DNA of 64,000 nt from Ideonella livida (lineage in GTDB: Bacteria > Pseudomonadota > Gammaproteobacteria > Burkholderiales > Burkholderiaceae_C). Each line of letters opens with the position of its first letter. The first letter of the stretch is position 1. The notes under the pieces were generated by a model, which worked only from the letters and a program-made list of their open reading frames with translations, ran no database searches and was not told the DNA's origin. Shown piece by piece: positions 1-64,000 of the stretch. The DNA lies in the NCBI RefSeq assembly GCF_010499455.1, contig NZ_JAAGOH010000026.1, positions 1-64,000 of the forward strand. Direction: 5' to 3'. The translations under genes and the position numbers were made by a program.

Positions 1-3000
1 CAACCGGTCAGGCAATGGGTCAGGCAATGGGTCAGGCAACGGGTCAGGTATCTGCACCGGCTGCGGTCGGGCGGGCAGCACGGGCGCGGCGGGCCGCCGG
101 CCCGGGTCAGGCCGCCTGGACGGCACGGCGACCGGCGCAGCGTCCGGGACCGAGGCCGGGGCGCTTGGCAGGACCGGTGGCACGGACGCCGGGGCCACGG
201 CCGGGTCCGCCTGCGCAGGGGCGCCTGGCCCCGCCTGGGGCACGCTCCCCGTGGGGCGGGACGACGGCGGCGGTGGCGCCGCGCGCGGCTTGGGCACAGG
301 CCCGGTGGCCTGAGCCGCGGCCTGGGCCGTGACGGCGGGGGGCGGCGGCTGGACGTCGCCGGGGAGCGCACTGGGGATGTCCCTGGTGGTGCCGGCCGTA
401 TCGCCCGGTGTGGCGGCGGCCGCGGGGGCGGCGGCCGTCGGCACGGCAGCGATCTGGGGATCGGGGGCGTCTGGCGCCCGACTGGCGGCCTGAGGGGCGA
501 TCTTGTCGCCTGCCGTGCCGCTCGACCGGTCCGCCGCGTGGACGACACCCGGCGCCGTGTCCGACGGGGCCCCTGACGCGGCGCCTGGTGCGGCGCCTGG
601 CACGGAGCCCGTTGCGGGGTTGCCGGCGCCTGCCGCGGAGGGCGCCGCTGCCGGCGCGCCAGACGCGGCAGCGGCCCCGGTGCCGGACGTTGCCGCGGGT
701 GTGGCCGGGTTGGCGGTGCCGGTGGTGTCGTTGGTGTCGTTGGTGTCGTTGGTGTCGTTGGTGTCGGTGGACCTGGCAGGTGCTTCGCGTCCGTCTGCTG
801 CTGCTGCTGCTGCTGCTGCGGGGGCCGGGGCGGGTTCGGACGCGGGCGCCGGCGCGGGCGCTGTGGTCTGGCCGTCGGCGGTCCCGGCGCCTTGCGGGCC
901 GGTGTCGCGTGCCGGGGTGTCGGCGGCCGCAGGGCGCTGCACCTGTCCGCCGTGGCGGGCCACTTCGGCCTCCACGATGGCTTCGGCGGCTTGCACCTGG
1001 GCTTGGGTGGCCTCGATGTCACGGTTCACGCGGTCCACCTCGGCCTGGGCGGCATCAATGCCAGCTTGGGCCTGGTCGCGCAGCGCGGTCACTTGGGCGT
1101 GGGTGGCGGCCACCTCGGCGTCCAGGCGGGCCTCGCTGGTCAGGCTGGCGGCGCGCACGGCGTCGGCCGCGGCGGCGGCAGGCAGCAGTTCGGCTTGCAG
1201 CTGGGACTGGGTGGCCTCGGCCTCGGCCTGGGCGGTGTGCAGGGCGGCGCTGAGGTCGTCGACCACGGTGTTGGCGGGGGCGAGTTGGGCCTCCAGGGGG
1301 GCGGTGGCGTCGGCCGCGGCCTGTTCGCTGGCCTGCACGGCCTCGGCGGCGTGTTGGCGGGCGTCGGCCAGGCCGGCGTCGGCGCGGGTTTGCAGGGTGG
1401 GGGGCTCGGGCCAGTCGGGCGGGGTGGCGCTGGCCTGGGTCTGCAGCTGTTCGGCGGCCTGGGCCAGGGCGGTTTGGCTGGCGGTGTGCTGGGTTTGCAC
1501 GGCGCTGGCCTGGGCGTTGGCTGCGTCGGCGCGGGCTTGCAGGGTGGCTTGGGCCTGCTCGCAGGTGCTGGCCCAGGCCGGGCCGGGGTCGGCGCCGGGA
1601 TCGTCGGGGGGGGCGCAGGCGGCGCTGGCTTGGCTGTGCAGCGCGTCCCGGGCTTGTTCGGCGGCGGCGTCCAGGGCGTCGCCTCGGGCCTGGGCGTGGT
1701 CGATGAGGGCGCTGTGCAGGGTGTCGGCGGCGTCCGTGGGGTCGGCGCTGGGGGGGGCGTCCGCCGGGATGTCTTGGGGCGGGGCGGGCAGCAGCGCGTC
1801 CAGGCCCTCCAGGGCCTGGCGCTTGAGGTCGTCAATGCCCAGGTCGCCTTGGTCGAGCAGGCTCACCACCTGGTCGCGGGCTTGGTCCAGGGCGTCACGC
1901 AGGCGGGCCAGCAGCTGGTCCACCTGGTCCAGGGCTTGGGCGAGCAGGTCTTGCAGGGCGCGGGCGGGCTGCTGCACGGCGTCGGCCACCTGGGCCAGGG
2001 CGTCGGTCAGGCGGGCCTGGGTGTCGCGTACAGCCTGGGTGGGGGTGTCGATCTGTGCGGCCAGGGTGTCGAGCTGGCCGTGGGTGTGCTGCAGGCCTTG
2101 GTCCAGGCGGTCGCGCACAGGCTGGGTGAGTTGGGTGGGCAGGGCACGCACCTGGGCGGCCACGGCGTCCACCCGTTCGCGGGGCTGGGCGGCGGCCAGG
2201 GCTTGGTCCAGTGCGTTTTGCGCGGCGATGGGGATGGCGTCCAGCTGGGCGGCGGCGGCTTGGGCTTTCTCGCGCAGCTGGGCGGCCAGGGCGGAGAGGC
2301 GCTCGCCCCCTTGCACCAGCGCCGCTTGCAGTTGCTTGAGCACCCCCACCAGCTGCTCGATCACGCCTTGGAGCTGGGCGATGGCCTGGTCCAGCAGGCC
2401 GTTGAGCGCATCCACCGCCTGGCGGGCGGTGTTGAGCAGGGTGGTGGCGGTCTGCCCGGCCTTCTGGACCACGCTGCGGGCGCTGCTGATGGCGCTTTGC
2501 AGCTTGGGCAGCAGGGCCTTGACGCCCATGAACAGCACCCGCGCGGCCACCAGCGGCGGGCAGCGCAGCATATAGCGGGTGCACAGGTCGATGGCGTTGT
2601 CGCACAGCGCGCCGGCCTGCTTGAGCTCGGCGCTGGCCGCGGAGAGGGCGCCGTCGGCCTGCAGTACAAAACTCTCCACCCGCGACAGGATCATCTGCAG
2701 CAGCACATCGGCGGCGGTGATTTGCTCGCGCACGGGGTCGAGCTGGCGGGGCAGGTCGCGCAGTTGGGCAATCAGGGTGTCGATGTCGGCACCCAGCAGC
2801 ACCAGCGCTTCTTTGAAGCCGGCCACGGCGGTGTCCACGCCGTCCATCACCTCGCTGACGGTTTGCTGCAGACCGGCCACGATCTCGCCCACGCGCCGCA
2901 CCTGGGCTTGCAGCGCCTCGATCACCTGGGTGACGAGGGCGGCCACGGCATCCACCTGCACGGCAATGCCTTCGATCAGCGCGTCGGCCTGGTCCAGCGG

Positions 3001-4095
3001 GGTGGCCAGGGCGAGGCCGGCGTCGTCAATGCGGGCGTGCAGGCCCAGCAGCTCGGCTTGCAGGTCGGCCAGCAACTGCGCCAGCACATCGGCGCCGGCG
3101 TCGAGCTGCTGCTGCAGGGTGTTGAGCAGGCCCAGCACGCCGCCGGTGAGCTCGTTGGCCGCCGCCTGGGTGCCGTCGGCGGTGCGTTGCACGCCGGCGC
3201 GCAGGGTGTCGAGCAGGGTGTCCAGCGCCTCGCGTTCGGTTTGCACGGCTTGTCGCAGCATGTCCACCTCGCCGTGGGCCAGGGTGGCCAGGGCCTCGCA
3301 GGCCTGGGTGAGCTGCTCACGGGCGCGCAGCACGGCGTCGTCGCGGGCGCGCATCAAGGCGGGTTGCAACTGGTCGCGCACCTGTTGCTGCACCCAGTGG
3401 CGGGCGTGGGCGGGCAGGGCGTCCAGGGGGGGGGCGTCGCCCTGCACCAGCGCGGCTTGGCCGGCGGCCAGGCCTTGGCGGCGGGCTTCGGCCAGCGCCT
3501 GTTGCAGCAGCTGTTCACCCAAGTGGCGGGCGGTGGCCTGCTGGGTGCGGGCGAAGTCTTCGGCGCTGCGGCGGGCGCTCTGCGCCAGGTCGGTGGCCAG
3601 GGTGGCCAGGCGTGCGGGTAGGCCGCTGGCGTGGTTCAGCAGGGCTTGACCGCGCTCGGCGGCGGCGCTGGCTTGGGTGCGCAGGGCGGGCAGGTCGGGC
3701 ACCGCCAAGCGGGCCAGCTCAGCGGGCATTTGTGTGGCGCGGCGGGCCAGGGCCTGGGCGTCAGTGGGCAGGGGTTGGAGGCCCTCGATCACCGGCTGCA
3801 GGCGCTGCGGCAGCGTGGCGGCGGTGCCGGCGATGTGTTGCAGGTCGGTGGCCAGCTGCTGGGCCACGCCGGCCAGGGCGTTCACCGTGGGGCGCGGGTC
3901 CAGCAGCGGGGCCAGCTTGGCCAGCTCGGGCGGGATGGCGGCCAGGCCGTTGCCCACGGTGCGGGCAGCGGTTTGCGCATCGCTGATGCCGGCGGCCAGC
4001 TCGCCGCCCAGCCGCGTCACACCCTGCTGCACCGCCTGGGCCACCTGGGTGGCGCCATCGTTCAAGGCGGTCTGGGTGCGGGTGACGAACTGCAT
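1..4095 (-). CDS. Giant Ala/Gln/Leu-rich coiled-coil protein, C-terminus cut by window edge
   Basis: The frame is open without a stop from an ATG at 4095 to base 1, giving at least 1365 codons; the stop lies outside the window. I do not recognise the family. Residues 1 to about 1050 are rich in Ala, Gln, Leu and Asp with repeated helical and heptad-like patterns. A less monotonous, more hydrophobic segment around residues 490-540 contains several Cys (LCDNAIDLC, LRCPPLVAARVLF). From about residue 1065 the chain becomes Ala/Pro/Thr low complexity with an Ala run, Asp-Thr-Asn repeats and Pro-Asp-Pro-Leu repeats. No signal peptide is seen. The gene starts 43 bases after the 220-aa gene, so the two are probably cotranscribed. 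A structural, tape-measure-like or surface role is possible but only inferred. The reading frame is secure; the function is unknown. Confidence 0.75.
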   Translation of the reverse strand, partial: MQFVTRTQTALNDGATQVAQAVQQGVTRLGGELAAGISDAQTAARTVGNGLAAIPPELAKLAPLLDPRPTVNALAGVAQQLATDLQHIAGTAATLPQRLQPVIEGLQPLPTDAQALARRATQMPAELARLAVPDLPALRTQASAAAERGQALLNHASGLPARLATLATDLAQSARRSAEDFARTQQATARHLGEQLLQQALAEARRQGLAAGQAALVQGDAPPLDALPAHARHWVQQQVRDQLQPALMRARDDAVLRAREQLTQACEALATLAHGEVDMLRQAVQTEREALDTLLDTLRAGVQRTADGTQAAANELTGGVLGLLNTLQQQLDAGADVLAQLLADLQAELLGLHARIDDAGLALATPLDQADALIEGIAVQVDAVAALVTQVIEALQAQVRRVGEIVAGLQQTVSEVMDGVDTAVAGFKEALVLLGADIDTLIAQLRDLPRQLDPVREQITAADVLLQMILSRVESFVLQADGALSAASAELKQAGALCDNAIDLCTRYMLRCPPLVAARVLFMGVKALLPKLQSAISSARSVVQKAGQTATTLLNTARQAVDALNGLLDQAIAQLQGVIEQLVGVLKQLQAALVQGGERLSALAAQLREKAQAAAAQLDAIPIAAQNALDQALAAAQPRERVDAVAAQVRALPTQLTQPVRDRLDQGLQHTHGQLDTLAAQIDTPTQAVRDTQARLTDALAQVADAVQQPARALQDLLAQALDQVDQLLARLRDALDQARDQVVSLLDQGDLGIDDLKRQALEGLDALLPAPPQDIPADAPPSADPTDAADTLHSALIDHAQARGDALDAAAEQARDALHSQASAACAPPDDPGADPGPAWASTCEQAQATLQARADAANAQASAVQTQHTASQTALAQAAEQLQTQASATPPDWPEPPTLQTRADAGLADARQHAAEAVQASEQAAADATAPLEAQLAPANTVVDDLSAALHTAQAEAEATQSQLQAELLPAAAAADAVRAASLTSEARLDAEVAATHAQVTALRDQAQAGIDAAQAEVDRVNRDIEATQAQVQAAEAIVEAEVARHGGQVQRPAAADTPARDTGPQGAGTADGQTTAPAPAPASEPAPAPAAAAAAAADGREAPARSTDTNDTNDTNDTNDTTGTANPATPAATSGTGAAAASGAPAAAPSAAGAGNPATGSVPGAAPGAASGAPSDTAPGVVHAADRSSGTAGDKIAPQAASRAPDAPDPQIAAVPTAAAPAAAATPGDTAGTTRDIPSALPGDVQPPPPAVTAQAAAQATGPVPKPRAAPPPPSSRPTGSVPQAGPGAPAQADPAVAPASVPPVLPSAPASVPDAAPVAVPSRRPDPGRRPAAPVLPARPQPVQIPDPLPDPLPDPLPDRL
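7..48 (-). repeat. 12-bp tandem repeat encoding Pro-Asp-Pro-Leu units
   Basis: About 3.5 tandem copies of a 12-bp unit (gtcaggcaatgg on the + strand) lie in frame with the giant coiled-coil gene and encode repeated PDPL. The last full unit differs by one base. The repeat touches the window edge and may continue beyond it. Confidence 0.85.
727..765 (-). repeat. 9-bp tandem repeat encoding Asp-Thr-Asn
   Basis: Four exact copies of a 9-bp unit (gtcgttggt on the + strand) plus one extra codon lie in frame and encode Asp-Thr-Asn repeats. The unit length is a multiple of three, so copy-number change by slippage would vary linker length without breaking the frame. Confidence 0.9.
796..819 (-). repeat. 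Trinucleotide (tgc)8 run encoding poly-Ala
   Basis: Eight perfect TGC triplets on the + strand read as GCA in the giant gene and encode eight Ala. They sit 30 bases from the Asp-Thr-Asn repeat in the same low-complexity linker. This is a likely slippage site. Confidence 0.9.
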
Positions 4096-4138
4096 CGGGC
4101 GGTGGGTGGGGTTCCAGGGGGCTGGGGTGGTCAGCCGC

Positions 4139-4801
4139 TCACAGGCTGTCGAGCGTGCTGCGCACCGCGGCGCTGCGTTCTTTGAGCGTGCCCTGGATCT
4201 CGGGCACCTTGTCGGGCGCCGGGGTGAGCGAGGTGCTGGCCGAGGCGATCTGGTCGATGCCGGTCTTCATCTGCGCGATGGATTCCTTGACCTCGGGCAG
4301 CACGCCGGCGCCTTCAACCTGCAGGTCTTCGAGTGCGGGCAGCAGCGGCGGCAGCACCGGAATGCTGGGCATGGCGCCCAGTGAGGGCAGGTTGGACAGC
4401 GCGCTGGACATGCCGCCTGCCGAGGCCGGGGCCAGGGTGAGCCGTCCGGCGGGCACCTGGCCGAAGGCGCTCTCGGCCACCACCAGGCCGCCGCGCCAGA
4501 GGGCCTCACCCAGCAGGGCAAAGATGTCGTCCGGTCGCAGCGCGGCCTGGCGCGCCGTCGAGGTGCCCAGGCGCTGGGCCACCCAGCGCAGGTCGGCCAG
4601 GGCGGCGGGGTCGCCACGCCAGAACTGCAGCCACTGGGCCGCCTCGTCCGGGCGCCCGAAACGCCGCCGCTGCAGACCGCTGTAGCCCGGCTCGCGCCAC
4701 AGCGTGGCCGCGCTGCCGCCCAGCTCGGGCGGCAGGCCGCCGGTCTCGAACATCAGCACCCGCAGATGGTGCCGCCAGAGGGTCAGCAGGGGATGGCGCA
4801 T
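4139..4801 (-). CDS. Unrecognised 220-aa protein upstream of the giant coiled-coil gene
   Basis: This is a complete 220-aa reading frame from ATG at 4801. I do not recognise a family. The first 125 residues are basic and Trp/Leu-rich (LWRHHLRVLMFETGGLPPEL near the N-terminus) and look like a small folded helical domain. Residues about 125-170 are a Pro/Ser/Leu linker (LPSLGAMPSIPVLPPLLPAL). The end (170-220) is an amphipathic helix similar in style to the coiled coil of the next gene. There is no signal peptide. It is on the same strand as the giant gene, 43 bases upstream, so an operon is likely. It may be an adaptor or chaperone for the giant protein, which is only inferred from position and the shared helical character. 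Confidence 0.65.
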   Translation of the reverse strand: MRHPLLTLWRHHLRVLMFETGGLPPELGGSAATLWREPGYSGLQRRRFGRPDEAAQWLQFWRGDPAALADLRWVAQRLGTSTARQAALRPDDIFALLGEALWRGGLVVAESAFGQVPAGRLTLAPASAGGMSSALSNLPSLGAMPSIPVLPPLLPALEDLQVEGAGVLPEVKESIAQMKTGIDQIASASTSLTPAPDKVPEIQGTLKERSAAVRSTLDSL

Positions 4802-4921
4802 GGCGGTCGGGCCGCCGCGGGGCAGGCCCCGGGCAGGGGAACGGGGCGAACCGCGTCCGCCCTGACCTGGTGATGATCGGCCGGTGTGGGGCCTGCTTGA
4901 GCGCCTGCAGGATCAGGTCTT

Positions 4922-4943
4922 GGGTGCGGGCCCGCCCGCACCC
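4922..4943. terminator. Perfect GC-rich inverted repeat between RTX gene and coiled-coil operon
   Basis: The 10-base arms gggtgcgggc and gcccgcaccc are perfectly complementary with only two bases between them, so the real loop would be slightly larger. It lies 58 bases after the stop of the leftward RTX gene and 120 bases before the start of the next leftward gene. There is no T-tract, so an intrinsic terminator is only one reading. An operator is the other. Confidence 0.4.
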
Positions 4944-5001
4944 CAGCCGCACGCCAACCGCACCTCACACTGCACGCGCCCCAAACGCATCGGCAACGCG
5001 T

Positions 5002-7977
5002 TCACACCAGCACAAAGTCCTGCGCCGTGAGCGCGGTGCCCGGGTTGAGGGTGGCAAACAGCACGGCGCTGCCGCTGCCACTGCCATCGGCGTCGTAGTA
5101 CAGCTGGCCGCCATCACTGTCGTAGACCAGGCGGTCGTCGGCGTCCATCGCCCGGCCGGCGGTGTTGGCCACAAATTGCCCGCTGGCCACGCTGCCGGTG
5201 CTGCCCCCACTGGCGTTGCGCAAGGTGGTGAAGACGAGGTGGTCGAGCTGCAGCGTGTCGTCCACGCTGCTGAAGTCGCTCAGGCGGTCGGCCTGCCCGG
5301 CGCCCAGCGGGCCGTCGAACACAAAGGTGTCCGAGCCCGCGCCGCCGGCCAGGGTGTCGGCGCCGCCGCCGCCCACCAGCCAGTCGTGGTCGGCCTCGCC
5401 GTTCAAGCGGTCGTTGCCGGCACCGCCGCGCAGGGTATCGGCCCCGGTGCCGCCGGTGAGCAGGTCATTGCCGTCGGCACCGCTCAGGCTGTCTTGGCCG
5501 TTGCCGCCGTTCAGGCTGTCGTGGCCGGCGCTGCCCAGCACGGTGTCATCGCCGCTGCCGGCGATCACCGATTCAATGCCCGTCAGCAGGTCAGTGCCCT
5601 CTCCGGTGCCGCTGGCGGTGCCGGTGCTCAGGTCGATCAGCGAGCTGGCAGCGCCGAACACGGCGGTGTCGCTGCCGGCAGACCCGCGCATGGTGTCATT
5701 GCCCGCGCCCCCTTCCAGACGGTCGCTGCCGTTGCCGCCGAGCAGGCTGTCGTGGCCGCTGCCGTCCAGCAGGGTGTCGTTGCCGTCTCCGCCGTCGAGG
5801 GTGTCGTTGCCCGCCGCGCCGTCGAGCAGGTCATGGCCGGTCAGCCCGGTCAGGCGGTCATGGCTGCCGGCGTCGATGGCATCGCCTCGCAGGCTGTCGT
5901 TGCCGGTGCCACCGCTCAGGCTCAGGTTGTCCAGCACGGCCTTCAGGTCCACGCTGAGCGCGGCGGTATTGGCCGAGAAGGCCTGCCCGTCGCTCACCTT
6001 GAACAGGATCTGCGCCACGGCGGTGCCGGCGTTGTTGTCTTGCGGCACGTAGCTCAATGCGCCGCTGCTGATCTGGGCGGCGCTGACGGTTTGGCCGGTG
6101 CCCAGGGCCGTGCCGTTCAGGCGCAGCTCGCCGCGCCCCTCCAGGCCCACGAACTGCAGGGCGGCCAGGCTGTCATGGTCGGCATCGCTGAAGCCGAACT
6201 GGCTCAGGGTGAGCACCAGCGCCGTGTCTTCCACCCCTTGCACGAGGCTGACCAGGGCCAGTGGGGCGTCGTTGGTGGAGGTGATGTGCACCGTCACGCT
6301 GCTGACGGCCAGACTGGCCCCGCCAGTACCTTGGGCGCCGGCGTTGCCGTCGTTGAAAGTCCAGCTCAGTTGCACCTGGGCGGGCGGGGTGTCAGAGAGG
6401 CAGCGGTAAGCCAGGCTTTGCAGCACGCCGTCCACCTGCGCCTGGGTGGCGCCGGCGGCAAATTGCAGCCGCAGCAGCCCGCCCTGCAGGTTGAGCACCG
6501 TGCCAACGGTCTGGCCGTCCCACACCAGCGCGCCGCCGTGGCTCAAGGCGCCCAGTGCCGAGCCCGCGGCGGCGCTGAAGGTGTCATCGGCCTGGGCGCC
6601 GCCTTGACGGGCGATCTGCAGCGTACTGCCGCCGTAGTCGCCACGGCCGGCGGCCAGCGCGGCCAGTTCGGTGTCCACCACGCGGGCCTCTGGGGCCAGG
6701 CGCACGTCCGCCCCGTCCTCGGTGAAACCGATCGGGGTGGTGCCAACGGTGTCGCGCACACCCCAGCCGGGGTCGGCCACGCCGTTGGCGCTGTAGCGGG
6801 CCATGGTGAACTGGGTCACGCCGTCCACCAGCGCCGTGCCCGCCAGCACGATGCGGCCGCTGGCGTCCACGCTCATGCCGCCCACGGCGGCGGTGCCGGA
6901 GGGCGCTTGCAGGCCGGTGTGCAGCACGCCGCCGGTGCCAAAGCTGCCGTCCAAGGTGCCGCTGCTGCTCAGGCGCAGCACCACCAGCTCGCCGTCTGAT
7001 TCAGCGGCGACCAGCAGCTTGCCGCTGGCCAGCGCGATCACTTGGCGGGCCTGGTCCACCCCGTTGCTGAGCGAAAAGGTGGCCACCCCGTCTCCGGAGA
7101 AGCTGGTGTCCAGAGCGCCGCTGGCGGTGAAGCGTTCCACCAGGATGTCGCGGTCTGTGCTGGTGAGCAGCACGCTGCCCACCACCACGGGCTTCAGGTC
7201 GGCCTGCGCGGTGACGCCCAGCGCCATGCAGGGTTGGGTGAGGGGGTGGCTGGTGAGCAGGCCATCACCCGAGAAAGTGGTGTCCAGCGTGCCACTGGCG
7301 TTCAGGCGGGCCAGGGCCACCGAGTAGGTGCTGCCGCTCCAGCTGTAGCCCGCCAGCAGCAACTTGCCGTCGGCAGCGCGGGCCATGGCCAGGCCGTAGT
7401 CCGCCCCGCTGCTGGGCGAGACGTAGACCGTGCTCATGCCCGTGCCAGTGCTGCCCACCTTGTCCAGCGTGAAGTTCAGCGCCGAGCCGGTGGTGTTGGG
7501 CCGGCCCCAGCCGCCCAGCAGGTAGTTGCCGCTGGCATCGCGCAGGAAGTCGGTGCCGGCGTCGTGATCCGGGGTGAGGGAGTGCACGAACAGACCGTCG
7601 CTGGAGAAGCGGGTGTCCAGGGCGCCGTCGGTGCTCAGACGGGCCAGGAAGCTGTCGAGCTTGCCAGTGCTGCCTGCGGCGCTGCTGGAGGTGCCGCTGA
7701 TGACAATGCGGCCATCGGGATCAATCTTCACGCGGCGGCCGATGTCCTCGCCGCTGCCTACGCTGAAGGTCATCACCCCGTCACCCGAGAAGCTGGTGTC
7801 CAGCGTGCCGTCGTTCAGGTAGCGGGCCACGCCGACATTGCCGGCGGTGGTGCCCACCACCACCAGCTTGCCGTCGGTTTGAACGGCCACATCCAGCGCG
7901 CGGCTGCCGGTGGCGCTGAAGGGGGTGTGGATCTGGCCGTCGCCGACGGTAAAGCGGGGGGCGGTGTTGAGGGGCAT
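5002..7977 (-). CDS. Delta-60 repeat / RTX calcium-binding secreted protein
   Basis: A 991-aa protein with three regions. Residues about 1-430 carry delta-60 type repeats of the form GxLDTSFSGDG with intervening beta strands, predicting a propeller-like fold. Residues about 430-700 resemble the cadherin-like segments of large adhesins (for example SNDAPLALV and VEDTALVLTLSQFGFSD). Residues about 705-890 hold a long run of RTX nonapeptide repeats (GGxGNDxLxG). The last 100 residues end in the Asp/Ser/Thr-rich, hydrophobic-tailed style of type I secretion substrates (LTAQDFVLV). There is no N-terminal signal peptide, which also fits type I export. No ABC exporter, membrane-fusion or TolC gene occurs in the window, so the exporter must be elsewhere. 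Family assignment is secure; adhesin or matrix function is inferred. Confidence 0.88.
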   Translation of the reverse strand: MPLNTAPRFTVGDGQIHTPFSATGSRALDVAVQTDGKLVVVGTTAGNVGVARYLNDGTLDTSFSGDGVMTFSVGSGEDIGRRVKIDPDGRIVISGTSSSAAGSTGKLDSFLARLSTDGALDTRFSSDGLFVHSLTPDHDAGTDFLRDASGNYLLGGWGRPNTTGSALNFTLDKVGSTGTGMSTVYVSPSSGADYGLAMARAADGKLLLAGYSWSGSTYSVALARLNASGTLDTTFSGDGLLTSHPLTQPCMALGVTAQADLKPVVVGSVLLTSTDRDILVERFTASGALDTSFSGDGVATFSLSNGVDQARQVIALASGKLLVAAESDGELVVLRLSSSGTLDGSFGTGGVLHTGLQAPSGTAAVGGMSVDASGRIVLAGTALVDGVTQFTMARYSANGVADPGWGVRDTVGTTPIGFTEDGADVRLAPEARVVDTELAALAAGRGDYGGSTLQIARQGGAQADDTFSAAAGSALGALSHGGALVWDGQTVGTVLNLQGGLLRLQFAAGATQAQVDGVLQSLAYRCLSDTPPAQVQLSWTFNDGNAGAQGTGGASLAVSSVTVHITSTNDAPLALVSLVQGVEDTALVLTLSQFGFSDADHDSLAALQFVGLEGRGELRLNGTALGTGQTVSAAQISSGALSYVPQDNNAGTAVAQILFKVSDGQAFSANTAALSVDLKAVLDNLSLSGGTGNDSLRGDAIDAGSHDRLTGLTGHDLLDGAAGNDTLDGGDGNDTLLDGSGHDSLLGGNGSDRLEGGAGNDTMRGSAGSDTAVFGAASSLIDLSTGTASGTGEGTDLLTGIESVIAGSGDDTVLGSAGHDSLNGGNGQDSLSGADGNDLLTGGTGADTLRGGAGNDRLNGEADHDWLVGGGGADTLAGGAGSDTFVFDGPLGAGQADRLSDFSSVDDTLQLDHLVFTTLRNASGGSTGSVASGQFVANTAGRAMDADDRLVYDSDGGQLYYDADGSGSGSAVLFATLNPGTALTAQDFVLV

Positions 7978-8100
7978 GGGCGCGAGGGGGGAGGCAGGAG
8001 AAGGTCATGCGCCAGCCCGGCCCCAGGTGAGGCCGTGGCGGAGCGACGGCTTAGCGCTTGGTTTCGGCCGCTTTTCAGCGGACTTGAGTGATCTGCGACA

Positions 8101-8114
8101 GCCGTACGTACGGC
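8101..8114. promoter_or_regulatory. 14-bp perfect palindrome in divergent intergenic region
   Basis: GCCGTACGTACGGC is a perfect palindrome midway between the divergent RTX gene (start 7977) and rbgA (start 8197). It is a candidate operator for one or both promoters. I do not recognise the cognate regulator. Confidence 0.35.
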
Positions 8115-8196
8115 AGGCGCGCCGGCTCCCCCGGCCACCGGTCGCGGCGACAATACGCGCCCCGCGCTGCGGCGCTTCTGCTCTTGAGTCACTCCC

Positions 8197-9162
8197 ATGT
8201 CCGTCCAATGGTTCCCCGGCCACATGCATGCCACGCGCAAGGCGATCACCGAGCGCATGAAGCAGGGCATCGATGTGGTGATCGAGCTGCTGGACGCACG
8301 CCTGCCGGGCTCCAGCTGCAATCCGCTGCTGGCCGAGCTGACCGCCGGCAAGCCCAGCCTGAAGGTGCTCAACAAGCAGGATCTGGCCGACGCCGACCGG
8401 ACGGCGCGCTGGCTGGCCCACTACCGCGCGCAGCACGAGACCGGCGCCCTGGCGCTGGACGCCAGCGAGCGCGCGCCGGCGGCCCGCCTGGCCGAGGGCT
8501 GTCGCGCGTTGGCACCGCTGCGCGGCGGCATGGACAAGCCACTGCGTATCCTGATCTGCGGTGTGCCCAACGTGGGCAAGTCCACCCTGATCAACACGCT
8601 GGTGGGCAAGAAGGCCACCAAGACCGGAGATGTGGCGGGGGTGACGCGCAACGAGCAGCGCATCACGCTGGCCAGCGACGCCTACCTGTTTGACACCCCG
8701 GGCATGCTGTGGCCCAAGATCACGGTGCCCAAGAGCGGCTTTCACCTGGCCGCCAGCGGCGCGGTGGGCGCCAACGCCTACGACGAGCAGGAGGTGGCGC
8801 TGGAGCTGCTGGAAACCCTGCAGCCGCACTACGCCGCCGTGCTGCAGTCCCGCTATGGCCTCAAGGAGAGCCCCGAGGAGGTGGCGGCCCTGCCCAGCGA
8901 ACGCCTGCTGGAGGCCATTGGCCGGCGGCGCAGCGCGGTGCGCGCCGGCGGTGTGGTGGACCTGCACAAAGCCGCCGAGGTGCTGATCGCTGACTTCCGT
9001 GCAGGCGCCATGGGCCGCATCACCCTGGAGACCCCCGAGGAGCTGGCCGCCTGGCGCGTGAAGGCTGAGGCCGAAGAGGCCGCCCGCCTGGCCCGCAAGC
9101 AGGCGCTGAAGGAGGCGGGCCTGATCCGGGTGCGCAAGCCCAAGGCCGAGCCGCAGGGGTGA
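8197..9162 (+). CDS. rbgA: Ribosome biogenesis GTPase YlqF/RbgA
   Basis: A 321-aa circularly permuted GTPase. The G4 motif NKQD (59-62) precedes G1 GVPNVGKST (122-130) and G3 DTPG (166-169), the order typical of the YlqF/YawG group. The N-terminal WFPGHMHATRKA is the family hallmark. These proteins help late assembly of the large ribosomal subunit in the cytoplasm. The length matches bacterial family members (about 280-330 aa). The C-terminal third is helical and charged, as expected for the RNA-binding tail. It is transcribed alone, divergent from the RTX gene and convergent with the next gene. Confidence 0.95.
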   Translation: MSVQWFPGHMHATRKAITERMKQGIDVVIELLDARLPGSSCNPLLAELTAGKPSLKVLNKQDLADADRTARWLAHYRAQHETGALALDASERAPAARLAEGCRALAPLRGGMDKPLRILICGVPNVGKSTLINTLVGKKATKTGDVAGVTRNEQRITLASDAYLFDTPGMLWPKITVPKSGFHLAASGAVGANAYDEQEVALELLETLQPHYAAVLQSRYGLKESPEEVAALPSERLLEAIGRRRSAVRAGGVVDLHKAAEVLIADFRAGAMGRITLETPEELAAWRVKAEAEEAARLARKQALKEAGLIRVRKPKAEPQG

Positions 9163-9202
9163 GTCCCAGGGCGCCGGCAGGTGCCTTGGGGAGCCGCGGG
9201 CG

Positions 9203-10180
9203 TCAGTAGTCGGTGAAGTCGTAGCCGATCTGGACGGAGACCCAGGTCTTGCCGTGCTGGTCAAAGGCAGCCCGGTGGGCCCGGCCCACGTAGTCGCGGC
9301 CCACCAGGATTCCGGACTGCAGGCCGCGGCCGTTCTGGCTGTTGGGCTTGCGCGTCTCGAAGGTCAGGCCCCAGGCGGTGCTGAAGGCGGTGAGCTGCTC
9401 GGTCTGGGCATTTCCACCAGCGTCCTTGGAGCTGCCCGACACCACGCCCACACCTGCGGCGACGATAAACGAGGCGCTGCCGCCCAGCGCTTCGATGCGG
9501 CGGCCGAAATACGGGGCAATGGTGGCCGAGGGCGCCAGTTCCTTGGCCCCCATGTAGTACTTGAACGGTACCACCAGGGTGCCGTAGGTGTACCCACGGC
9601 GTAGGGCGCCGCTGGCGACCACGTCCTCTACCCGCACGGTCAGCCGGGTGGGCAGTTGGCCTGCCGAGTCCATGTCGGGGGCAGAACAGGAATAGAAGGG
9701 GGACTGGGGAGCGGCTACGGCGCTCAGTTCGGTGCCGTCCTCCGTCTGCGAGAGCACGCGGATGTGGGTCACATGCGGCGGAACCCCCTTCAGGGGCGTT
9801 GTCAGCTTCAGGCAATCCGACACGTAGTTGGTGCGGGCCGGTGGGTTCACGGTGGTGTCCACCACGCAGGTTTTGGTGGCGCTGCTGTACCGTACTTGGG
9901 GGCCACCGGGGCAGCGGGGTGTCTGGGCGACCACGGCGCAGGTGTTGGGGGTGGCGCTCTGGAAGGTGCCGCCGGCAGACGCGCACATTGCCTGGTTACC
10001 GTTGAGCTTGGCCTGCAGTGCCTCGGCGGGCATGCAGTTGCCGTCCTTGTTGGGGCTCCAGCCGGTTTCACAGGTCGGCTTGATGTCCTGCTCTGCCGCC
10101 CAGGCACCGGGTCCGGCCAGCAGGGTCGTGATCAGCAGGGCGGTACCGGCGGCGAACCGGGGGCGGGGGGACAGGGACAT
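9203..10180 (-). CDS. Exported Cys-containing hypothetical protein with barrel-like C-terminus
   Basis: The start at 10180 is chosen over upstream ATGs because a GAGGAG ribosome site lies just ahead and the protein then begins with a clean Sec signal peptide ending AWAAEQD. Length is 325 aa. The mature N-terminal half is Cys-containing (CETGW, NCMP, MCASAGG, NTCAVV, RCPGG, TCVVD), suggesting disulfide bonds in the periplasm or outside the cell. The C-terminal half has alternating beta-strand patterns and ends in YDFTDY, as outer-membrane barrel proteins often do. I do not recognise the family. It is divergent from the response regulator gene with a 189-bp intergenic region. Confidence 0.7.
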   Translation of the reverse strand: MSLSPRPRFAAGTALLITTLLAGPGAWAAEQDIKPTCETGWSPNKDGNCMPAEALQAKLNGNQAMCASAGGTFQSATPNTCAVVAQTPRCPGGPQVRYSSATKTCVVDTTVNPPARTNYVSDCLKLTTPLKGVPPHVTHIRVLSQTEDGTELSAVAAPQSPFYSCSAPDMDSAGQLPTRLTVRVEDVVASGALRRGYTYGTLVVPFKYYMGAKELAPSATIAPYFGRRIEALGGSASFIVAAGVGVVSGSSKDAGGNAQTEQLTAFSTAWGLTFETRKPNSQNGRGLQSGILVGRDYVGRAHRAAFDQHGKTWVSVQIGYDFTDY

Positions 10181-10369
10181 GGTGAACTCCTCGGGTGTGG
10201 GTCTGCAGGGCGCGCCAAACGGGCGACGGCCCCATTGCATCGCCGCCGCCCGGTCCGGCCCATCCTCCACCGGGCTCATGCCGAAGGGGGAGACCGCGGT
10301 TACCGCCGGTGAATTCACAAGCTTCCCCGGTGGTGGGAAGATCCGCCGACCCCTCCCCTGGACCGTGCC

Positions 10370-11086
10370 ATGCGCCTGCTGCTCGTCGACGACCACACCC
10401 TGTTCCGTGAAGGCATGCGCCTGCTGCTGCAGCCGCTGGTGCAGCCCCTGGAGGTGGAGGAGGCGGGCAGCTGCGAGGAGGCCCTGGCCCGGTTTGAGGC
10501 GGGGGAGGCTTTTGACCTGGTGTTGATGGACCTGGCCCTGCCGGGGGCTTCGGGCATCCAGGGCATGGCTTGGCTCAAGGCGGCGCGGCCGGAGGTGAAG
10601 GTGGTGGCGCTGAGCTCATCGGATGACCGCGACAGCGTGCTGCGGGCCTTGGACGCTGGCGCCATGGGTTTCATCCCCAAGAGCTCCACCGGGCTGGTGA
10701 TGCTGGCGGCGCTGCAGCTGGTGCTGGCGCGGGGCATCTACCTGCCGCCCAGCGTTTTTCTGCCCGGCGGGGTGGCCGCCCCGGTCGAGCTGCGGCCCAC
10801 CGGGGCGGACGCAACGGGCAGCGCAGGTGCGGCCGACCGTGCCGATCCGGGACCAGGCACCGACGGGCCGGCGGTGGCGGCCCGTTTGGGCCTGTCGCCC
10901 CGCCAGGCCGAGGTGCTGGACCTGCTCTTGCAGGGCAAATCGGCCAAGCTCATCGCCCGGGATCTGGACCTGGGCCTGGCCACCGTCAAGACCCACACCA
11001 CCGCGGTGCTGCGGGCCCTGAACGTGACCACCCGTACCCAGGCCATCGTGGCGGCCAGCCGCCTGGGCTGGCGTTTCAGCCGCTGA
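10370..11086 (+). CDS. NarL/LuxR-type response regulator
   Basis: A 238-aa protein with an N-terminal receiver domain: the acidic pocket DD at 7-8, phospho-acceptor Asp54 in LVLMDLALPG, Ser82-84 region and Lys104 in FIPKSS. A Pro/Gly/Ala-rich linker of about 50 residues follows. The C-terminal LuxR helix-turn-helix (about 172-230) contains LSPRQAEVLDLLLQGKSAKL and ATVKTHTTAVLRAL. The neighbouring hybrid histidine kinase, convergent and overlapping by 11 bases, is the probable partner. The linker is unusually long for the family. The regulated genes are unknown. Confidence 0.93.
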   Translation: MRLLLVDDHTLFREGMRLLLQPLVQPLEVEEAGSCEEALARFEAGEAFDLVLMDLALPGASGIQGMAWLKAARPEVKVVALSSSDDRDSVLRALDAGAMGFIPKSSTGLVMLAALQLVLARGIYLPPSVFLPGGVAAPVELRPTGADATGSAGAADRADPGPGTDGPAVAARLGLSPRQAEVLDLLLQGKSAKLIARDLDLGLATVKTHTTAVLRALNVTTRTQAIVAASRLGWRFSR

Positions 11087-13469
11087 CGGGCGGCGTCGCC
11101 GTCGGCGGGTTGGACGGGGCGTCCTGGACATGCGGCGGCAACAGCAGACACAGGGTCTCCAGCAGCCGGTCGGCCCCGACGGGTTTGTGCAGGACCGGCA
11201 CGCCCAGGGCCAGGGCGCGGGCGGCGGTGGTGGCCGAGGTGTCAGCCGTCAGCAGCAGGGCGGGGGTGTCCTCGCCCGTGGCCTCGCGCAGGCGGGGCAG
11301 CAGGCTCAGCCCATCGGTCTCGGCAGCCAAGCCAGGCTGGGCCCGAGGGCCCAGCTGCAGGTCGGTCACCACCAGGTCGGGCGGGCGCAGGTGGCGGTCC
11401 AGCTCGGCCAGGGCGGCGTTGGCGCTGCCGGCGCAGGCCACCAGCGCGCCCCAGCGTTGGCACAGCACCTCCAGGGCCTGACGGTTGTCGGCGTCGTCGT
11501 CCACGACCAGTACAAAGGCGCCCCGCAGGCGGTCGACCGACGGCGTGAGGGCGGGGCCCGCAGGCAGCACCTCGTGGGCCTGCACCCGCGGCAGCAGCAG
11601 CTCGAAGCAGGCGCCGCGGCCTGGGGTCGAGCGCAGGGACAGCCGGTGGCCCAACAGTTCGGCGGTGCGCTGCACGATGGCCAGCCCCAGGCCCAGGCCC
11701 TGGGAGCCACCGGCTTGGGTGGTGCCCGCCTCAGGCGTGCCCAAGCGTACGAATTCTTCAAAGATGCGGGCCTGGTCGGCAGGGGCTACGCCCGGGCCGG
11801 TGTCCAGCACTTGCACGGCCAGCCCATCGCCACGGCGGCGCGCGCCCAGCAGCACCTGGCCGCCAGCGGGCGTGTAGCGCAGGGCGTTGCCCAGCAGGTT
11901 GACCAGGCAGCGCTCCAGCAGCGCCAGGTCACTGCGCACCAGGGCGCAGCATGGCGCCACGCGCAGCCGCAGCCGGGCGGCCTGAGCCTGGGGCTCGAAC
12001 TGGCTTGCCAGCCGCTGCAGCAGTTCATGCAGGGCAAAGGTCTCCAGTCGGGGCTGGACCAGCCCCGCATCCAGCCGCGAGATGTCGAGCAGGCTGTTGA
12101 ACAGCCGCTCCATCGCCTCCACCGAGGTGCCCAGCCGCCCCACCAAGGTCTGGACCTGGGCCGTGGCAGACTCACCGCCCCCTGCCGCCTCCAGGGCGGC
12201 CAGCCGGCTGCGCAGCACGCCCACCAGCAGGCCGATGGTGTGCATGGGCTGGCGCAGGTCGTGGCTGGCGGCGGCCAGGAATCGGGTCTTGGCCAGGCTG
12301 GCACGCTCGGCCGCGTCCCGCGCCTGGCTGAGCTGTTCGGTGCGCTGGGTGACCTGGGCCTCCAGTTGCTCGTAAAACGAGCCCAGGCGGCGGGCCATGG
12401 CGTTCAAGTCGTCAGCCAGCAGTTCCAGCTCGTCGCCGGTCTGGAGCGCCACCGGAGTGGAAAAGTCGCCCGAGGCGATGCGGGCGCTGGCCCGACGCAG
12501 CAGCAGGATGGGCGCGGCCAAGCGGCGGCCTTGCCACAGGCTGGCCAGCACGGCCAGCACTGCGGCCGCGCCCATCAGCAGGGCGGTGCGCTGCAGCGTG
12601 TCCAGCACCGGGGCCATCACGGTGTCGCGGGGCTGCTCCAGCACCAGCAGCCAGCCGGTCTCGGGCAGCTCCACCACGGTGTTGAGGGTGGGCCGGCCCT
12701 CCAGGTCCAGGCTGTCCTGCCCGGTGGGCAGGGGCCGGCCGGCGGCACGGGCGGCGCGGGCGGCGCGCAGGTCGGGACGGCCGTCCAGGCGGCGCTGGCG
12801 CAGCATTTCAATCTGCACCGGGTGCACGATCAGCCGGTCCTGGGCATCCACCAGCCAGGCCCGCCCGCCCAGGCGCTCGCCCACCCGGGTCAGGGTGTCG
12901 GCCACCAGGCGCAGGTGGACCACGGCGGTGGTGCGCACGCCGCCCTCGGCGCGGCCGGCGTCCACTTCGGCCACGCGGAGCTCCACCTGGGGGTCGGCGC
13001 CCTGGAAGAAGGGTTGGCCAAAACGCACCGGGCCGGCCACCGCCGCCTGGGTGGCGCCAGGGCGGCGCGGCAGGCGGCCCGGCCCCAGCAGATCCGGGGC
13101 GGTGCGCGAGACCTGGGCCAGCAGCCGGCCTTCGGGGTCGTGGGTGCGCACCTCCACCAGCGAGGTGTGCAGCACCAGCAGGCGCTGCAGTTCGTCGCGC
13201 AGGCGCTCGGGGCCGTAGCCGGGGGCTCCCCAGGGGAATTTGCCGCTGTCGCGCAGGGCGGCGGCCGGCCCCTGCAGGGCCTGCTCGATCTCGCGTGCGG
13301 CCGCATCGGCTTGGGCGGCCTGCAGTTGCACCGCCTGCCCGCGGCTCTGCTGGTAGGTGTGGAACATCTGCACTGCCCCCGACAGGGCCAGCAGCAGCAC
13401 CGCCACCAGGCCGATCTGCAGGGCCCGGCGGCGCGCCAAGGGGGGCAGGGGGATCCAGGGCTGGATCAT
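11076..13469 (-). CDS. Hybrid sensor histidine kinase with C-terminal receiver
   Basis: A 797-aa membrane kinase. TM1 is near residues 15-35, followed by a periplasmic sensor domain of about 250 residues, TM2 near 285-310 and a HAMP segment (RASARIASGDFSTP). The dimerisation helix carries the phospho-acceptor His403 in AASHDLRQPMH. The ATP-binding region has the N box (NLLGNALRYTP) and G boxes (DTGPGV, GLGLGLAIV). A receiver domain at about 665-790 has VLVVDDDADN and Asp703 in VVTDLQLG. The gene follows the periplasmic binding protein gene by 72 bases on the same strand, so binding protein and kinase are likely one operon. Its stop overlaps the stop of the convergent response regulator gene by 11 bases. 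Confidence 0.93.
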   Translation of the reverse strand: MIQPWIPLPPLARRRALQIGLVAVLLLALSGAVQMFHTYQQSRGQAVQLQAAQADAAAREIEQALQGPAAALRDSGKFPWGAPGYGPERLRDELQRLLVLHTSLVEVRTHDPEGRLLAQVSRTAPDLLGPGRLPRRPGATQAAVAGPVRFGQPFFQGADPQVELRVAEVDAGRAEGGVRTTAVVHLRLVADTLTRVGERLGGRAWLVDAQDRLIVHPVQIEMLRQRRLDGRPDLRAARAARAAGRPLPTGQDSLDLEGRPTLNTVVELPETGWLLVLEQPRDTVMAPVLDTLQRTALLMGAAAVLAVLASLWQGRRLAAPILLLRRASARIASGDFSTPVALQTGDELELLADDLNAMARRLGSFYEQLEAQVTQRTEQLSQARDAAERASLAKTRFLAAASHDLRQPMHTIGLLVGVLRSRLAALEAAGGGESATAQVQTLVGRLGTSVEAMERLFNSLLDISRLDAGLVQPRLETFALHELLQRLASQFEPQAQAARLRLRVAPCCALVRSDLALLERCLVNLLGNALRYTPAGGQVLLGARRRGDGLAVQVLDTGPGVAPADQARIFEEFVRLGTPEAGTTQAGGSQGLGLGLAIVQRTAELLGHRLSLRSTPGRGACFELLLPRVQAHEVLPAGPALTPSVDRLRGAFVLVVDDDADNRQALEVLCQRWGALVACAGSANAALAELDRHLRPPDLVVTDLQLGPRAQPGLAAETDGLSLLPRLREATGEDTPALLLTADTSATTAARALALGVPVLHKPVGADRLLETLCLLLPPHVQDAPSNPPTATPPVSG

Positions 13470-13541
13470 GGCGGGCGGCAGGCCGTTGGCCGCCCAGGCG
13501 GGGCGGGGTGGGATTGGGGGGCGTGGGCGCGGGCCATGGGC

Positions 13542-14564
13542 TCAGCGCAGCACCTCGTCGGCCAGTGCCACGACCGCCGGCTGCACCCGCAGCCCGCCCA
13601 GGTCGTAGTCGGCCCGCAGCGTCAGTCGGTGCCGACGCGGGCGCTCCAGCGGAATCTGTCGCAGGTCTTCGCCGTTGCAGGCCCGGGCGGCCAGGTCGGC
13701 CACCGCGTCATAGCTGAACTGGGTTTCCGCCTCGTAGGCCATCAGGCCGCCGGCGCGCACATCGTCGGCGCTGGCCGAGAGGTGGGGCAGGTGCCGGCTG
13801 CGCAGGGCGGCCAGCAGGTCGGCCTGGGCCAAGTAGGCGACATAGGTGGCTGGCAGGTACCAGGCCTGGGGGCGCCGGGACGCGGGCAGGGCATCCAGCT
13901 GGGAGAAGAGCTGTCGCAGGGCCGGTGCCGATTCCACCGCATGCACCTGCAGCGCCAGGCCCAGCCGGTGGGCCTGGAGGCGCAGGTCCTGGGCGCCCCG
14001 GGTTTCGGTCAACCAGGCCTCGTCGGCCAGCACTGCCACCCGCGACAGCTCGGGAAAGGCCCGGTGAAGCAGGCCCAGGCGCACGGCGTCGGCGGTGTCG
14101 TGCAGGTCTACTCCGGTCGCGGGCGCGCGCTGGCCGGGGTCACCCAGCAGGCCCAGGCGCCGGGGCTCCAGGAAGCTGGCAAACACCAGGGGCACTTGCG
14201 GGCCGTGGCGGCGCACCGCGGCGGCCGAATCGGCGGTCACCGCCACCACCAGATCGGGTGGCGCCGCCAGGTGCCGGCGCACGGCGGCATCCAGCGCCGC
14301 CAGGTGCGTGCCGTCCAGGGCGGCATGTTCCAGGCGGTGGCCGGTGCAGGCCGGCGGCGAACGTTGCGCCCAACGCTGGCGCGCATGCTGGTACAGGGGG
14401 TCGGCCGCAGCCTGCGTGGCGCCCAGCCACAGCAGGCGCGGCGGCTCCGCAGGGGCGCTGGCCGTCTGCCGCAGCAGTGGCAGCAGCGCCAGCAGGGCAG
14501 CCCAGCCCCAGCCCGATCGCGAGCGGCGCAGCACAGGGCGGCGGAGGGTGGTCGGCGGGTCCAT
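13542..14564 (-). CDS. ABC-type periplasmic binding protein (PF04392-like) next to sensor kinase
   Basis: The start at 14564 gives a 340-aa protein with a hydrophobic export segment (WGWAALLALLPLLRQTASA). An upstream extension to 15044 lacks protein-like sequence and overlaps the divergent gene. The body resembles the ABC substrate-binding family often annotated near tryptophan/tyrosine transporters (VPLVFASFLEPRRLGLL, LYQHARQRWA, GGLMAYEAETQFSYDAVADLA). No permease or ATPase gene is adjacent; the gene sits directly upstream of the hybrid kinase. I infer that it acts as a periplasmic ligand receptor for that kinase rather than in transport. Such kinase-linked binding proteins are known in proteobacteria. 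Confidence 0.75.
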   Translation of the reverse strand: MDPPTTLRRPVLRRSRSGWGWAALLALLPLLRQTASAPAEPPRLLWLGATQAAADPLYQHARQRWAQRSPPACTGHRLEHAALDGTHLAALDAAVRRHLAAPPDLVVAVTADSAAAVRRHGPQVPLVFASFLEPRRLGLLGDPGQRAPATGVDLHDTADAVRLGLLHRAFPELSRVAVLADEAWLTETRGAQDLRLQAHRLGLALQVHAVESAPALRQLFSQLDALPASRRPQAWYLPATYVAYLAQADLLAALRSRHLPHLSASADDVRAGGLMAYEAETQFSYDAVADLAARACNGEDLRQIPLERPRRHRLTLRADYDLGGLRVQPAVVALADEVLR

Positions 14565-14674
14565 GGCTGGCGCCGATTGTGTCGCCTGCGCAGGTCCGCC
14601 GCTGAACAGGACCATGGGGCGGCCTGCCCCCCGAGCCACAGGCAGGCAAACGCAAAGCAATGGAGCGATGAGCC

Positions 14675-15967
14675 ATGAGTCAGACAAACCGTAAGCAGCA
14701 GCACCAAATGGAGGGGAGTTACTTCTGTTGGATGAAGCTGTGCCCCAGCCACGGCGCCGAGCCGGACGGGCCGTTGGGCGGCCCGCTGAAACCCATGGCG
14801 GGTGGCCGGCCACCGGTCCGTCTGGCGGGGGTGTTGCTGGGGGAGGATGCCAGCGCTGGCGGGGCTTCAGGGGCCGATCCAAAGCGCAGCTACAGCGTCG
14901 ACGGCTGGTGGAGCTTGCCCCAGGCCTTTCCCATGGGCCTGCCGCCGGGCATGCAAGTGGACGTGATGCCCATGGTGCAAAGCAAAAAGGTGACGGAGAG
15001 CGACGACTGGGACGGAGGCGGAACCGACACCGACGACTCAGCACGTGCCAAGCACAAGCCCCAGGACAAGGTCATGGCGCTGGCGTGGATCGACACCGAG
15101 GAAGGGCGGGCCTGGCGCGCCGGCGCCATGGCCTGGTGGCCGGTCGAGTTCCGCGGCCGCCTGCGTGTGCCGCGCTCCACCCGCCGCGACCCGGACGAGG
15201 TGGCGCTGCCGAGGGAGCCCGAGTTGGGGAACGATGGGACATGGGGCCTTTTTGGCGGCTGGGCGGCCTGGGGCGAGGCGTACCGGGACGAGGTCAAGCG
15301 GCAGCCGGAGTTCTTGGGCCCCGCTGCCGACTGGAAGTGCATCGTGGAGCCGCTGAAGGAGCTGCTCGGGAGGCAGAACAAGTCCGCACAGGAGGGCGCG
15401 GTTCGCCAGGCGAGATGCCACCGCGCGGGGGCAACGCCGGCCATCCTGGCCCAGAACGGCAGCGTGTGGGATGCGATTGCCCCGGTGCTGGCGGTCGCCG
15501 GGGTGCAGCCGCATGCGCCGGAGCAGGCGCCCATGGCCGAATATTTGTGGCGCTCGTTGCAGGCCATGCGGCCGGTGCTGTTCTATGCCAAGGCGCATTT
15601 CAACCTGGCGCGACCCTTCTGGCAGGACGGCCATAGCACTCCGGCCACCGTCATCGCCATGCCGGCGCATCCCAGCTACCCCGCTGGTCATGCCGCTGCG
15701 GCCTACCTGGCGGCCCTGTTGCTGAAGGCCGCCGGCCGAGGTGATTGGGCCCGCCTGGTGAACGCGGTCGAAACAGTGGCCTTCAACCGCGTCATCGCCG
15801 GCGTCCATTACCCCATGGATGCCAACGCGGGGTTCATGTTGGCGGAGCGGGTGTTTGAGATGCTCAAGCAAAACGATGACTGGAAGACCTGTCTCCAGAA
15901 GGTGGCGAGGCAACAAAATGAACAGCAGGAGAACCTCCCGAGTCTGAAGCCCCATCTCGAGTTCTGA
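14675..15967 (+). CDS. PAP2-superfamily phosphatase/haloperoxidase-like protein, no signal peptide
   Basis: A 430-aa protein. All three parts of the PAP2/vanadium-haloperoxidase active site are in the C-terminal half: Lys306-x6-Arg313-Pro314 (KAHFNLARP), PSYPAGH ending at His339, and Arg372-x5-His378-x3-Asp382 (NRVIAGVHYPMD). The Ser of the usual PSGH motif is replaced by Ala (PAGH). The first 270 residues are a non-homologous-looking, charged and Trp-containing extension. There is no signal peptide or membrane segment, unlike most PAP2 lipid phosphatases and periplasmic acid phosphatases. It stands alone, divergent from the binding-protein gene. Phosphate-ester hydrolysis or halide oxidation is possible; the substrate is unknown. 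Confidence 0.82.
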   Translation: MSQTNRKQQHQMEGSYFCWMKLCPSHGAEPDGPLGGPLKPMAGGRPPVRLAGVLLGEDASAGGASGADPKRSYSVDGWWSLPQAFPMGLPPGMQVDVMPMVQSKKVTESDDWDGGGTDTDDSARAKHKPQDKVMALAWIDTEEGRAWRAGAMAWWPVEFRGRLRVPRSTRRDPDEVALPREPELGNDGTWGLFGGWAAWGEAYRDEVKRQPEFLGPAADWKCIVEPLKELLGRQNKSAQEGAVRQARCHRAGATPAILAQNGSVWDAIAPVLAVAGVQPHAPEQAPMAEYLWRSLQAMRPVLFYAKAHFNLARPFWQDGHSTPATVIAMPAHPSYPAGHAAAAYLAALLLKAAGRGDWARLVNAVETVAFNRVIAGVHYPMDANAGFMLAERVFEMLKQNDDWKTCLQKVARQQNEQQENLPSLKPHLEF

Positions 15968-16039
15968 GCCGCAGGGGCTCAACTCCTTTCCGCTCAGGCC
16001 GAAAGCGCCAAGAGGGTGAAGGCGGGAGGGAGTGGTCCC

Positions 16040-17611
16040 ATGTTTCACGGTGTGCAGGGTTGGATGCGCCGGTGGCGCATCCGCACCCGTTTGTTCTGGT
16101 TGGGCGGGCTGGGCGGCCTGGCGGTGCTGCTGGGCCTGGGCCTGGCGCTTTGGCTTGGCCAGGGCCTGACCGTGCTGAGTCAGCGGGTGTTCGTCTCCAA
16201 GGACGTGGTGGCCGACATCCTGCCGCCGCCGCTGTACCTGGTGGAGATGCGACTGGTGGTCTCGCAGGTGGCTGAAGGCAGCCTGCCCTTGGCGCAGGGG
16301 CGCACCGAGGTGGCCCGGCTGCGCCAGGAGTACGAGGCGCGGGCCACGTTTTGGCGTGAGCATCCGCCCCATGGCCTGGAGACCAGCCTGCTGGGCGCGC
16401 AGCACCGCGCAGGGCTGGCCTTTATGGACGGCGTGGCCCAGCTGCTGGCCTTGCCTGAAGAGCAGGCCCTGACCCAGCTGCGGGCGGGCCTGCCCGAGTT
16501 GCAGCGGCAGTACGCCGAGCACCGAGCGGGGGTGGACGAGACGGTGCGCCAGGCGACGGCGATGGCGCTGGCCGACATGGCGGCGTTTGAACAGATGGTG
16601 GCGCAGAGCCGGCAGGGATCCCTGCTGGCCGGTGGACTGCTGCTGGCGGCCGTGCTGGGCCTGGCCGGGCTGTTGGCCGCCACGGTGCTGGAGCCCCTGC
16701 GCCGCGCCGTGCGCGCGGTGCAGCAGGTGGCCGGGGGGGATCTGGCGGCGCCGGTGGACGTGGCTGGCGCGGACGAGTTGACCGACCTGGGGCGTGCGCT
16801 GCAGGCCATGCAGCAGGAGCTGGCGACCATGGTGCAGCATGTGCAGCGGGATGCACAGCAGGTGGCGGTGGCGTCGGAGCAGATTGCCACGGGCAATCGC
16901 GAGCTGAAGATCCGCACCGAGTCACAGGCCGGCGCGGTGCAGGAGACGGCCGCCATCATGGAAGAGCTGCACTGCACCCTGAACGCCAGCGCCGACAACG
17001 CCCGCCAAGTGTGCAGTCTGACCCAGCAGGCCTCCGCCATGGCCAGCCGCGGCGGTGAGGTGGTGGGGCAGGTGGTGGGTACCATGCAGGGCATTCAGGA
17101 CGCGTCCCGGCGCGTGGGGGACATCCTGGGCGTGATTGACGGTATCGCCTTCCAGACCAACATCCTGGCGCTCAACGCGGCGGTGGAGGCGGCCCGCGCC
17201 GGCGAGGCGGGTAAGGGCTTTGCCGTGGTGGCGTCCGAGGTGCGCATGCTGGCCGGGCGCAGCGCCGAGGCCGCACGGGAGATCAAGCGGCTCATGCACG
17301 ACAGCAGTGAGCGGGTGGAGCGGGGCGGGGCGCTGGTGGAGGCCGCCGGCGCCGCCATGGGCGATATCGTGCGGGCCATCCAGCAGGTCAATGAGCGGGT
17401 GGTGCAGATCAGCGACGCGAGCCTGCAGCAGAATGCCGGCGTGGCACAGATGGGCGTCTCCATCGACAACCTCAACGCTGCTACGCAGCAGAACGCGGTG
17501 ATGGTGGAGCAGGCCGCCTCGGCGACGATGAGTCTGCATGGGCAGGCCGACGGGTTGGTGCAGTCGGTGGCGCGTTTCAGGCTGCAGGGGCAGGGGGAAC
17601 ACGCCGATTGA
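16040..17611 (+). CDS. Methyl-accepting chemotaxis protein
   Basis: The start at ATG 16040 is preferred to an in-frame GTG at 16016 because a GGGAGGG ribosome site ends nine bases upstream. The protein is 523 aa. It has TM1 at about 12-38, a periplasmic four-helix sensor region with [19 protein letters not shown]2 at about 195-217, a HAMP domain, and a long cytoplasmic signalling hairpin. The kinase-contact tip is clear ([20 protein letters not shown], from about residue 367). The C-terminus lacks an NWETF-type pentapeptide for CheR/CheB tethering. No che genes are nearby. The ligand is unknown. Confidence 0.94.
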
Positions 17612-17665
17612 CTGTCCCGATTGACCGGACCGCCCGTCTCAGCATGTGGCGGCCGCGCGTGTACC

Positions 17666-18826
17666 TCATTCCGCCTGGTAGACGCGTACGGCGCCGTACA
17701 GCGAGATCGCCATCAGGCCGGGCAGGTCTCCTTCACCAAAGAACTGCGCGTTGCGGGGCGCATCCTTGCTGAGCAGGCGCCAGTCGCCGCCCTCAGTCCG
17801 GTAGAGGTAGTTGGCGTCGGCCGCGCTGTTGTTTCCCCACCGCAGGGACAGCCAGATCCGCCCGCGGCGGTCTGCATACAGCGACGTGGGGCCGCCATAG
17901 GCATTGGAGGCGCCGTCCACCGAACGCGGCAGGCTGGGCATGCGCGGCCCGGCCACGCGCTCTGGGGTGGCGCTGCCGGCGGGCAGCCGCCACAGCTCGA
18001 TTTGAAAGCCCGTGAGATCGGTCAGATTGAGCCAGTAGTAGTGGCCGCTGCGGTCGGGCAGGCCGTAGCGGAAGGTGGCGCAGCCTTCGGACATCGACGG
18101 GGCATCGCAGCCGGCGATGACCGTGGTGGTGTGGGCCACGGGGTCCACCTCCACCAGGCCGCGACGGTCTTCCCAGGTCAGCAGGCGGCCGGTGGCGGTC
18201 ATGTGCACCGGACGGATGCCGGCCCAGGGCAGGGGGGCCGAGCCCAGCAGTGACCAACCGCCCCCTTCAGGCGCGGCGTAGAACACCCCCACGCCGGTGC
18301 TCGTCTCGCGGCTGTAGGCCACATGCTGGCCATCCAGACGTTTGCCCAGGTAGATCACGGTGCCCGCCGCCGGCGCCGGCAGCAGCGGGGTCCAGCCGGT
18401 GTCGTCCAGGCGGCTCAGTTGACCGTAGGTGCTCTGGCCGTAGACGCGGTGGTCGGGCTGTGGGGCGCTGAAGCTGCGCATGTCGGGCGTGACCGCCTCC
18501 CAGCTGGTGCCGCCCGGCGGCAGGCGGAACTGGCTGCCCACGATGCTGGGGTTGCTCAGCAGGTGGTAGTGGCCCCCGGGCGAGCGGGCGGCGTACTGCC
18601 CTGGGGCACCGGGGGCGCCCTGCAGCGGCAGTTCCCGCAGCTTCAGGCCGCCGTCGTCGTCGCCACCACCACCACCGCAGCCGCTCAGCGCCAACATCAG
18701 GCTGAGCACCAGTGCTAAGGCCCCTTGCCGGGGGAGCTGGGCTCGCCACGGCGACGGCAGGCCATCGTCTGCGCAGGCTGCAACGGGCTTGCCAAAGGCG
18801 GCAGCAGAGGGGGCAAGGGCGGACAT
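17666..18826 (-). CDS. Putative lipoprotein, unknown function
   Basis: The start at 18826 is chosen because a CGGAG sequence lies a short distance upstream; an ATG 51 bases earlier is possible. A long N-terminal region leads to a hydrophobic segment and lipobox LALSGC followed by Gly and Asp residues (GGGGGDDDGG). The Asp run after the lipobox could affect membrane sorting. The mature part (about 335 aa) has repeated beta-strand motifs with Trp and Asp-Gly turns (HYHLLSNPS, GQHVAYSRE, GRLLTWEDRRG, GRIWLSLRW), suggesting a beta-propeller. I do not recognise the family. It lies 167 bases upstream of, and on the same strand as, no partner gene with an obvious link. Confidence 0.75.
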   Translation of the reverse strand: MSALAPSAAAFGKPVAACADDGLPSPWRAQLPRQGALALVLSLMLALSGCGGGGGDDDGGLKLRELPLQGAPGAPGQYAARSPGGHYHLLSNPSIVGSQFRLPPGGTSWEAVTPDMRSFSAPQPDHRVYGQSTYGQLSRLDDTGWTPLLPAPAAGTVIYLGKRLDGQHVAYSRETSTGVGVFYAAPEGGGWSLLGSAPLPWAGIRPVHMTATGRLLTWEDRRGLVEVDPVAHTTTVIAGCDAPSMSEGCATFRYGLPDRSGHYYWLNLTDLTGFQIELWRLPAGSATPERVAGPRMPSLPRSVDGASNAYGGPTSLYADRRGRIWLSLRWGNNSAADANYLYRTEGGDWRLLSKDAPRNAQFFGEGDLPGLMAISLYGAVRVYQAE

Positions 18827-18993
18827 GGGCAAGCTCCGGAGTCTGGGCGGAGCATCGCCGCCGCGGACATGCGGCAAGTCTGGGGCCCAGCCTGTAGTGG
18901 GGTACGCAGCGTGCGGGCGGCAAACAGCTCGTCCCTCGGCCTATGACCCGGCTTGGCAAGTCCCTGCGGCGCTGGGGGCGGGCGGTGGCACCC

Positions 18994-20919
18994 TCAGGTG
19001 CCGATCACGCCCCCATCGTCCTTGGTGATCACCACCGTGGCCGACCGCGGTCGCCCGGCCAGCGGGCCGTCCGGCCAGCGTGAAACCTTGAGCGGCTGGT
19101 CCGGGTCGGAGCGTTCGCTGGACGGCTCTCCCGGGTGCTGGATATTGACGAACATCGTGCGCAGGTCCGGGGTGGCGGCGATGCCCGTCACCTCACAGCC
19201 ATGCGGGCCGACGAGGAAGCGGCGCACCTCACCGGTGGCCGGGTGGCAGGCCAGCATCTGGTTGTTGGGCAGGTTGGCATAGTCGCCCCGGCCCAGGGTG
19301 CTGGTGGAGGCATCGGTCTGGATCCAGATCACGCCGCGTGGATCGACCCAGAGCCCGTCGGGGCTGCCGAAGGCATCGCCCTGGACGTTGCCCCGGGCGT
19401 CGGCGCGGGCCAGCGTGGGGTCTCCCGCCAGCACCAGGTGGCGCCAGCGGAAGGTGGTCCCCCCCAGGCCGCCGTCCTCCTGCCAGCTGATGATCTGGCC
19501 CATGGTGTTCTGGGCACGCGGGTTGGCGGCGTCCACGCCCGGTGCGTCCTTGACGCCGCGGCTGCTGTTGTTGGTCAGTGTGCAGAACACCGTGCCGGTG
19601 GCCGGGTCCACGGCGGTCCACTCCGGTCGGTCCATGCGGGTGGCCCCCAGCAGGTCGCTGGCCTGGCGGGTCTTGATCAGCACTTCGCCCTGGCTGTCAA
19701 AGCCCTGTGCGGTGGTCAGCGGCCCCTGGCCGTGCACCAGCGGCAGCCAGACACCGCGACCGTCGGCGTCAAAACGGGCCACGGACAAGGTGCCGTGGTC
19801 GAGCAGCTCCCGGTTGGCGGCCAGGCCGCCGGGGCGCACCCGGTCGCGACTCACGAAGCGGTAGAGGTACTCGAAGCGGGCGTCCTCGCCCATGTAGACG
19901 GCCACCCGGCCGTCGGCCAGCGGGACCACGGTGGCCCCTTCGTGGGCGGCACGGCCCAGCGCGGTGCGCTTGACCGGCACGCTCTGCGGGTCCAGCGGGT
20001 CGATCTCCACCACCCAGCCGTGGCGGTTGAACTCGTGGGGCTCGCGGCGGGCGTCAAAGCGGGGCTCGTGCTCGTGCCAGCGGTACAGGGCGCCATTGCC
20101 CTTCTTCAGTCCCCAGCGCTTCTGGTGGGCGTCGGGCGTGTCCGGCCCCTCGAAGTAGTTGACGAAGTTTTCTTCACAGGTGAGGTAGGTGCCCCAGGGG
20201 GTCTGGCCGTTGGCGCAGTTGTTGAAGGTGCCCAGCACCTGGGTGCCGCTGGGGTCGGCCGTGGTGCGCAGCAGCGGATGGCCGGCGGCCGGGCCGCTCA
20301 GCCGCATGGGCGTGGTGGCGGTGATGCGGCGGGCGTAGCGCGAGGGCAGCACCGTGCGCCAGCCTGCACCGTCGCGCTCCACCTCAATGACCGAGACGCC
20401 GTGTGCGGCCATGCTCTTGGCCACCTTGTCAGCGTTCCAGGTCTTCATGCCGTCGGTGTGCAGCAGGCCGTCGTCCACGTACTCGTGGTTCAGGGCCAGC
20501 AGGCCCCGCGCCGAGCCGGCCAGCGCAAAGAAGGCCATGCCGTCATGGTGCATGCCGGCTTGCAGCGCCTGGTCGGCCGCGTTGTTGCCGGCGTCCGGCT
20601 GAAAGGCCGGTTGTCCGGCGGCCAGGCCGGTAGGGTCGCCCCAGCGGTAGAGCACCTGGGCGCGGTAGCCCGGCGGCACGCTCACGCTGTCCTGCGCACG
20701 CATCGGCACGCTCTGGAAGCCCAGCAAGGGGCCATCGGAGGCGGCGGCGCTGGCAGCCGGGCTGGCGCAGCCCGCCAGGCCCCAGGTGCCCAGCAGGCCG
20801 GACAGGGCGGCCCCCAGCCCCCCTTGCAGGAGCTGGCGCCGCGCCGGGGCGGACACCGCCTCCAGGCAGGGCGTCTGCCCGGGGTTGGAGTGTTCGAGGG
20901 TGTCGAAGGGCTTGGACAT
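18994..20919 (-). CDS. PhoX-family alkaline phosphatase (DUF839), Tat-exported
   Basis: The start at 20919 gives 641 aa; a 38-residue upstream extension is mostly low-complexity Pro/Arg. The N-terminus has a twin-arginine signal (SAPARRQLLQGG) and also a lipobox-like LAGC. The PhoX signature NCANGQTPWGTYLTCEEN is present, with Cys248-Glu249-Glu250 as expected for the calcium/iron cofactor site, together with later conserved blocks (HGWVVEIDP, HEGATVVPLADGRVAVYMGED, CTLTNNSSRG). PhoX enzymes are periplasmic phosphomonoesterases used in phosphate scavenging. The gene is divergent from a glycerophosphodiesterase gene, which fits organophosphate use. No clear Pho box was found. Confidence 0.92.
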   Translation of the reverse strand: MSKPFDTLEHSNPGQTPCLEAVSAPARRQLLQGGLGAALSGLLGTWGLAGCASPAASAAASDGPLLGFQSVPMRAQDSVSVPPGYRAQVLYRWGDPTGLAAGQPAFQPDAGNNAADQALQAGMHHDGMAFFALAGSARGLLALNHEYVDDGLLHTDGMKTWNADKVAKSMAAHGVSVIEVERDGAGWRTVLPSRYARRITATTPMRLSGPAAGHPLLRTTADPSGTQVLGTFNNCANGQTPWGTYLTCEENFVNYFEGPDTPDAHQKRWGLKKGNGALYRWHEHEPRFDARREPHEFNRHGWVVEIDPLDPQSVPVKRTALGRAAHEGATVVPLADGRVAVYMGEDARFEYLYRFVSRDRVRPGGLAANRELLDHGTLSVARFDADGRGVWLPLVHGQGPLTTAQGFDSQGEVLIKTRQASDLLGATRMDRPEWTAVDPATGTVFCTLTNNSSRGVKDAPGVDAANPRAQNTMGQIISWQEDGGLGGTTFRWRHLVLAGDPTLARADARGNVQGDAFGSPDGLWVDPRGVIWIQTDASTSTLGRGDYANLPNNQMLACHPATGEVRRFLVGPHGCEVTGIAATPDLRTMFVNIQHPGEPSSERSDPDQPLKVSRWPDGPLAGRPRSATVVITKDDGGVIGT

Positions 20920-21095
20920 CGTGGCTCCGTGGGGTGGGGGTCGGGCAGGGGGCGCCCGCGGCCGCGTTGCGCGGATGTTGGGCCGAGGGCATGAAGGGAC
21001 GGTGACAAGGCCATGCCCCCGGCAGGGTGCCAAACGGCCACGGCGCCTGACATGCCGGATTCATCCCCCGCTCCTACCGTGCCTGGCGGGTGAAT

Positions 21096-21111
21096 CGTGA
21101 TTTTCATCACG
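21096..21111. promoter_or_regulatory. Crp/FNR-type palindrome between phoX-like and GDPD genes
   Basis: CGTGATTTTCATCACG is a perfect palindrome in its GTGA-N6-TCAC core, the layout of Crp-family sites (consensus TGTGA-N6-TCACA). It lies 35 bases before the GDPD start and 177 bases from the divergent phosphatase start. GntR-type regulators can bind similar GTGAT half-sites. Confidence 0.5.
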
Positions 21112-21145
21112 TTCATACCCGCCCCACCCCGCCCTGGAGTCCACG

Positions 21146-22375
21146 ATGTCGCTGCTTCGCCAAACGTTCTCCGGCCTGCTGCTGGCCGCCCTGACCGGCC
21201 CGCTGCTGGCCGCCCCCGCCCAGCTGGGCCCGCGCCCTTTCTTCCTGGTCGACGACATGGCGCCCAGCCTGCTGCGCCAGGAGCTGCGGGCCTGTGCGCG
21301 CCAGACGCAGCAGTACACCCGCCGCGACTTGGCCATCGGCCACCGTGGCGCCCCGCTGCAGTTCCCGGAGCACACCCGCGAGTCCTACCTGGCGGCGGCC
21401 CGCTCCGGCGCCGGCATCCTGGAGTGCGACGTGGCCTTCACCAAGGACAAGGAGCTGGTGTGCCGCCATGCCCAGAACGACCTGCACACCACCACCAACA
21501 TCCTGGCCACCCCGCTGGCGGCCAAGTGCACCACGCCTTTTGAGCCGGCCACCTTCGATGCCACCGGCAAGCTGCTGACGCCGGCCCGGGCCGAGTGCCG
21601 CACCAGCGACATCACCCTGGCCGAGTTCCGAACCCTGCGCGGGAAGATGGACGCCTCCAATCCGGCGGCTCGTACCGTGGCCGAGTACCTGGGCGGCACC
21701 CCGTCCTTCCGCACTGACCTGTACGCCGGCCCCAGCAGCGGCACCTTGATGACCCATGCCGAGAGCATCGCGCTGTTCAAGCGCCTGGGCGTGAAGATGA
21801 CGCCGGAGCTGAAGTACCCGGTGGTGGCCATGCCTTTCGACGGCTTCACCCAGGAGGCCTACGCCCAGAAGCTGATCGACGAATACCGCGCCGCGGGCGT
21901 GCCGCCGTCCGATGTCTTCCCGCAGTCCTTCCACCAGCCGGACGTGCTCCACTGGATCCAGCACAACCCGGCCTACGGCCAGCAGGCCGTGTTCCTGGAT
22001 GACGCCAACACCGTGGCCGACCTGCCCACCCGCGAACAGCTCAAGGCCTACAAGCGTGCGGGCATCCACATCTGGGCACCGCCGACCTTTGCCTTGCTGA
22101 CCACCAACGCCCAGGGCCGCATCGTGCCTTCGCAGGCCGCCAAGGACGCCCGCGCCGCCGGCCTCAAGCTCATCACCTGGACCCTGGAGCGCAGCGGGGT
22201 GCTGGCCGATGGCAACAACGGCTTCTATTTCCAGACCATCGACAGCGCGATCACCCGCGAAGGGGACGTGATGAACGTGATCGATGTGCTGGCGCGCGAG
22301 GTGGGGGTCATCGGCATCTTCAGCGACTGGCCGGCCACGGTGAGCTTCTACGCCAACTGCAAGGGTCTGCCCTGA
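21146..22375 (+). CDS. Periplasmic glycerophosphodiester phosphodiesterase (GlpQ-like)
   Basis: A 409-aa protein with a Sec signal peptide ending LLAAPAQ. The GDPD catalytic signature GHRG is at 65-68 (His66), with Glu93 and Asp95 in [11 protein letters not shown] and the second catalytic His108 in CRHAQND. Later family blocks include [25 protein letters not shown] and [19 protein letters not shown]. It hydrolyses glycerophosphodiesters to glycerol-3-phosphate and an alcohol, probably in the periplasm. It is longer than cytosolic UgpQ (about 250 aa), close to GlpQ-like enzymes. A Crp-like palindrome lies just upstream and a strong hairpin just downstream, so it is probably a single transcription unit. 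Confidence 0.93.
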
Positions 22376-22380
22376 GCGGC

Positions 22381-22411
22381 GGCAGGCGCGGCCCGCGGGG
22401 CTGCGCCTGCC
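22381..22411 (+). terminator. Strong hairpin after GDPD gene
   Basis: The arms GGCAGGCGC and GCGCCTGCC (9 bp, perfect) enclose a further GCCC/GGGC pairing. It begins 6 bases after the GDPD stop. No T-tract follows, so efficiency as an intrinsic terminator is uncertain. Confidence 0.55.
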
Positions 22412-22476
22412 GGCCGACCCTTGGCCTTGGGGGAAACGGGGGCTCCCGCCCCCCGCGGGCTGGGCCACACTGGGGC

Positions 22477-24288
22477 ATGGCCCATGTTCACCGTCCCGGC
22501 GCGCCCCTGGCGGACGCCGCCCCTGAAGACCGCTACGCTGCCCTGCACGCCGACTTCCGCTGGCAGGTGCCCGAACACTTCAACATCGCCCAGGCCTGCT
22601 GCGGCCGTTGGGCCCGACAGCACCCGCAGCGGGTGGCCATCCGTGAGGAGAGCCTGGGTGGCCGGGTGCGCCTGCTGCGCTTTGGCGAGCTGCAGGCCCA
22701 GGCCAACCGGCTGTCGCGGGTGTTGCGGGCGCTGGGCGTGGGGCGGGGAGACCGGGTGGCGGTGGTGCTGCCCCAGCGGCCCCAGGCGGCCGTGGCCCAT
22801 GTGGCCATCCACCAGCTCGGCGCCGTCTCCATGCCGCTGTCCCAGCTCTTCGGCCCGGAGGCCCTGGCCTTCCGGCTGCAGGACAGCGGCGCTCGGGTGG
22901 CCATTGCCGACGGCGCCACGGTGGGCGCCTTGCGCGCCGCCCGGGCCGACTGCCCCGGCCTGCGCCACCTGCTGCTGGTCGACGGCCAGACCCGCGACCC
23001 GCAGGAGCTGGACTGGAGCAGCGCGCTGGCGGCACAGTCCGACCACTTCACCGCCGTGCGCACCAAGGCCGACGAGGCGGCCGTGCTCATCTACACCAGC
23101 GGCACCACCGGCCCGCCCAAGGGGGCGCTGATCCCGCACCGGGCGCTCATCGGCAACCTCAGCGGCTTTGTCTGCAGCCAGAACCTGCTGCGCGGTGATC
23201 CGGGACGCCCGCCTCGCGTGCCCATGGGGCCGGGCGGTGTGCCGGCCGACGCGGTGTTCTGGAGCCCGGCCGACTGGGCCTGGACCGGCGGCCTGATGGA
23301 TGCGCTGCTGCCCAGCCTGTACTTCGCCCTGCCCATCGTCGCGTACCGGGGGCGCTTCAGCCCGGAGACGGCCTTTGACCTGATGGCCCGGCACCGGGTC
23401 ACCCACACCTTTTTGTTTCCCACCGCCCTCAAGGCCATGATGAAGGCCGTGCCCCGCCCGGGGGAACGTTATGCGCTGGGCCTGCGCGCCATCATGAGCG
23501 CCGGGGAGGCGGTGGGCGATGCCGTCTTCCAGTGGTGCCGGCAGGCGTTGGGGGTCACGCCCAACGAGATGTTCGGCCAGACCGAGATCAACTACGTGGT
23601 GGGCAACGGCCACCAGGGGCTGGGCGCCGACGGCCATCCCTTTGCCCACGGCGGCGGCGGCTGGCCCGCTCGGCCGGGCAGCATGGGCCGGGCCTACCCG
23701 GGACACCGGGTGGCGGTGATCGACGACGCCGGGCAGGAGTGCCCGCGCGGCACACCCGGCGACGTGGCGGTGCACCGCCGCGATGTCCACGGCCAGCCCG
23801 ATCCGGTGTTCTTCCTGGGCTACTGGGGGCGCGAGGACGCCACCCGCGCCAAGTACACCGGCGACCCGGCCGACAGCTGGTGCCGCACCGGCGACACCGC
23901 GGTCATGGACGAGGACGGCTACCTCTGGTACCAGGGCCGTAGCGACGATGTCTTCAAGGCCGCCGGCTACCGCATCGGCCCCAGTGAAGTGGAGAACTGC
24001 CTGGTGCTGCATCCGGCGGTGGCCAATGCCGCCGTGGTGCCCAAGCCCGATGCGGAGCGGGGCGCGCTGGTCAAGGCCTATGTGGTGCTGGCCCCCGGCC
24101 ACCTGCCTGACGCCGACCTGGTGGCAGCGCTGCAGGCCCATGTGCGTGGGCGCCTGGCGCCCTATGAATACCCCAAGGAGATCGAGTTCATCAATGCCCT
24201 GCCCATGACCACGACCGGCAAGGTGCAGCGCCGGGTGCTGCGCCTGCGGGAGGAGGAGCGGGCCCGGCAGGGGCAGCCGGGCGGCTGA
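22477..24288 (+). CDS. Acyl-CoA synthetase (AMP-forming)
   Basis: A 603-aa adenylate-forming enzyme. The P-loop-like AMP motif [11 protein letters not shown] is at 206-216, with later motifs [32 protein letters not shown] and the C-terminal catalytic Lys region [12 protein letters not shown]. The order and sequence resemble acetyl/medium-chain acyl-CoA synthetases. It activates a carboxylic acid with ATP and CoA; the chain length is not determined here. The extended C-terminus is Arg/Glu-rich. It is flanked by the GDPD hairpin and by a convergent gene, so it is probably monocistronic. Confidence 0.92.
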
Positions 24289-24315
24289 GCAGGCGGCAGG
24301 CAGGGTCGCGCAGCC

Positions 24316-25281
24316 TCAGGCGCTGGCGGCCAGCACCACCTCCGGCGGGAACAGGCCGGCCAGGCCCGCGTCCTGGCCCGGTCCCCGCACCTTGGCCACC
24401 CGGGCCGTGCCCGCCACGGCGGGCTGAGGCGCCGGCAGCGGCTGGCCGGAGGGGTCGGTCAGCATGGCCACCAGGGGCCCATGCGGGTTGGGGGTGCGCC
24501 GCAGCACCATGGCCTGCTCGCCCGAGCCCAGTGCCACCAGGCTGCCCGGCGGGTACAGGCCCAAGGTGGTGACGACGGTGGCACCGAAATAATTGGCGCT
24601 GCGGTGACGGAAGATGGCCGCGGCCGCTGTGGGGCTCAGCAGGGCCACCCGGCCCGCACGCGGACTCATCTTGGCGCAGAACACATCGCAGGTCCGCAGC
24701 ACGTCGGCCATCTCGCTGCAGGTTTCCAGGCCCATCGGGTAGCCCTTGCCCTTGGGCTGCTCATGGTGCTGGGCCACAGCGTCCAGCCACTCCTCATCGC
24801 CCACCCCCAGGCTCTGCAGCAGCCGCATGCCTTCCAGGGGATGCTGGCGCATCTGGGCCTGCTGCCCTGGCTGCATGCCGCCCGGCTGCAGGGCCAGCGT
24901 GGTCTGCAGGGAGGTCACGGCGATGTTCATGGTCAGCGCCGCCTGCACCAGCACCCGCCGGCGCTCCACGCTCCACTCTTTGCGGCTGGCCACCAGCCAG
25001 GCCACCACGGCGGTGTGCAGCGAATGCAGCACACCGTAGCGCGCCAGCTTGTCCGGGCTGATGCGGATGGCCTCGAAGACGCCCAAGTTGTCGTCCTCCA
25101 CCATCAGCCGGTCCAGCGTGCGGGCCAGCGCCTGGATACGGCTCAGGAAGTCGGGCTGGGCCCGGGGCTGGAGCAGCAGGCTTTCCAGGTCATGGCCCAG
25201 GGCCTGCCACGCTTGCCAGCGCTGCAGGGGCGGGGCCAGGACGGGACTGCTGCCGGCTTGGGGGATAGCGGGTGTGGTCAT
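24316..25281 (-). CDS. Degenerate HD-GYP-type protein
   Basis: The start at 25281 (MTTPAIPQ) gives 321 aa; the upstream extension is low complexity and overlaps the divergent helicase promoter. HD-GYP features are visible: His147 in RQHPLEG, His172-His173-Glu174 and GKGYP (178-182) in QHHEQPKGKGYPMG, and an Asp in RTCDVFCAKMSPR. The namesake HD pair is missing: the equivalent position reads Met118-Asn119 (LTMNIAV). The YFGATVVTTLGLYPPGSLVAL block at the end is typical of HD-GYP C-termini. I infer a catalytically weak or dead c-di-GMP receptor. It lies near a diguanylate cyclase on the other strand. Confidence 0.8.
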   Translation of the reverse strand: MTTPAIPQAGSSPVLAPPLQRWQAWQALGHDLESLLLQPRAQPDFLSRIQALARTLDRLMVEDDNLGVFEAIRISPDKLARYGVLHSLHTAVVAWLVASRKEWSVERRRVLVQAALTMNIAVTSLQTTLALQPGGMQPGQQAQMRQHPLEGMRLLQSLGVGDEEWLDAVAQHHEQPKGKGYPMGLETCSEMADVLRTCDVFCAKMSPRAGRVALLSPTAAAAIFRHRSANYFGATVVTTLGLYPPGSLVALGSGEQAMVLRRTPNPHGPLVAMLTDPSGQPLPAPQPAVAGTARVAKVRGPGQDAGLAGLFPPEVVLAASA

Positions 25282-25427
25282 GGCGCAGGGCGACGGGAAG
25301 GCCAAAGCGTGTCTATCGTCCGCGCTGGCGGGGGCTTGAGCCAGCGGCCCCCCGGCCCTGCACGCCCCCGGGCGGGCGCGATGAGCCCCCTGTGCGAGCC
25401 ACCGCGCACCGGGTATGCTTGCACTGG

Positions 25428-27545
25428 ATGAACATCCAGTCGGCAGCATGCGCACCCCGGCCTGGCGCGCTGGTCCTGAACCCGCAACAGCAGGCCGCCG
25501 TGGACCACCGGGGTGGACCCTTGCTGGTGCTGGCCGGCGCCGGCACCGGCAAGACCATGACCCTGGCCGCCCGGGTGGCGGCCCTGGTGGCCGACGGGGC
25601 GGCGCCGCACCGCCTGCTGCTGCTGACGTTCTCCCGCCGCGCTGCGGTGGAGATGCAGCAGCGCGCCGGCCGCCTGCTGCACCAGGCCCTGGGCCTGCCG
25701 CCCACCGCCGCGGTGCCCCAGCTCCCTTGGGCAGGCACCTTCCACAGCATTGGTGCTCGCCTGCTGCGCGAGCTGGCCCCCCAGCTGGGGCTGGATGAGC
25801 ACTTCACCGTGCTGGACCGCGCCGATGCCGAGGACCTGATGGCTTGGGTCCGCCAGGACCTGGGACTGGACCAGGCCGGCGAGCAGGGCCGCACGCGCTT
25901 TCCGCTCAAGGGCACCTGTCTGGCCGTCTATTCGCGCCTGGTCAACAGCGCACTGCCGCTGGACGCGCTGCCGGCCCTGGTGGCTGAGCACTTCCCCTGG
26001 TGCGTCGAGGTCGTCCCCGAACTGGGGCGCCTGATGCAGGCGTATGAAGCCGCCAAGCACGCCCAGCACCTGCTCGACTACGACGACCTGCTCCTCTATT
26101 GGGACATGCTGATGGCCGACCCGACGCTGGGCGCACAGGTGGCCGCGCGCTTTGACCAGGTGCTGGTCGACGAGTACCAGGACACCAACCGCCTGCAGGC
26201 CCGCCTGCTGGAGCGGCTCTCCCCCCAGGGACGGGGGCTGACCGTGGTGGGCGATGACGCCCAGGCCATCTACGGCTTCCGGGCGGCTTCGGTGGACAAC
26301 ATCCTGCGCTTTGCCCGGCGCTTTGAGCCGGCGGCCGCCACCGTGGCCCTGGAGCGCAATTACCGCAGCACCCAGCCCATCCTGGAGGCGGCCAACGCCG
26401 TGATGGCGCTGGCCGCGGACCGCCTGCCCAAGACCCTCTGGAGCGACCAGACCAGCAGTGCCCGACCCGAGGTGGTCAATGTGGACGACGAGGCCGCCGA
26501 GGCCCGTTGGGTGGCCGACGCCGTGCTGCGCCGGCGCGAGGAAGGCCTGCGCTTGAAACAGCAGGCCGTGCTGTTTCGCACCGGGCACCACAGCGCCGCG
26601 CTGGAGCTGGAGCTGGCGCGTCGGCGGATTCCCTTCGTCAAGTTTGGCGGCCTGCGCTTTCTGGAGGCGGCCCACGTCAAGGATGCCCTGGCGGTGCTGC
26701 GCTGGGCGGCCAATCCCCGCAGCCGCCTGGCCGCCTTCCGTGTGGTGCAGCTGCTGCCTGGCATGGGACCGGCCCGGGCCCGCACGCTGGTGGACGCCCT
26801 GCAGGCGGCCTCGGACCCCTGGGCGGCGCTGCGGCGCTATGAGTCGCCACCGGCGGTGCGTCTGGTGTTCGAGGACCTGCGCGGGCTGATGCTGCGCCTG
26901 GCCCTGCGCCCTCCACCCTGGCCGCAGGAGCTGTCGCTGGTGCTCGAGTGGTTCCAGCCGCATCTGGAGCGCCTGTATGAGCAGGCGGTGCCGCGTGCCC
27001 TGGACCTGCAGCAGCTGGCCGTGCTGGCCCGTGGCAGCCGCGGACGTGACGCCTTCCTCACCGAGCTGGCGCTGGACCCGCCCGAGGCCTCCAGCGACGA
27101 ATCCGGCCCGCCCCTGAAGGACGAGGACTACCTCATCCTGTCCACCATCCATTCGGCCAAGGGCCAGGAGTGGCCGGCAGTGACCGTGCTGCGGGTGGTG
27201 GACGGCTGCCTGCCCGCGGACCTGTCCACCGGCAGCCCGGTGGATCTGGAAGAGGAGCGGCGCCTGCTGTATGTGGCCATGACCCGCGCCCGGCAGCACC
27301 TGAGCCTGATGGTGCCGCGGCGTTTCCACGTCACCCAACAAAGCCGGCTGGGCGACCGCCACCTGCTGGCCGGGCGCAGCCGCTTCCTGCCCGAGTCCCT
27401 GATGCCACTGTTCGACCATCCCGGGCCCCAGGGCCTGAAGTCGGCCCCCGGCACGCCGCCGCCGCAGGCGGTGGTGGACCTGAAGGCGCGTCTGCGCCAG
27501 CGTTGGGCGGCGCCTGAGGCCGGCGGCCCGTCCGGGAGCGGATGA
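25428..27545 (+). CDS. UvrD/Rep-type superfamily 1 DNA helicase
   Basis: The start at 25428 places the usual family N-terminus LNPQQQAAVDH near residue 18. The protein is 705 aa. Walker A GAGTGKT is at 37-43, motif II is DEYQDTN from Asp248, motif III QAIYGFRAA, motif V STIHSAKGQEW and motif VI YVAMTRARQHL. These place it in the UvrD/Rep/PcrA group. A possible -10 (TATGCT) lies at 25414-25419. It is shorter than UvrD of E. coli (720 aa) and its C-terminal Tudor-like region is poorly conserved, so it may be an accessory paralogue rather than the mismatch/excision helicase itself. It is divergent from the HD-GYP gene. Confidence 0.92.
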   Translation: MNIQSAACAPRPGALVLNPQQQAAVDHRGGPLLVLAGAGTGKTMTLAARVAALVADGAAPHRLLLLTFSRRAAVEMQQRAGRLLHQALGLPPTAAVPQLPWAGTFHSIGARLLRELAPQLGLDEHFTVLDRADAEDLMAWVRQDLGLDQAGEQGRTRFPLKGTCLAVYSRLVNSALPLDALPALVAEHFPWCVEVVPELGRLMQAYEAAKHAQHLLDYDDLLLYWDMLMADPTLGAQVAARFDQVLVDEYQDTNRLQARLLERLSPQGRGLTVVGDDAQAIYGFRAASVDNILRFARRFEPAAATVALERNYRSTQPILEAANAVMALAADRLPKTLWSDQTSSARPEVVNVDDEAAEARWVADAVLRRREEGLRLKQQAVLFRTGHHSAALELELARRRIPFVKFGGLRFLEAAHVKDALAVLRWAANPRSRLAAFRVVQLLPGMGPARARTLVDALQAASDPWAALRRYESPPAVRLVFEDLRGLMLRLALRPPPWPQELSLVLEWFQPHLERLYEQAVPRALDLQQLAVLARGSRGRDAFLTELALDPPEASSDESGPPLKDEDYLILSTIHSAKGQEWPAVTVLRVVDGCLPADLSTGSPVDLEEERRLLYVAMTRARQHLSLMVPRRFHVTQQSRLGDRHLLAGRSRFLPESLMPLFDHPGPQGLKSAPGTPPPQAVVDLKARLRQRWAAPEAGGPSGSG

Positions 27546-27664
27546 GCCCGCAGGCTTGACACCGGGGACGTACAGGACAAGAAACCGGCATGTGCCGACG
27601 CACCATTGTTATGCTGGACAGCGGTGCGCCCGATGTGGGCCGCACCCCCAGATGCGGAGGCTGG

Positions 27665-29584
27665 ATGTCCGTGGCGCAGCAAAAGGGCAGGGCGATGTCT
27701 GCGGGCCCGCGGACACCGCGGCACGGTGGCCCTCAGGTCTGGGCCTATGTGGCCGTTTGCGCCCTGGTGGGAGGGCTGATCCTGGGGTTGGCTGTCTCGG
27801 CGGTGCGCGGTGAGCGCGCCCGTCAGCAGGAACGCATGCTGGCCCAGATGCACAGCCTCAACGGCCTGCTGGAGGCCCGGGTGCGTGACGTGCTGGTGCG
27901 TGCCGACCTGCTGCTGCAGACCGCTGTAGCCGATGCCCAGCAGGATCCCGAGGCCGCGCGCCGTGGGGCCTTGCGCGCGCCATGGCAGAACTACCGCCGA
28001 CTCCTGCCGGAAATGCTGCTGTGGCAGTGGCGCCCGTCGGTGCGGGCGCCCGGCCAGACGCTGTGGTCCTCCCAGGGCGATTTTCCGGGGCCTTTGCCCA
28101 CCCCTATCGGCATCTCCTCCCAGGGCCTTTACCTGGCCGGGCCCTTGCCCCTGCAGCCGACGGCAGCTTCCGACCCGTCCCCGGGCGCCGTGGCCACCGG
28201 CGGCGAACCTTCGGCGCCTTGGGTGCTGCTGCTGAGCCGCCCCCTGCGCCAGGACGATCCGGCCAGCGGCTGGCTCACCTTGGCCCTGTCGGTCGAGGCC
28301 TTTGACGCCGGGCTCAGCCAGGTGGACCTGGGGGATGGCGGGGCCGCCACCATCCGCACCGCGGACCTGGCCCTGGTCTACCGCCAGCCCTTGCCGCCCG
28401 AGGGCCTGTCCGCCCTGGGCAGCCGCAAAGTGTCCGCCGAGCTGCAGCAGGCCTTGCTGGCCCAGCCGCAGCAAGGTGCCTTCACCGCTCCGACCGCCAT
28501 GGATGGCGTCGTCCGCAGCAACGTCTACCAGCGCTTGCCCGACTTTCCCCTGCTGCTGTTGGTGGGGGTGGAGCGGCGGCTGGCGCCCGGCGCTTGGTCC
28601 GGCACCGAGCTGGCCCTGGTGGGTGTGGCCGGCGCGGCGTGGCTGCTGGCGGTGATCAGCGCGGTGGCGCTGTTCCGCCGCTCGCGGCGTGAGCTGGACG
28701 CGGCCTGGCAACACCAGCAGGCCATCGCCAGCTCTTCTGCCGATGCCATCATCACCAAGACGCTGGGTGGGCGCATCACCAGCTGGAACCGGGGGGCCGA
28801 GGCCATCTTCGGCTACACCGAGGCACAGATGGTGGGCCAGACCCTGCACCGCCTGTACCCCGAGGACCTTCAGGCCCAAGAGGACCACCTGCTGGACCGG
28901 GTGCGGCGGGGCGAACCGGTTCAGCCCTTCGAGACCGAGCGGCTGCGCCAGGACGGCCAGGCGGTGCGGGTCTCGGTGAGCATCTCGCCGCTGCGCGATG
29001 GCGATGGCGAGCTGATCGGGGTGGCACACATCGCCCGCGATGTGACCCAGCAACGGCGGCTGGAGCAGGAGCTGCGCGAGCTGGCCTTCCACGATCCCCT
29101 CACCCGCCTGCCCAATCGGCGCCTGCTGATGGAGCGGCTGCGCCAGGCCCAGCTGCACAGCCGGCGGCGCCGGCAGTGGGCGGGCCTGCTCTTCGTGGAT
29201 CTGGACCGGTTCAAGGGCCTCAAAGACCGGCTGGGTCATGAGGCGGGTGACGAGGTGCTGTGCCAGGTGGCACGCCGCCTCAAGGACCTGCTGCGCGACA
29301 CCGACACCGTGGCCCGGCTGGGCGGCGACGAGTTCGTTGTCGTCTGCCAGGGGCTGGGCGGCGACCTGGACGCCGCCCGACAGGCTGCCGAGCAGCTCAG
29401 GACCAAGCTGCAACAGGCCCTGGCCGAGCCCCATGACCTGGGGCAGGGTCGCCTGCACCTGGGCGGCGCCAGCGTGGGCCTGCGCCTGTTCCTGGGGGCT
29501 GAGGAAACGCCCGAGCAATTGCTGCGTGAGGGCGATGCGCAGATGTACCTGGACAAACAGGGGCGCCGGGGCGCCGCAGCCTGA
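27665..29584 (+). CDS. Membrane diguanylate cyclase with periplasmic sensor and PAS domain
   Basis: The start at 27665 is preferred because a GGAGG site lies five bases upstream; in-frame starts at 27590 and 27695 remain possible. The protein is 639 aa. It has TM1 near 25-47, a periplasmic sensor of about 260 residues, TM2 near 315-338, a PAS domain (about 349-465, with FGYTEAQMVGQ) and a GGDEF domain. The active-site motif GGDEF is at 553-557. The product-inhibition I-site RDTD is at 544-547, exactly five residues upstream. It makes c-di-GMP at the inner membrane. There is no EAL domain. A degenerate HD-GYP gene lies two genes away. Confidence 0.93.
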   Translation: MSVAQQKGRAMSAGPRTPRHGGPQVWAYVAVCALVGGLILGLAVSAVRGERARQQERMLAQMHSLNGLLEARVRDVLVRADLLLQTAVADAQQDPEAARRGALRAPWQNYRRLLPEMLLWQWRPSVRAPGQTLWSSQGDFPGPLPTPIGISSQGLYLAGPLPLQPTAASDPSPGAVATGGEPSAPWVLLLSRPLRQDDPASGWLTLALSVEAFDAGLSQVDLGDGGAATIRTADLALVYRQPLPPEGLSALGSRKVSAELQQALLAQPQQGAFTAPTAMDGVVRSNVYQRLPDFPLLLLVGVERRLAPGAWSGTELALVGVAGAAWLLAVISAVALFRRSRRELDAAWQHQQAIASSSADAIITKTLGGRITSWNRGAEAIFGYTEAQMVGQTLHRLYPEDLQAQEDHLLDRVRRGEPVQPFETERLRQDGQAVRVSVSISPLRDGDGELIGVAHIARDVTQQRRLEQELRELAFHDPLTRLPNRRLLMERLRQAQLHSRRRRQWAGLLFVDLDRFKGLKDRLGHEAGDEVLCQVARRLKDLLRDTDTVARLGGDEFVVVCQGLGGDLDAARQAAEQLRTKLQQALAEPHDLGQGRLHLGGASVGLRLFLGAEETPEQLLREGDAQMYLDKQGRRGAAA

Positions 29585-29622
29585 GGCCTTGGCACCTTGC
29601 GCCCTGGCAGGTCCTCGCGACC

Positions 29623-30699
29623 TCAGGCCGTCTGCAGCGCGCCGCGGCGGATCTGGTCGCGCTCCAGGCTCTCGAACAGGGCCTTGAAGTTGCCTTCGCC
29701 AAAGCCCTCGTCGGCCTTGCGCTGGATGAACTCGAAGAACACCGGGCCCAGCAGGCATTCGCTGAAGATCTGCAGCAGCAGGCGCCTCTCGCCGCCGGCG
29801 GTGGAGCCGTCCAGGAGGATGCCGCGGGTCTGCAGCTCGGCCACCGGTTCGCCGTGGCCGGGCAGGCGTTCGGCCAGCATCTCGTAGTAGACGTCGTTGG
29901 GCGCGGTCATCAAGGGCACGCCGGCCAGCTGCAGCGCGTCCACGCTGGCCAGCAGGTCGTCGGTCAGCAGGGCAATGTGCTGGATGCCTTCGCCGTTGAA
30001 CTTCATGAGGAACTCCTCGATCTGTCCGGCGCCCTGTTTGGCCTCCTCGTTGAGCGGGATGCGGATCTTGCCGTCCGGGGCCGTCATGGCCCGGCTGGTC
30101 AGCCCGGTGTATTCGCCCTGGATGTTGAAGTAGCGGATCTCCCGGAAGTTGAACAGCCTCTCGTAGAAGCCGCCCCAGTAGGCCATGCGGCCGCGGTAGA
30201 CGTTGTGGGTGAGGTGGTCGACCAGGCGGAACCCGTGGCCCACCGGGTGGCGCGGCACGCCATCGAGGAACTCGAAGTCGATGTCGTAGATGCTTTTGCC
30301 GTCTTCGTAACGGTCGATCAGGTACAGCGGCGCACCGCCGATGCCCTTGATGGCCGGCAGGCGCAGCTCCATCGGTCCGGTGGGGATCTCCACCGGCTGC
30401 GCCCCCAGCGCCAGCGCCCGGTTGTAGGCATGGTGCGCGTCCTTCACGCGGAAGGCCAGGCCGCAGGCCGAGGGGCCGTGCTCGGCCGCAAAGTAAGCGG
30501 CCACGCTCTTGGGCTCGTGGTTGACGATGAAATTGATCTCGCCCTGGCGATACAGCAGCACCTGCTTGCTGCGGTGGCGGGCCACCAGGGTGAATCCCAT
30601 CTTCTCGAACAGCGGCTCCAGCAGCCCCGGGGTCGGCGAGGCAAATTCCACGAACTCAAAGCCCATCAGGCCCATGGGGTTCTCAAACAGATCTGCCAT
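29623..30699 (-). CDS. hppD: 4-hydroxyphenylpyruvate dioxygenase
   Basis: The start at 30699 is set by an AGGAGG ribosome site just upstream and gives 358 aa, the standard bacterial length. The iron ligands match the family: His162 (VDHLTHNV), His241 (GIQHIAL) and Glu323 (FFEFIQRK). The C-terminal helix ([18 protein letters not shown]) that gates the active site is complete. The enzyme converts 4-hydroxyphenylpyruvate to homogentisate in tyrosine breakdown. No homogentisate dioxygenase gene is nearby. It is convergent with the diguanylate cyclase gene. Confidence 0.97.
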
Positions 30700-31238
30700 G
30701 TGTGGCCTCCTTCCAATGTCTTCAGGTGTGTGTCGGTAGGCGTGGCGTCCGCCGTGGCGGTGCGCCGCGCAGGATTCCGGGGCCGACCCGCCTTGCCGGC
30801 CAAGCACAAGGCCGGCCGCGTCGCGGGCACAGGCTCGCCGCGGCGGACAGGCGTGCACGGCCGCCCCCGGCCTGTAGCAGGCCGGGGGCGCTGCGGGAGC
30901 GGGGTCCGGGAGGGGAAACGGAACAGACAGGGCCGAGGGCGTCGCGACCGCGACGCTCAGCACCGGAAGGCAGACGGCGGCGCCCCGGGGACACCGCGAG
31001 TGCTGCGGGCCAAGTGGTCGCCAATGACCAGTTGATAGACAGGGGCTGTCATGACGTCATGGTAGGGGGGTGGGGCCCGGCGGCCGCTGGGGTTAACCCG
31101 CCTGTCACGCCGTCGCCATGGGCCCCCCCTACCGTGCAGGGCCAAGATCCGGCGGTCCGGCACCACACTTGCGTTGGGGCTGCGCTGTGCGTTCACCGCC
31201 CGGGGCGCACGGGTCTTTCAGCAGACAAGGAGCAGAAG
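30700..31238. other. 539-bp intergenic region between hppD and the lectin gene
   Basis: No convincing coding region is seen; the open frames here are low-complexity Arg/Pro/Gly shadows. It should hold the divergent promoters of hppD and the lectin gene. It contains a GACAG/CTGTC inverted repeat (31038-31050) immediately followed by a 12-bp palindrome (31050-31061). Confidence 0.6.
31038..31061. promoter_or_regulatory. Abutting inverted repeats upstream of lectin gene
   Basis: Two perfect inverted repeats share one base: GACAG-GGG-CTGTC at 31038-31050 and the 12-bp palindrome CATGACGTCATG at 31050-31061. They are about 180 bases upstream of the lectin start. They may be a regulator binding site; no cognate regulator is recognised. 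Confidence 0.35.
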
Positions 31239-31544
31239 TTGAGCATCAAGCAGGAACGCATCGGCCCTCTTTTGGTGATGACTGGCGAGGCGCAGCGTCA
31301 GGAGTTCGACGCCAAGGACGCCACCCCGGTGCGTGTGGCCTTTCCCACGGCCTTTCGGCGCCCGCCTCTGGTGCAGCTGGGCATCGTGGGTCTGGACGAC
31401 AACAACAACCAAGCCCTGCGCCTGCGGGTGCAGGCCCTCAACGTGAGCGAGGAGGGGTTTGACCTGCAGATGTACACCTGGCACACCACCAAGCTGTTCC
31501 AGGTGGTGGTGCAGTGGACAGCCCTGGGCGAGTCGCGGTTCTGA
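31239..31544 (+). CDS. Single-domain H-type lectin, TTG start
   Basis: The reading frame is open far upstream, but the only good start is TTG at 31239, which has AAGGAG six bases ahead (31227-31232). This gives 101 aa. The sequence matches the H-type lectin domain: [19 protein letters not shown], then [19 protein letters not shown] and the closing strand [12 protein letters not shown]-type lectins (snail HPA, discoidin C-terminus) bind GalNAc-type sugars and form trimers. There is no signal peptide, so export, if any, is by another route. Stand-alone copies without fused domains are uncommon in bacteria as far as I know. It lies directly against a decayed pseudogene. Confidence 0.78.
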
Positions 31545-31545
31545 G

Positions 31546-32687
31546 GCCTGGGGGCCGGGCGGGGGGCGAGGCGGGTGATGCGGGCCAGTTGCAGGTTGTC
31601 CACCTGCTGCACGGTGCCTGCCACGGCGGCGCGGGCTTCAAAGGTGAGCGGGCCCAGGGGGGCGGTGTGGCGCGCCGGCCCTGGGCATCGATCAGGGCTT
31701 CCATCTGGGTCAGGGCCCGACCGCTGTCCAGGAGGTCGCGGGCGATGCGCCAGCCGTCACCCCCGCGCACCGCGGGGTCGAACTCGATCATGCCTCCGGC
31801 CAGTTGCAGGGACTTTTCGCGCAGGTCCCCGGGGGGCCAGCGGGTCGCGGCGCAGCACGGCGATCACGTCGCGCGCCTCCAGCACCGGGCCGATGCCCTG
31901 GCCCACCGGCTGGCTGCCGTCGGTGAACATGACCTCCAGCGGCAGGCCCAGGCGGCCGGCGACGAACTCGAACAGCTTGCGCAGGCGCAGGGCCGCGGGC
32001 ATGGTCCGCACTTTGGCACTGGGTCCCACCGGGATGTCCAGCACCAGGTGGGTGGAGCCGGCGGCGATTTTCTTGGAGAGGATGGAGGCCACCATCTGGC
32101 CCACCGAGTCCAGCGCCAGGGGTCGCTCCACCGAGATCAGGATATCGTCGGCAGCAGACCCTTGGGCGGTGCCCCCCCAGGCCAGGCAGCCCCCGGTGGT
32201 CCGCACAAGTTCCGGCAGGCGTGTCAGCGGCAGCTCCACCTGGGCGAGCACTTCCATGGGGTCGGCCGTGCCGGCGGGCGAGGTGATGGTCCGTGAACTG
32301 GTCTTGGGGCAGAGCAGGCCGTGCGCGGTGACGATGGGCACCACCAGCATGGAGGTACGGTTGCCCGGCAGCCCGCCGATGCTGTGCTTGTCCACCACCG
32401 GCCCGCCGCGTGCCTCGCGTTGCCAGTCCAGGCGCTGGCCGGCGGCAATCATGCCCTCGGTCAGGTAGAGCACCTCTTCGCGCTTCAGGTCCTGGCCCTG
32501 GGTGGCCACGACGAAGGCGGCCAGCTCGATCTTGCTGTCGCGGGCCTGGGCCATGTCGGCCACTGATGTCGATCAGCTCCTGGCGCTGCAGGTAGGCCAC
32601 TTTTTCCCGCCAAGTGTCGATGGCCACGCGGCGCAGCACCAGCGCGGGCAGGGTGTCGGCCCGGGCGACCGGGGCGGGGGCGGGCAC
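31546..32687 (-). pseudogene. Thymidine/AMP phosphorylase-family pseudogene, multiple frameshifts and truncation
   Basis: The family core is clear in one frame at about 31835-32563: [55 protein letters not shown] and [20 protein letters not shown]. The N-terminal start LRRVAIDTWREKVAYLQR is in a second frame. The switch is near 32565, where one extra base fits. A second shift lies in a C/G run near 31830, after which the C-terminal part ([11 protein letters not shown]) continues in another frame. A third shift is near 31670, before [20 protein letters not shown]. Relative to the family (about 500 aa), roughly 65 residues after the N-terminal motif and the final 60-70 residues are absent. The several lesions plus deletions argue for a decayed gene rather than sequencing error. 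Confidence 0.85.
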
Positions 32688-32734
32688 CGGGTCAGGCGCG
32701 GCTTCAGACGGGCCCAGGGCAGGCGGGGCCGGCC

Positions 32735-33832
32735 TCAGCGGGGCAAGGCGGCCAGGTCCAGCTCAGTCCAGAGGAAACGCCGTACCGGCTCCCACCACGG
32801 GCCCTGCACAGACAGGTCGACCACATGGCTCATGTCAGGCTGGGCGACCACGTCGCAGCGCACGCCGGCTGCGGTGAACCGCGCCTGGGTCGGCAGCAAG
32901 TGGCCGCTCCAGGTGGCGCCTGTGGTCCGGTCGGTGGGATTGGCATGCAGCAGCAGCACCGGGGTGTCGTCCGGGTCCACGCGCAGCAGGCTGCCGGTGT
33001 CCAGGTTGCCTTCGACCAGGGTGGCCCCGGTGGAGACGGCCGCCCGCACCCGGGCGCTCTGCCTCGGCACGCCGGACTGGGTGCCGGCCAAGGTGTCGGG
33101 CTCGACGGCGTTGATCAGGGCCATGCCTCCACCCGCGGAGGAGCCCAGGGTGGCGATGCGCTGCACATCCAGGTGGTAGGTGCCGGCCCGGGACTTGAGG
33201 AAGCGGATGGCGTCCATCAGGTCCTCGCTGGCCTGGGTGATGGCCTGCAGGCGTCGGGCCGGGCTGCGGGCGTTGTCGGGGGTAAGCCGGTAGTTGATGC
33301 TGGCCGCGACGTAGCCGGCCTGGGCGTAGGAGCGCATTTCGGCGCGGAAGTCCTCCTTGGAGCCGCTCTGGAAGCCGCCGCCGTGGACCCAGATGACCAG
33401 GGGCTGGGGGCTTCCGGCCACGGCATTGGGGGGCATGCTCAGGTCCAGTCGCAGCGCCAGGGTCTCGGCGCCGGTCTCGGCTGCCCGGCGGTTGCCGGCG
33501 GTGTACTGGTCGCCATCGGGGTTGGCGCGGGTGGCATAGACCAGGTCGGTGTGCTCGGTGAGCTGGTCCACGCTGAACTGGGTGGCCATGTAGAGCCCGG
33601 TGGCCGGGGCCTGCACCGGCGGGGGCGGCGCGGCGTCTTGGCTGCTGCCGCCGCCGCAAGCGGCCAGGGTGGTCCCCAGGCCCAGCGTGCCGGCACGCAA
33701 GGCCCGGCCCACTTGCGGTGGCCAGGACGGACGGCGCGGGCGCCGGGGGGGACGGGGCGGCGAAGAGGTCAAGTGCGGGCTCCAGCGGCATGGGGCCTCC
33801 GGCCCCACGGGCCCAGCAGGCCCGGGGCGCAT
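32735..33832 (-). CDS. Alpha/beta-hydrolase esterase, putative lipoprotein
   Basis: A 365-aa reading frame from ATG 33832. A lipobox (TTLAAC) near residue 59 follows a hydrophobic stretch. The true start may be a GTG about 40 codons later, which would make a normal 20-residue lipoprotein signal. The fold is that of carboxylesterase/hormone-sensitive-lipase type enzymes: oxyanion motif WVHGGGF, nucleophile elbow TLGSSAGGGMAL, an Asp/His pair near LLLHANPTD and DMSHVVDLS. It would hydrolyse small esters in the periplasm or at the outer membrane. The substrate is unknown. It is on the same strand as the pseudogene downstream and the SpoIIE fusion upstream, with short gaps. Confidence 0.85.
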   Translation of the reverse strand: MRPGPAGPVGPEAPCRWSPHLTSSPPRPPRRPRRPSWPPQVGRALRAGTLGLGTTLAACGGGSSQDAAPPPPVQAPATGLYMATQFSVDQLTEHTDLVYATRANPDGDQYTAGNRRAAETGAETLALRLDLSMPPNAVAGSPQPLVIWVHGGGFQSGSKEDFRAEMRSYAQAGYVAASINYRLTPDNARSPARRLQAITQASEDLMDAIRFLKSRAGTYHLDVQRIATLGSSAGGGMALINAVEPDTLAGTQSGVPRQSARVRAAVSTGATLVEGNLDTGSLLRVDPDDTPVLLLHANPTDRTTGATWSGHLLPTQARFTAAGVRCDVVAQPDMSHVVDLSVQGPWWEPVRRFLWTELDLAALPR

Positions 33833-33882
33833 GGTAGTGGCCCAGGCGGCAGAGGGTAACGCAGGACGGCGCGCAGGCGGGT

Positions 33883-36800
33883 TCAGCGCCGGAACAGGCG
33901 AAGGGTGTTCACGCCGGCCTCGTGCAGGTACTGCACCCGGTCGCAGGCCTGGCGGATGATGTTCAGCCCGAAGCCGCCTTCCGGAAACGCACTGAAGTCG
34001 GTGTGCGGCGATCGGGGTGGCGCCGGGGAGAAGGCCTCGCCCAGCGAGACCAGATCCACTTCCAGGCCGCCATCCCGGGCACGGGTGAACAGCTCGATGG
34101 GGGCGTCGGGCGGACGGTTGACCGCATGGCGGATGACGTTGGTGAAGCCTTCCACGCTGGCCACGGTCAGCAGGCCGGCGCCGGCCTCGTCCAGTCCCGC
34201 GGCCCTGGCGTCGGCCTGCACCGCGCGGCGCAGGCCTTCCAGGGCCCCCAGCACCGGTGCCAGCTCCAGCCGCCGCTCGGCGGGCGCGGACCGCGGGTGC
34301 AGGGCCATCACCAGGGTGAGGTCGTCGTTGACCTGCACGCTGGCGTCCAGCAGTTCTTGCCTCAGGCGGCTGAGGATGGCCGCGGGCGCGGCATGGCGCC
34401 GCGCCAGTGCGGCAAAGGCCTGCGCCACGCGCTCACGGCCCACCCGGGCACCGTCGGCGCGCTGGGCATCCGCCACGCCGTCCGAACACAGGAACAGCGC
34501 GTCGCCGGGTCGCCAGTGCAGGCTGTCCTGGGTGAAGGTGGCCTCGGCCATCACGCCCAGCGGCGGGTGCTGGTTGTGCAGGTGGACCAGGCCCTGGCCA
34601 TGCTGCAGCAACAGCGGCTCCTCATGGCCGCAGCCCACCCAGCTCAGCCGGCCCAGGCGGCTGTCCAGCCGCACATGGCAGACGGTGACAAAGGCGTCCA
34701 GTGCCTGCAGGTGGGGGGTGAGCGCTCCATGCACCGCCGCCAGGATAGCCGCCGGCTCGGGGCGGGCCCCCTGGTAGCGCGAGACCAGCTCGGCCATGGA
34801 GCGGCTGAACTGCAGCTTGGTGGCCGCCCCCATCAGCGCGGCGGCCAGACCCTTGCCCATCACGTCGCCCACCACGATGTCCACGCAGTTGGGCCCCAGC
34901 TCGAAGAATTCGACGAAGTCACCGTCAACGCCCTGCGAGGCCTGGTTGCTCACGCTCAGCCACAGCGGTCGGTCTGCCGCCGGCGGTGGCGTCACCAGCA
35001 GCGATTGCTGGATGCGCGCCCCGATCTGCACCTCGCGCTCGCGTGCCTGGGCCAGCGCCAGCTCGGCCCGCCGCAGGGCGGAGATGTCGGTCTGGATGCT
35101 GATGTACTGGCGCGGCAGCCCGTCATCTCCCGGCACCGGCACGATGGTGCCGGCCACCCAGTAGCGCTCGCCGTCCTTGCGGCGGTTGACCAGTTCGCCA
35201 TGCCAGATGCTGCCCTGGGTGATGGTGCGCCAGAGCTGTCGGTAGACGGTGTCGGGATGCTCGCCGCTCTTGAGCAGGTTGTGCTTGCGGCCGAGGAGCT
35301 CGGTCGGGCTGTAGCCCGAGAGCTCGGCCAGCTTGGCGTTGGCATAGAGGATGCGCCCGAAGGGGTCGGTGATGCTGACGATGGCGTGGGCATCCAGCGC
35401 CAGCTTCTGGCGCTCCAGGTCGGTGGCCAGGGCCTGGGTGCGCTCCAGCAGGGCGGCCCGCTCGGCCTCCTCCTCGCGTCGGGCGGTGATGTCGCGCAGG
35501 GTGGCGGTGAAGAACAGCTGTGACCGGGCGCGCACCGGCACCACGGTGAGCTCCAGCGGAAAGATGCGGCCCCGGGCGTCCAGGCCGTCCATTTCCACGC
35601 GCTGGTTGACCACGCCGCCGGCACGACCACTGAGGTAGTCGCTCAGGCTGGCCATGACCCGGGCACGCGCGCGATGCGGCAACAGGTGGAACACCGGCTG
35701 CCCGATGACCTCGGTGCGCTCGCGGCCGAAGATGAGTTCGGCCGCGGGGTTGAAGTCCACCACCGTGCCGGCGGCATCGAAGGTCAGGATGCCGTCCATC
35801 GACGCCTCGAGGATGGCGCGGCGCCGGGCCTCCAGCAGGCGGGCCCCGGCCCGCATGACCCGCAGGCGGCGCTGGCTGTCCTCGTCGCGCCGCAGGCTGC
35901 GCCAGAGGGCGGCGCCGGTGGGCAGCACCAGCAAGCTCAGCACCAGGCCAGCCAGGACCAGGCTGCGGGTGGTGCCGCGGCTCTCGCGCAACACGTCTTG
36001 CAGCGGGTGCTCTACCAGCACCCCCAGGGACCAGCCCGGCACCGGCCGCCAGGCCGAGAGCTGCTCGGTGCCGTGCAGGCCCTGCCCCAGGGCAGTGCGC
36101 GGCCCCCCGGGGGGGGCCGATGGCAGGGCGGGTTGCAAGGCTGGCAGCTCCGGATGCCCCTGGCCGGGCAACAGGGGCTGTGCACCGGCCACCAGGCTGC
36201 TGTCCTGGCCCAGCACCGCCACCTGCAGTCCGGTGTCGGCTATCAGACTGTCGAGCTCCTGCAGCAGGTGGCGGGGATCCAGCACGGCCACCAGCCAGCC
36301 GCTGGGCACCCCGGTGGGGCTCTGCAACGCCAGCACCAGGCACAGGCCATAGGCCTCATGCTGCCGGGGGCTGGGAGGTTCCAGGTCGGGCAGCAGCAGG
36401 CCGGCCCTCAAGGGACCCAGGCGCGGTGCCGCCGACGGCGGGGGCAGCGGGCCGCAGGCAGCCAGCGGCGCCAGGCGGCCCACGGTCCTGGCGTCGGTGC
36501 TGGTGCGCACCTGCTGCCGGGCATCGAGCAGGCTCAGGCTGCGCATCAGGGGTTCACGCTGGGCGATGTCGGCCAGCAGCGGCTGTAGGCGTACACCACT
36601 CTCGTTGGACAGGTCGGCCAGACCTTCGGCCAGGGTGCGCATCAGACCGGCGGCGGCGGCAAGCTGGCGGTCCACCTGACTGGCCAGCACCTGGGCATGC
36701 AGATCGGCCCGGGACAGCGCGCTCTCTTCCACCTTGCGCTGGCCAAACAGGATCATGGCCGCTACCGCCAGCCACACCAGGATGAGCAGCAGGCCGGTGA

Positions 36801-36966
36801 GCCACACCACATGCCGGGCCTGCAGGCGCGAGGGGGTGTCCGGCAATTCCCCGGCTTCTGGTGGCAGGCCGTCGGGCCCGGTGGAGGGCGCGCTGGGGCG
36901 GGCCAGCGGCTCGGACTCGGGACCGTTTTGTGGGTGGGCTGGCACCTCGTCGTCGGGATCCGGCAT
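33883..36966 (-). CDS. Membrane sensor, two PAS domains, SpoIIE phosphatase and RsbW-like kinase in one chain
   Basis: A 1027-aa protein. A Pro/Glu-rich cytoplasmic N-terminus of about 50 residues precedes TM1 (about 52-75), a large periplasmic sensor, TM2 (about 335-358), PAS1 (about 385-490), PAS2 (about 525-640), a PP2C-type SpoIIE phosphatase domain (about 655-870, with GDFVEFFEL, VVGDVMGKGLAAALMG, FLCSDGVADA and NDDLTLV) and a C-terminal GHKL ATPase of the anti-sigma kinase type (about 890-1027, EGFTNVIRHAVNRPP, GGFGLNIIRQACD). It joins opposing phosphatase and kinase activities of a partner-switching pathway in one polypeptide. No STAS anti-antagonist or sigma gene is nearby, so its partner must be elsewhere. 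Confidence 0.92.
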   Translation of the reverse strand: MPDPDDEVPAHPQNGPESEPLARPSAPSTGPDGLPPEAGELPDTPSRLQARHVVWLTGLLLILVWLAVAAMILFGQRKVEESALSRADLHAQVLASQVDRQLAAAAGLMRTLAEGLADLSNESGVRLQPLLADIAQREPLMRSLSLLDARQQVRTSTDARTVGRLAPLAACGPLPPPSAAPRLGPLRAGLLLPDLEPPSPRQHEAYGLCLVLALQSPTGVPSGWLVAVLDPRHLLQELDSLIADTGLQVAVLGQDSSLVAGAQPLLPGQGHPELPALQPALPSAPPGGPRTALGQGLHGTEQLSAWRPVPGWSLGVLVEHPLQDVLRESRGTTRSLVLAGLVLSLLVLPTGAALWRSLRRDEDSQRRLRVMRAGARLLEARRRAILEASMDGILTFDAAGTVVDFNPAAELIFGRERTEVIGQPVFHLLPHRARARVMASLSDYLSGRAGGVVNQRVEMDGLDARGRIFPLELTVVPVRARSQLFFTATLRDITARREEEAERAALLERTQALATDLERQKLALDAHAIVSITDPFGRILYANAKLAELSGYSPTELLGRKHNLLKSGEHPDTVYRQLWRTITQGSIWHGELVNRRKDGERYWVAGTIVPVPGDDGLPRQYISIQTDISALRRAELALAQAREREVQIGARIQQSLLVTPPPAADRPLWLSVSNQASQGVDGDFVEFFELGPNCVDIVVGDVMGKGLAAALMGAATKLQFSRSMAELVSRYQGARPEPAAILAAVHGALTPHLQALDAFVTVCHVRLDSRLGRLSWVGCGHEEPLLLQHGQGLVHLHNQHPPLGVMAEATFTQDSLHWRPGDALFLCSDGVADAQRADGARVGRERVAQAFAALARRHAAPAAILSRLRQELLDASVQVNDDLTLVMALHPRSAPAERRLELAPVLGALEGLRRAVQADARAAGLDEAGAGLLTVASVEGFTNVIRHAVNRPPDAPIELFTRARDGGLEVDLVSLGEAFSPAPPRSPHTDFSAFPEGGFGLNIIRQACDRVQYLHEAGVNTLRLFRR

Positions 36967-37014
36967 GGGCGTTGGGGGTGGAGACGAGGGGAGCGCGGAA
37001 CCTGAACCCGATCT

Positions 37015-39450
37015 TCAGGGTGCCGGCCGCAGGCTCAGGGTGTGGTGGGTGTGGGCTTGCACATCCTCCGCGGCCAGGTGCCGCCGGGCTTGCCGGCCCT
37101 GGGCATGGGCCAGGGCCTGGTCGGCGTAGTGCGGGTCGCCCCATACCCCGCTTTGGCCCACCGGGTTGCTGGCCCAGGCGCCGGTTGGGTCCCCCAGCTC
37201 GATGACCCGGCGGGTGGAGGGGCCGTTCTGCACCTTCCAGGGCGCCGGACCGACGGGGTAGGAGAAGTTGTTGGGGGTTTCGCGGCCACCGGGCACGCCG
37301 TACGGGCCGACGTTGAACAGCCGGTCCAAGGGGGCTTGGCGGCCCAGCGGATGGCCGTGGGTCAAGGTGTGGGCGCGTCCCCAGGTCCAGGTCTCGGCTT
37401 GGGCGCCAAAGGTGGTTTCCAGGTGGCGCAGGGCCTGGCGCCAGGATTGGCTCAGGCGCTCGGCCGGGCGTTCCACGGCCGGGGTGTCCCGGCGGTCCCA
37501 CCACGGCGAGGTGGGGTCTTCCAGCACGCGCAGCAGCGCGTCCTCCAGGATGCGGGCCCGCAGCAGCAGGCCAAGCTGGGCTTCTCCCAGCGGTTCACGG
37601 AACAGGCTGGTGGCAATCTCGTGGAACCACTGGTTGAACAAGGTGGCCTCCACGCTGTCCACGCCGTGGCGGCCATCCCAGCGGCCCAGCTGCTCCAGCA
37701 GGCGGCGCTCCTGAGGCTCCAGCGGGGCGGCTTCCAGCAGCGCGAGGGCACGGGCGATGAACTCCGGGGCGTAGCCGTTGCCGTCGGCCAGTTGCAGTTC
37801 CCGAGCCGCCTGGGCGTCCCAGACCCTGCCCGGCGTCGCCAGGGCGGCATCCAGGTGGCGCACGCGGTGCGGCCCGGCGTAGTAGCCGGGCAAAGGCCAA
37901 GGGCTGGCCGGCGCATGGTTGGCCGAGACGATGTAGCCCCGTGCCGGGTTCTCCTCTTGCGGGTTGTCGCTGAAGGGCAGCCACCCCAGTGTGCGGGCTT
38001 CTCCCCGCGCGGCGTCCAGCATCAGGCTGGGCCGCATGCCGGCCGGCCGCTGGGGCAACTTCGCGGCCGCCCACCAGCCGATGTCCCCGCGGGCGTGCGC
38101 CCAGAGGATGTTCAGCCCCGGAGCGTGCACCCCTTGCGCCGCCTCGCGGGCCTCCTGCAGGGTACTGGCCCGGTTGAGCCGGTAGAAGGCCTCCAGCACC
38201 GGGTTGTCGGTCTCCAGCAGAGTCCAGCGCAGCGCCACGGGCCGGCTGGGCGCCGTGCCGGGCGGCAGGGCGGATTCCACCAGCGGGCCATGGGGGCCAC
38301 GGCGCAGCACCAGGTCCACTGCCGGCGCCCCCTTGACCAGGATCCGGCTGGTGCTCTCCTCGGTCGGGCGCCAGCCGTCCGGGTGGCGCAGCCACCCTGG
38401 CCGGGCCGGGTCGGTCTCCTCCAGCACCAGGTCCATGTCGTCGTTCTGGAACATCGTCAGGCTCCAGGCCTGGTCGGTGTTGTGGCCCAGCAGCGCCATG
38501 GGCAGCAGGGCGGCGAAGTGGCCGTAGAGCTCAAAGCCGGGGGCCTGCAGATGGGCCTCGTACCAGACGGCGGGCACCGAGAAACCGATGTGGGGGTCAC
38601 CCGCCAGCAGCGGCTTGCCGCTGCGGGTCCGGCTGCCGCCCACCACCCAGGCATTGCTGCCCTCGAACAGGCCCACCCCCGACAGGGCACTGGCCTGCTC
38701 CACCAGTTCGCCCAGGCGCGCCAGGGCCGGGTGGTCGGCCGCTGGCAGCGCGGGGCGGGCCAGCACGGGCTGGGCGGCGCCCCGCCGGGCCTGGGGGCGT
38801 CCCAGGGCGCCCAGCGGATCCTCTGGCGGCAGGAAGGGCGCCAAGTGCCGCTCGCCCAGGTGATCGCGGATGAAGGTGAGGGCCGGGTCGGTGCGCAAGG
38901 CGTTGGCAAAGCTGAAGGCCAGGTAGGCGATCACGCTGTAGGAGTCGGCCGCGGTGAAAGGGCGCCGCGGCAGGCCCAGCAGGTCAAATTCCAGGGGCAG
39001 CGGGCAATGCGCCACGCAGTGGTTGACCCCGTCCAGATAGGCCTGCAAGGCGGTGCCGGCCGGGCTGGCCGGGTCCAGGCGTGCGGCCATGCGGTCGGCA
39101 TGCTCGCGCAGGCGCAAGGTGCGGAACAGCTTGTCGGTGTCCAGCAGCTTGGGGCCCAGGACCTCCGCCAGCTCACCACGGGCCAGGCGGCGCTGCATCT
39201 CCATCTGGAACCAGCGGTCCTGGGCGTGCACATAGCCCAGGGCGCGGTACAGGTCGGCCTCATGACGGGCCTGGAGATGCGGCACGCCCAGTTCGTCATA
39301 GCGCACCTGCACCGCCGCTTGCAGCCCCGGCAGCTCCAGCTCCCCGTCACGCTGCGGCCGTTTGCCCTGGAGGTACAGGGTGAGGGTCATGAGGACCAGT
39401 AGCAGTCCGCCGCCCAGGGACCAGGCGATGAGCTTGAGGGTGCGGCGCAT
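37015..39450 (-). CDS. Penicillin-acylase-family N-terminal nucleophile hydrolase
   Basis: An 811-aa protein with an N-terminal membrane anchor or uncleaved signal (about 8-28). The family alpha-chain block is present (YDELGVPHLQARHEADLYRA, GYVHAQDRWFQMEMQRRL). The autocatalytic cleavage site is Gly264-Ser265 in FEGSNAWVVGG, so Ser265 would become the nucleophile. Beta-chain conserved blocks follow (DPHIGFSVPAVWYEAHL, NILWAHARGDIGWWAA, YIVSANHAP). The family includes penicillin acylases and acyl-homoserine-lactone acylases that cleave amides. The natural substrate cannot be told from sequence. It is divergent from psd and 48 bases upstream of the SpoIIE fusion on the same strand. Confidence 0.92.
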   Translation of the reverse strand: MRRTLKLIAWSLGGGLLLVLMTLTLYLQGKRPQRDGELELPGLQAAVQVRYDELGVPHLQARHEADLYRALGYVHAQDRWFQMEMQRRLARGELAEVLGPKLLDTDKLFRTLRLREHADRMAARLDPASPAGTALQAYLDGVNHCVAHCPLPLEFDLLGLPRRPFTAADSYSVIAYLAFSFANALRTDPALTFIRDHLGERHLAPFLPPEDPLGALGRPQARRGAAQPVLARPALPAADHPALARLGELVEQASALSGVGLFEGSNAWVVGGSRTRSGKPLLAGDPHIGFSVPAVWYEAHLQAPGFELYGHFAALLPMALLGHNTDQAWSLTMFQNDDMDLVLEETDPARPGWLRHPDGWRPTEESTSRILVKGAPAVDLVLRRGPHGPLVESALPPGTAPSRPVALRWTLLETDNPVLEAFYRLNRASTLQEAREAAQGVHAPGLNILWAHARGDIGWWAAAKLPQRPAGMRPSLMLDAARGEARTLGWLPFSDNPQEENPARGYIVSANHAPASPWPLPGYYAGPHRVRHLDAALATPGRVWDAQAARELQLADGNGYAPEFIARALALLEAAPLEPQERRLLEQLGRWDGRHGVDSVEATLFNQWFHEIATSLFREPLGEAQLGLLLRARILEDALLRVLEDPTSPWWDRRDTPAVERPAERLSQSWRQALRHLETTFGAQAETWTWGRAHTLTHGHPLGRQAPLDRLFNVGPYGVPGGRETPNNFSYPVGPAPWKVQNGPSTRRVIELGDPTGAWASNPVGQSGVWGDPHYADQALAHAQGRQARRHLAAEDVQAHTHHTLSLRPAP

Positions 39451-39594
39451 GGGGGGGGCAGGGCAGAGGGGAGGGGTGGGTGTGGTGCCATTTCAACATG
39501 GGCCGCCCGGCTCGGCCACCGGAGCCACCAGAGGGAGGATCGCCACAGGGGCCGCGTACACTCGGGGCCCCTTTCCTGAACCACATCTGCTGCC

Positions 39595-40431
39595 GTGCGA
39601 GACCGACTGGCTGTTCTTCCCCAGTACCTGCTGCCCAAGCTGGCCCTCACCCGCATGGCAGGCCAGCTGGCCGGATGCCGCGCGGGGCCCTTGACCACGG
39701 CGCTGATCCGCGCCTTCATCCGCCGCTACGGCGTGAATATGGCCGAGGCGGCGCGTCCGGACCCGGCCGCCTACCCCACCTTCAACGAATTTTTCACCCG
39801 GGAACTCCGGCCCGGCGCCCGGCCGCTGGCGCGGGCACGGTGGGTGTCGCCGGTCGACGGGGCGGTCAGCCAATGCGGCCGCATCCAGGACGGCCAGATC
39901 TTCCAGGCCAAGGGGCATGCCTACTCGGCCACCGCCCTGGTAGGGGGGGATGCCGTGCTGGCCAGCCAGTTCCGGGAGGGTCACTTCGCCACGCTCTACC
40001 TGAGCCCGCGCGACTACCACCGCATCCACATGCCCTGTGCGGGCCGGCTGCGGCAGATGGTGCACGTGCCCGGCGAGCTGTTCTCGGTCAACCCGACCAC
40101 GGCACGCGGCGTGCCTGGTCTTTTCGCGCGCAATGAGCGCGTGGTCTGCGTCTTCGATGGGGAGCGTGGCCCGTTCGTGATGGTGCTGGTGGGCGCGACC
40201 ATCGTGGGCAGCATGGCCACGGTCTGGCACGGGGTGGTCAACCCGCCGCGCCCGGGCGGGCCCCGCATTTGGGACTATGCCGACGGGCCGCTGCTGGCGC
40301 AGGGCGCGGAGATGGGCCGATTCCTGCTGGGCTCCACCGTGGTGATGCTTTTCCCGCAGGCCGACATGCGCCTGAATGCCAGCTGGGAGCCGGGTCGCGC
40401 CATCCGCATGGGCGAACTGATGGCCCAGTGA
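39595..40431 (+). CDS. psd: Phosphatidylserine decarboxylase proenzyme
   Basis: A 278-aa protein with a GTG start. Family blocks are complete: [37 protein letters not shown] and [12 protein letters not shown]. The self-cleavage motif LGST contains Ser247, which becomes the pyruvoyl cofactor of the small alpha chain. The enzyme makes phosphatidylethanolamine at the inner membrane. Length and order match proteobacterial Psd. It is divergent from the acylase gene and convergent with infA. Confidence 0.96.
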
Positions 40432-40470
40432 GGGCCGCGCCGCAGGCCGCGTGGCGGGCCTGCAGGGCTC

Positions 40471-40734
40471 TCAGCGTCGGCGGGGGCCGCCACCCATGGG
40501 GGGTTGCGCGGACCGGTCGATGTGGCGGAACGTGATCCGCCCTTTGCTCAGGTCATAGGGCGACAGCTCGAGAGACACGGCGTCGCCGGCGAGGATGCGG
40601 ATGTGGTTCTTCTTCATCTTGCCGGCGGTGTAGGCCACCAGCACGTGACCGTTTTCGAGGGTCACACGGAACCGGGAGTCGGGGAGCACTTCGTCCACGA
40701 CGCCACGCATTTCAATCAGTTCTTCCTTGGCCAA
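40471..40734 (-). CDS. infA: Translation initiation factor IF-1 (paralogue), TTG start
   Basis: An open frame continues upstream to 41004, but homology to IF-1 begins at TTG 40734, with GGAG about eight bases ahead. The product is 87 aa: [20 protein letters not shown], then [20 protein letters not shown] and [15 protein letters not shown]. These are the OB-fold strands of IF-1. It has a 14-residue C-terminal tail ([15 protein letters not shown]) beyond the usual 72 aa. Burkholderiales commonly carry two infA genes; this form with the extended basic tail looks like the second, stand-alone copy rather than the ribosomal-protein operon copy, since no rpm/rps genes are nearby. Confidence 0.93.
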
Positions 40735-40951
40735 GGAGACAACTCCAGGTGCTGAGAGGATCAGGAGCGGCTGGCCAGGGATGGGATTGGCGCCTCGGTG
40801 CAGCCGCGGGGCCATGCCGTCATCTTGCACGCCAGGCTCCATCGAAGGACGGAGTCTGGCGCGACGACGCGGAGGCCATGCTGATTCGGCACCCGCACCG
40901 GCGGCATGATGCAAAACCGTGAATTGTAGCGGCGTCGGGCACAATCCGGGC

Positions 40952-41491
40952 ATGGCTTTCCCTTCTTGCGGCCGCGCCCTGCCGGCCTTGATTTCCTCCA
41001 TCACCCTGGCCCTTGGCCTGGGCGCTGCCGGCTCTGCCCAGGCAGAAGATTTCTACCTCAAGGCCGGTGTCGGCCGGGTGCGCGCCAGTGGCATGAGTGA
41101 CGCCTCGCTGAGTGCTGAGCTCACCTTGGGCCTGCCCCTGCGTCGCGAGCTGGCCGTGGAAATCAACCATGTGCGTGTGCTGGACGTCGGCAGCTGGTTT
41201 GACGACCAGACCGGGCCGGCCCGGCGTGTTTTCTCCTCTCACACCGGTGCCGCGCTGGCCTACCACTACAAGCCCAATCCCAGCGTCCGCCTGGACGCCC
41301 GCCTGGGTGTGGGGACCACCCAGCGCGACGGCAGCGACAGCACCATTTCAGGCGACAGCCTGTGGGAGCTGAGCCCCGGGGTGGGCATCAGCGGTCAATT
41401 GCGCCGTGACCTGCGCCTGGGCCTGGAGCTGCGGCGCTACTGGCGCAGTGAGGTCAACCTGCTGGGGGTGAGCGGCAGCTGGCTGTTCTGA
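40952..41491 (+). CDS. Small outer-membrane beta-barrel protein
   Basis: The start at 40952 gives 179 aa with a Sec signal peptide ([15 protein letters not shown] followed by EDFYLKAG). The mature part is a series of amphipathic strands ([52 protein letters not shown]) and ends in Phe, the outer-membrane assembly signal. It resembles eight-stranded OmpA/OmpW/opacity-type barrels. No specific function can be assigned. It is divergent from infA across 217 bp. Confidence 0.82.
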
Positions 41492-41534
41492 GCCCAAGGC
41501 CCTCGCGCTTGCCTCATCCCCCAGCCGACCTGCC

Positions 41535-41870
41535 GTGAACCCGCCACGCCCTGAGAAGGATTTTCCGCCGGCCGACGCCGGCGCCACGCCGGAATGGCTG
41601 GCCACGGTGGAGCCGCCGCCGGGCCGCAGCCGGCGCCAGCGCCTGGTGATCTTGGGGGTGACGGTGGCCACGGTGGCTGGTCTCTGGGGCTTGCTGCTGT
41701 GGCAGCCGGGACGCGCCCATTGGCCGCGCTTCATCCCCGTGCCGAACTGCTCGGCCAGTGCCGTCGCGGCGGCTGAGACCGGCTGCGTGGGTGGCCGCCA
41801 GGAGGTCCTGCTGCTGCCGCCCTCCGCGGCCGTCGACGCGTCGCTGCCGCCGGACGACCGGCAGCCTTGA
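41535..41870 (+). CDS. Small single-TM hypothetical protein
   Basis: A 111-aa frame with a GTG start, 43 bases after the outer-membrane protein gene. A Pro-rich cytoplasmic N-terminus and a basic patch (GRSRRQR) precede one membrane segment (LVILGVTVATVAGLWGLLLW). The periplasmic part has two Cys (NCSASAVAAAETGC), which may form a disulfide. The family is not recognised. It ends 25 bases before the exonuclease fusion gene and may be cotranscribed with it. Confidence 0.6.
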   Translation: MNPPRPEKDFPPADAGATPEWLATVEPPPGRSRRQRLVILGVTVATVAGLWGLLLWQPGRAHWPRFIPVPNCSASAVAAAETGCVGGRQEVLLLPPSAAVDASLPPDDRQP

Positions 41871-41895
41871 GCTGACACAGGGAAATCGTCAGGCC

Positions 41896-43674
41896 ATGAG
41901 CGCCACCTACCTGCACGCCCCGTACAAGGACCGCGAACGCGTCAAGGCACTGGGGGCCCGCTGGGACCCGGTGCGTCGGCAGTGGTATGTGCCGGCCGGG
42001 CGTGACCTGGCCGCCTTCAGCGCCTGGTTGCCCGCCGTGGCTGGCGCGCCTCCGAGGGAGCCGGCGGCGGCTAGCATGGCACTGGTGGGGGCAGAACCGG
42101 CGGCGCCCTGGGACGCCACAGCAGCGCCGGCCCCCTCCGCGGGGCGGGATGTGTCCGCGCCAGAGCGTTCATCCGGTGCGCTCGAGGCCCATCGCGGTCA
42201 ATCCCTCTCGGCCTTGATGGCCGCGGTGGCCGCCAGCGTGGCGCAGTCGTTCCGGCAGGCGGCCTGGACACGGGTGGAGGTGGTCAAGGCGGATGTGCGG
42301 CGCGGACATGTGTACCTGGAGTTGGCCGAACGCGATCCGCAGGGCCAGGTCCTGGCCCAGGCGCGGGGCATGGTTTGGGCCGACACCGCACAGCGCCTGT
42401 TGCCGCGCTTCGAGCAGGCCACCGGCATGGTCATGGGCGCTGGGCTGAAGCTGCTGGTGCGGGCCCGTCCGCAGGTGCACGGCCTCTATGGCCTGAGTCT
42501 GGTCATCGAAGACCTGGATCCCGACTACAGCCTGGGTGATTTGGAAGCCCGCAAGCGCGAGATCCGCCAGCAGCTTCAGCGTGAGGGCTTGTGGGACGCC
42601 CAGCGACGCCTTGCCCCTCCCTGGGACTTCACGAAGGTGCTGGTGGTGGCCCCCGAAGGGGCAGCAGGTCTGGGCGACTTCCGGGCCGAGGCCGACCGAC
42701 TGGCTGCCGCCGGTGTCTGCCACTTCGACTATGTGCACAGCCGCTTCCAGGGCGAAGGCGCCGCGGCGGAGATCGTGGCGGTCCTGGAAGACGCCCTGCG
42801 GCGGCGCACGCAGGACGGTGCGCCGCTTTGGGATGCGATCGCGCTGATCCGGGGCGGCGGTGCCGTCAATGACCTGGCTTGGCTGAACGACCTGGCGCTC
42901 GCACGTTGCCTCTGCCAGCTGCCGGTGCCGGTGTTCACCGGCATCGGCCATGAACGGGACCGCTGCGTGCTCGATGAGGTGGCGCATCTTGCCTTTGACA
43001 CCCCGTCCAAGGTGGTGCTGGGCATGGTCCAACAGATACGGCTGCGTGTCCAGGAGGTCCGCGCTGCGATGCAGGCGGTGGCCCTGCTCGCGCGCCGGCG
43101 GCTGGACGGCGCCCGCCAGGGGTCCCGACAGCAGTGGCAGGGCTTGCAATGGCAGGCGGGGCTGCAACTGGTGCAGGCCCGTCAGCAGGTCCCGGCCCTG
43201 ATGCAGTCGGTCCGCGCAGGCGCTCAGGCCCAGGTGATGCAGGCCCGTGCCACCAGCCGGCAGCGCCGTGACGAGGTGGGCTGGCAGGCCGTGGCGCAGT
43301 GCCGGCAGGCGCGTGAGCGGGTGCCGCAGGCGCTGGCACAGGTGCGGGAGGCCGCGCGTGAGCAGTTGATCCAGGCCCGACAGCACACCCAGGCCCTGTT
43401 GCGCGAGGTGACAGGCCAAGGGCCGGAGCGCACCCTGGCCCGAGGTTTTGCCGTGGTGCGCGACGCCGCCTCTGGTCAGGTGTTGACCCGGGCGGCTGAA
43501 CTGACACCGGATCGGACCGTGCTCCTGCAGTATCAGGACGGGGGCGTGCCTGCGACCATCACCGGGCCGATGGCGGCGCCCTCCCTGGCGGGCGCGTCCA
43601 CGGCGGCACCCTCCACTACATCCAAGCCGCGGCGGGTGCGCCGCCCGGCCACCGGCCCACAGGACACGCCATGA
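41896..43674 (+). CDS. xseA: DUF5710-like domain fused to exonuclease VII large-subunit-like protein
   Basis: The start at 41896 gives 592 aa; standard XseA is about 400-460 aa. Residues 1-50 (YLHAPYKDRERVKALGARWD, then RQWYVPAGRDL) match the DUF5710 domain seen mainly in plasmid DNA-processing and primase-like proteins. A linker of about 55 residues follows. The XseA-like OB-fold is at about 110-215 (VEVVKADVRRGHVYLELAER). The catalytic core at about 230-390 has the family motifs RGGGAVNDLAWLND (from Arg319) and GIGHERD (His352 to Asp355). A Gln/Arg-rich coiled coil (about 395-510) and the family closing motif RTLARGFAVVRDAASGQVL complete the protein. It is translationally coupled to an xseB gene. 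ExoVII cuts single-stranded DNA to oligonucleotides. This looks like an accessory, divergent ExoVII. Confidence 0.85.
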   Translation: MSATYLHAPYKDRERVKALGARWDPVRRQWYVPAGRDLAAFSAWLPAVAGAPPREPAAASMALVGAEPAAPWDATAAPAPSAGRDVSAPERSSGALEAHRGQSLSALMAAVAASVAQSFRQAAWTRVEVVKADVRRGHVYLELAERDPQGQVLAQARGMVWADTAQRLLPRFEQATGMVMGAGLKLLVRARPQVHGLYGLSLVIEDLDPDYSLGDLEARKREIRQQLQREGLWDAQRRLAPPWDFTKVLVVAPEGAAGLGDFRAEADRLAAAGVCHFDYVHSRFQGEGAAAEIVAVLEDALRRRTQDGAPLWDAIALIRGGGAVNDLAWLNDLALARCLCQLPVPVFTGIGHERDRCVLDEVAHLAFDTPSKVVLGMVQQIRLRVQEVRAAMQAVALLARRRLDGARQGSRQQWQGLQWQAGLQLVQARQQVPALMQSVRAGAQAQVMQARATSRQRRDEVGWQAVAQCRQARERVPQALAQVREAAREQLIQARQHTQALLREVTGQGPERTLARGFAVVRDAASGQVLTRAAELTPDRTVLLQYQDGGVPATITGPMAAPSLAGASTAAPSTTSKPRRVRRPATGPQDTP

Positions 43675-43901
43675 ACCCCAAGACCTTCAAGGACGCCTAC
43701 GCCGTGCTGCAGCAGCATGCCGAAACCTTGCGCAGCCAGCGCGAGCCCAACATCGACGACCTGCTGCGCATCGTCACCGAGTCGGTGGCCGCCTACCAAA
43801 CCTGTCAGGCCCGCATCGAGGCGGTGGAGAAGGCGCTGGACAGGGCCTTGGGTGAGGCGGGCCTGGAGACCGGCCACCGCGACGACGGCGAGCCGGGCTG
43901 A
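43671..43901 (+). CDS. xseB: Exonuclease VII small-subunit-like protein
   Basis: A 76-aa protein whose ATG overlaps the stop of the large-subunit gene (ATGA), implying translational coupling. The pattern FKDAYAVLQQHAETLRSQRE, then IDDLLRIVTESVAAYQTCQ and RIEAVEKALDRAL matches XseB (FEEALAELEEIV ... LEEALALYEEGVALARACRARL) in length and hydrophobic spacing, but is divergent. XseB subunits coat the long coiled coil of XseA. Divergence together with the fused large subunit suggests a co-evolved pair distinct from the housekeeping enzyme. Confidence 0.82.
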   Translation: MNPKTFKDAYAVLQQHAETLRSQREPNIDDLLRIVTESVAAYQTCQARIEAVEKALDRALGEAGLETGHRDDGEPG

Positions 43902-43954
43902 GACCTGGCCGGCCGGGCAGGGCAGGCGGACTGCGCCTCTCCCGGTCCGGACAT

Positions 43955-43980
43955 GAAAAAGCCTGCCCTGGGGCCGGCTT
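43955..43980 (-). terminator. Intrinsic terminator of yccA
   Basis: On the minus strand this is a GC-rich stem-loop (AAGCC...GGCTT with one mismatch and an inner 4-bp stem) followed by TTTTT, 44 bases after the yccA stop. The arrangement could also stop transcripts from xseB on the plus strand, where A residues precede the stem. Confidence 0.7.
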
Positions 43981-44023
43981 GTCGATGTGCGCACCTCCAG
44001 AGAACCCGGAGGCGGGCGGCACT

Positions 44024-44722
44024 TCAGTCGTCGTTGCCGCCGAAGATGCCCAGCAGGGACAGCAGCGACTGGAACACGTTGTAGATGCTCAGGTACACGC
44101 TCAGGGTTGCGGTGATGTAGTTGGTCTCCTCGCCGTCCTGCACGCGCTTGAGGTCGTACAGGATGAAGGCCGAGAAGATGCCGATGGCCAGGACCATCAG
44201 GGTGATCATCAGCGCGCTCGACTTCAGGAACACGTTGGCGATGCCGGCCACCATCAGCATGATGGCGCCGATGAACAGCCACTTGCCCATGCTGCTGAGG
44301 TCACGCTTGATGACCGTCGACAGCGTGGCCATGCCCAGGAAGATCAGGCCGGTGCCGGCGAACGCCGTCATGATCAGGCTGGCGCCGTTGGACAGGCCCA
44401 GCACCGCACCCACCAGGCGCGAGAGCATCAGCCCCATGAAGAACGTGAAGCCCAGCAGCACCGGCACGCCGGCCGCCGAGTTCTTGGTGCGCTCGATCGC
44501 GAACATGAAGCCGAAGGCGCCGGCGAAGAACACGATCATGCTCACCAGGGGCGACATGGCCGTGGCCAGTCCGGTGGCCACGCCGATCCAGGCGCCCAGC
44601 ACTGTGGGCACCATGGACAGGGCCAGCAGCCAGTAGGTGTTGCGGAGCACGCGGTTGCGCTGCTCCACCGAGGGTACGCTCTGCGCGTACGCGGCGGCAA
44701 AAGAGTCAAACGAGTGGTTCAT
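44024..44722 (-). CDS. yccA: Bax inhibitor-1/YccA family membrane protein
   Basis: The start at 44722 (MNHSFDSF) has GGAG upstream and removes a non-conserved 34-residue extension; the product is 232 aa. Seven hydrophobic segments are visible, with the family ending (FILYDLKRVQDGEETNYITA, then LSVYLSIYNVFQSLLSLLG). YccA-type proteins interact with the FtsH protease and modulate its activity at the inner membrane; eukaryotic relatives conduct Ca2+. The gene follows terC on the same strand, separated by 98 bases that include a perfect inverted repeat. Confidence 0.94.
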   Translation of the reverse strand: MNHSFDSFAAAYAQSVPSVEQRNRVLRNTYWLLALSMVPTVLGAWIGVATGLATAMSPLVSMIVFFAGAFGFMFAIERTKNSAAGVPVLLGFTFFMGLMLSRLVGAVLGLSNGASLIMTAFAGTGLIFLGMATLSTVIKRDLSSMGKWLFIGAIMLMVAGIANVFLKSSALMITLMVLAIGIFSAFILYDLKRVQDGEETNYITATLSVYLSIYNVFQSLLSLLGIFGGNDD

Positions 44723-44757
44723 GGCGGACTCCGAGGTTGCAGTTGCGGGCGGGAATG

Positions 44758-44774
44758 TAGCGAAACTTTCGCTA
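44758..44774. promoter_or_regulatory. Perfect 17-bp inverted repeat between terC and yccA
   Basis: TAGCGAAACTTTCGCTA has 8-base arms around a single base. It lies 36 bases upstream of yccA and 46 bases after terC. The short loop favours a protein-binding operator over a terminator. It is AT-richer than its surroundings. Confidence 0.5.
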
Positions 44775-44820
44775 TGTTGCTTGGAGGAGCCTTGCGGCTC
44801 CAGGTTCCGTGGACGTGCGT

Positions 44821-45594
44821 TCAAACCTTCTCGGCCAGCGTGCCCGACTCCTCGGCGAGCAGCTTGCGCTTGGATCGAGCCCGAATGTTCAGAAACTCGA
44901 CGACCAGAGAGAAAGCCATGGCGGCGTAGATGTAGCCCTTGGGCACGTGGGCATCGAAGGCCTCGGCGGTCAGGGCCATGCCCACCATCACCAGGAAGGA
45001 CAGGGCCAACACCTTGACCGACGGGTGGCGGTCGACGAAGTCACCGATGGGCTTGGCGGCCAGCAGCATCACCCCCACGGCGGCCACGACAGCAGCCACC
45101 ATCACGCCGATCTGGTCGACCATGCCCACAGCCGTGATCACCGAATCCAGCGAGAAGACGATGTCGATGATGCCGATCTGGACGATGGTCGCCAAGAACA
45201 GCTTCTTGCCGCTGGCCTTGACAGCCGCCGGGTCAGACTCGGGCGGGCCGCCCTGTTCGCGTGCCTCGACCTCCACAAAGATCTCATGCGAAGCCTTCCA
45301 CAGCAGGAACAGGCCGCCCAGCAGCAGCACCAGGTCACGGCCGCTGATGCCCTGGCCCGCCACATGGAACAGGTCGGCCGTCAGGCCCATCACCCAGGAC
45401 AGCGACAGCAGCAGCGCCAGGCGCGAGACCATGGCAAAGCCCAGGCCCAGACGGCGGGCCTTGTCACGCTGATCCGGCGGCAGGCGGCCGACCAGGATGG
45501 AGATGAAGATGATGTTGTCGACGCCCAGGACGATTTCCAGGGCGGTGAGCATCGCAAAGGCGATCCAGATGTTGGGGTCGAGTAGAAAGTCCAT
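44821..45594 (-). CDS. TerC-family membrane protein
   Basis: A 257-aa protein with seven predicted membrane segments. The TerC metal-site motifs are present in both halves: LEIVLGVDNIIFISIL near residues 19-35 and IGIIDIVFSLDSVITAVGM near 140-160, with the paired Asp and acidic residues. TerC-type proteins export manganese or support metal loading of secreted enzymes; the historical name is for tellurite resistance. The C-terminus is basic. It is divergent from the NhaR-like regulator, whose control of terC is possible. Confidence 0.93.
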   Translation of the reverse strand: MDFLLDPNIWIAFAMLTALEIVLGVDNIIFISILVGRLPPDQRDKARRLGLGFAMVSRLALLLSLSWVMGLTADLFHVAGQGISGRDLVLLLGGLFLLWKASHEIFVEVEAREQGGPPESDPAAVKASGKKLFLATIVQIGIIDIVFSLDSVITAVGMVDQIGVMVAAVVAAVGVMLLAAKPIGDFVDRHPSVKVLALSFLVMVGMALTAEAFDAHVPKGYIYAAMAFSLVVEFLNIRARSKRKLLAEESGTLAEKV

Positions 45595-45626
45595 CGTGTG
45601 ACTCTAGCGAAGAGGTGGGGTCGGGT

Positions 45627-45638
45627 AAATTCGAATTT
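45627..45638. promoter_or_regulatory. AT-rich palindrome between terC and nhaR
   Basis: AAATTCGAATTT is a perfect 12-bp palindrome. Further ATTCGA or TCGAA half-sites follow at about 45641 and 45661. The cluster sits in a short AT-rich island between divergent terC and the LysR-type gene, the usual location of a LysR operator. Confidence 0.45.
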
Positions 45639-45718
45639 GCATTCGAGTCGATCAGGAAAAATCGAATGGTTCGCCGTTGGCGACAAACCGAGTGGACAGA
45701 TTGCACCGGATCAGGGCC

Positions 45719-46621
45719 TTGAATTACAAGCACTTGTACTACTTTTGGGCCACAGCCAAGGCTGGAGGCATTCTGCGTGCCAGCCAACAGCTGCATGTGA
45801 CACCCCAGACCTTGTCCTCACAAATTAAGCTGTTGGAGGACGAGTTGGGCTGCGCCCTGCTGCGCCGTGTGGGCCGGGGGTTGGAGCTGACTGAGGCCGG
45901 CCTGGTGGCCCAGGACCACGCCGACCGCATCTTCAGCCTGGGTCAGTCGCTGCAGGCAGCCCTGGGGCAGACCCAAGGGGCCGCGGCCGCCATCACCTTC
46001 CGGGTGGGCGTCGCCGATGCGGTGCCCAAGTCCATCGCCTACCACCTGCTGGAGCCGGCGCTGGCGCTGGACCAGGCGGTCCGGCTGCTGTGCCGCGAGG
46101 GCAAGAAGACCGACCTGCTGGGCCAGCTGGCAGTGCACCAGCTGGACCTGGTGATTGCCGACGCGGCGATGGACCAGCGGCTGAGTGTCAAGGCCTTCAG
46201 CCACCGCTTGGGCAGCACGGCCATGGCCTGCTTTGCCGCGCCGGTGCTGGCGCAGCGCTTGGCGGGACAGCCCTTTCCCGCCTGCCTGGAGGGCGCACCG
46301 CTGCTCATCCAGGGCATGGGTTCGGCCATGCGGCAGCGGCTGGATCTCTGGCTCAGTGAGCAGGCGTTGCGCCCCCAGGTCATCGGTGAGTTTGACGACG
46401 ATGCGCTGCTCAAGGCCTTCGGGGCCCAGGGGCGGGGGGTGTTCTTTTCGGCTGCAGTGCTGGAGCAGGAGACCTGCGCCCAGCATGGCGTCCGCGTGCT
46501 GGGTCATGTCGAGGCACTGCAGGAGGAGCTCTTTGCCATCTCGGTGGAGCGACAGATCAGCCACCCCTGTGTGGCCGCCATCACCGCCCAGGCCCGCCAG
46601 GCGCTGATGGCGGCGCCTTGA
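45719..46621 (+). CDS. nhaR: NhaR-like LysR-type transcriptional regulator
   Basis: The TTG at 45719 gives 300 aa starting (M)NYKHLYYFW, matching NhaR of E. coli (301 aa); an upstream TTG at 45677 is possible. The winged helix (about 1-60) contains ASQQLHVTPQTLSSQIKLLE. The effector region shows strong NhaR-type matches: FRVGVADAVPKSIAYHLLEP, FPACLEGAPLLI and GEFDDDALLKAFGAQGRGVF. NhaR activates Na+/H+ antiporter genes and others in response to Na+. No nhaA gene is present here. It is divergent from terC and followed 55 bases later by an ABC-ATPase-like gene. Confidence 0.9.
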   Translation: MNYKHLYYFWATAKAGGILRASQQLHVTPQTLSSQIKLLEDELGCALLRRVGRGLELTEAGLVAQDHADRIFSLGQSLQAALGQTQGAAAAITFRVGVADAVPKSIAYHLLEPALALDQAVRLLCREGKKTDLLGQLAVHQLDLVIADAAMDQRLSVKAFSHRLGSTAMACFAAPVLAQRLAGQPFPACLEGAPLLIQGMGSAMRQRLDLWLSEQALRPQVIGEFDDDALLKAFGAQGRGVFFSAAVLEQETCAQHGVRVLGHVEALQEELFAISVERQISHPCVAAITAQARQALMAAP

Positions 46622-46676
46622 CGCTGGCACGCCGGTTTCTCCGCCACAGTTTCCCCAGTCCTCACCCGATTCGCCC

Positions 46677-47306
46677 ATGAACACCTCCTGTGATGCTGAT
46701 GACCGCAAGCTGCCGGCGGCGGGGCCGACCCTGAGCTATGTGCTGCAGGACTGGGGGCCGCCCGGTGCCCGCCCGCTTGAGGGGGTGCTGCACCCGGGCC
46801 TGCAACTGGTGTTGGGGGGCGAGGGCCGTGGCAAGACCCGGCTGCTGCGTCTGCTGGCAGGTGCCGATCCGCTGCCGGCGGCTTGCACGCTGCACCCGGC
46901 GCCCTGGCCTGCCTTCCTCTCTGACCTGGAGGAGGAAGGGCTGCGTGCGGTGGTGGCCGCCGAATGGCTGGGCCGGCATGCGGCGCAGCCGGGCTGGCGC
47001 GCCAAGGTGGCCAGCGCCCTGCTGGAGGCGCTGGGTCTGCAGGACCATCTGCTCAAGCAGGTCCACATGCTGTCGACCGGCACCCGGCGTAAGCTGGGTT
47101 TGGTGGCTGCCGCTGCGGGCACGGCCCGGCTGGTGTTGCTGGACCAGCCCCACGCCGCGCTGGACGCGCGTTCCTGCCGGGTGCTTGACGAGCTGCTGGC
47201 CGAGGCGGCCCAGGAATCCCACCGTTGCTGGGTCGTGGCGGACTACAGCTGCCCTGAACGGCTGCAGGGCCTGCCCGGCGTGCGGGTGCTGGACTTGGGG
47301 GATTGA
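46677..47306 (+). CDS. Small ABC-type ATPase, degenerate Walker B
   Basis: A 209-aa protein with Walker A GGEGRGKT (47-54), signature-like LSTGT (132-136) followed by RRKLGLVAAAA, and Walker B RLVLLDQPHAALD. The catalytic Glu after Asp156 is Gln157, and the expected H-loop His is missing (VVADYSCPE). ATP hydrolysis is therefore probably weak, while binding may persist. No permease gene is adjacent. The gene ends nine bases before a sensor kinase gene, so the two may be cotranscribed. A regulatory or structural role is possible; transport is not supported by context. Confidence 0.75.
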   Translation: MNTSCDADDRKLPAAGPTLSYVLQDWGPPGARPLEGVLHPGLQLVLGGEGRGKTRLLRLLAGADPLPAACTLHPAPWPAFLSDLEEEGLRAVVAAEWLGRHAAQPGWRAKVASALLEALGLQDHLLKQVHMLSTGTRRKLGLVAAAAGTARLVLLDQPHAALDARSCRVLDELLAEAAQESHRCWVVADYSCPERLQGLPGVRVLDLGD

Positions 47307-47315
47307 GCCCGGCGC

Positions 47316-49265
47316 GTGTCCGCCGCCGTCGCCCTGGGGCCTGCCCGGCTGGCAGCCAAGCTGGCCTCAGGCACACTTGCGCCCGTGCGAGCTGTACCTG
47401 CCCTGATTTCCTTGAGGCGCCCCACCTGGTCTGGCCTGTGGCTGGCCCTGCTGGTGCTGGTGCCTGCCCTGGTGGGTGGCCTGTTGGGCTACCGCTGGAG
47501 CGAACGCGCTGGCCTGTCCCAGCTGGCCTCCGTCACCGGGGAGCGTCTGGCCCTCTACGCCGCCACATTGGAGTCGGAGCTGGCCCGTTTTGCCTATCTG
47601 CCCAGTCTGGTGGCGGCCGAGCCGGACATCGAAGCCCTGCTGTTGCAACCGGCTGATCTGCGGCGCCGTGAGGAGGCCTCGCGCAAGCTGGTGCGCATCG
47701 CCGCGCGGGCCGGCGCCAGTGGGATCCTGATCTTGGCCGACGACGCCGGCGCCGAGCCCGAAGTGCTGGCCTCCAGCCTGCGGGGCGGGGCGGCGGGGCA
47801 GGATGCACTGCCGCCGCGTGCCTTGCAAGCCCTGCTTCGCGACGGACCCCGCGACTATTTCGCGGCCAACGACGCTGACGGCACCACCGACTATTACTTT
47901 GTGCAGGTGGTGCAGCGCCAAGGCCGGCGTCTGGGGCAGGTGGTGGTACGGGTCAACCTGGCGCCGCTGGAGGCCACCTGGATTGACCTGGGCCTGCGCA
48001 CCCAGAGCGAGCGCCTGCTGGTGATCGACGAGAACGAGGTGGTCGTGCTGTCGTCCGTGCCGGCCTGGAAGTACAAGACCACCGGTGCCCAGGCCGTGCG
48101 CGAGGACACCGGCCGCTATGCGGCGGCCTCGCTGGCACCGCTGGATTGGCAGGAGGTCCAGGAGCTGGAGCCTGGCGTGCGCCTGTTGGCCCTGGCCGCC
48201 CCCGATGGCCGCAGCATCCAGCGGCAGGTGGCGCAGGAGCGCACCATCGTGCCGCTGGGGGCGCGGCTGCTGGCGCTGTCGGATCCCTCCGAGGTGCAGC
48301 GCCTGGCCCGTCATGCGGCTTGGGGCGGTGCGGCCGGCGGTGCGCTGCTGGGGCTGCTGGCCCTGTACGGCCTGCACCGGCGGCGCAGCATGCGCCAGTT
48401 GCTGGCGGCCCGCAACGCGCTGCAGCAGGCCCATGACCAGCTGGAGGCCCAGGTCGACGAGCGCACCTGGCAGTTGCGCAGCGCCAACGAAGAGCTGACC
48501 CGCCAGATCGCCCAGCGCGAGGAGATGGAAGGCGAGCTGATCCAGGCGGGCAAGCTGGCGGTGCTGGGCCAGATGTCGGCGGGCATCTCGCACGAGATCA
48601 ACCAGCCCCTGACCGCCCTGCGCGCCCTCTCGGGCAACGCCCTGCAATTCCTGGAGGCCCAGCGCCTGCGCGAGGTGGCCGGCAACCTGCGCATGATCGA
48701 CGAGATGGCCGAGCGCATGGGCCGCATCGTGGGGCAGCTCAAGTCCTTTGCCCGCAAGGAGGGCCTGAGCCACCAGCCGGTGGTGCTGTCCCAGGCGGTG
48801 CGCAACGTGGTGCTGATGCTGGGACACCGGCTGCGCGAGCAGCCGGTGGACCTCCTGGTCGAGGTGCCGGACGACCTACAGGTGCTGGGCGACCTGCACC
48901 GGCTGGAGCAGGTGCTGCTCAACTTGATGGGCAACGCGCTGGACGCTCTGCGTGGCGTGGCGCTTCGGCGGCTGGAGGTCCATGCCGAACTCAGCGGCCA
49001 GCGGGTGCTGGTACAGGTGCGTGACAGCGGTCCCGGCTTGAGCGAGCTGCAGTGGGCCCGGCTGTTCGAGCCGTTCTTCACCACCAAGGGAGCTGGCGAA
49101 GGCCTGGGACTGGGCCTGGTGATCTCCTCCAAGATCGTGGCGGAGTTCGGCGGCAGCCTGCGGGCCTTGCGGCCGGTGCCGGGGCAGGGCATGGTGTTCG
49201 AGTTCGACCTGCCCTGGGCGCAAGGTTCGGTGCGGCCGTCGCTGCCGGGCGAGCTGCTGGGTTGA
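47316..49265 (+). CDS. DctB-like sensor histidine kinase
   Basis: A 649-aa kinase with a GTG start. TM1 (about 41-62) and TM2 (about 330-352) enclose a double-PAS/Cache-type periplasmic domain (YYFVQVVQRQGRRLGQVVVR, LLVIDENEVVVLSS). A coiled linker leads to the dimerisation helix with His426 in GISHEINQPLTALRAL, an N box (NLMGNALDAL) and G boxes (DSGPGL, GLGLGLVISSKI). These match DctB, the C4-dicarboxylate sensor. DctB normally sits next to dctD, but no NtrC-type regulator gene is adjacent here; a binding protein gene follows in convergent orientation. Ligand identity is inferred only at family level. Confidence 0.9.
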   Translation: MSAAVALGPARLAAKLASGTLAPVRAVPALISLRRPTWSGLWLALLVLVPALVGGLLGYRWSERAGLSQLASVTGERLALYAATLESELARFAYLPSLVAAEPDIEALLLQPADLRRREEASRKLVRIAARAGASGILILADDAGAEPEVLASSLRGGAAGQDALPPRALQALLRDGPRDYFAANDADGTTDYYFVQVVQRQGRRLGQVVVRVNLAPLEATWIDLGLRTQSERLLVIDENEVVVLSSVPAWKYKTTGAQAVREDTGRYAAASLAPLDWQEVQELEPGVRLLALAAPDGRSIQRQVAQERTIVPLGARLLALSDPSEVQRLARHAAWGGAAGGALLGLLALYGLHRRRSMRQLLAARNALQQAHDQLEAQVDERTWQLRSANEELTRQIAQREEMEGELIQAGKLAVLGQMSAGISHEINQPLTALRALSGNALQFLEAQRLREVAGNLRMIDEMAERMGRIVGQLKSFARKEGLSHQPVVLSQAVRNVVLMLGHRLREQPVDLLVEVPDDLQVLGDLHRLEQVLLNLMGNALDALRGVALRRLEVHAELSGQRVLVQVRDSGPGLSELQWARLFEPFFTTKGAGEGLGLGLVISSKIVAEFGGSLRALRPVPGQGMVFEFDLPWAQGSVRPSLPGELLG

Positions 49266-49313
49266 AGCCTGAAGCCGCACCGGCAGCGCCGTTGTGCGGC
49301 CCGCGACGGGGGT

Positions 49314-50315
49314 TTACCGGTACAGCCGCGGGTCGCTGGCGTCGGTGGGGTTGGCCACCACGCGCTTGAGCGCTTCGCTCATGGGCATCTGCAGGTTGAT
49401 GCCCTTGGGGGGGATGGGCGACTGGAACCAGTTGCGGTAGAGGGCGTGGATCGCACCACTGCGGAACAGGTCCACGATCACCCCGTCCACCAGGCGCTTG
49501 AACACCGCGTCGTCGCGGCGCAGGCCAATGGCATAGGGCTCCACGGTCAGCGGCTCCTCCACGATCTGGTAGGCGGCGGCCTCGGGTTGGGTGGCGATCA
49601 TGCTCTTGAGCAGCACATCATCCATGGCAAAGGCCACGGCCCGGCCGGTGGCCAGCAGCCGGAAGGCTTCGAGGTCGTCGAGTCCAGCCAGGATCTTCAT
49701 GCCCAGCTGTCGGCTCTCGTTGGTGGTGTGCAGGAACTGGATGCTGGTGGTGGCCACCGTGGTGGCCACGGGCTGGCCGCGCAGGTCTTCCAGGCCGCGG
49801 ATCGAGCTGCCGGGGCGCACCATCAACCGGCTGGCCGCCACGAAGGTGGTCACCGAGAAAGCCACGCTCTTGTTGCGTTCAGCGGTATTGGTGGTGACGC
49901 CACATTCCAGGTCCACCGTGCCGTTGGCCAGCAGCGGCAACCGGGTGGCCGAGGACACTGCCATCAGCCGCACATCCAGTGTGGGCATGGCCAGGCGGCG
50001 CCGCACCTCATCGACCACCCGCAGGCAGATGTCGATGGAGTAGCCGATGGGTTGGCGCTGGCGGTCCAGGTAGGAGAACGGCGGCGAGGAGTCGCGGTAG
50101 CCCAGGGTGATGACCCCGGCATCGCGGATCTTGGCCAGCGCGGGGGAGCTTTGGATCGGGTCTTCTGCGCGCCCGGCCGCCGTAGCGGCCCAAGCAGGCC
50201 AGGCGGCTCCCAGGCAGAGCGCCACCAGTCCCCAGTGCGCCAGACGTCCGCGCCGGCGGGCGCACGGCGTCGGGAAACGGCGGCGGAGGCTGGCGTGTGC
50301 AGGGGCGGGCGGCAT
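49314..50315 (-). CDS. Glutamate/aspartate-type ABC substrate-binding protein
   Basis: A 333-aa protein with a Sec signal peptide (HWGLVALCLGAAWPAWA). The family 3 solute-binding signature is present (SPALAKIRDAGVITLGYRDS, PFSYLDRQRQPIGYSIDICL), followed by NGTVDLECGVTTNTAERNK, which is typical of GltI-like glutamate/aspartate receptors, and RLLATGRAVAFAMDDVLL. It binds an amino acid in the periplasm. No permease or ATPase gene lies next to it, so it is an orphan receptor here; an RR partner or transporter is elsewhere. It is convergent with the DctB-like kinase. Confidence 0.92.
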   Translation of the reverse strand: MPPAPAHASLRRRFPTPCARRRGRLAHWGLVALCLGAAWPAWAATAAGRAEDPIQSSPALAKIRDAGVITLGYRDSSPPFSYLDRQRQPIGYSIDICLRVVDEVRRRLAMPTLDVRLMAVSSATRLPLLANGTVDLECGVTTNTAERNKSVAFSVTTFVAASRLMVRPGSSIRGLEDLRGQPVATTVATTSIQFLHTTNESRQLGMKILAGLDDLEAFRLLATGRAVAFAMDDVLLKSMIATQPEAAAYQIVEEPLTVEPYAIGLRRDDAVFKRLVDGVIVDLFRSGAIHALYRNWFQSPIPPKGINLQMPMSEALKRVVANPTDASDPRLYR

Positions 50316-50421
50316 GGGCGGCGGGCAGGCAAAGACGGACGGCCGGCAGCATACCCGCTGGCGTCGCGCCCCCGAGGCCTTTGGGGGCAGCGTTTGCCCG
50401 CAGCTCAGGTCCCTAAGGGGG

Positions 50422-50799
50422 TCAGAGCGGCGGCTTGAGCATCGCCAGCGCCACGATGGCGCCCACAGCGGTGGCGCTGGCGGCCGTCCAGCCCAGGCGC
50501 ACGCCAGGGGCCAGCCCCGGGCGCAGCGCCTGCCGGCCCAGCAGGATGTAGGCCACCAGCAGCAGGAGCTTGGGCACCAGCCAGGGCGCGGCGGGCCCGG
50601 GAAACTGACGGCTCAGCACCATCAGGGTGAGGCCGGCCAGCAGCAGGCCGGAATCGACCACGTGAGGCAGCCAGCGCAGCGGCGTCCAGCGCTGGCGCCA
50701 AGCCGCTTGCCGCCAGGCCAGGAGGGCGCGCAGCCCGAACAGGGTCACGCTCAGGGCGGCCAGCCCCATGTGCAGGTGCTTGAGGAGCAGGTAGCTCAT
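50422..50799 (-). CDS. SirB2-family membrane protein
   Basis: A 125-aa protein with four hydrophobic segments. The SirB2 family pattern is visible: LLLKHLHMGLAALSVTLFGL at the N-terminus, then RWLPHVVDSGLLLAGLTL and WLVPKLLLLVAYILLGRQAL. The molecular function of SirB2 is not established; some members sit with nitric-oxide or respiratory genes. It starts 48 bases after nsrR on the same strand, probably the last gene of an nnrS-nsrR-sirB2 operon. Confidence 0.88.
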   Translation of the reverse strand: MSYLLLKHLHMGLAALSVTLFGLRALLAWRQAAWRQRWTPLRWLPHVVDSGLLLAGLTLMVLSRQFPGPAAPWLVPKLLLLVAYILLGRQALRPGLAPGVRLGWTAASATAVGAIVALAMLKPPL

Positions 50800-50847
50800 G
50801 CTGGAGGTGGGCGCGGGTCCGCCAGGGTGGAGGACAGGCGGTGGCCC

Positions 50848-51366
50848 TCAGGCCTCGGGGGGGGCGGGACGAACCGCAGCACGCACGCGTGTCCGGGTGC
50901 GGGGCTGCGGCGGTGCCACGGTGGCGGTGCCTGCCCGCTGGCGTGGCAGCACGTCGGCCAGGGTCCGCCGGTCCAGGGCCGTCAGAAAGCCGCGCAGCGC
51001 CTCATCGAAGACGCCGGCCAGGCGGCACTGGCCGGTCAGCAGGCAATGGCGCTCGTTGGGTCCGGTGACGGGTGGGCTTGCCGGGGCGCCCATGCATTCC
51101 ACCAGCTGGAAATCGGGCTCCACGCTGCGCACAAAGGCGCCCAGGTTGATCTCGGCCGGCGGGCGGGCCAAGGTCATCCCGCCCCCCTTGCCCCGCACGG
51201 TGGTGATCCAGCCGGCCAGGCCGAGCTGGTGGGTGATCTTCATCAGGTGGGCCTCGGACAGCCCATGCGCCTGCGCGACCTCGGCAATGGTGCACAGCCG
51301 TGCGGGATGGCCGCCCAGGTACATGAGCAGGCGCAGGGCGTAGTCGGTCATCGCGGTCAGGCGCAT
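50848..51366 (-). CDS. nsrR: Rrf2-family nitric-oxide-sensing repressor NsrR
   Basis: A 172-aa protein starting MRLTAMTDYALRLLMYLG, the classic NsrR N-terminus, with a winged helix (GLSEAHLMKITHQLGLAGWI, TTVRGKGGGMTLAR). The three cluster-ligand Cys are present at 91, 108 and 114. Their spacing is unusual: E. coli NsrR has 91, 96 and 102, so a 12-residue Pro/Gly-rich insertion lies between the first and second Cys. The C-terminus is extended by a basic tail (PRTRTRVRAAVRP). NsrR represses genes for nitric-oxide defence until NO damages its Fe-S cluster. It follows nnrS by 34 bases and is likely autoregulated. Confidence 0.93.
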   Translation of the reverse strand: MRLTAMTDYALRLLMYLGGHPARLCTIAEVAQAHGLSEAHLMKITHQLGLAGWITTVRGKGGGMTLARPPAEINLGAFVRSVEPDFQLVECMGAPASPPVTGPNERHCLLTGQCRLAGVFDEALRGFLTALDRRTLADVLPRQRAGTATVAPPQPRTRTRVRAAVRPAPPEA

Positions 51367-51400
51367 GTCGGCTCCGGGGAGGGTTTGGGGAAAGAGGGGG

Positions 51401-52615
51401 TCAGCCAGGCTGACCGTCGGCGCGTGGACGCCACAGCCAGGGAGCGTAGCGCACCAGGAAGAGGCCGAAAGCCAGGGCCCAGGCCACGCTGGAGGCGCCG
51501 ACGGCCAGGGGCAGCCACCCCGGTGCGGCCAGCGGCAGCGCCACCCGCAGCAAGGCGGCCAGCGTGATCAGGAGGTAGGCCGTGGTTTCCAGGGCTCCGG
51601 CCCGCAGCGCGCGGCCGGTGTGGCCCAGGGCGGTGCGGGTCATCATGCCCAGGGTCATGGTGCCCAGGGTCCCCACCGTCAAGGCGTGGACGGCCAGGCC
51701 TGGCGTCACCAGCCCGGCCCAGGCCCCCAGGCGCAGGGCCAGGTGAACGCACAGCCAGGCGTAGGCCAGGTGCAGGACCCAGACCAAGGGTTGACGGCCG
51801 CTCTTCCAGCCTTGCCACAGGACCAGCCGCAGCCCGTGTGTCGCCAGGGCCAGGCCCAGCATCAGCGCCTGCAAGGGCGCCCAGTGGGGCGTGGGCACCA
51901 GGGCCTGGAGGGCATCGGCGGCCCCCAGGCCCAACAGGCTGCCCAGCGCCAGGCGTTCCAGCGGCGGATGGCGGGTGGCCCGCAAGCCGGGCACGCCGTT
52001 CTGGCTGAACATGGGAATCACCCGGCCGCCCATCACGGCGATCATGAACAGCAGGACGTCCAGCGCCAGGGGCACCGCCAACGTGGCGGTCACGGCTCCG
52101 GCGCCCAGTGCACTGGCATGCAGGCTGGCGGCCGCCACGGCCAGGCCCAGCAGCAACAGGACGAAGAAGTGGTTGCGCCGGTGGGGGCCGCGGTGCAAGG
52201 CGCGGCCCAGGCCCCAGGCGGCGGCCAGGGGCACCGCCACGTTGGCCACGGCGGCAGCCCACGGCCAGGGGCTCCACATCAGCACCCGGGCGGCCACCCA
52301 GAGGGCGGCCAGGGCCATCAGGGGGCGCCCGGTTGGCGTGGGCTGGCCCGACCAATGACGGCCGGCGGTGAAGAGGAAACCGATCACCACGGCCAGGGCA
52401 AAGCCGAACACCATCTCGTGGGCATGCCACAGCGGGCCCGCCAGCACCGGGTGGGGCAGCAGCCCCAGGAATTGGGCAGCCCACAGCGGTACCGACACCA
52501 CGGCCTGCAGGCCCGCCAGCTGGTAGAAGGGCCGAAAGCCCAGGTCCCACAGCGCCAGCCGGTCCGCCGGCGGAGCGCGGCGGATCTCCTCAATCTGGAT
52601 GAACTGGGTGGCCAT
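51401..52615 (-). CDS. nnrS: NnrS-family heme-copper membrane protein
   Basis: The start at 52615 removes a 20-residue extension that would overlap the operator; the product is 404 aa. About twelve hydrophobic segments and the family motifs are seen: LGFRPFYQLAGLQAVVSVPL, GPLWHAHEMVFGFALAVVIG, GRVIPMFSQNG and GTLGTMTLGMMTRTALGHTG, with conserved His in WHAHE. NnrS helps cells survive nitric oxide and nitrosative stress during denitrification. It is the first gene of an operon with nsrR and sirB2. An NsrR-like 23-bp site lies directly upstream over the predicted transcription start. Confidence 0.94.
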   Translation of the reverse strand: MATQFIQIEEIRRAPPADRLALWDLGFRPFYQLAGLQAVVSVPLWAAQFLGLLPHPVLAGPLWHAHEMVFGFALAVVIGFLFTAGRHWSGQPTPTGRPLMALAALWVAARVLMWSPWPWAAAVANVAVPLAAAWGLGRALHRGPHRRNHFFVLLLLGLAVAAASLHASALGAGAVTATLAVPLALDVLLFMIAVMGGRVIPMFSQNGVPGLRATRHPPLERLALGSLLGLGAADALQALVPTPHWAPLQALMLGLALATHGLRLVLWQGWKSGRQPLVWVLHLAYAWLCVHLALRLGAWAGLVTPGLAVHALTVGTLGTMTLGMMTRTALGHTGRALRAGALETTAYLLITLAALLRVALPLAAPGWLPLAVGASSVAWALAFGLFLVRYAPWLWRPRADGQPG

Positions 52616-52623
52616 GGTGCTTG

Positions 52624-52646
52624 AAGATGAATATTTGATGACTCTT
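52624..52646 (-). promoter_or_regulatory. NsrR-like 11-1-11 operator upstream of nnrS
   Basis: The 23-bp element begins AAGATGAATAT and ends TGATGACTCTT with one base between. This matches the NsrR layout (AAGATG-type arms, 11-1-11) with mismatches in the inner part. It starts eight bases before the nnrS start codon and overlaps the predicted transcription start. Confidence 0.75.
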
Positions 52647-52675
52647 ATTGTGACCTTGGTCGCCGCTATAAGCAA
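52647..52675 (-). promoter_or_regulatory. Predicted sigma-70 promoter of nnrS operon
   Basis: On the minus strand, TTGCTT (-35, 52670-52675) and CACAAT (-10, 52647-52652) are separated by 17 bases. The NsrR-like site begins right after the -10, so bound repressor would block initiation. Confidence 0.5.
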
Positions 52676-52740
52676 ACTATGAAGTGAATCTTATGGCGGC
52701 CCAATCAGCAGCTGTGGGGCGGATGGGGGCCGGCGCGGCC

Positions 52741-53379
52741 TCACCAGGCCAGGGACAGCACCTCGCCGTTTCCCAAACGCGTCTGGGTGAAGAAGTCTTC
52801 GGCGCTGACGCCGTCGAGCAAGTGGCGCAGGCAGCGCACCACAAAACCATGGCAGACCACCAGCACGGCCCCCGGGCTGCCCTGCGCCTGGGCGAGGGCG
52901 GCTTCGGCGCGCAGGGCCTGCAGGCCTTCGGCCACGCGGTCCACCACCGCCTGCACCGCCTCGGCGCCCTCCGGGCTCCGGTCCCAGCGCCACGCGACCT
53001 GGGCGCGGGCCGCCTCGGGATGCCGCGCCAGGGCTTCGGCTGCGGTCAGCCCCTCGAAGATCCCGAAGTCCCGTTCCCGGAAGCGGGCGTCCAGCACCAC
53101 CTCCAGCCCCAGGGCCTGGGCCAGCGGTGCGGCCGTCTGCCGTGCCCGCAACTGGGGTGAGCAGACGATGCGCCGCAGCCGGGGCAGGGCGGAAGGGGTG
53201 TCGGCCGGGCGCCAGCGCGCCGCCAGGGCGTCGGCCTGGGCCAGACCCAGGGCGTTGAGCGGGGGATCGAGCCGGCCTTGCCAGCGTTCGTCGATGTTGA
53301 GATCGGTCTGACCGTGGCGGGCGATCCAAAGTGGTGGCAGCGGGGAGGGGGACATGGCTGGGGGTGGTGGGTGGGCCAT
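52741..53379 (-). CDS. Histidine phosphatase superfamily protein
   Basis: A 212-aa protein (start 53379; an alternative ATG at 53355). The catalytic motif is WIARHGQTDLN, with the family Arg in SPQLRARQTA, the acid Glu region FRERDFGIFEG and the second His in VVCHGFVVR. These are the phosphoglycerate-mutase/CobC-type features. The substrate (sugar phosphate, alpha-ribazole phosphate or other) cannot be told. It lies on the same strand as the downstream nnrS operon, but an independent promoter sits between them. Confidence 0.9.
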   Translation of the reverse strand: MAHPPPPAMSPSPLPPLWIARHGQTDLNIDERWQGRLDPPLNALGLAQADALAARWRPADTPSALPRLRRIVCSPQLRARQTAAPLAQALGLEVVLDARFRERDFGIFEGLTAAEALARHPEAARAQVAWRWDRSPEGAEAVQAVVDRVAEGLQALRAEAALAQAQGSPGAVLVVCHGFVVRCLRHLLDGVSAEDFFTQTRLGNGEVLSLAW

Positions 53380-53435
53380 CGGAAAGGCGTCAGGCGCCGT
53401 CGGCGCGGGGGCGGCAGGTGCTGCTGTGCCAGGGG

Positions 53436-54194
53436 TCAGAGCACGTCGCGCAGGACCTGCACGGTGTCGGTGAGGGCGGGCAGCAGCCGCTCGACCGCCT
53501 CAGCCAGCGTGGCGTTCTGCATGGGCAGGGTGGCGCCCAGGGCGCCCACGCAGTCGCCCCGACGGTCCTTGACCGGCATGGCGACACCGCGCAGGCCGGG
53601 GGTGAGCTGCTGCTCGGTGCACCAGTAGCCCATTTCACGGGCCTGGCGCACGCTGGTCATGAACGCCTCGGGGTCGGTGGTGGTGCGGGGCGTGAAGGCG
53701 GAGAACTCATGCTCGGCCACCCACTGCTGCAGACGCGACTCCGCCCAGGTCGACAGGATGGCCACGCCGGGTGTGACCACATGGGCAGGGACCCGCGCGC
53801 CCACCGGAAAGCCGATGCTCATCACCCGGCTGCTGACCGAGCGGGCCACATAGACCACCTCATGGCCGTCCAAGACGCTGAAGTTGTAGTTCTCGCCGTT
53901 GTCGGCCGCCAGCCGCTGGACAAAGGGCTGCACCAGCCGCGGCAGACGGGCCGAGCCCAGGTAGCTCTGGCCCAGGCGCAGGATGCGGGGTGAGAGCCAG
54001 AAGCGCTTGCCGTCGGTGTCGGCATAGCCGAAATGCACCAGGCTCAGCAGGTAGCGCCGCGCCGCGGTGCGGGTGATGCCCGCCCGGGAGGCCGCCTCGG
54101 AGGCGGTCAGCCGGGGGTGGTCGTCATCAAAAGCCTCGATGACCCGCAGGCCCTTGCCCAGGCCCTCGACGATGTCGGTGCTGGCGATCTCCAT
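53436..54194 (-). CDS. IclR-family transcriptional regulator (first copy)
   Basis: A 252-aa protein. The winged helix is at about 10-75 (GLGKGLRVIEAFDDDHPRLT, ITRTAARRYLLSLVHFGYA) and the effector-binding GAF-like domain at about 90-250 (SVLDGHEVVYVARS, RVPAHVVTPGVAIL, GLRGVAMPVKDRRGDCVGAL). It resembles PcaR/PobR-type regulators of aromatic catabolism. It is divergent from the first Liv binding protein gene; overlapping palindromes lie between them. A clear paralogue lies at 61752-62561. Confidence 0.93.
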   Translation of the reverse strand: MEIASTDIVEGLGKGLRVIEAFDDDHPRLTASEAASRAGITRTAARRYLLSLVHFGYADTDGKRFWLSPRILRLGQSYLGSARLPRLVQPFVQRLAADNGENYNFSVLDGHEVVYVARSVSSRVMSIGFPVGARVPAHVVTPGVAILSTWAESRLQQWVAEHEFSAFTPRTTTDPEAFMTSVRQAREMGYWCTEQQLTPGLRGVAMPVKDRRGDCVGALGATLPMQNATLAEAVERLLPALTDTVQVLRDVL

Positions 54195-54272
54195 GGTGGA
54201 CGCGATGGTGCCATGGCCGCGAAGGCCTCCGCACCCTGGTGCTCAGGACTTTCCCCAAAAATGATCGCTTTA

Positions 54273-54298
54273 CGCGCACTGTGCGCGATAGTCGCGCA
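54273..54298. promoter_or_regulatory. Overlapping palindromes, candidate IclR operator
   Basis: Two perfect palindromes share six bases: CGCGCACTGTGCGCG (54273-54287) and TGCGCGATAGTCGCGCA (54282-54298). They are in the divergent region between iclR copy 1 and the binding protein gene, ending 17 bases before the predicted -35. The position suits an activator or a regulator acting on both promoters. Confidence 0.65.
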
Positions 54299-54315
54299 AA
54301 TTCGGGTCTTCCGCC

Positions 54316-54344
54316 TTGTCACCGGGGGCTGCGCTGCCTATCGT
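54316..54344 (+). promoter_or_regulatory. Predicted promoter of the Liv operon
   Basis: TTGTCA (54316-54321) and TATCGT (54339-54344) are separated by exactly 17 bases. This would start transcription near 54351, leaving a leader of about 80 bases before the binding protein gene. Confidence 0.55.
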
Positions 54345-54430
54345 GCGGCGCAGCCCAGGCCCGTTGCCGCATGTTCCGCCATGGCGGCCGGGTCGCCCCA
54401 AGAGGCTGATCCCATCTGGAGACAAGCGCC

Positions 54431-55582
54431 ATGTCCATCGTCCGCCGCTCATTGCTCGCCCTGGCCGCCACGGTCGCCCTCAGCGCACCGCTGCTGGCCC
54501 ACGCCCAGTCGGTCAAGATCGCCAACATCGTCGAGCTGTCCGGGGCTGGTGCCACGGCCGGCACCAACTTCAAGAACGGGGTGGAGCTGGCCCTGCGCGA
54601 GATCAACGCTGCCGGGGGCATCCTGGGCAAGAAGATCGAGTTCTCCTCGCTCGACACCCAATCCAACCCCGGCGTGGCCAAAGGCCTGACCCAGAAGGCG
54701 GTGGACGACGGCGTGTTCGCGGTGATGGGGCCGGTGTTCTCGGGCTCCATCATGGTCAGCATGACTGAGACCCAGCGTGCCGAGGTGCCCAACTTCACCG
54801 GCGGCGAGGCCGCGGCCATCACCCAGAAGGGCAACCCCTACATCTTCCGCACCAGCTTCACCCAGACCACCGCGATGCCCAAGGTGGCGCGCTACATCGC
54901 CCAGGGTCTGAAGGCCAAGACGGTGGCGGTGATCTTCGTGAACAACGACTTTGGCAAGGGCGGGCGCGACAGCATTGCCAAGGCGCTGGCCGCCGAGGGT
55001 GTGAAGGTGGTGGCCGACATTTCCACCGATTCCGGTCAGGTGGACTTCTCGGCGCCGGTGCTCAAGGCCAAGCAGGCCAATGCCGACGCGATCTTTGTCT
55101 ACACCAACGAGGAAGAAAGCGCCCGCGCCCTGCGCGAGCTGCGCAAGCAGGGCGTGAACAAGCCCATCGTGGGGGAGACCACGCTGACCGGCCAGAAGGT
55201 GATCGAACTGGCCGGTGACGCCGCCAACGGCGCCACCGCCCACGTCGGCCTCACGGTGGATGCGCCCAATCCGAACATGCTGCGCTTCAAGGCCAAGTAC
55301 TACCAGGCCTACGGCTACATCTCCGACCACAACGGCATCAAGGGCTACACCGGCATGTACGTGCTCAAGGCCGCCATCGAGAAGGTCGGCAAGTTCGACC
55401 GTGTGGCGGTGGCCAAGGCCCTGCATGGCCTGAAACTGAGTGCTGCACAGCACCCGGGCGTGTTGATGGATGTGGCCTTTGACCACAACGGGGACCTCGA
55501 CCGAGAGAGCTACATCGTCGAGGTGCAGGGCGGCCGCCAGGTGGTCAAGGCCGTGCTGCCGCCGCTGGGTGCTGTGAAGTAA
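54431..55582 (+). CDS. Liv-type ABC substrate-binding protein (first copy)
   Basis: A 383-aa protein with a Sec signal peptide ending LLAHAQS. The type I periplasmic-binding fold motifs are ELSGAGATAGTNFKNGVELA, INAAGGILGKKIEF, GPVFSGSIMVSM, TQTTAMPKVARYIAQGL and HNGIKGYTGMYVLKAAIEKV. It delivers ligand to the LivHMGF transporter encoded next. A hairpin separates it from livH, which may keep more receptor than permease. The family binds branched-chain amino acids, amides or aromatic acids; context with IclR regulators favours an aromatic or hydroaromatic ligand, as inference. The second copy at 60424-61701 is clearly related. Confidence 0.94.
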   Translation: MSIVRRSLLALAATVALSAPLLAHAQSVKIANIVELSGAGATAGTNFKNGVELALREINAAGGILGKKIEFSSLDTQSNPGVAKGLTQKAVDDGVFAVMGPVFSGSIMVSMTETQRAEVPNFTGGEAAAITQKGNPYIFRTSFTQTTAMPKVARYIAQGLKAKTVAVIFVNNDFGKGGRDSIAKALAAEGVKVVADISTDSGQVDFSAPVLKAKQANADAIFVYTNEEESARALRELRKQGVNKPIVGETTLTGQKVIELAGDAANGATAHVGLTVDAPNPNMLRFKAKYYQAYGYISDHNGIKGYTGMYVLKAAIEKVGKFDRVAVAKALHGLKLSAAQHPGVLMDVAFDHNGDLDRESYIVEVQGGRQVVKAVLPPLGAVK

Positions 55583-55673
55583 GCCCGTCCGAGGCCGGGG
55601 CGGGGGGCCGTGCCCTCTGGGTGCCTGCGGCCTGACGCCCTCCGGGCCCACCGACGCCGACGCCCCGCGTCTG

Positions 55674-55687
55674 CCACCTTGGGGTGG
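55674..55687 (+). other. Small hairpin between binding protein gene and livH
   Basis: CCACC-TTGG-GGTGG is a perfect 5-bp stem in the 152-bp gap before livH. It could stabilise the upstream transcript 3' end or attenuate read-through, a common arrangement after binding protein genes. No T-tract is present. Confidence 0.35.
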
Positions 55688-55734
55688 TGGGCGCGGCCCG
55701 GCCCGACCGCCTGCGCCCACAGTGGACCGCTGCG

Positions 55735-56610
55735 ATGACCGACTTCCTGCAACTCCTCCTCTCCGGCTGTGCCACCGGCGGCATCTATGCCCTGGCGGCG
55801 CTTGGCTTTACCCTGCTCTGGCAGGCCAGCGGCACCATCAACTTCGCCCAGGGCGAGTTCGTGATGCTGCCGGCCTTCTTGATGCTGGGCTTCGGCTTCG
55901 CCGGCCTGCCGCTGCCGCTGGCCTTTCTGGCCACCTGCGTGCTGGCGGTGGCCGTGCTGGGTTGGGCCTTCAAGCGCGGCGTGGCCGACCCCCTGTTGCG
56001 CCACGGCCTGATGCCGGTGGTGGTGGCCACCATCGGCCTGGCCATCGCCTTGCGCAACGGCGTGCGCGCCGGCTACAGCGCCGAAGCCCATCCGTTCCCC
56101 TCGCTGTTTGCCGACCGCCTGTTCACCGTGGCCGGTGTCAACGTCACCCTGGCGGATCTGGGCACCCTGGCGCTGGCGCTGGCGCTGGTGCTGGCCACGC
56201 AGGCCTTCCTCAACCGCACGGTCACGGGCCGGGCCATGCAGGCGGTGGCCCAGAACACCGAGAGCGCCACCGTGCTGGGCATCAACGTGCCTCGCATGGT
56301 GTTCTATGTGTTTGCGCTCAATGCCCTGCTGGCCACGGCGGCGGCGCTGCTGGTCACGCCCACCTACCTGGCCAAGTTCGACATGGGTGAGGGCCTGGGC
56401 ACCAAGGCGTTCTTCGCCGCCATCATCGGCGGCTTCAACAACTCGCGCGGTGCCCTGCTGGGCGGGGTGATCGTGGGCGTGGCGGAGAACCTGGCCGCGG
56501 CCTATATCTCCCCGGCCTACAAGGACGCCGTGGCGCTGCTGCTGTTCATGGTGGTGATCCTGTTCAAGCCCGAAGGGCTGATGGGACGCAAAGAGATCCG
56601 CAAGGTCTGA
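55735..56610 (+). CDS. livH: Liv-type ABC permease LivH
   Basis: The start at 55735 (MTDFLQLLLSGCATGGIYAL) gives 291 aa, the usual LivH length. About eight membrane segments and the family sequence (INFAQGEFVMLPAFLML, MQAVAQNTESATVLGINVPR, AFFAAIIGGFNNSRGALLGG) are clear. It forms half of the inner-membrane channel. It is followed 26 bases later by livM. Confidence 0.95.
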   Translation: MTDFLQLLLSGCATGGIYALAALGFTLLWQASGTINFAQGEFVMLPAFLMLGFGFAGLPLPLAFLATCVLAVAVLGWAFKRGVADPLLRHGLMPVVVATIGLAIALRNGVRAGYSAEAHPFPSLFADRLFTVAGVNVTLADLGTLALALALVLATQAFLNRTVTGRAMQAVAQNTESATVLGINVPRMVFYVFALNALLATAAALLVTPTYLAKFDMGEGLGTKAFFAAIIGGFNNSRGALLGGVIVGVAENLAAAYISPAYKDAVALLLFMVVILFKPEGLMGRKEIRKV

Positions 56611-56636
56611 GCGACCGCCTCGGAAGGAACTTTGAC

Positions 56637-57641
56637 ATGACATCCTCCAAACTCGCCAAGGCGGGCGGCTGGGTGGCGCTGGTGCTCCTGCTGGCCGTGC
56701 CCCCGCTGCTCAAGAACTATGGTGTCTACCTGTTCACCTATTGGCTGGTGTTTGTCATCGCCACCATGGGGCTGAACCTGACGGTGGGCTATGCCGGACA
56801 GAAGAGCCTGGGCCATGCCGCCTTCTTCGGCATCGGCGCCTACACCGTGGCCATTGGCCTGCAACATGGCTTGAGCTTCTGGGTGGGCCTCCCGCTGGGC
56901 ATGACCATCTGTTTCGTGACCGGCCTGCTGCTGGGCTTTCCAGCCCTTCGGGTACAGACCATCTACCTGGCCTTTGCCACCCTGGGCTTTAACACCGCGG
57001 TGTGGCTGGTGATGCGCAACGAGGAGTGGCTCACCGGGGGCACCTTTGGCATCAACGGCATCACCCGGCCCACGCTGGCCGGACTGTCCCTGAACGGCCC
57101 GCTGGCCTACTACTACCTGGTGCTGGCGGTGGCGCTGGTGCTGGCCGGCCTGTTGTGGGGACTGCTGCGATCGCCCTGGGGCAAGGCCTTCACCGCGCTG
57201 CGTGACAACCCCATCCGCGCCGAGAGCCTGGGGATCCACATTCAGCGCTACACCCTGCTGGCCTTTGCCATCGGTGCGGCGTATGCGGGGGCCGCCGGCG
57301 CGCTGTTCGCCTGCCTGGTGGAGTTCATCGAGCCCGCCCCCTTCACGGCGGGCGCCTCCATCATGATGTACCTGATGGTGGTGCTGGGCGGGCCAGGCTA
57401 CTTCCTCGGCCCGGTGCTCGGCTCTGCGGTGGGCGTGCTGCTGCCCGAGTGGCTGCGCTTTGCCCAGGGTTGGTACCTGTTCGTGTTCGGCACGGCGGTG
57501 GTGCTGCTGATGCTGTGGCTGCCCGACGGCCTGCTCTCCATTCCCGACCGCCTCAAGGCCCGTCGCCAGGCGCGTGAGGCCTCCGTGGCCCGCGCCGCGG
57601 CGGCGGCCCAACACCCCCATTCGCAGGGAGACCGGGCATGA
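56637..57641 (+). CDS. livM: Liv-type ABC permease LivM
   Basis: A 334-aa permease with about nine to ten membrane segments. Family motifs include GLNLTVGYAGQKSLGHAAFF, FPALRVQTIYLAFATLG, TALRDNPIRAESLGI and MMYLMVVLGGPGYFLGPVLG. The C-terminus (KARRQAREASVARAAAAA) is basic and Ala-rich. It overlaps the livG start by four bases (ATGA), so the two are translationally coupled. Confidence 0.95.
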   Translation: MTSSKLAKAGGWVALVLLLAVPPLLKNYGVYLFTYWLVFVIATMGLNLTVGYAGQKSLGHAAFFGIGAYTVAIGLQHGLSFWVGLPLGMTICFVTGLLLGFPALRVQTIYLAFATLGFNTAVWLVMRNEEWLTGGTFGINGITRPTLAGLSLNGPLAYYYLVLAVALVLAGLLWGLLRSPWGKAFTALRDNPIRAESLGIHIQRYTLLAFAIGAAYAGAAGALFACLVEFIEPAPFTAGASIMMYLMVVLGGPGYFLGPVLGSAVGVLLPEWLRFAQGWYLFVFGTAVVLLMLWLPDGLLSIPDRLKARRQAREASVARAAAAAQHPHSQGDRA

Positions 57642-58405
57642 GCGTCGCCAAGCCCCAAACCGACGCGCCGCTGCTGCGCGTGAGCGGTCTGAAAAAGGCC
57701 TACGGCGCCATCCAGGCCGTGGGCGGTGTGAGCTTCGAGGTTCGACCGGGCGAGATCTTCGGTGTCATCGGGCCCAACGGCTCGGGCAAGACCACGCTGT
57801 TCAACAGCGTTCTGGGCCAGATCACCCCCGATGAAGGCCGGATCGAGCTCCAGGGCCGCGACATCACCGGCCTGTCGCCCCGGGCGCTCAACCACCTGGG
57901 CGTGGGCCGTACCTTCCAGACCCTGCAGGTCTTCGGCAAGATGACCGTGCGTGACAACCTCATCGTCGCCGCGCAGGAGCACCACGGCACGCTGCTGAGC
58001 CGCCTGTTCGCGCCGGCCGACTCGGGCCTGAGCGACAAGGCCGATGCGCTGATCGACCTCTTCCGCATCCGGCACGTGGCCGACAAGAAGGCCGGTGAAT
58101 TGAGCTACGGCCAGCAGAAGCTGGTGGACATCGCCATGGCCTTCATGAGCGAACCCGCGTTGGTGCTGCTGGATGAGCCCTGCGCCGGCGTCAACCCCAG
58201 CCTGGTGGGCGGCATCAGCACCCTGCTCAAGGACCTCAACCGCCGCCAGGGTGGCAGCTTTGTGGTCATCGAGCACAACATGGACTTCGTCATGGACCTG
58301 TGCCACCGCATCCTGGTGATGGTGGAGGGGCAGGTGATGGCCGTGGGCACGCCCGATGAGATTCGGGCCAACAAGCAGGTGCTGGACGCCTATCTGGGCA
58401 GTTGA
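57638..58405 (+). CDS. livG: Liv-type ABC ATPase LivG
   Basis: A 255-aa ATPase with Walker A GPNGSGKT (45-52), signature LSYGQQKLVDIA, Walker B LVLLDEPCAGVNP and H-loop VVIEHNMDFVM. The LivG-specific region GVGRTFQTLQVFGKMTVRDN is present. It energises uptake through LivHM. The start overlaps livM and livF follows after 13 bases with a GAAGGAG ribosome site. Confidence 0.96.
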   Translation: MSVAKPQTDAPLLRVSGLKKAYGAIQAVGGVSFEVRPGEIFGVIGPNGSGKTTLFNSVLGQITPDEGRIELQGRDITGLSPRALNHLGVGRTFQTLQVFGKMTVRDNLIVAAQEHHGTLLSRLFAPADSGLSDKADALIDLFRIRHVADKKAGELSYGQQKLVDIAMAFMSEPALVLLDEPCAGVNPSLVGGISTLLKDLNRRQGGSFVVIEHNMDFVMDLCHRILVMVEGQVMAVGTPDEIRANKQVLDAYLGS

Positions 58406-58418
58406 AGGAGACGGCCCC

Positions 58419-59186
58419 ATGAGCCTGAACATCCCGGCCCAGGACGTGGCCATCGAATTCCGCAACGTCGTCGCCGGTTACGGCGACTTCATGATCCTCA
58501 ACCGCCTCAACATGCGGGCGCGGCGCGGGGCCATCACCCTGCTGATCGGGCCCAACGGCGCGGGCAAGTCCACGGTGCTCAAGACGCTGTTCGGCCTGCT
58601 CAGGGTGCGCGAAGGCAGCGTGCTGCTGGAGGGGCAGGACATCACCGGGGCCGCGCCCAAGGACTTGCTGGTGCGGCACGGCATTGCCTTCGTGCCCCAG
58701 GGCCGCAACCTGTTTGGCCAGCTCACGGTCCACCAGAACCTGGAGCTGGGCGGCATCACCCTGGGCATGAAGACCACGCACGAACGCATCCCCGAAGTGC
58801 TCCGGCGCTTTCCGCGCGTGCAAGAGCGCCTCCACAGCCAGGCCTCGGCCCTCTCCGGCGGTGAGCAGAAGCAGCTGGAGATCGCCCGCGCCATGCTGCT
58901 GCGCCCCAAGGTGCTGCTGATTGACGAGCCCTCCATCGGCCTGTCGCCCTTGGTGGTGGCGGATGTCTTCCGCCTGCTGCGCGAACTGACCGCCCAAGGC
59001 ACCACCGTGCTGATGGTCGAGCAGAACGTCAAGAGCGCACTCAAGATCTCTGACGAGGCCATCGCGCTGGAATCGGGCCGCCAGGTGCTGCACAAACAGG
59101 CCGACGAACTGCTGGCCGACCCGCACATCGAACGGCTGTTCCTGGGCGGTGCCCACGTCGCTGCGCCGGCGGCCGCCGGCGCCTGA
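58419..59186 (+). CDS. livF: Liv-type ABC ATPase LivF
   Basis: The start at 58419 has GAAGGAG just upstream; the product is 255 aa. Walker A GPNGAGKS is at 44-51, the signature is LSGGEQKQLEIARAM, Walker B is VLLIDEPSIGLSP and the H-loop region is VLMVEQNVKSAL (Gln in place of His, as normal for LivF). It pairs with LivG. The C-terminus (AHVAAPAAAGA) extends slightly beyond the family end. Confidence 0.95.
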   Translation: MSLNIPAQDVAIEFRNVVAGYGDFMILNRLNMRARRGAITLLIGPNGAGKSTVLKTLFGLLRVREGSVLLEGQDITGAAPKDLLVRHGIAFVPQGRNLFGQLTVHQNLELGGITLGMKTTHERIPEVLRRFPRVQERLHSQASALSGGEQKQLEIARAMLLRPKVLLIDEPSIGLSPLVVADVFRLLRELTAQGTTVLMVEQNVKSALKISDEAIALESGRQVLHKQADELLADPHIERLFLGGAHVAAPAAAGA

Positions 59187-59223
59187 GCAGCCCGTTCCCG
59201 CCCCCTCCCGCCAGGAGCACCAC

Positions 59224-60294
59224 ATGCTTCAGATTGCCCTCTCCGGCGCCGGCCAAGTGGGCCGGGAACATGCGCGCCGCCTGGCGCCGGCGGTCGGGGC
59301 CGCCATGGGCGCCCGGCTGCACAGCGTGGTCGACCCCAGCCCCGCCGGGGCCGCGCTGGCCGCCGAGCAGGGCGTGCCCCACCACCGCAGCCTGGATGAG
59401 CTGTTGGCCGCACCGCTGCCTGACGCCGTGATCCTGGCCACGCCCAACGACCTGCACGTGCCCCAGGCCCTGGCCCTGCTGCGCCGCGGCGTGCCGGTGC
59501 TCATCGAGAAGCCGGTGGCCCACGACCTGGCCGCTGGTCAGACCCTGGTGGAGAAGGCGCGCCAGAGCGGGGTGCCCGTGCTGGTGGGGCACCATCGCCG
59601 CCACAGCGCCTTGCTGCAGGCCGCCAAGGCCAGCGTGGTGGCCGGTGAGCTGGGGCGGCTGGTGGCGGTCAACACCACCGTGCTCTTCCATAAGCCCCGC
59701 GCCTATTTCGAGGCCGCCTGGCGAACCCAGTCCGGGGGCGGCCCCATCCTGATCAACCTGGTGCATGAACTCGACACCCTGCGCTGGCTGGCCGGTGAGG
59801 TGGTGGCGGTGCAGGCCCGGGCCGGCCACGCCCAGCGCCATCTGCCGGTGGAAGACAGCGCGGCGGTGCTGCTGGAGTTTGCCAGCGGTGCCCTGGGCAC
59901 GCTGATCGTCTCCGACAGTGCTGCCTGTGTGCGCAGCTGGGAACAGACCAGCGGCGAGAATCCGGCCTACGCCCGCGACGACAGCCAGGACTGCCTGCTG
60001 CTGGCCGGCACCCGCGGCAGCCTGGCCGTGCCCACCCTGACCCGCTGGCAGGTGGAGCAGGGTGCGGAGGCCAGCTGGAACCAGGCGATGCGGCGAGACC
60101 GCCTGAGCGTGGCGCCGCTGGATCCGCTCACCGCCCAGCTCCAGCACTTCGTCGAGGTCGTCAAGGGACGGGCCGAACCGCTGGTGCGGGCCGACGATGC
60201 CCTGGCCAGTCTGCGTCTGTGCCTGGCCGTGCACGAGGCCAGTCGCTCGGGCCAGGTGGTGCGTCTGGCCCATGTCCAGGCCGGTGTGCCCTAA
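59224..60294 (+). CDS. Gfo/Idh/MocA-family oxidoreductase
   Basis: The start at 59224 follows AGGAG closely; the product is 356 aa. The NAD(P)-binding Rossmann motif GAGQVGREHARRL is at about 8-20. The family Lys is in VLIEKPVAHDLAAG, and the catalytic-region motifs GHHRRHSALLQAAK, GGGPILINLVHELDTLRWL are present. Such enzymes oxidise or reduce sugars, inositols and related polyols. It is the fifth gene after the first binding protein and probably in the same transcript, so it likely acts on the imported compound. The substrate is unknown. Confidence 0.92.
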   Translation: MLQIALSGAGQVGREHARRLAPAVGAAMGARLHSVVDPSPAGAALAAEQGVPHHRSLDELLAAPLPDAVILATPNDLHVPQALALLRRGVPVLIEKPVAHDLAAGQTLVEKARQSGVPVLVGHHRRHSALLQAAKASVVAGELGRLVAVNTTVLFHKPRAYFEAAWRTQSGGGPILINLVHELDTLRWLAGEVVAVQARAGHAQRHLPVEDSAAVLLEFASGALGTLIVSDSAACVRSWEQTSGENPAYARDDSQDCLLLAGTRGSLAVPTLTRWQVEQGAEASWNQAMRRDRLSVAPLDPLTAQLQHFVEVVKGRAEPLVRADDALASLRLCLAVHEASRSGQVVRLAHVQAGVP

Positions 60295-60423
60295 CCTGCC
60301 GGCCCTCGTTTTCAAGGAGGCTGGCGCGGGTCAACCGGCGCTGGGGCGCGGGGAGCGCGGTCCGTCGCCGGTGCGCTGGCTTCCTTTTTTCATTTCCCCG
60401 TTCCGTTTCGGCTTTGCCACGCC

Positions 60424-61701
60424 ATGCCCAAGAACATCCACATGCCCACCTCTCCCACTGTCGCTGAACCTCTTGCCCGGACCGGCCTTGGCGATCGCCG
60501 CCGGCAACTGCTGGGGCTTTCGGCCCTGCTGCCCTGGCAGGCCCTGGCCCAAGGGCTGCCGGCCAGCGGTGGCACCGCGCCTGCCAAGACCGTGGCCCCG
60601 GGCGGCCCGCCGCTGGCGCTGGCGGGCGTGCTGGAGCTCAGCGGGCCGGGCATCGTCGCCGGCACCAACTTCCGCAACGGCATCGAGATGGCGGTGCGTG
60701 ACATCAACGAGGCCGGAGGCGTGTTGGGCCGACCGCTGAGCTTCAGCGTGCAGGACACCCAGTCCAAGCCTGAGGTGGCGCTCAAGCTGGTCACTGCAGC
60801 GGTGGAGTCTGGCGCGCCGGCGGTGCTGGGGCCAGTGTTCTCCGGCTCCATGCTGGTGGCCATGGAGGCCACGCGCAACCCGGCCGTGCCGCACCTCACC
60901 GGGGCCGAGGCGGCGGCAGTGACCGAGAAGGGGCACCCCTCGGTGGTCCGCACCGCCTTCACCCAGGCCATCGGCATTCCCAAGATGGCGCTCTACCTGG
61001 CGCAACGCTCAGGGGTGAAGAAGCTGGCTGTGCTGCATGTGAACAACGACTTCGGCAAGGGGGGGCTGGAGGTGCTGCGCAAGGCGCTGGCCGGCTCCGG
61101 CTGCGAGGTGCTGGGCGCGGTGTCGGTGGAGCAGGCGCAGGAGGACATGTCTGCCGCGGTCAAGCAGCTGCTGGGCCTGCAGCCCGACGGGGTCTTTGTC
61201 TACACCAACGAGCTGGAGTCGCCCCGTGTTCTCAAGGAGCTGCGCCGCCAGGGCTGGAGCAAGCCGGTCTATGGCGAGACCACGCTCATCGGCCAAAAGG
61301 TGATCGAGCAGGCCGGCGAGGCGGCCAACGGCGTCATCGCCCACGTGGGCCTGCCGGTGGACGCGCCGCTGCCGGCCATCCGCCAGTTCCGCCAGCGTTA
61401 TGAGGCCCACTACAAGACGACCCCCGACCACAACAGCCTCAAGGGCTACTCTGGGGTGTGGGTCTACAAGGCGGCGGTGGAGCGGGCCGGCCGGGTCGAT
61501 CGGGCGGCGGTGGTGGCCGCGCTCAAGGGCCTGAAGGTCAGCACCCACAAGCACCCCGGCGTGCTGCTCTACACCGAGTACGACCAGAAGGGCGATCTGG
61601 ACCGCATGAGCTTCCTGATGACCGTCAAGAACGGGCAGCAGGAGGTGATGGACTTCCTCTCCACCCTGTCGATGGGCCTGAGCGGCACGGGCAAGCGCTG
61701 A
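60424..61701 (+). CDS. Liv-type ABC substrate-binding protein (second copy)
   Basis: A 425-aa protein (an ATG at 60442 is a possible start). The signal region has a twin-arginine-like GDRRRQLLGLSALLPWQALA, unlike the Sec signal of the first copy. The mature part parallels the first copy along its length (ELSGPGIVAGTNFRNGIEMA, GPVFSGSMLVAMEA, TQAIGIPKMALYL, HNSLKGYSGVWVYKAAVERA). It has a Pro/Gly linker before the fold. There is no second permease set, so the two receptors may share LivHMGF and widen its ligand range. It is convergent with the second iclR. Confidence 0.92.
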   Translation: MPKNIHMPTSPTVAEPLARTGLGDRRRQLLGLSALLPWQALAQGLPASGGTAPAKTVAPGGPPLALAGVLELSGPGIVAGTNFRNGIEMAVRDINEAGGVLGRPLSFSVQDTQSKPEVALKLVTAAVESGAPAVLGPVFSGSMLVAMEATRNPAVPHLTGAEAAAVTEKGHPSVVRTAFTQAIGIPKMALYLAQRSGVKKLAVLHVNNDFGKGGLEVLRKALAGSGCEVLGAVSVEQAQEDMSAAVKQLLGLQPDGVFVYTNELESPRVLKELRRQGWSKPVYGETTLIGQKVIEQAGEAANGVIAHVGLPVDAPLPAIRQFRQRYEAHYKTTPDHNSLKGYSGVWVYKAAVERAGRVDRAAVVAALKGLKVSTHKHPGVLLYTEYDQKGDLDRMSFLMTVKNGQQEVMDFLSTLSMGLSGTGKR

Positions 61702-61706
61702 GACGG

Positions 61707-61737
61707 GGCCGCGACCGCGCTTGGCATCGCCGCGGCC
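61707..61737. terminator. Hairpin between convergent binding protein and iclR genes
   Basis: The arms GGCCGCG and CGCGGCC (7 bp) enclose 17 bases in the 50-base gap between two convergent genes. It may terminate both transcripts. No T-tract is present on either strand. Confidence 0.4.
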
Positions 61738-61751
61738 TCGGGCAGGGCACC

Positions 61752-62561
61752 TCAGAGCACGCTGCGCAGGGTCTGGGCGGTTTCCAGCAAGGCCGGCACC
61801 AGGCGGGCCTCGACCTGCTCGGCGGGCCAGTGGGCGCTCTGCAGCGTCATGCCCAGGGCGCCTTGGCAGTCGCCGTGGCGGTCGCGCAGCACGGTGGCCA
61901 CGCCGGTCAGGCCCGTGTCGAGCTGGCCGACGGAAATCCAGTGGTCCTGCTGGCGGGCGCGGCGCACTTGATCGCCGTACACCTGGGCGCTGTCCGGCGT
62001 GGCGGCGGTGAAGCCGGCAAACGGGTGTTCGGCCAGCCAGCGCTGCAGTGCTGGCTCGTCCAGCGTGGCCAGCAGCACCACGCCGGGACTCACCACATGC
62101 GCCGGCACCCGCGCCCCGGCGTGAAAGCCGATGGACACCACCCGTGGGCTGTTGCTGCGCGCCACGTACACCACCTCGTGGCCGTCCAGCACGCTCACGT
62201 TCACCGTCTCGCCGGTGGCCATGGACAGGCGCTGGATGAAAGGCTGCACCAGGCGCGGCACCCGGGCCGCCTCCAGGTAGCTGCGGCCCAGGCGCAGCAC
62301 GCGCGGCGTCAGCCAGAACAGCTTGCCGTCGGTGGCGGCGTAGCCGAAGTGGCACAGGCTCAGCAGGTGGCGTCGCGCCGCGGTGCGCGGTATGCCGGTG
62401 CGCTCGCTCACTTGGCCCACCGTCTGCCGCGCGTGCTCATCGTCAAAGCACTCGATCACGGCCAGGCCGCGTCCCAGGCCGGCGATCAGGTCGGCCGCCT
62501 CAATCGGGAATCCCGCGTCACCGGGCAAGCGGGCCGGGAAGGTGGGTTCAGGGTTATCCAT
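61752..62561 (-). CDS. IclR-family transcriptional regulator (second copy)
   Basis: A 269-aa protein with an N-terminal extension of about 20 residues relative to the first copy. The shared blocks are GLGRGLAVIECFDDEHARQT, IPRTAARRHLLSLCHFGYA, VPRLVQPFIQRLS and SVLDGHEVVYVARS. The wing and recognition helix differ in detail, consistent with different target sites. It is divergent from the shikimate-dehydrogenase-like gene, with palindromes in the shared region. Confidence 0.93.
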   Translation of the reverse strand: MDNPEPTFPARLPGDAGFPIEAADLIAGLGRGLAVIECFDDEHARQTVGQVSERTGIPRTAARRHLLSLCHFGYAATDGKLFWLTPRVLRLGRSYLEAARVPRLVQPFIQRLSMATGETVNVSVLDGHEVVYVARSNSPRVVSIGFHAGARVPAHVVSPGVVLLATLDEPALQRWLAEHPFAGFTAATPDSAQVYGDQVRRARQQDHWISVGQLDTGLTGVATVLRDRHGDCQGALGMTLQSAHWPAEQVEARLVPALLETAQTLRSVL

Positions 62562-62563
62562 AG

Positions 62564-62601
62564 GATCATCCGGTGATCGGATACGATCGTCCGATTATCG
62601 G
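62564..62601. promoter_or_regulatory. Palindrome cluster, candidate operator for second IclR
   Basis: GATCA-TCCGG-TGATC (62564-62578) is followed by the 11-bp palindrome CCGATTATCGG (62591-62601), with further GATC/CGAT half-sites between them. The second element resembles the TCGATAATCG-type boxes of PcaR/PobR-like regulators. It differs from the palindromes at the first iclR. Confidence 0.55.
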
Positions 62602-62622
62602 TCATTTTGTCGCGAAGATGCC

Positions 62623-62651
62623 TTGTGGCCCGGGTGCCGCCTTCCTACAGT
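62623..62651 (+). promoter_or_regulatory. Predicted promoter of the shikimate-dehydrogenase-like gene
   Basis: TTGTGG (62623-62628) and TACAGT (62646-62651) are separated by 17 bases. The operator ends 21 bases upstream of the -35, the same layout as at the Liv promoter. Confidence 0.5.
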
Positions 62652-62687
62652 GCGTCTCCATACTTCTGCGGCCTTCGGTCCTCAATC

Positions 62688-63569
62688 GTGAACATCTCTG
62701 GCACAACACGCGTCTTCATGGTGGCGGGCGATCCCGTCCGCCAGGTGCAGGCGCCGGCCATCTTCAACCGCATCTTCCAGCGCCATGGCGTGGACGCTGT
62801 GCTGGTCCCCGCCCAGGTGCCGGCAGCGCATTTCTCCACCTTCGCCCGGGCGGTGCTGGGTGCCGACAACATCCAGGCGCTGTGGCTGACCATTCCGCAC
62901 AAGACCACGCTGGTCGATGAGCTGGGCCGCATGGACACCGCTGCCCGCGTGGCGGGCGCGGTCAATGCCGTGCGCCGCGGCGCCGACGGCCAGTTGGAAG
63001 GCGCATTGTTCGATGGCGAGGGACTGGTATCGGCCCTGCACCATTGGCAGCTGGCCCCGACCGGCCAGCGCGTGCTGCTGGTGGGGGCGGGGGGCGCCGG
63101 CGCCGCCATCGCCGTCGCCCTCGTGGCGGCGGGGGTGTCCGAGCTGCGGGTCCGCGATGCCGATCCGGGCCGCGCCGCCCGCTTGCTTCAGCGCCTGCAG
63201 GCCCACGCCTGGCCGGCCAGTGGCACCGGCCCCCGGCTCACCGTGTGGGATGGCCACGCCCCGTTGAATGACGTGGACCTGGTGATCCACGCCACCCCGC
63301 TGGGCTTGCATGCCGATGACCCGCTGCCGCTGGAGGTGGCCGATCTGCGCCCTGGTGCCGCGGTGGTGGACATCCTGATGAAGCCCCAGGCCACGCCGCT
63401 GATGCGCGCTTGCGCCGAGCGCGGCCTGACCGTGCACCCTGGCTTTGAGATGCTGGTGCAACAGGTGCCCGACTACCTGCGCTTTGTCGGCCTGCCTGAG
63501 CTGGCCGGCACTTTGGCCCAGGACCTCTCCGAGGTGCGCCGCCACCTGATGACGGCACCGCCGGGCTGA
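62688..63569 (+). CDS. Shikimate/quinate dehydrogenase-like protein
   Basis: The GTG at 62688 starts the conserved (M)NISGTTRVFMVAGDPV; the product is 293 aa. AroE-family features are present: the substrate-site Lys in WLTIPHKTTLVDEL, NAVRRGADGQLEGALFDGEG, the NAD(P)-binding VLLVGAGGAGAAIAVALV and the closing LTVHPGFEMLVQQ. An Asp-x-Asp after the second Rossmann strand (RVRDADPGRAARLL) hints at NAD preference. Housekeeping AroE is usually encoded elsewhere; this copy is under an IclR regulator and beside transporters, so I infer a catabolic shikimate or quinate role. Confidence 0.9.
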   Translation: MNISGTTRVFMVAGDPVRQVQAPAIFNRIFQRHGVDAVLVPAQVPAAHFSTFARAVLGADNIQALWLTIPHKTTLVDELGRMDTAARVAGAVNAVRRGADGQLEGALFDGEGLVSALHHWQLAPTGQRVLLVGAGGAGAAIAVALVAAGVSELRVRDADPGRAARLLQRLQAHAWPASGTGPRLTVWDGHAPLNDVDLVIHATPLGLHADDPLPLEVADLRPGAAVVDILMKPQATPLMRACAERGLTVHPGFEMLVQQVPDYLRFVGLPELAGTLAQDLSEVRRHLMTAPPG

Positions 63570-63671
63570 GCCCGCGCTGCACCGGTTCCCCGCCGTGCCC
63601 ACCGCCCGCGCCATCCGCAGCGTGGGTCAGGGGGCGCCATTTCCTGCGTTCCCTCAACCTGTCTGGAGACA

Positions 63672-64000
63672 TGCCCGTGACCCCGTCCTATCCCCGCACT
63701 TTCCGTCCCGCCCGCCGCCTGGGCCTGATGGCCGCCGTGGCCCTGGCTGCGGCCGGCGCCTTGGGCAGCCTGCCGGCCCTGGCCAACGACGACATCCAGG
63801 TGCGCACCATCAAGTTCCCCTCAGCCAGCAACAAGGGCCATCCGCAGGTGATGGGTGTGGAGCGCTTTGCCGAGTTGGTGGCCAAGAAGAGCGGCGGCAA
63901 GATCACCGTCAAGAACTTCCCTGGCGGCACCCTGGGCCCGGACCTTCAGGTGGTCTCGGCCATGCAGGGCGGCACGGTGGAGATGAACGTGATGAACGCC
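63672..64000 (+). CDS. TRAP transporter substrate-binding protein (DctP-like), cut by window edge
   Basis: The first 109 residues are visible from ATG 63672, with CTGGAGA just upstream. A Sec signal peptide (LGLMAAVALAAAGALGSLPALA) is followed by a DctP-like mature start: IKFPSASNKGHPQVMGVERF, AELVAKKSGGKITVKNFPGG and LGPDLQVVSAMQGGTVEMNV. TRAP binding proteins deliver organic acids to DctQM-type secondary transporters, which probably lie beyond the window. It follows the shikimate-dehydrogenase-like gene by 102 bases on the same strand. Confidence 0.9.

Follow-up and report, generated by a model that had tools for sequence, protein, structure and literature searches.

Is a two-gene exonuclease VII (ExoVII) whose large subunit begins with a DUF5710 domain an accessory nuclease of Ideonella livida, or has it become the ExoVII of this bacterium? 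The question is raised by a locus in the 64,000-nucleotide stretch of DNA analysed here (the window; contig NZ_JAAGOH010000026.1 of assembly GCF_010499455.1, positions 1 to 64,000), for which a preliminary description, made from the letters alone, had proposed a specialised nuclease working beside the housekeeping enzyme. The pair consists of a variant xseA, encoding the large subunit (41896..43674, plus strand, 592 aa), and a variant xseB, encoding the small subunit (43671..43901, plus strand, 76 aa), the end of the first gene and the start of the second sharing the four bases ATGA; the coordinates, the DUF5710 fusion and this overlap had been described correctly.

Searches with Pfam profiles placed DUF5710 (PF18974) at XseA residues 4-46 (41905..42033, plus strand; 61.4 bits, E 6.7e-17, versus a cut-off of 26.5) and Exonuc_VII_L (PF02601), which spans the catalytic region and the coiled coil, at residues 233-553 (42592..43554, plus strand; 186.5 bits versus a cut-off of 35.9). 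Between them lie a linker modelled as disordered (residues 49-99; 42040..42192, plus strand) and a nucleic-acid-binding OB-fold (residues 103-207; 42202..42516, plus strand; tRNA_anti_2, 39.4 bits). The protein also passed the NCBIfam model TIGR00237 for xseA (225 bits, cut-off 180). DUF5710 as a chance match was ruled out, the score being above the cut-off and the domain being present in 29/34 and 20/35 sampled XseA relatives (alignments A1 and A2, which overlap). Since it is patchy in these samples, the domain may have been gained or lost within the clade, or missed through wrong starts in some rows. The window XseB passed NF045605 (xseB_Acin_var) alone, with 104.3 bits versus a cut-off of 40, and stayed under the cut-offs of Exonuc_VII_S PF02609 (18.3 versus 24) and TIGR01280 (24.8 versus 35), so that the subunits are indeed divergent, as had been suspected.

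The two core motifs reported at the outset were found again, RGGG at XseA residues 319-322 and GHERD, a form of GHExD, at residues 351-355. Residues R319-G322, G351, H352 and D355 are invariant across all 34 variant proteins of A1, as is D261. In the alignment, D261, R319, H352 and D355 correspond to D155, R205, position 238 and D241 of E. coli XseA, position 238 being alanine in the solved structure 8TXR, an H238A mutant. We take D155, R205, H238 and D241 to be the catalytic residues of the E. coli protein; by this alignment, the predicted catalytic residues are retained in the window XseA.

A structure model of XseA was built from 35 sequences (mean pLDDT 82.0, pTM 0.52). The small N-terminal domain was modelled confidently, with pLDDT 79-97 per ten-residue block over residues 1-50, and pLDDT fell under 50 at residues 49-99 and 559-592. 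In the model, DUF5710 thus forms a domain of its own, joined to the rest by a flexible leash about 50 residues long, and the extra linker of the preliminary description has its counterpart here, as has the long coiled coil in a helix of residues 370-505 (43003..43410, plus strand). The best PDB matches of the model in Foldseek were three chains of E. coli ExoVII 8txr (E 4.9e-24 to 1.0e-17). For the top match, 8txr_A (E 4.9e-24), the TM-scores were low (0.26/0.35) and the rmsd was 32, values that we ascribe to the long flexible helix. Modelled by itself, DUF5710 (52 residues, pLDDT 80.7, pTM 0.56) retrieved no significant match in a PDB fold search (best E 1.9), the query being short.

The window enzyme is therefore like canonical ExoVII in its top fold match, in having a small-subunit partner, and in the OB-fold, core, long helix and C-terminal part, which align to 8txr_A residues 9-444. 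It is unlike canonical ExoVII in the N-terminal DUF5710 with its disordered linker, in reading FDTPSK where E. coli has the RAPTPS motif, in a small subunit that falls below the PF02609 and TIGR01280 cut-offs, and in the adjacency of xseA and xseB, whereas the canonical genes lie at two loci.

An accessory nuclease would be expected beside a second, standard xseA/xseB pair. We looked for such a pair and found none: the window xseA is the single PF02601 gene found in the whole I. livida assembly (a draft of 104 contigs, 99% complete), and a PF02609 search of the genome retrieved no gene, so that canonical xseB was not found either. Canonical XseA is present in 15/15 congeners (best piece 254-316 bits), none of which gave a second, variant-like match; the window XseA as query reached only 28-52 bits against them. 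Canonical xseB is likewise present in all 15. As evidence against its own proposal the preliminary description had named a pair that is alone in its genome, together with relatives relying on the same fusion as their only ExoVII. The first is what we observe in I. livida; the second does not hold for its congeners, all of which are canonical.

The places where the canonical genes would be expected can be recognised in I. livida (gene names at both sites were assigned by eye). In one congener (locus L028), the neighbours of xseA are an exbB-like gene on one side and sodB on the other; the flanks of this site are 1500-1764 bp apart in 5/5 congeners examined versus 217-246 bp in I. livida. In 4/4 congeners examined, canonical xseB is flanked by ispA and by a gene carrying a Rieske-type motif; the I. 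livida flanks are intact at this locus, which is the one that holds dxs, and xseB is missing between them. Both ancestral sites are inside large I. livida contigs (236 and 153 kb) with their flanks intact, which rules out loss of the canonical genes in assembly. Searching the two intergenic stretches for remnants of xseA and xseB gave chance-level matches only (best E 0.02), while two positive controls, which covered xseB alone, gave 3e-50 and 9e-33; nothing above chance thus pointed to pseudogene remnants at the old sites. Nor is the window pair the housekeeping orthologue by position beside sodB or ispA and by membership of the canonical clade: it lies at another locus and falls into another clade. 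I. livida thus seems to have lost both ancestral ExoVII genes from two separate sites.

The neighbours of the pair in the window are ordinary: a penicillin acylase family protein, phosphatidylserine decarboxylase, IF-1, Bax1-I, TerC and LysR, as well as an outer-membrane protein whose match is below its cut-off. The right flank, bax1-terC-lysR, is syntenic in two of four congener regions, which were chosen around bax1, and the DNA match to the congener flank stops at the bax1 stop codon. Comparison with these four regions revealed neither the left-flank genes nor boundaries of an inserted element. The window contains no tRNA, and a scan of ten neighbouring proteins revealed no integrase. GC3 of the variant (0.83, versus 0.85-0.91 in six neighbours) is slightly low and not decisive. 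In a comparison of 32 loci, which included loci sharing a genome or coming from near-identical ones and loci truncated by contig ends, xseB was the sole widely shared family (27 loci) besides xseA and its other frames; minor families were shared by three to six loci each, among them a transporter (three loci) and a periplasmic-binding-like protein (six loci), both named by eye. PADLOC gave no match for the xseA-xseB pair. With this result, ordinary neighbours and no conserved neighbour other than xseB, a defence island has no support, and the suggested role in defence was not borne out.

Elsewhere in the window, an ABC-type ATPase gene (46677-47306, plus strand) gave weak PADLOC matches to mad3 (27 bits) and, weaker still, AriA (14 bits); it is followed by a gene read by eye as a sensor kinase (47316-49265). 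On the minus strand, 33883-36966 encodes a 1027-aa PAS-PAS-SpoIIE phosphatase-HATPase protein.

We next consider how the variant is distributed. In the family sample, NF045605 matched 27/399 genomes, 23 of them over the cut-off. A PF02601 search of these 23 carriers showed the variant to be the sole XseA in 13 (G000, G457, G463, G474, G570, G596, G647, G669, G714, G717, G731, G772 and G788) and both forms to be present in nine (G031, G433, G612, G652, G715, G762, G776, G786 and G787); G672 has XseA in the canonical form only, and its variant xseB match is broken across two frames. One genus is mixed, with both forms in G652 and the variant only in G717 (95% complete), a state that may reflect an assembly gap. 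In G474, the variant xseA and xseB matches lie at two contig ends (L261 and L262), the locus probably having been split by assembly, and G715 (8.8 Mb, 8% contamination) has, besides canonical XseA, variant XseA matches spread over four further contigs, on one of which the match is split in two.

In the genomes of at least 90% completeness, canonical XseA was absent in 12/22 carriers (G772 dropped) versus 0/30 non-carriers (30 of 34 from the family, G002, G011, G023 and G024 dropped), with a one-sided Fisher p of 3e-6 that ignores shared ancestry. For G034, a partial match of 59 bits was taken as the canonical form; the dropped G023 (65% complete) had no PF02601 match. Counted by genus, with the mixed genus entered as both, canonical XseA was absent in 5/15 carriers versus 0/18 (p 0.013). 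In two genera where the variant is the sole XseA, dN/dS was 0.23-0.31 (10 pairs) and 0.20-0.45 (6 pairs), values that indicate purifying selection on the variant in both.

In the wider class sample, NF045605 matched 16/369 genomes, 15 of them, including I. livida, over the cut-off. These 16 and two further genomes (G031 and G043) were searched for XseA: 15/18 had one XseA with a variant-like score, both forms were present in G031, G258 combined a gene of canonical score with variant-like pieces, and G175 gave two pieces, both on the same contig. Genomes from several other families of the class yielded no XseA other than the variant. In a sample of relatives, a PF02601 gene was present in 58/60 genomes and 43/45 genera, and the sole full-length match was variant-like in score in G000 and G043 alone. 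NF045605 also exceeded its cut-off in one of 14 control genomes, that of Deinobacterium chartae.

A tree of 90 chosen XseA proteins (the window protein, 33 further proteins of A1, 24 canonical and 32 named ones) was built by a quick method with SH-aLRT support and midpoint rooting only; 27/87 inner branches are open, and the composition of 41 rows deviates. The 24 canonical Burkholderiales rows split from all others at 100%. The 59 variant rows, which include XseA of Psychrobacter, Moraxella and plasmids, cluster at 98%, and within them the window protein belongs to a 29-row clade (100%) whose named rows are mostly Comamonadaceae and which includes two plasmid copies. At 95% it groups with proteins of the both-form genomes G715 and G762 and of Caenimonas koreensis. 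The closest identity to the window XseA within the tree is just 55%, so no recent donor is known. Seven of the 35 A2 proteins are from Bacteroidota and fall outside the variant clade. One record titled Chitinophaga pinensis (L168, CALPRQ020000043.1) is probably a mislabelled MAG.

The connection with mobile elements anticipated in the preliminary description was substantiated by plasmid records, 163 of which matched the window XseA. Five cover at least 80% of the protein, all of them Variovorax and Polaromonas plasmids (43-51% identity), and xseB adjoins xseA in the three Variovorax/Polaromonas plasmid stretches shown. Many Acinetobacter and Pseudomonas plasmid records align from residue 124 on (33-37% identity); one such copy, from Pseudomonas, is in the tree, on a long branch. 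On plasmid 3 of Variovorax sp. RA8 (L249, 11986-13751), the variant xseA is annotated as two overlapping CDS and is therefore probably frameshifted in that record. Ten phage records matched the window XseA, none over 80% of the protein. Chromosomal relatives named among the best 80 of 578 confirmed stretches come from Polaromonas, Curvibacter, Hydrogenophaga, Xylophilus, Psychrobacter, Moraxella and Thiomicrorhabdus. The group of xseB_Acin_var and the XseA beside it is like the window pair in that the window XseB scores above the NF045605 cut-off and that XseA of Psychrobacter, Moraxella and plasmids share the 59-row clade of the window XseA. The difference lies at the N-terminus: DUF5710 is present in only part of the sampled XseA, and the Psychrobacter and Moraxella homologues align only from window residue 38-104 on.

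Very probably, then, a self-contained xseA-xseB unit that moves horizontally took the place of the split housekeeping ExoVII of I. livida and would now be the working enzyme. A DUF5710-XseA with its own XseB would have entered the genome as the unit of a mobile lineage and taken over from the ancestral enzyme, after which xseA at the exbB-like/sodB site and xseB at the ispA/Rieske-motif site would have been lost; in an alternative order, the canonical genes may have been lost before the variant was gained. According to PMC11077951, XseA needs XseB for DNA binding, over-expression of XseA is toxic in E. coli, and XseA in excess over XseB lowers activity; a linked pair would therefore move as a balanced unit. 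Displacement probably happened more than once in the family, because the congeners of I. livida keep the canonical genes, while other whole genera hold the variant alone.

In the acquired enzyme, XseB would coat the XseA coiled coil, the OB-fold would take up single-stranded DNA, and the putative D261/R319/H352/D355 site would cut it from its ends; the roles are most likely those of ExoVII, DNA repair and the removal of protein-blocked DNA ends. DUF5710 is also found in Rep_3 plasmid replication proteins (PMC11233732), which by analogy makes a DNA- or partner-binding role plausible. These Rep_3-DUF5710 proteins of Acinetobacter are like the window XseA in joining DUF5710 to a plasmid DNA-processing protein, and unlike it in being replication initiators rather than nucleases. 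On its leash of some 50 residues, DUF5710 most likely binds DNA or a DNA-processing partner, perhaps tethering the nuclease. Among the matches listed from the open-licence literature, DUF5710 appeared in the context of Rep proteins alone, and no title or abstract described a DUF5710-XseA fusion or a displacement of ExoVII, which is no proof of absence. In the passages considered, PMC9425974 names XseB only for its variable tail, and the xenologous displacement treated there concerns other genes.

A more far-reaching reading, which we hold to be rather unlikely, is that of a portable, plasmid-adapted ExoVII that is recruited to DNA-processing machinery by its DUF5710 and that repeatedly invades chromosomes and ousts the split enzyme, perhaps by mutual poisoning of foreign and native subunits; both old genes would then have to go together.

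It is quite improbable that the pair is a specialised accessory or defence nuclease working beside a housekeeping ExoVII. Such a role would fit the DUF5710 fusion, the plasmid copies (in one of which ssb adjoins the pair, while another is separated by about 3.5 kb from a gene for a DNA methyltransferase) and the occurrence of both forms in 9/23 family carriers, but I. livida has no canonical ExoVII that we could find, other lineages too have yielded the variant as their sole XseA, and neither PADLOC nor the 32 loci, with xseB their only widely conserved neighbour, link the pair to defence.

We likewise see only a slim chance that the pair is kept by its element, in an addiction-like, selfish displacement through incompatible subunits rather than as an equal or better enzyme. 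The linked travel of xseA and xseB (the xseB cluster recurring in 27/32 loci) and the reported effects of surplus XseA would accord with it; against it speak the lack of a visible element around the window copy, the purifying selection indicated in two sole-variant genera, and the nine carriers that retain both forms.

That the variant is the ancestral enzyme of the genus or family, kept in I. livida and replaced in its congeners, is hardly credible. In its favour, several other families of the class have genomes in which no XseA but the variant was found; against it, all 15 congeners are canonical, with the genes at shared sites in those examined, only G000 and G043 have a variant-like sole match in a relatives sample where 58/60 genomes carry PF02601, and the variant small subunit is patchy in the family (23/399 genomes).

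By the displacement reading, a conserved repair nuclease encoded by two distant genes seems to have given way to a mobile version whose genes are linked, neither of the old halves having been kept, and the main interest of the pair is as an example of a whole enzyme displaced at two loci. DUF5710 gains a tractable enzyme context. Since a single family contains carriers of both forms, carriers of one form and a carrier of a broken variant, it allows direct tests of whether the subunits are compatible and of whether gain or loss came first.
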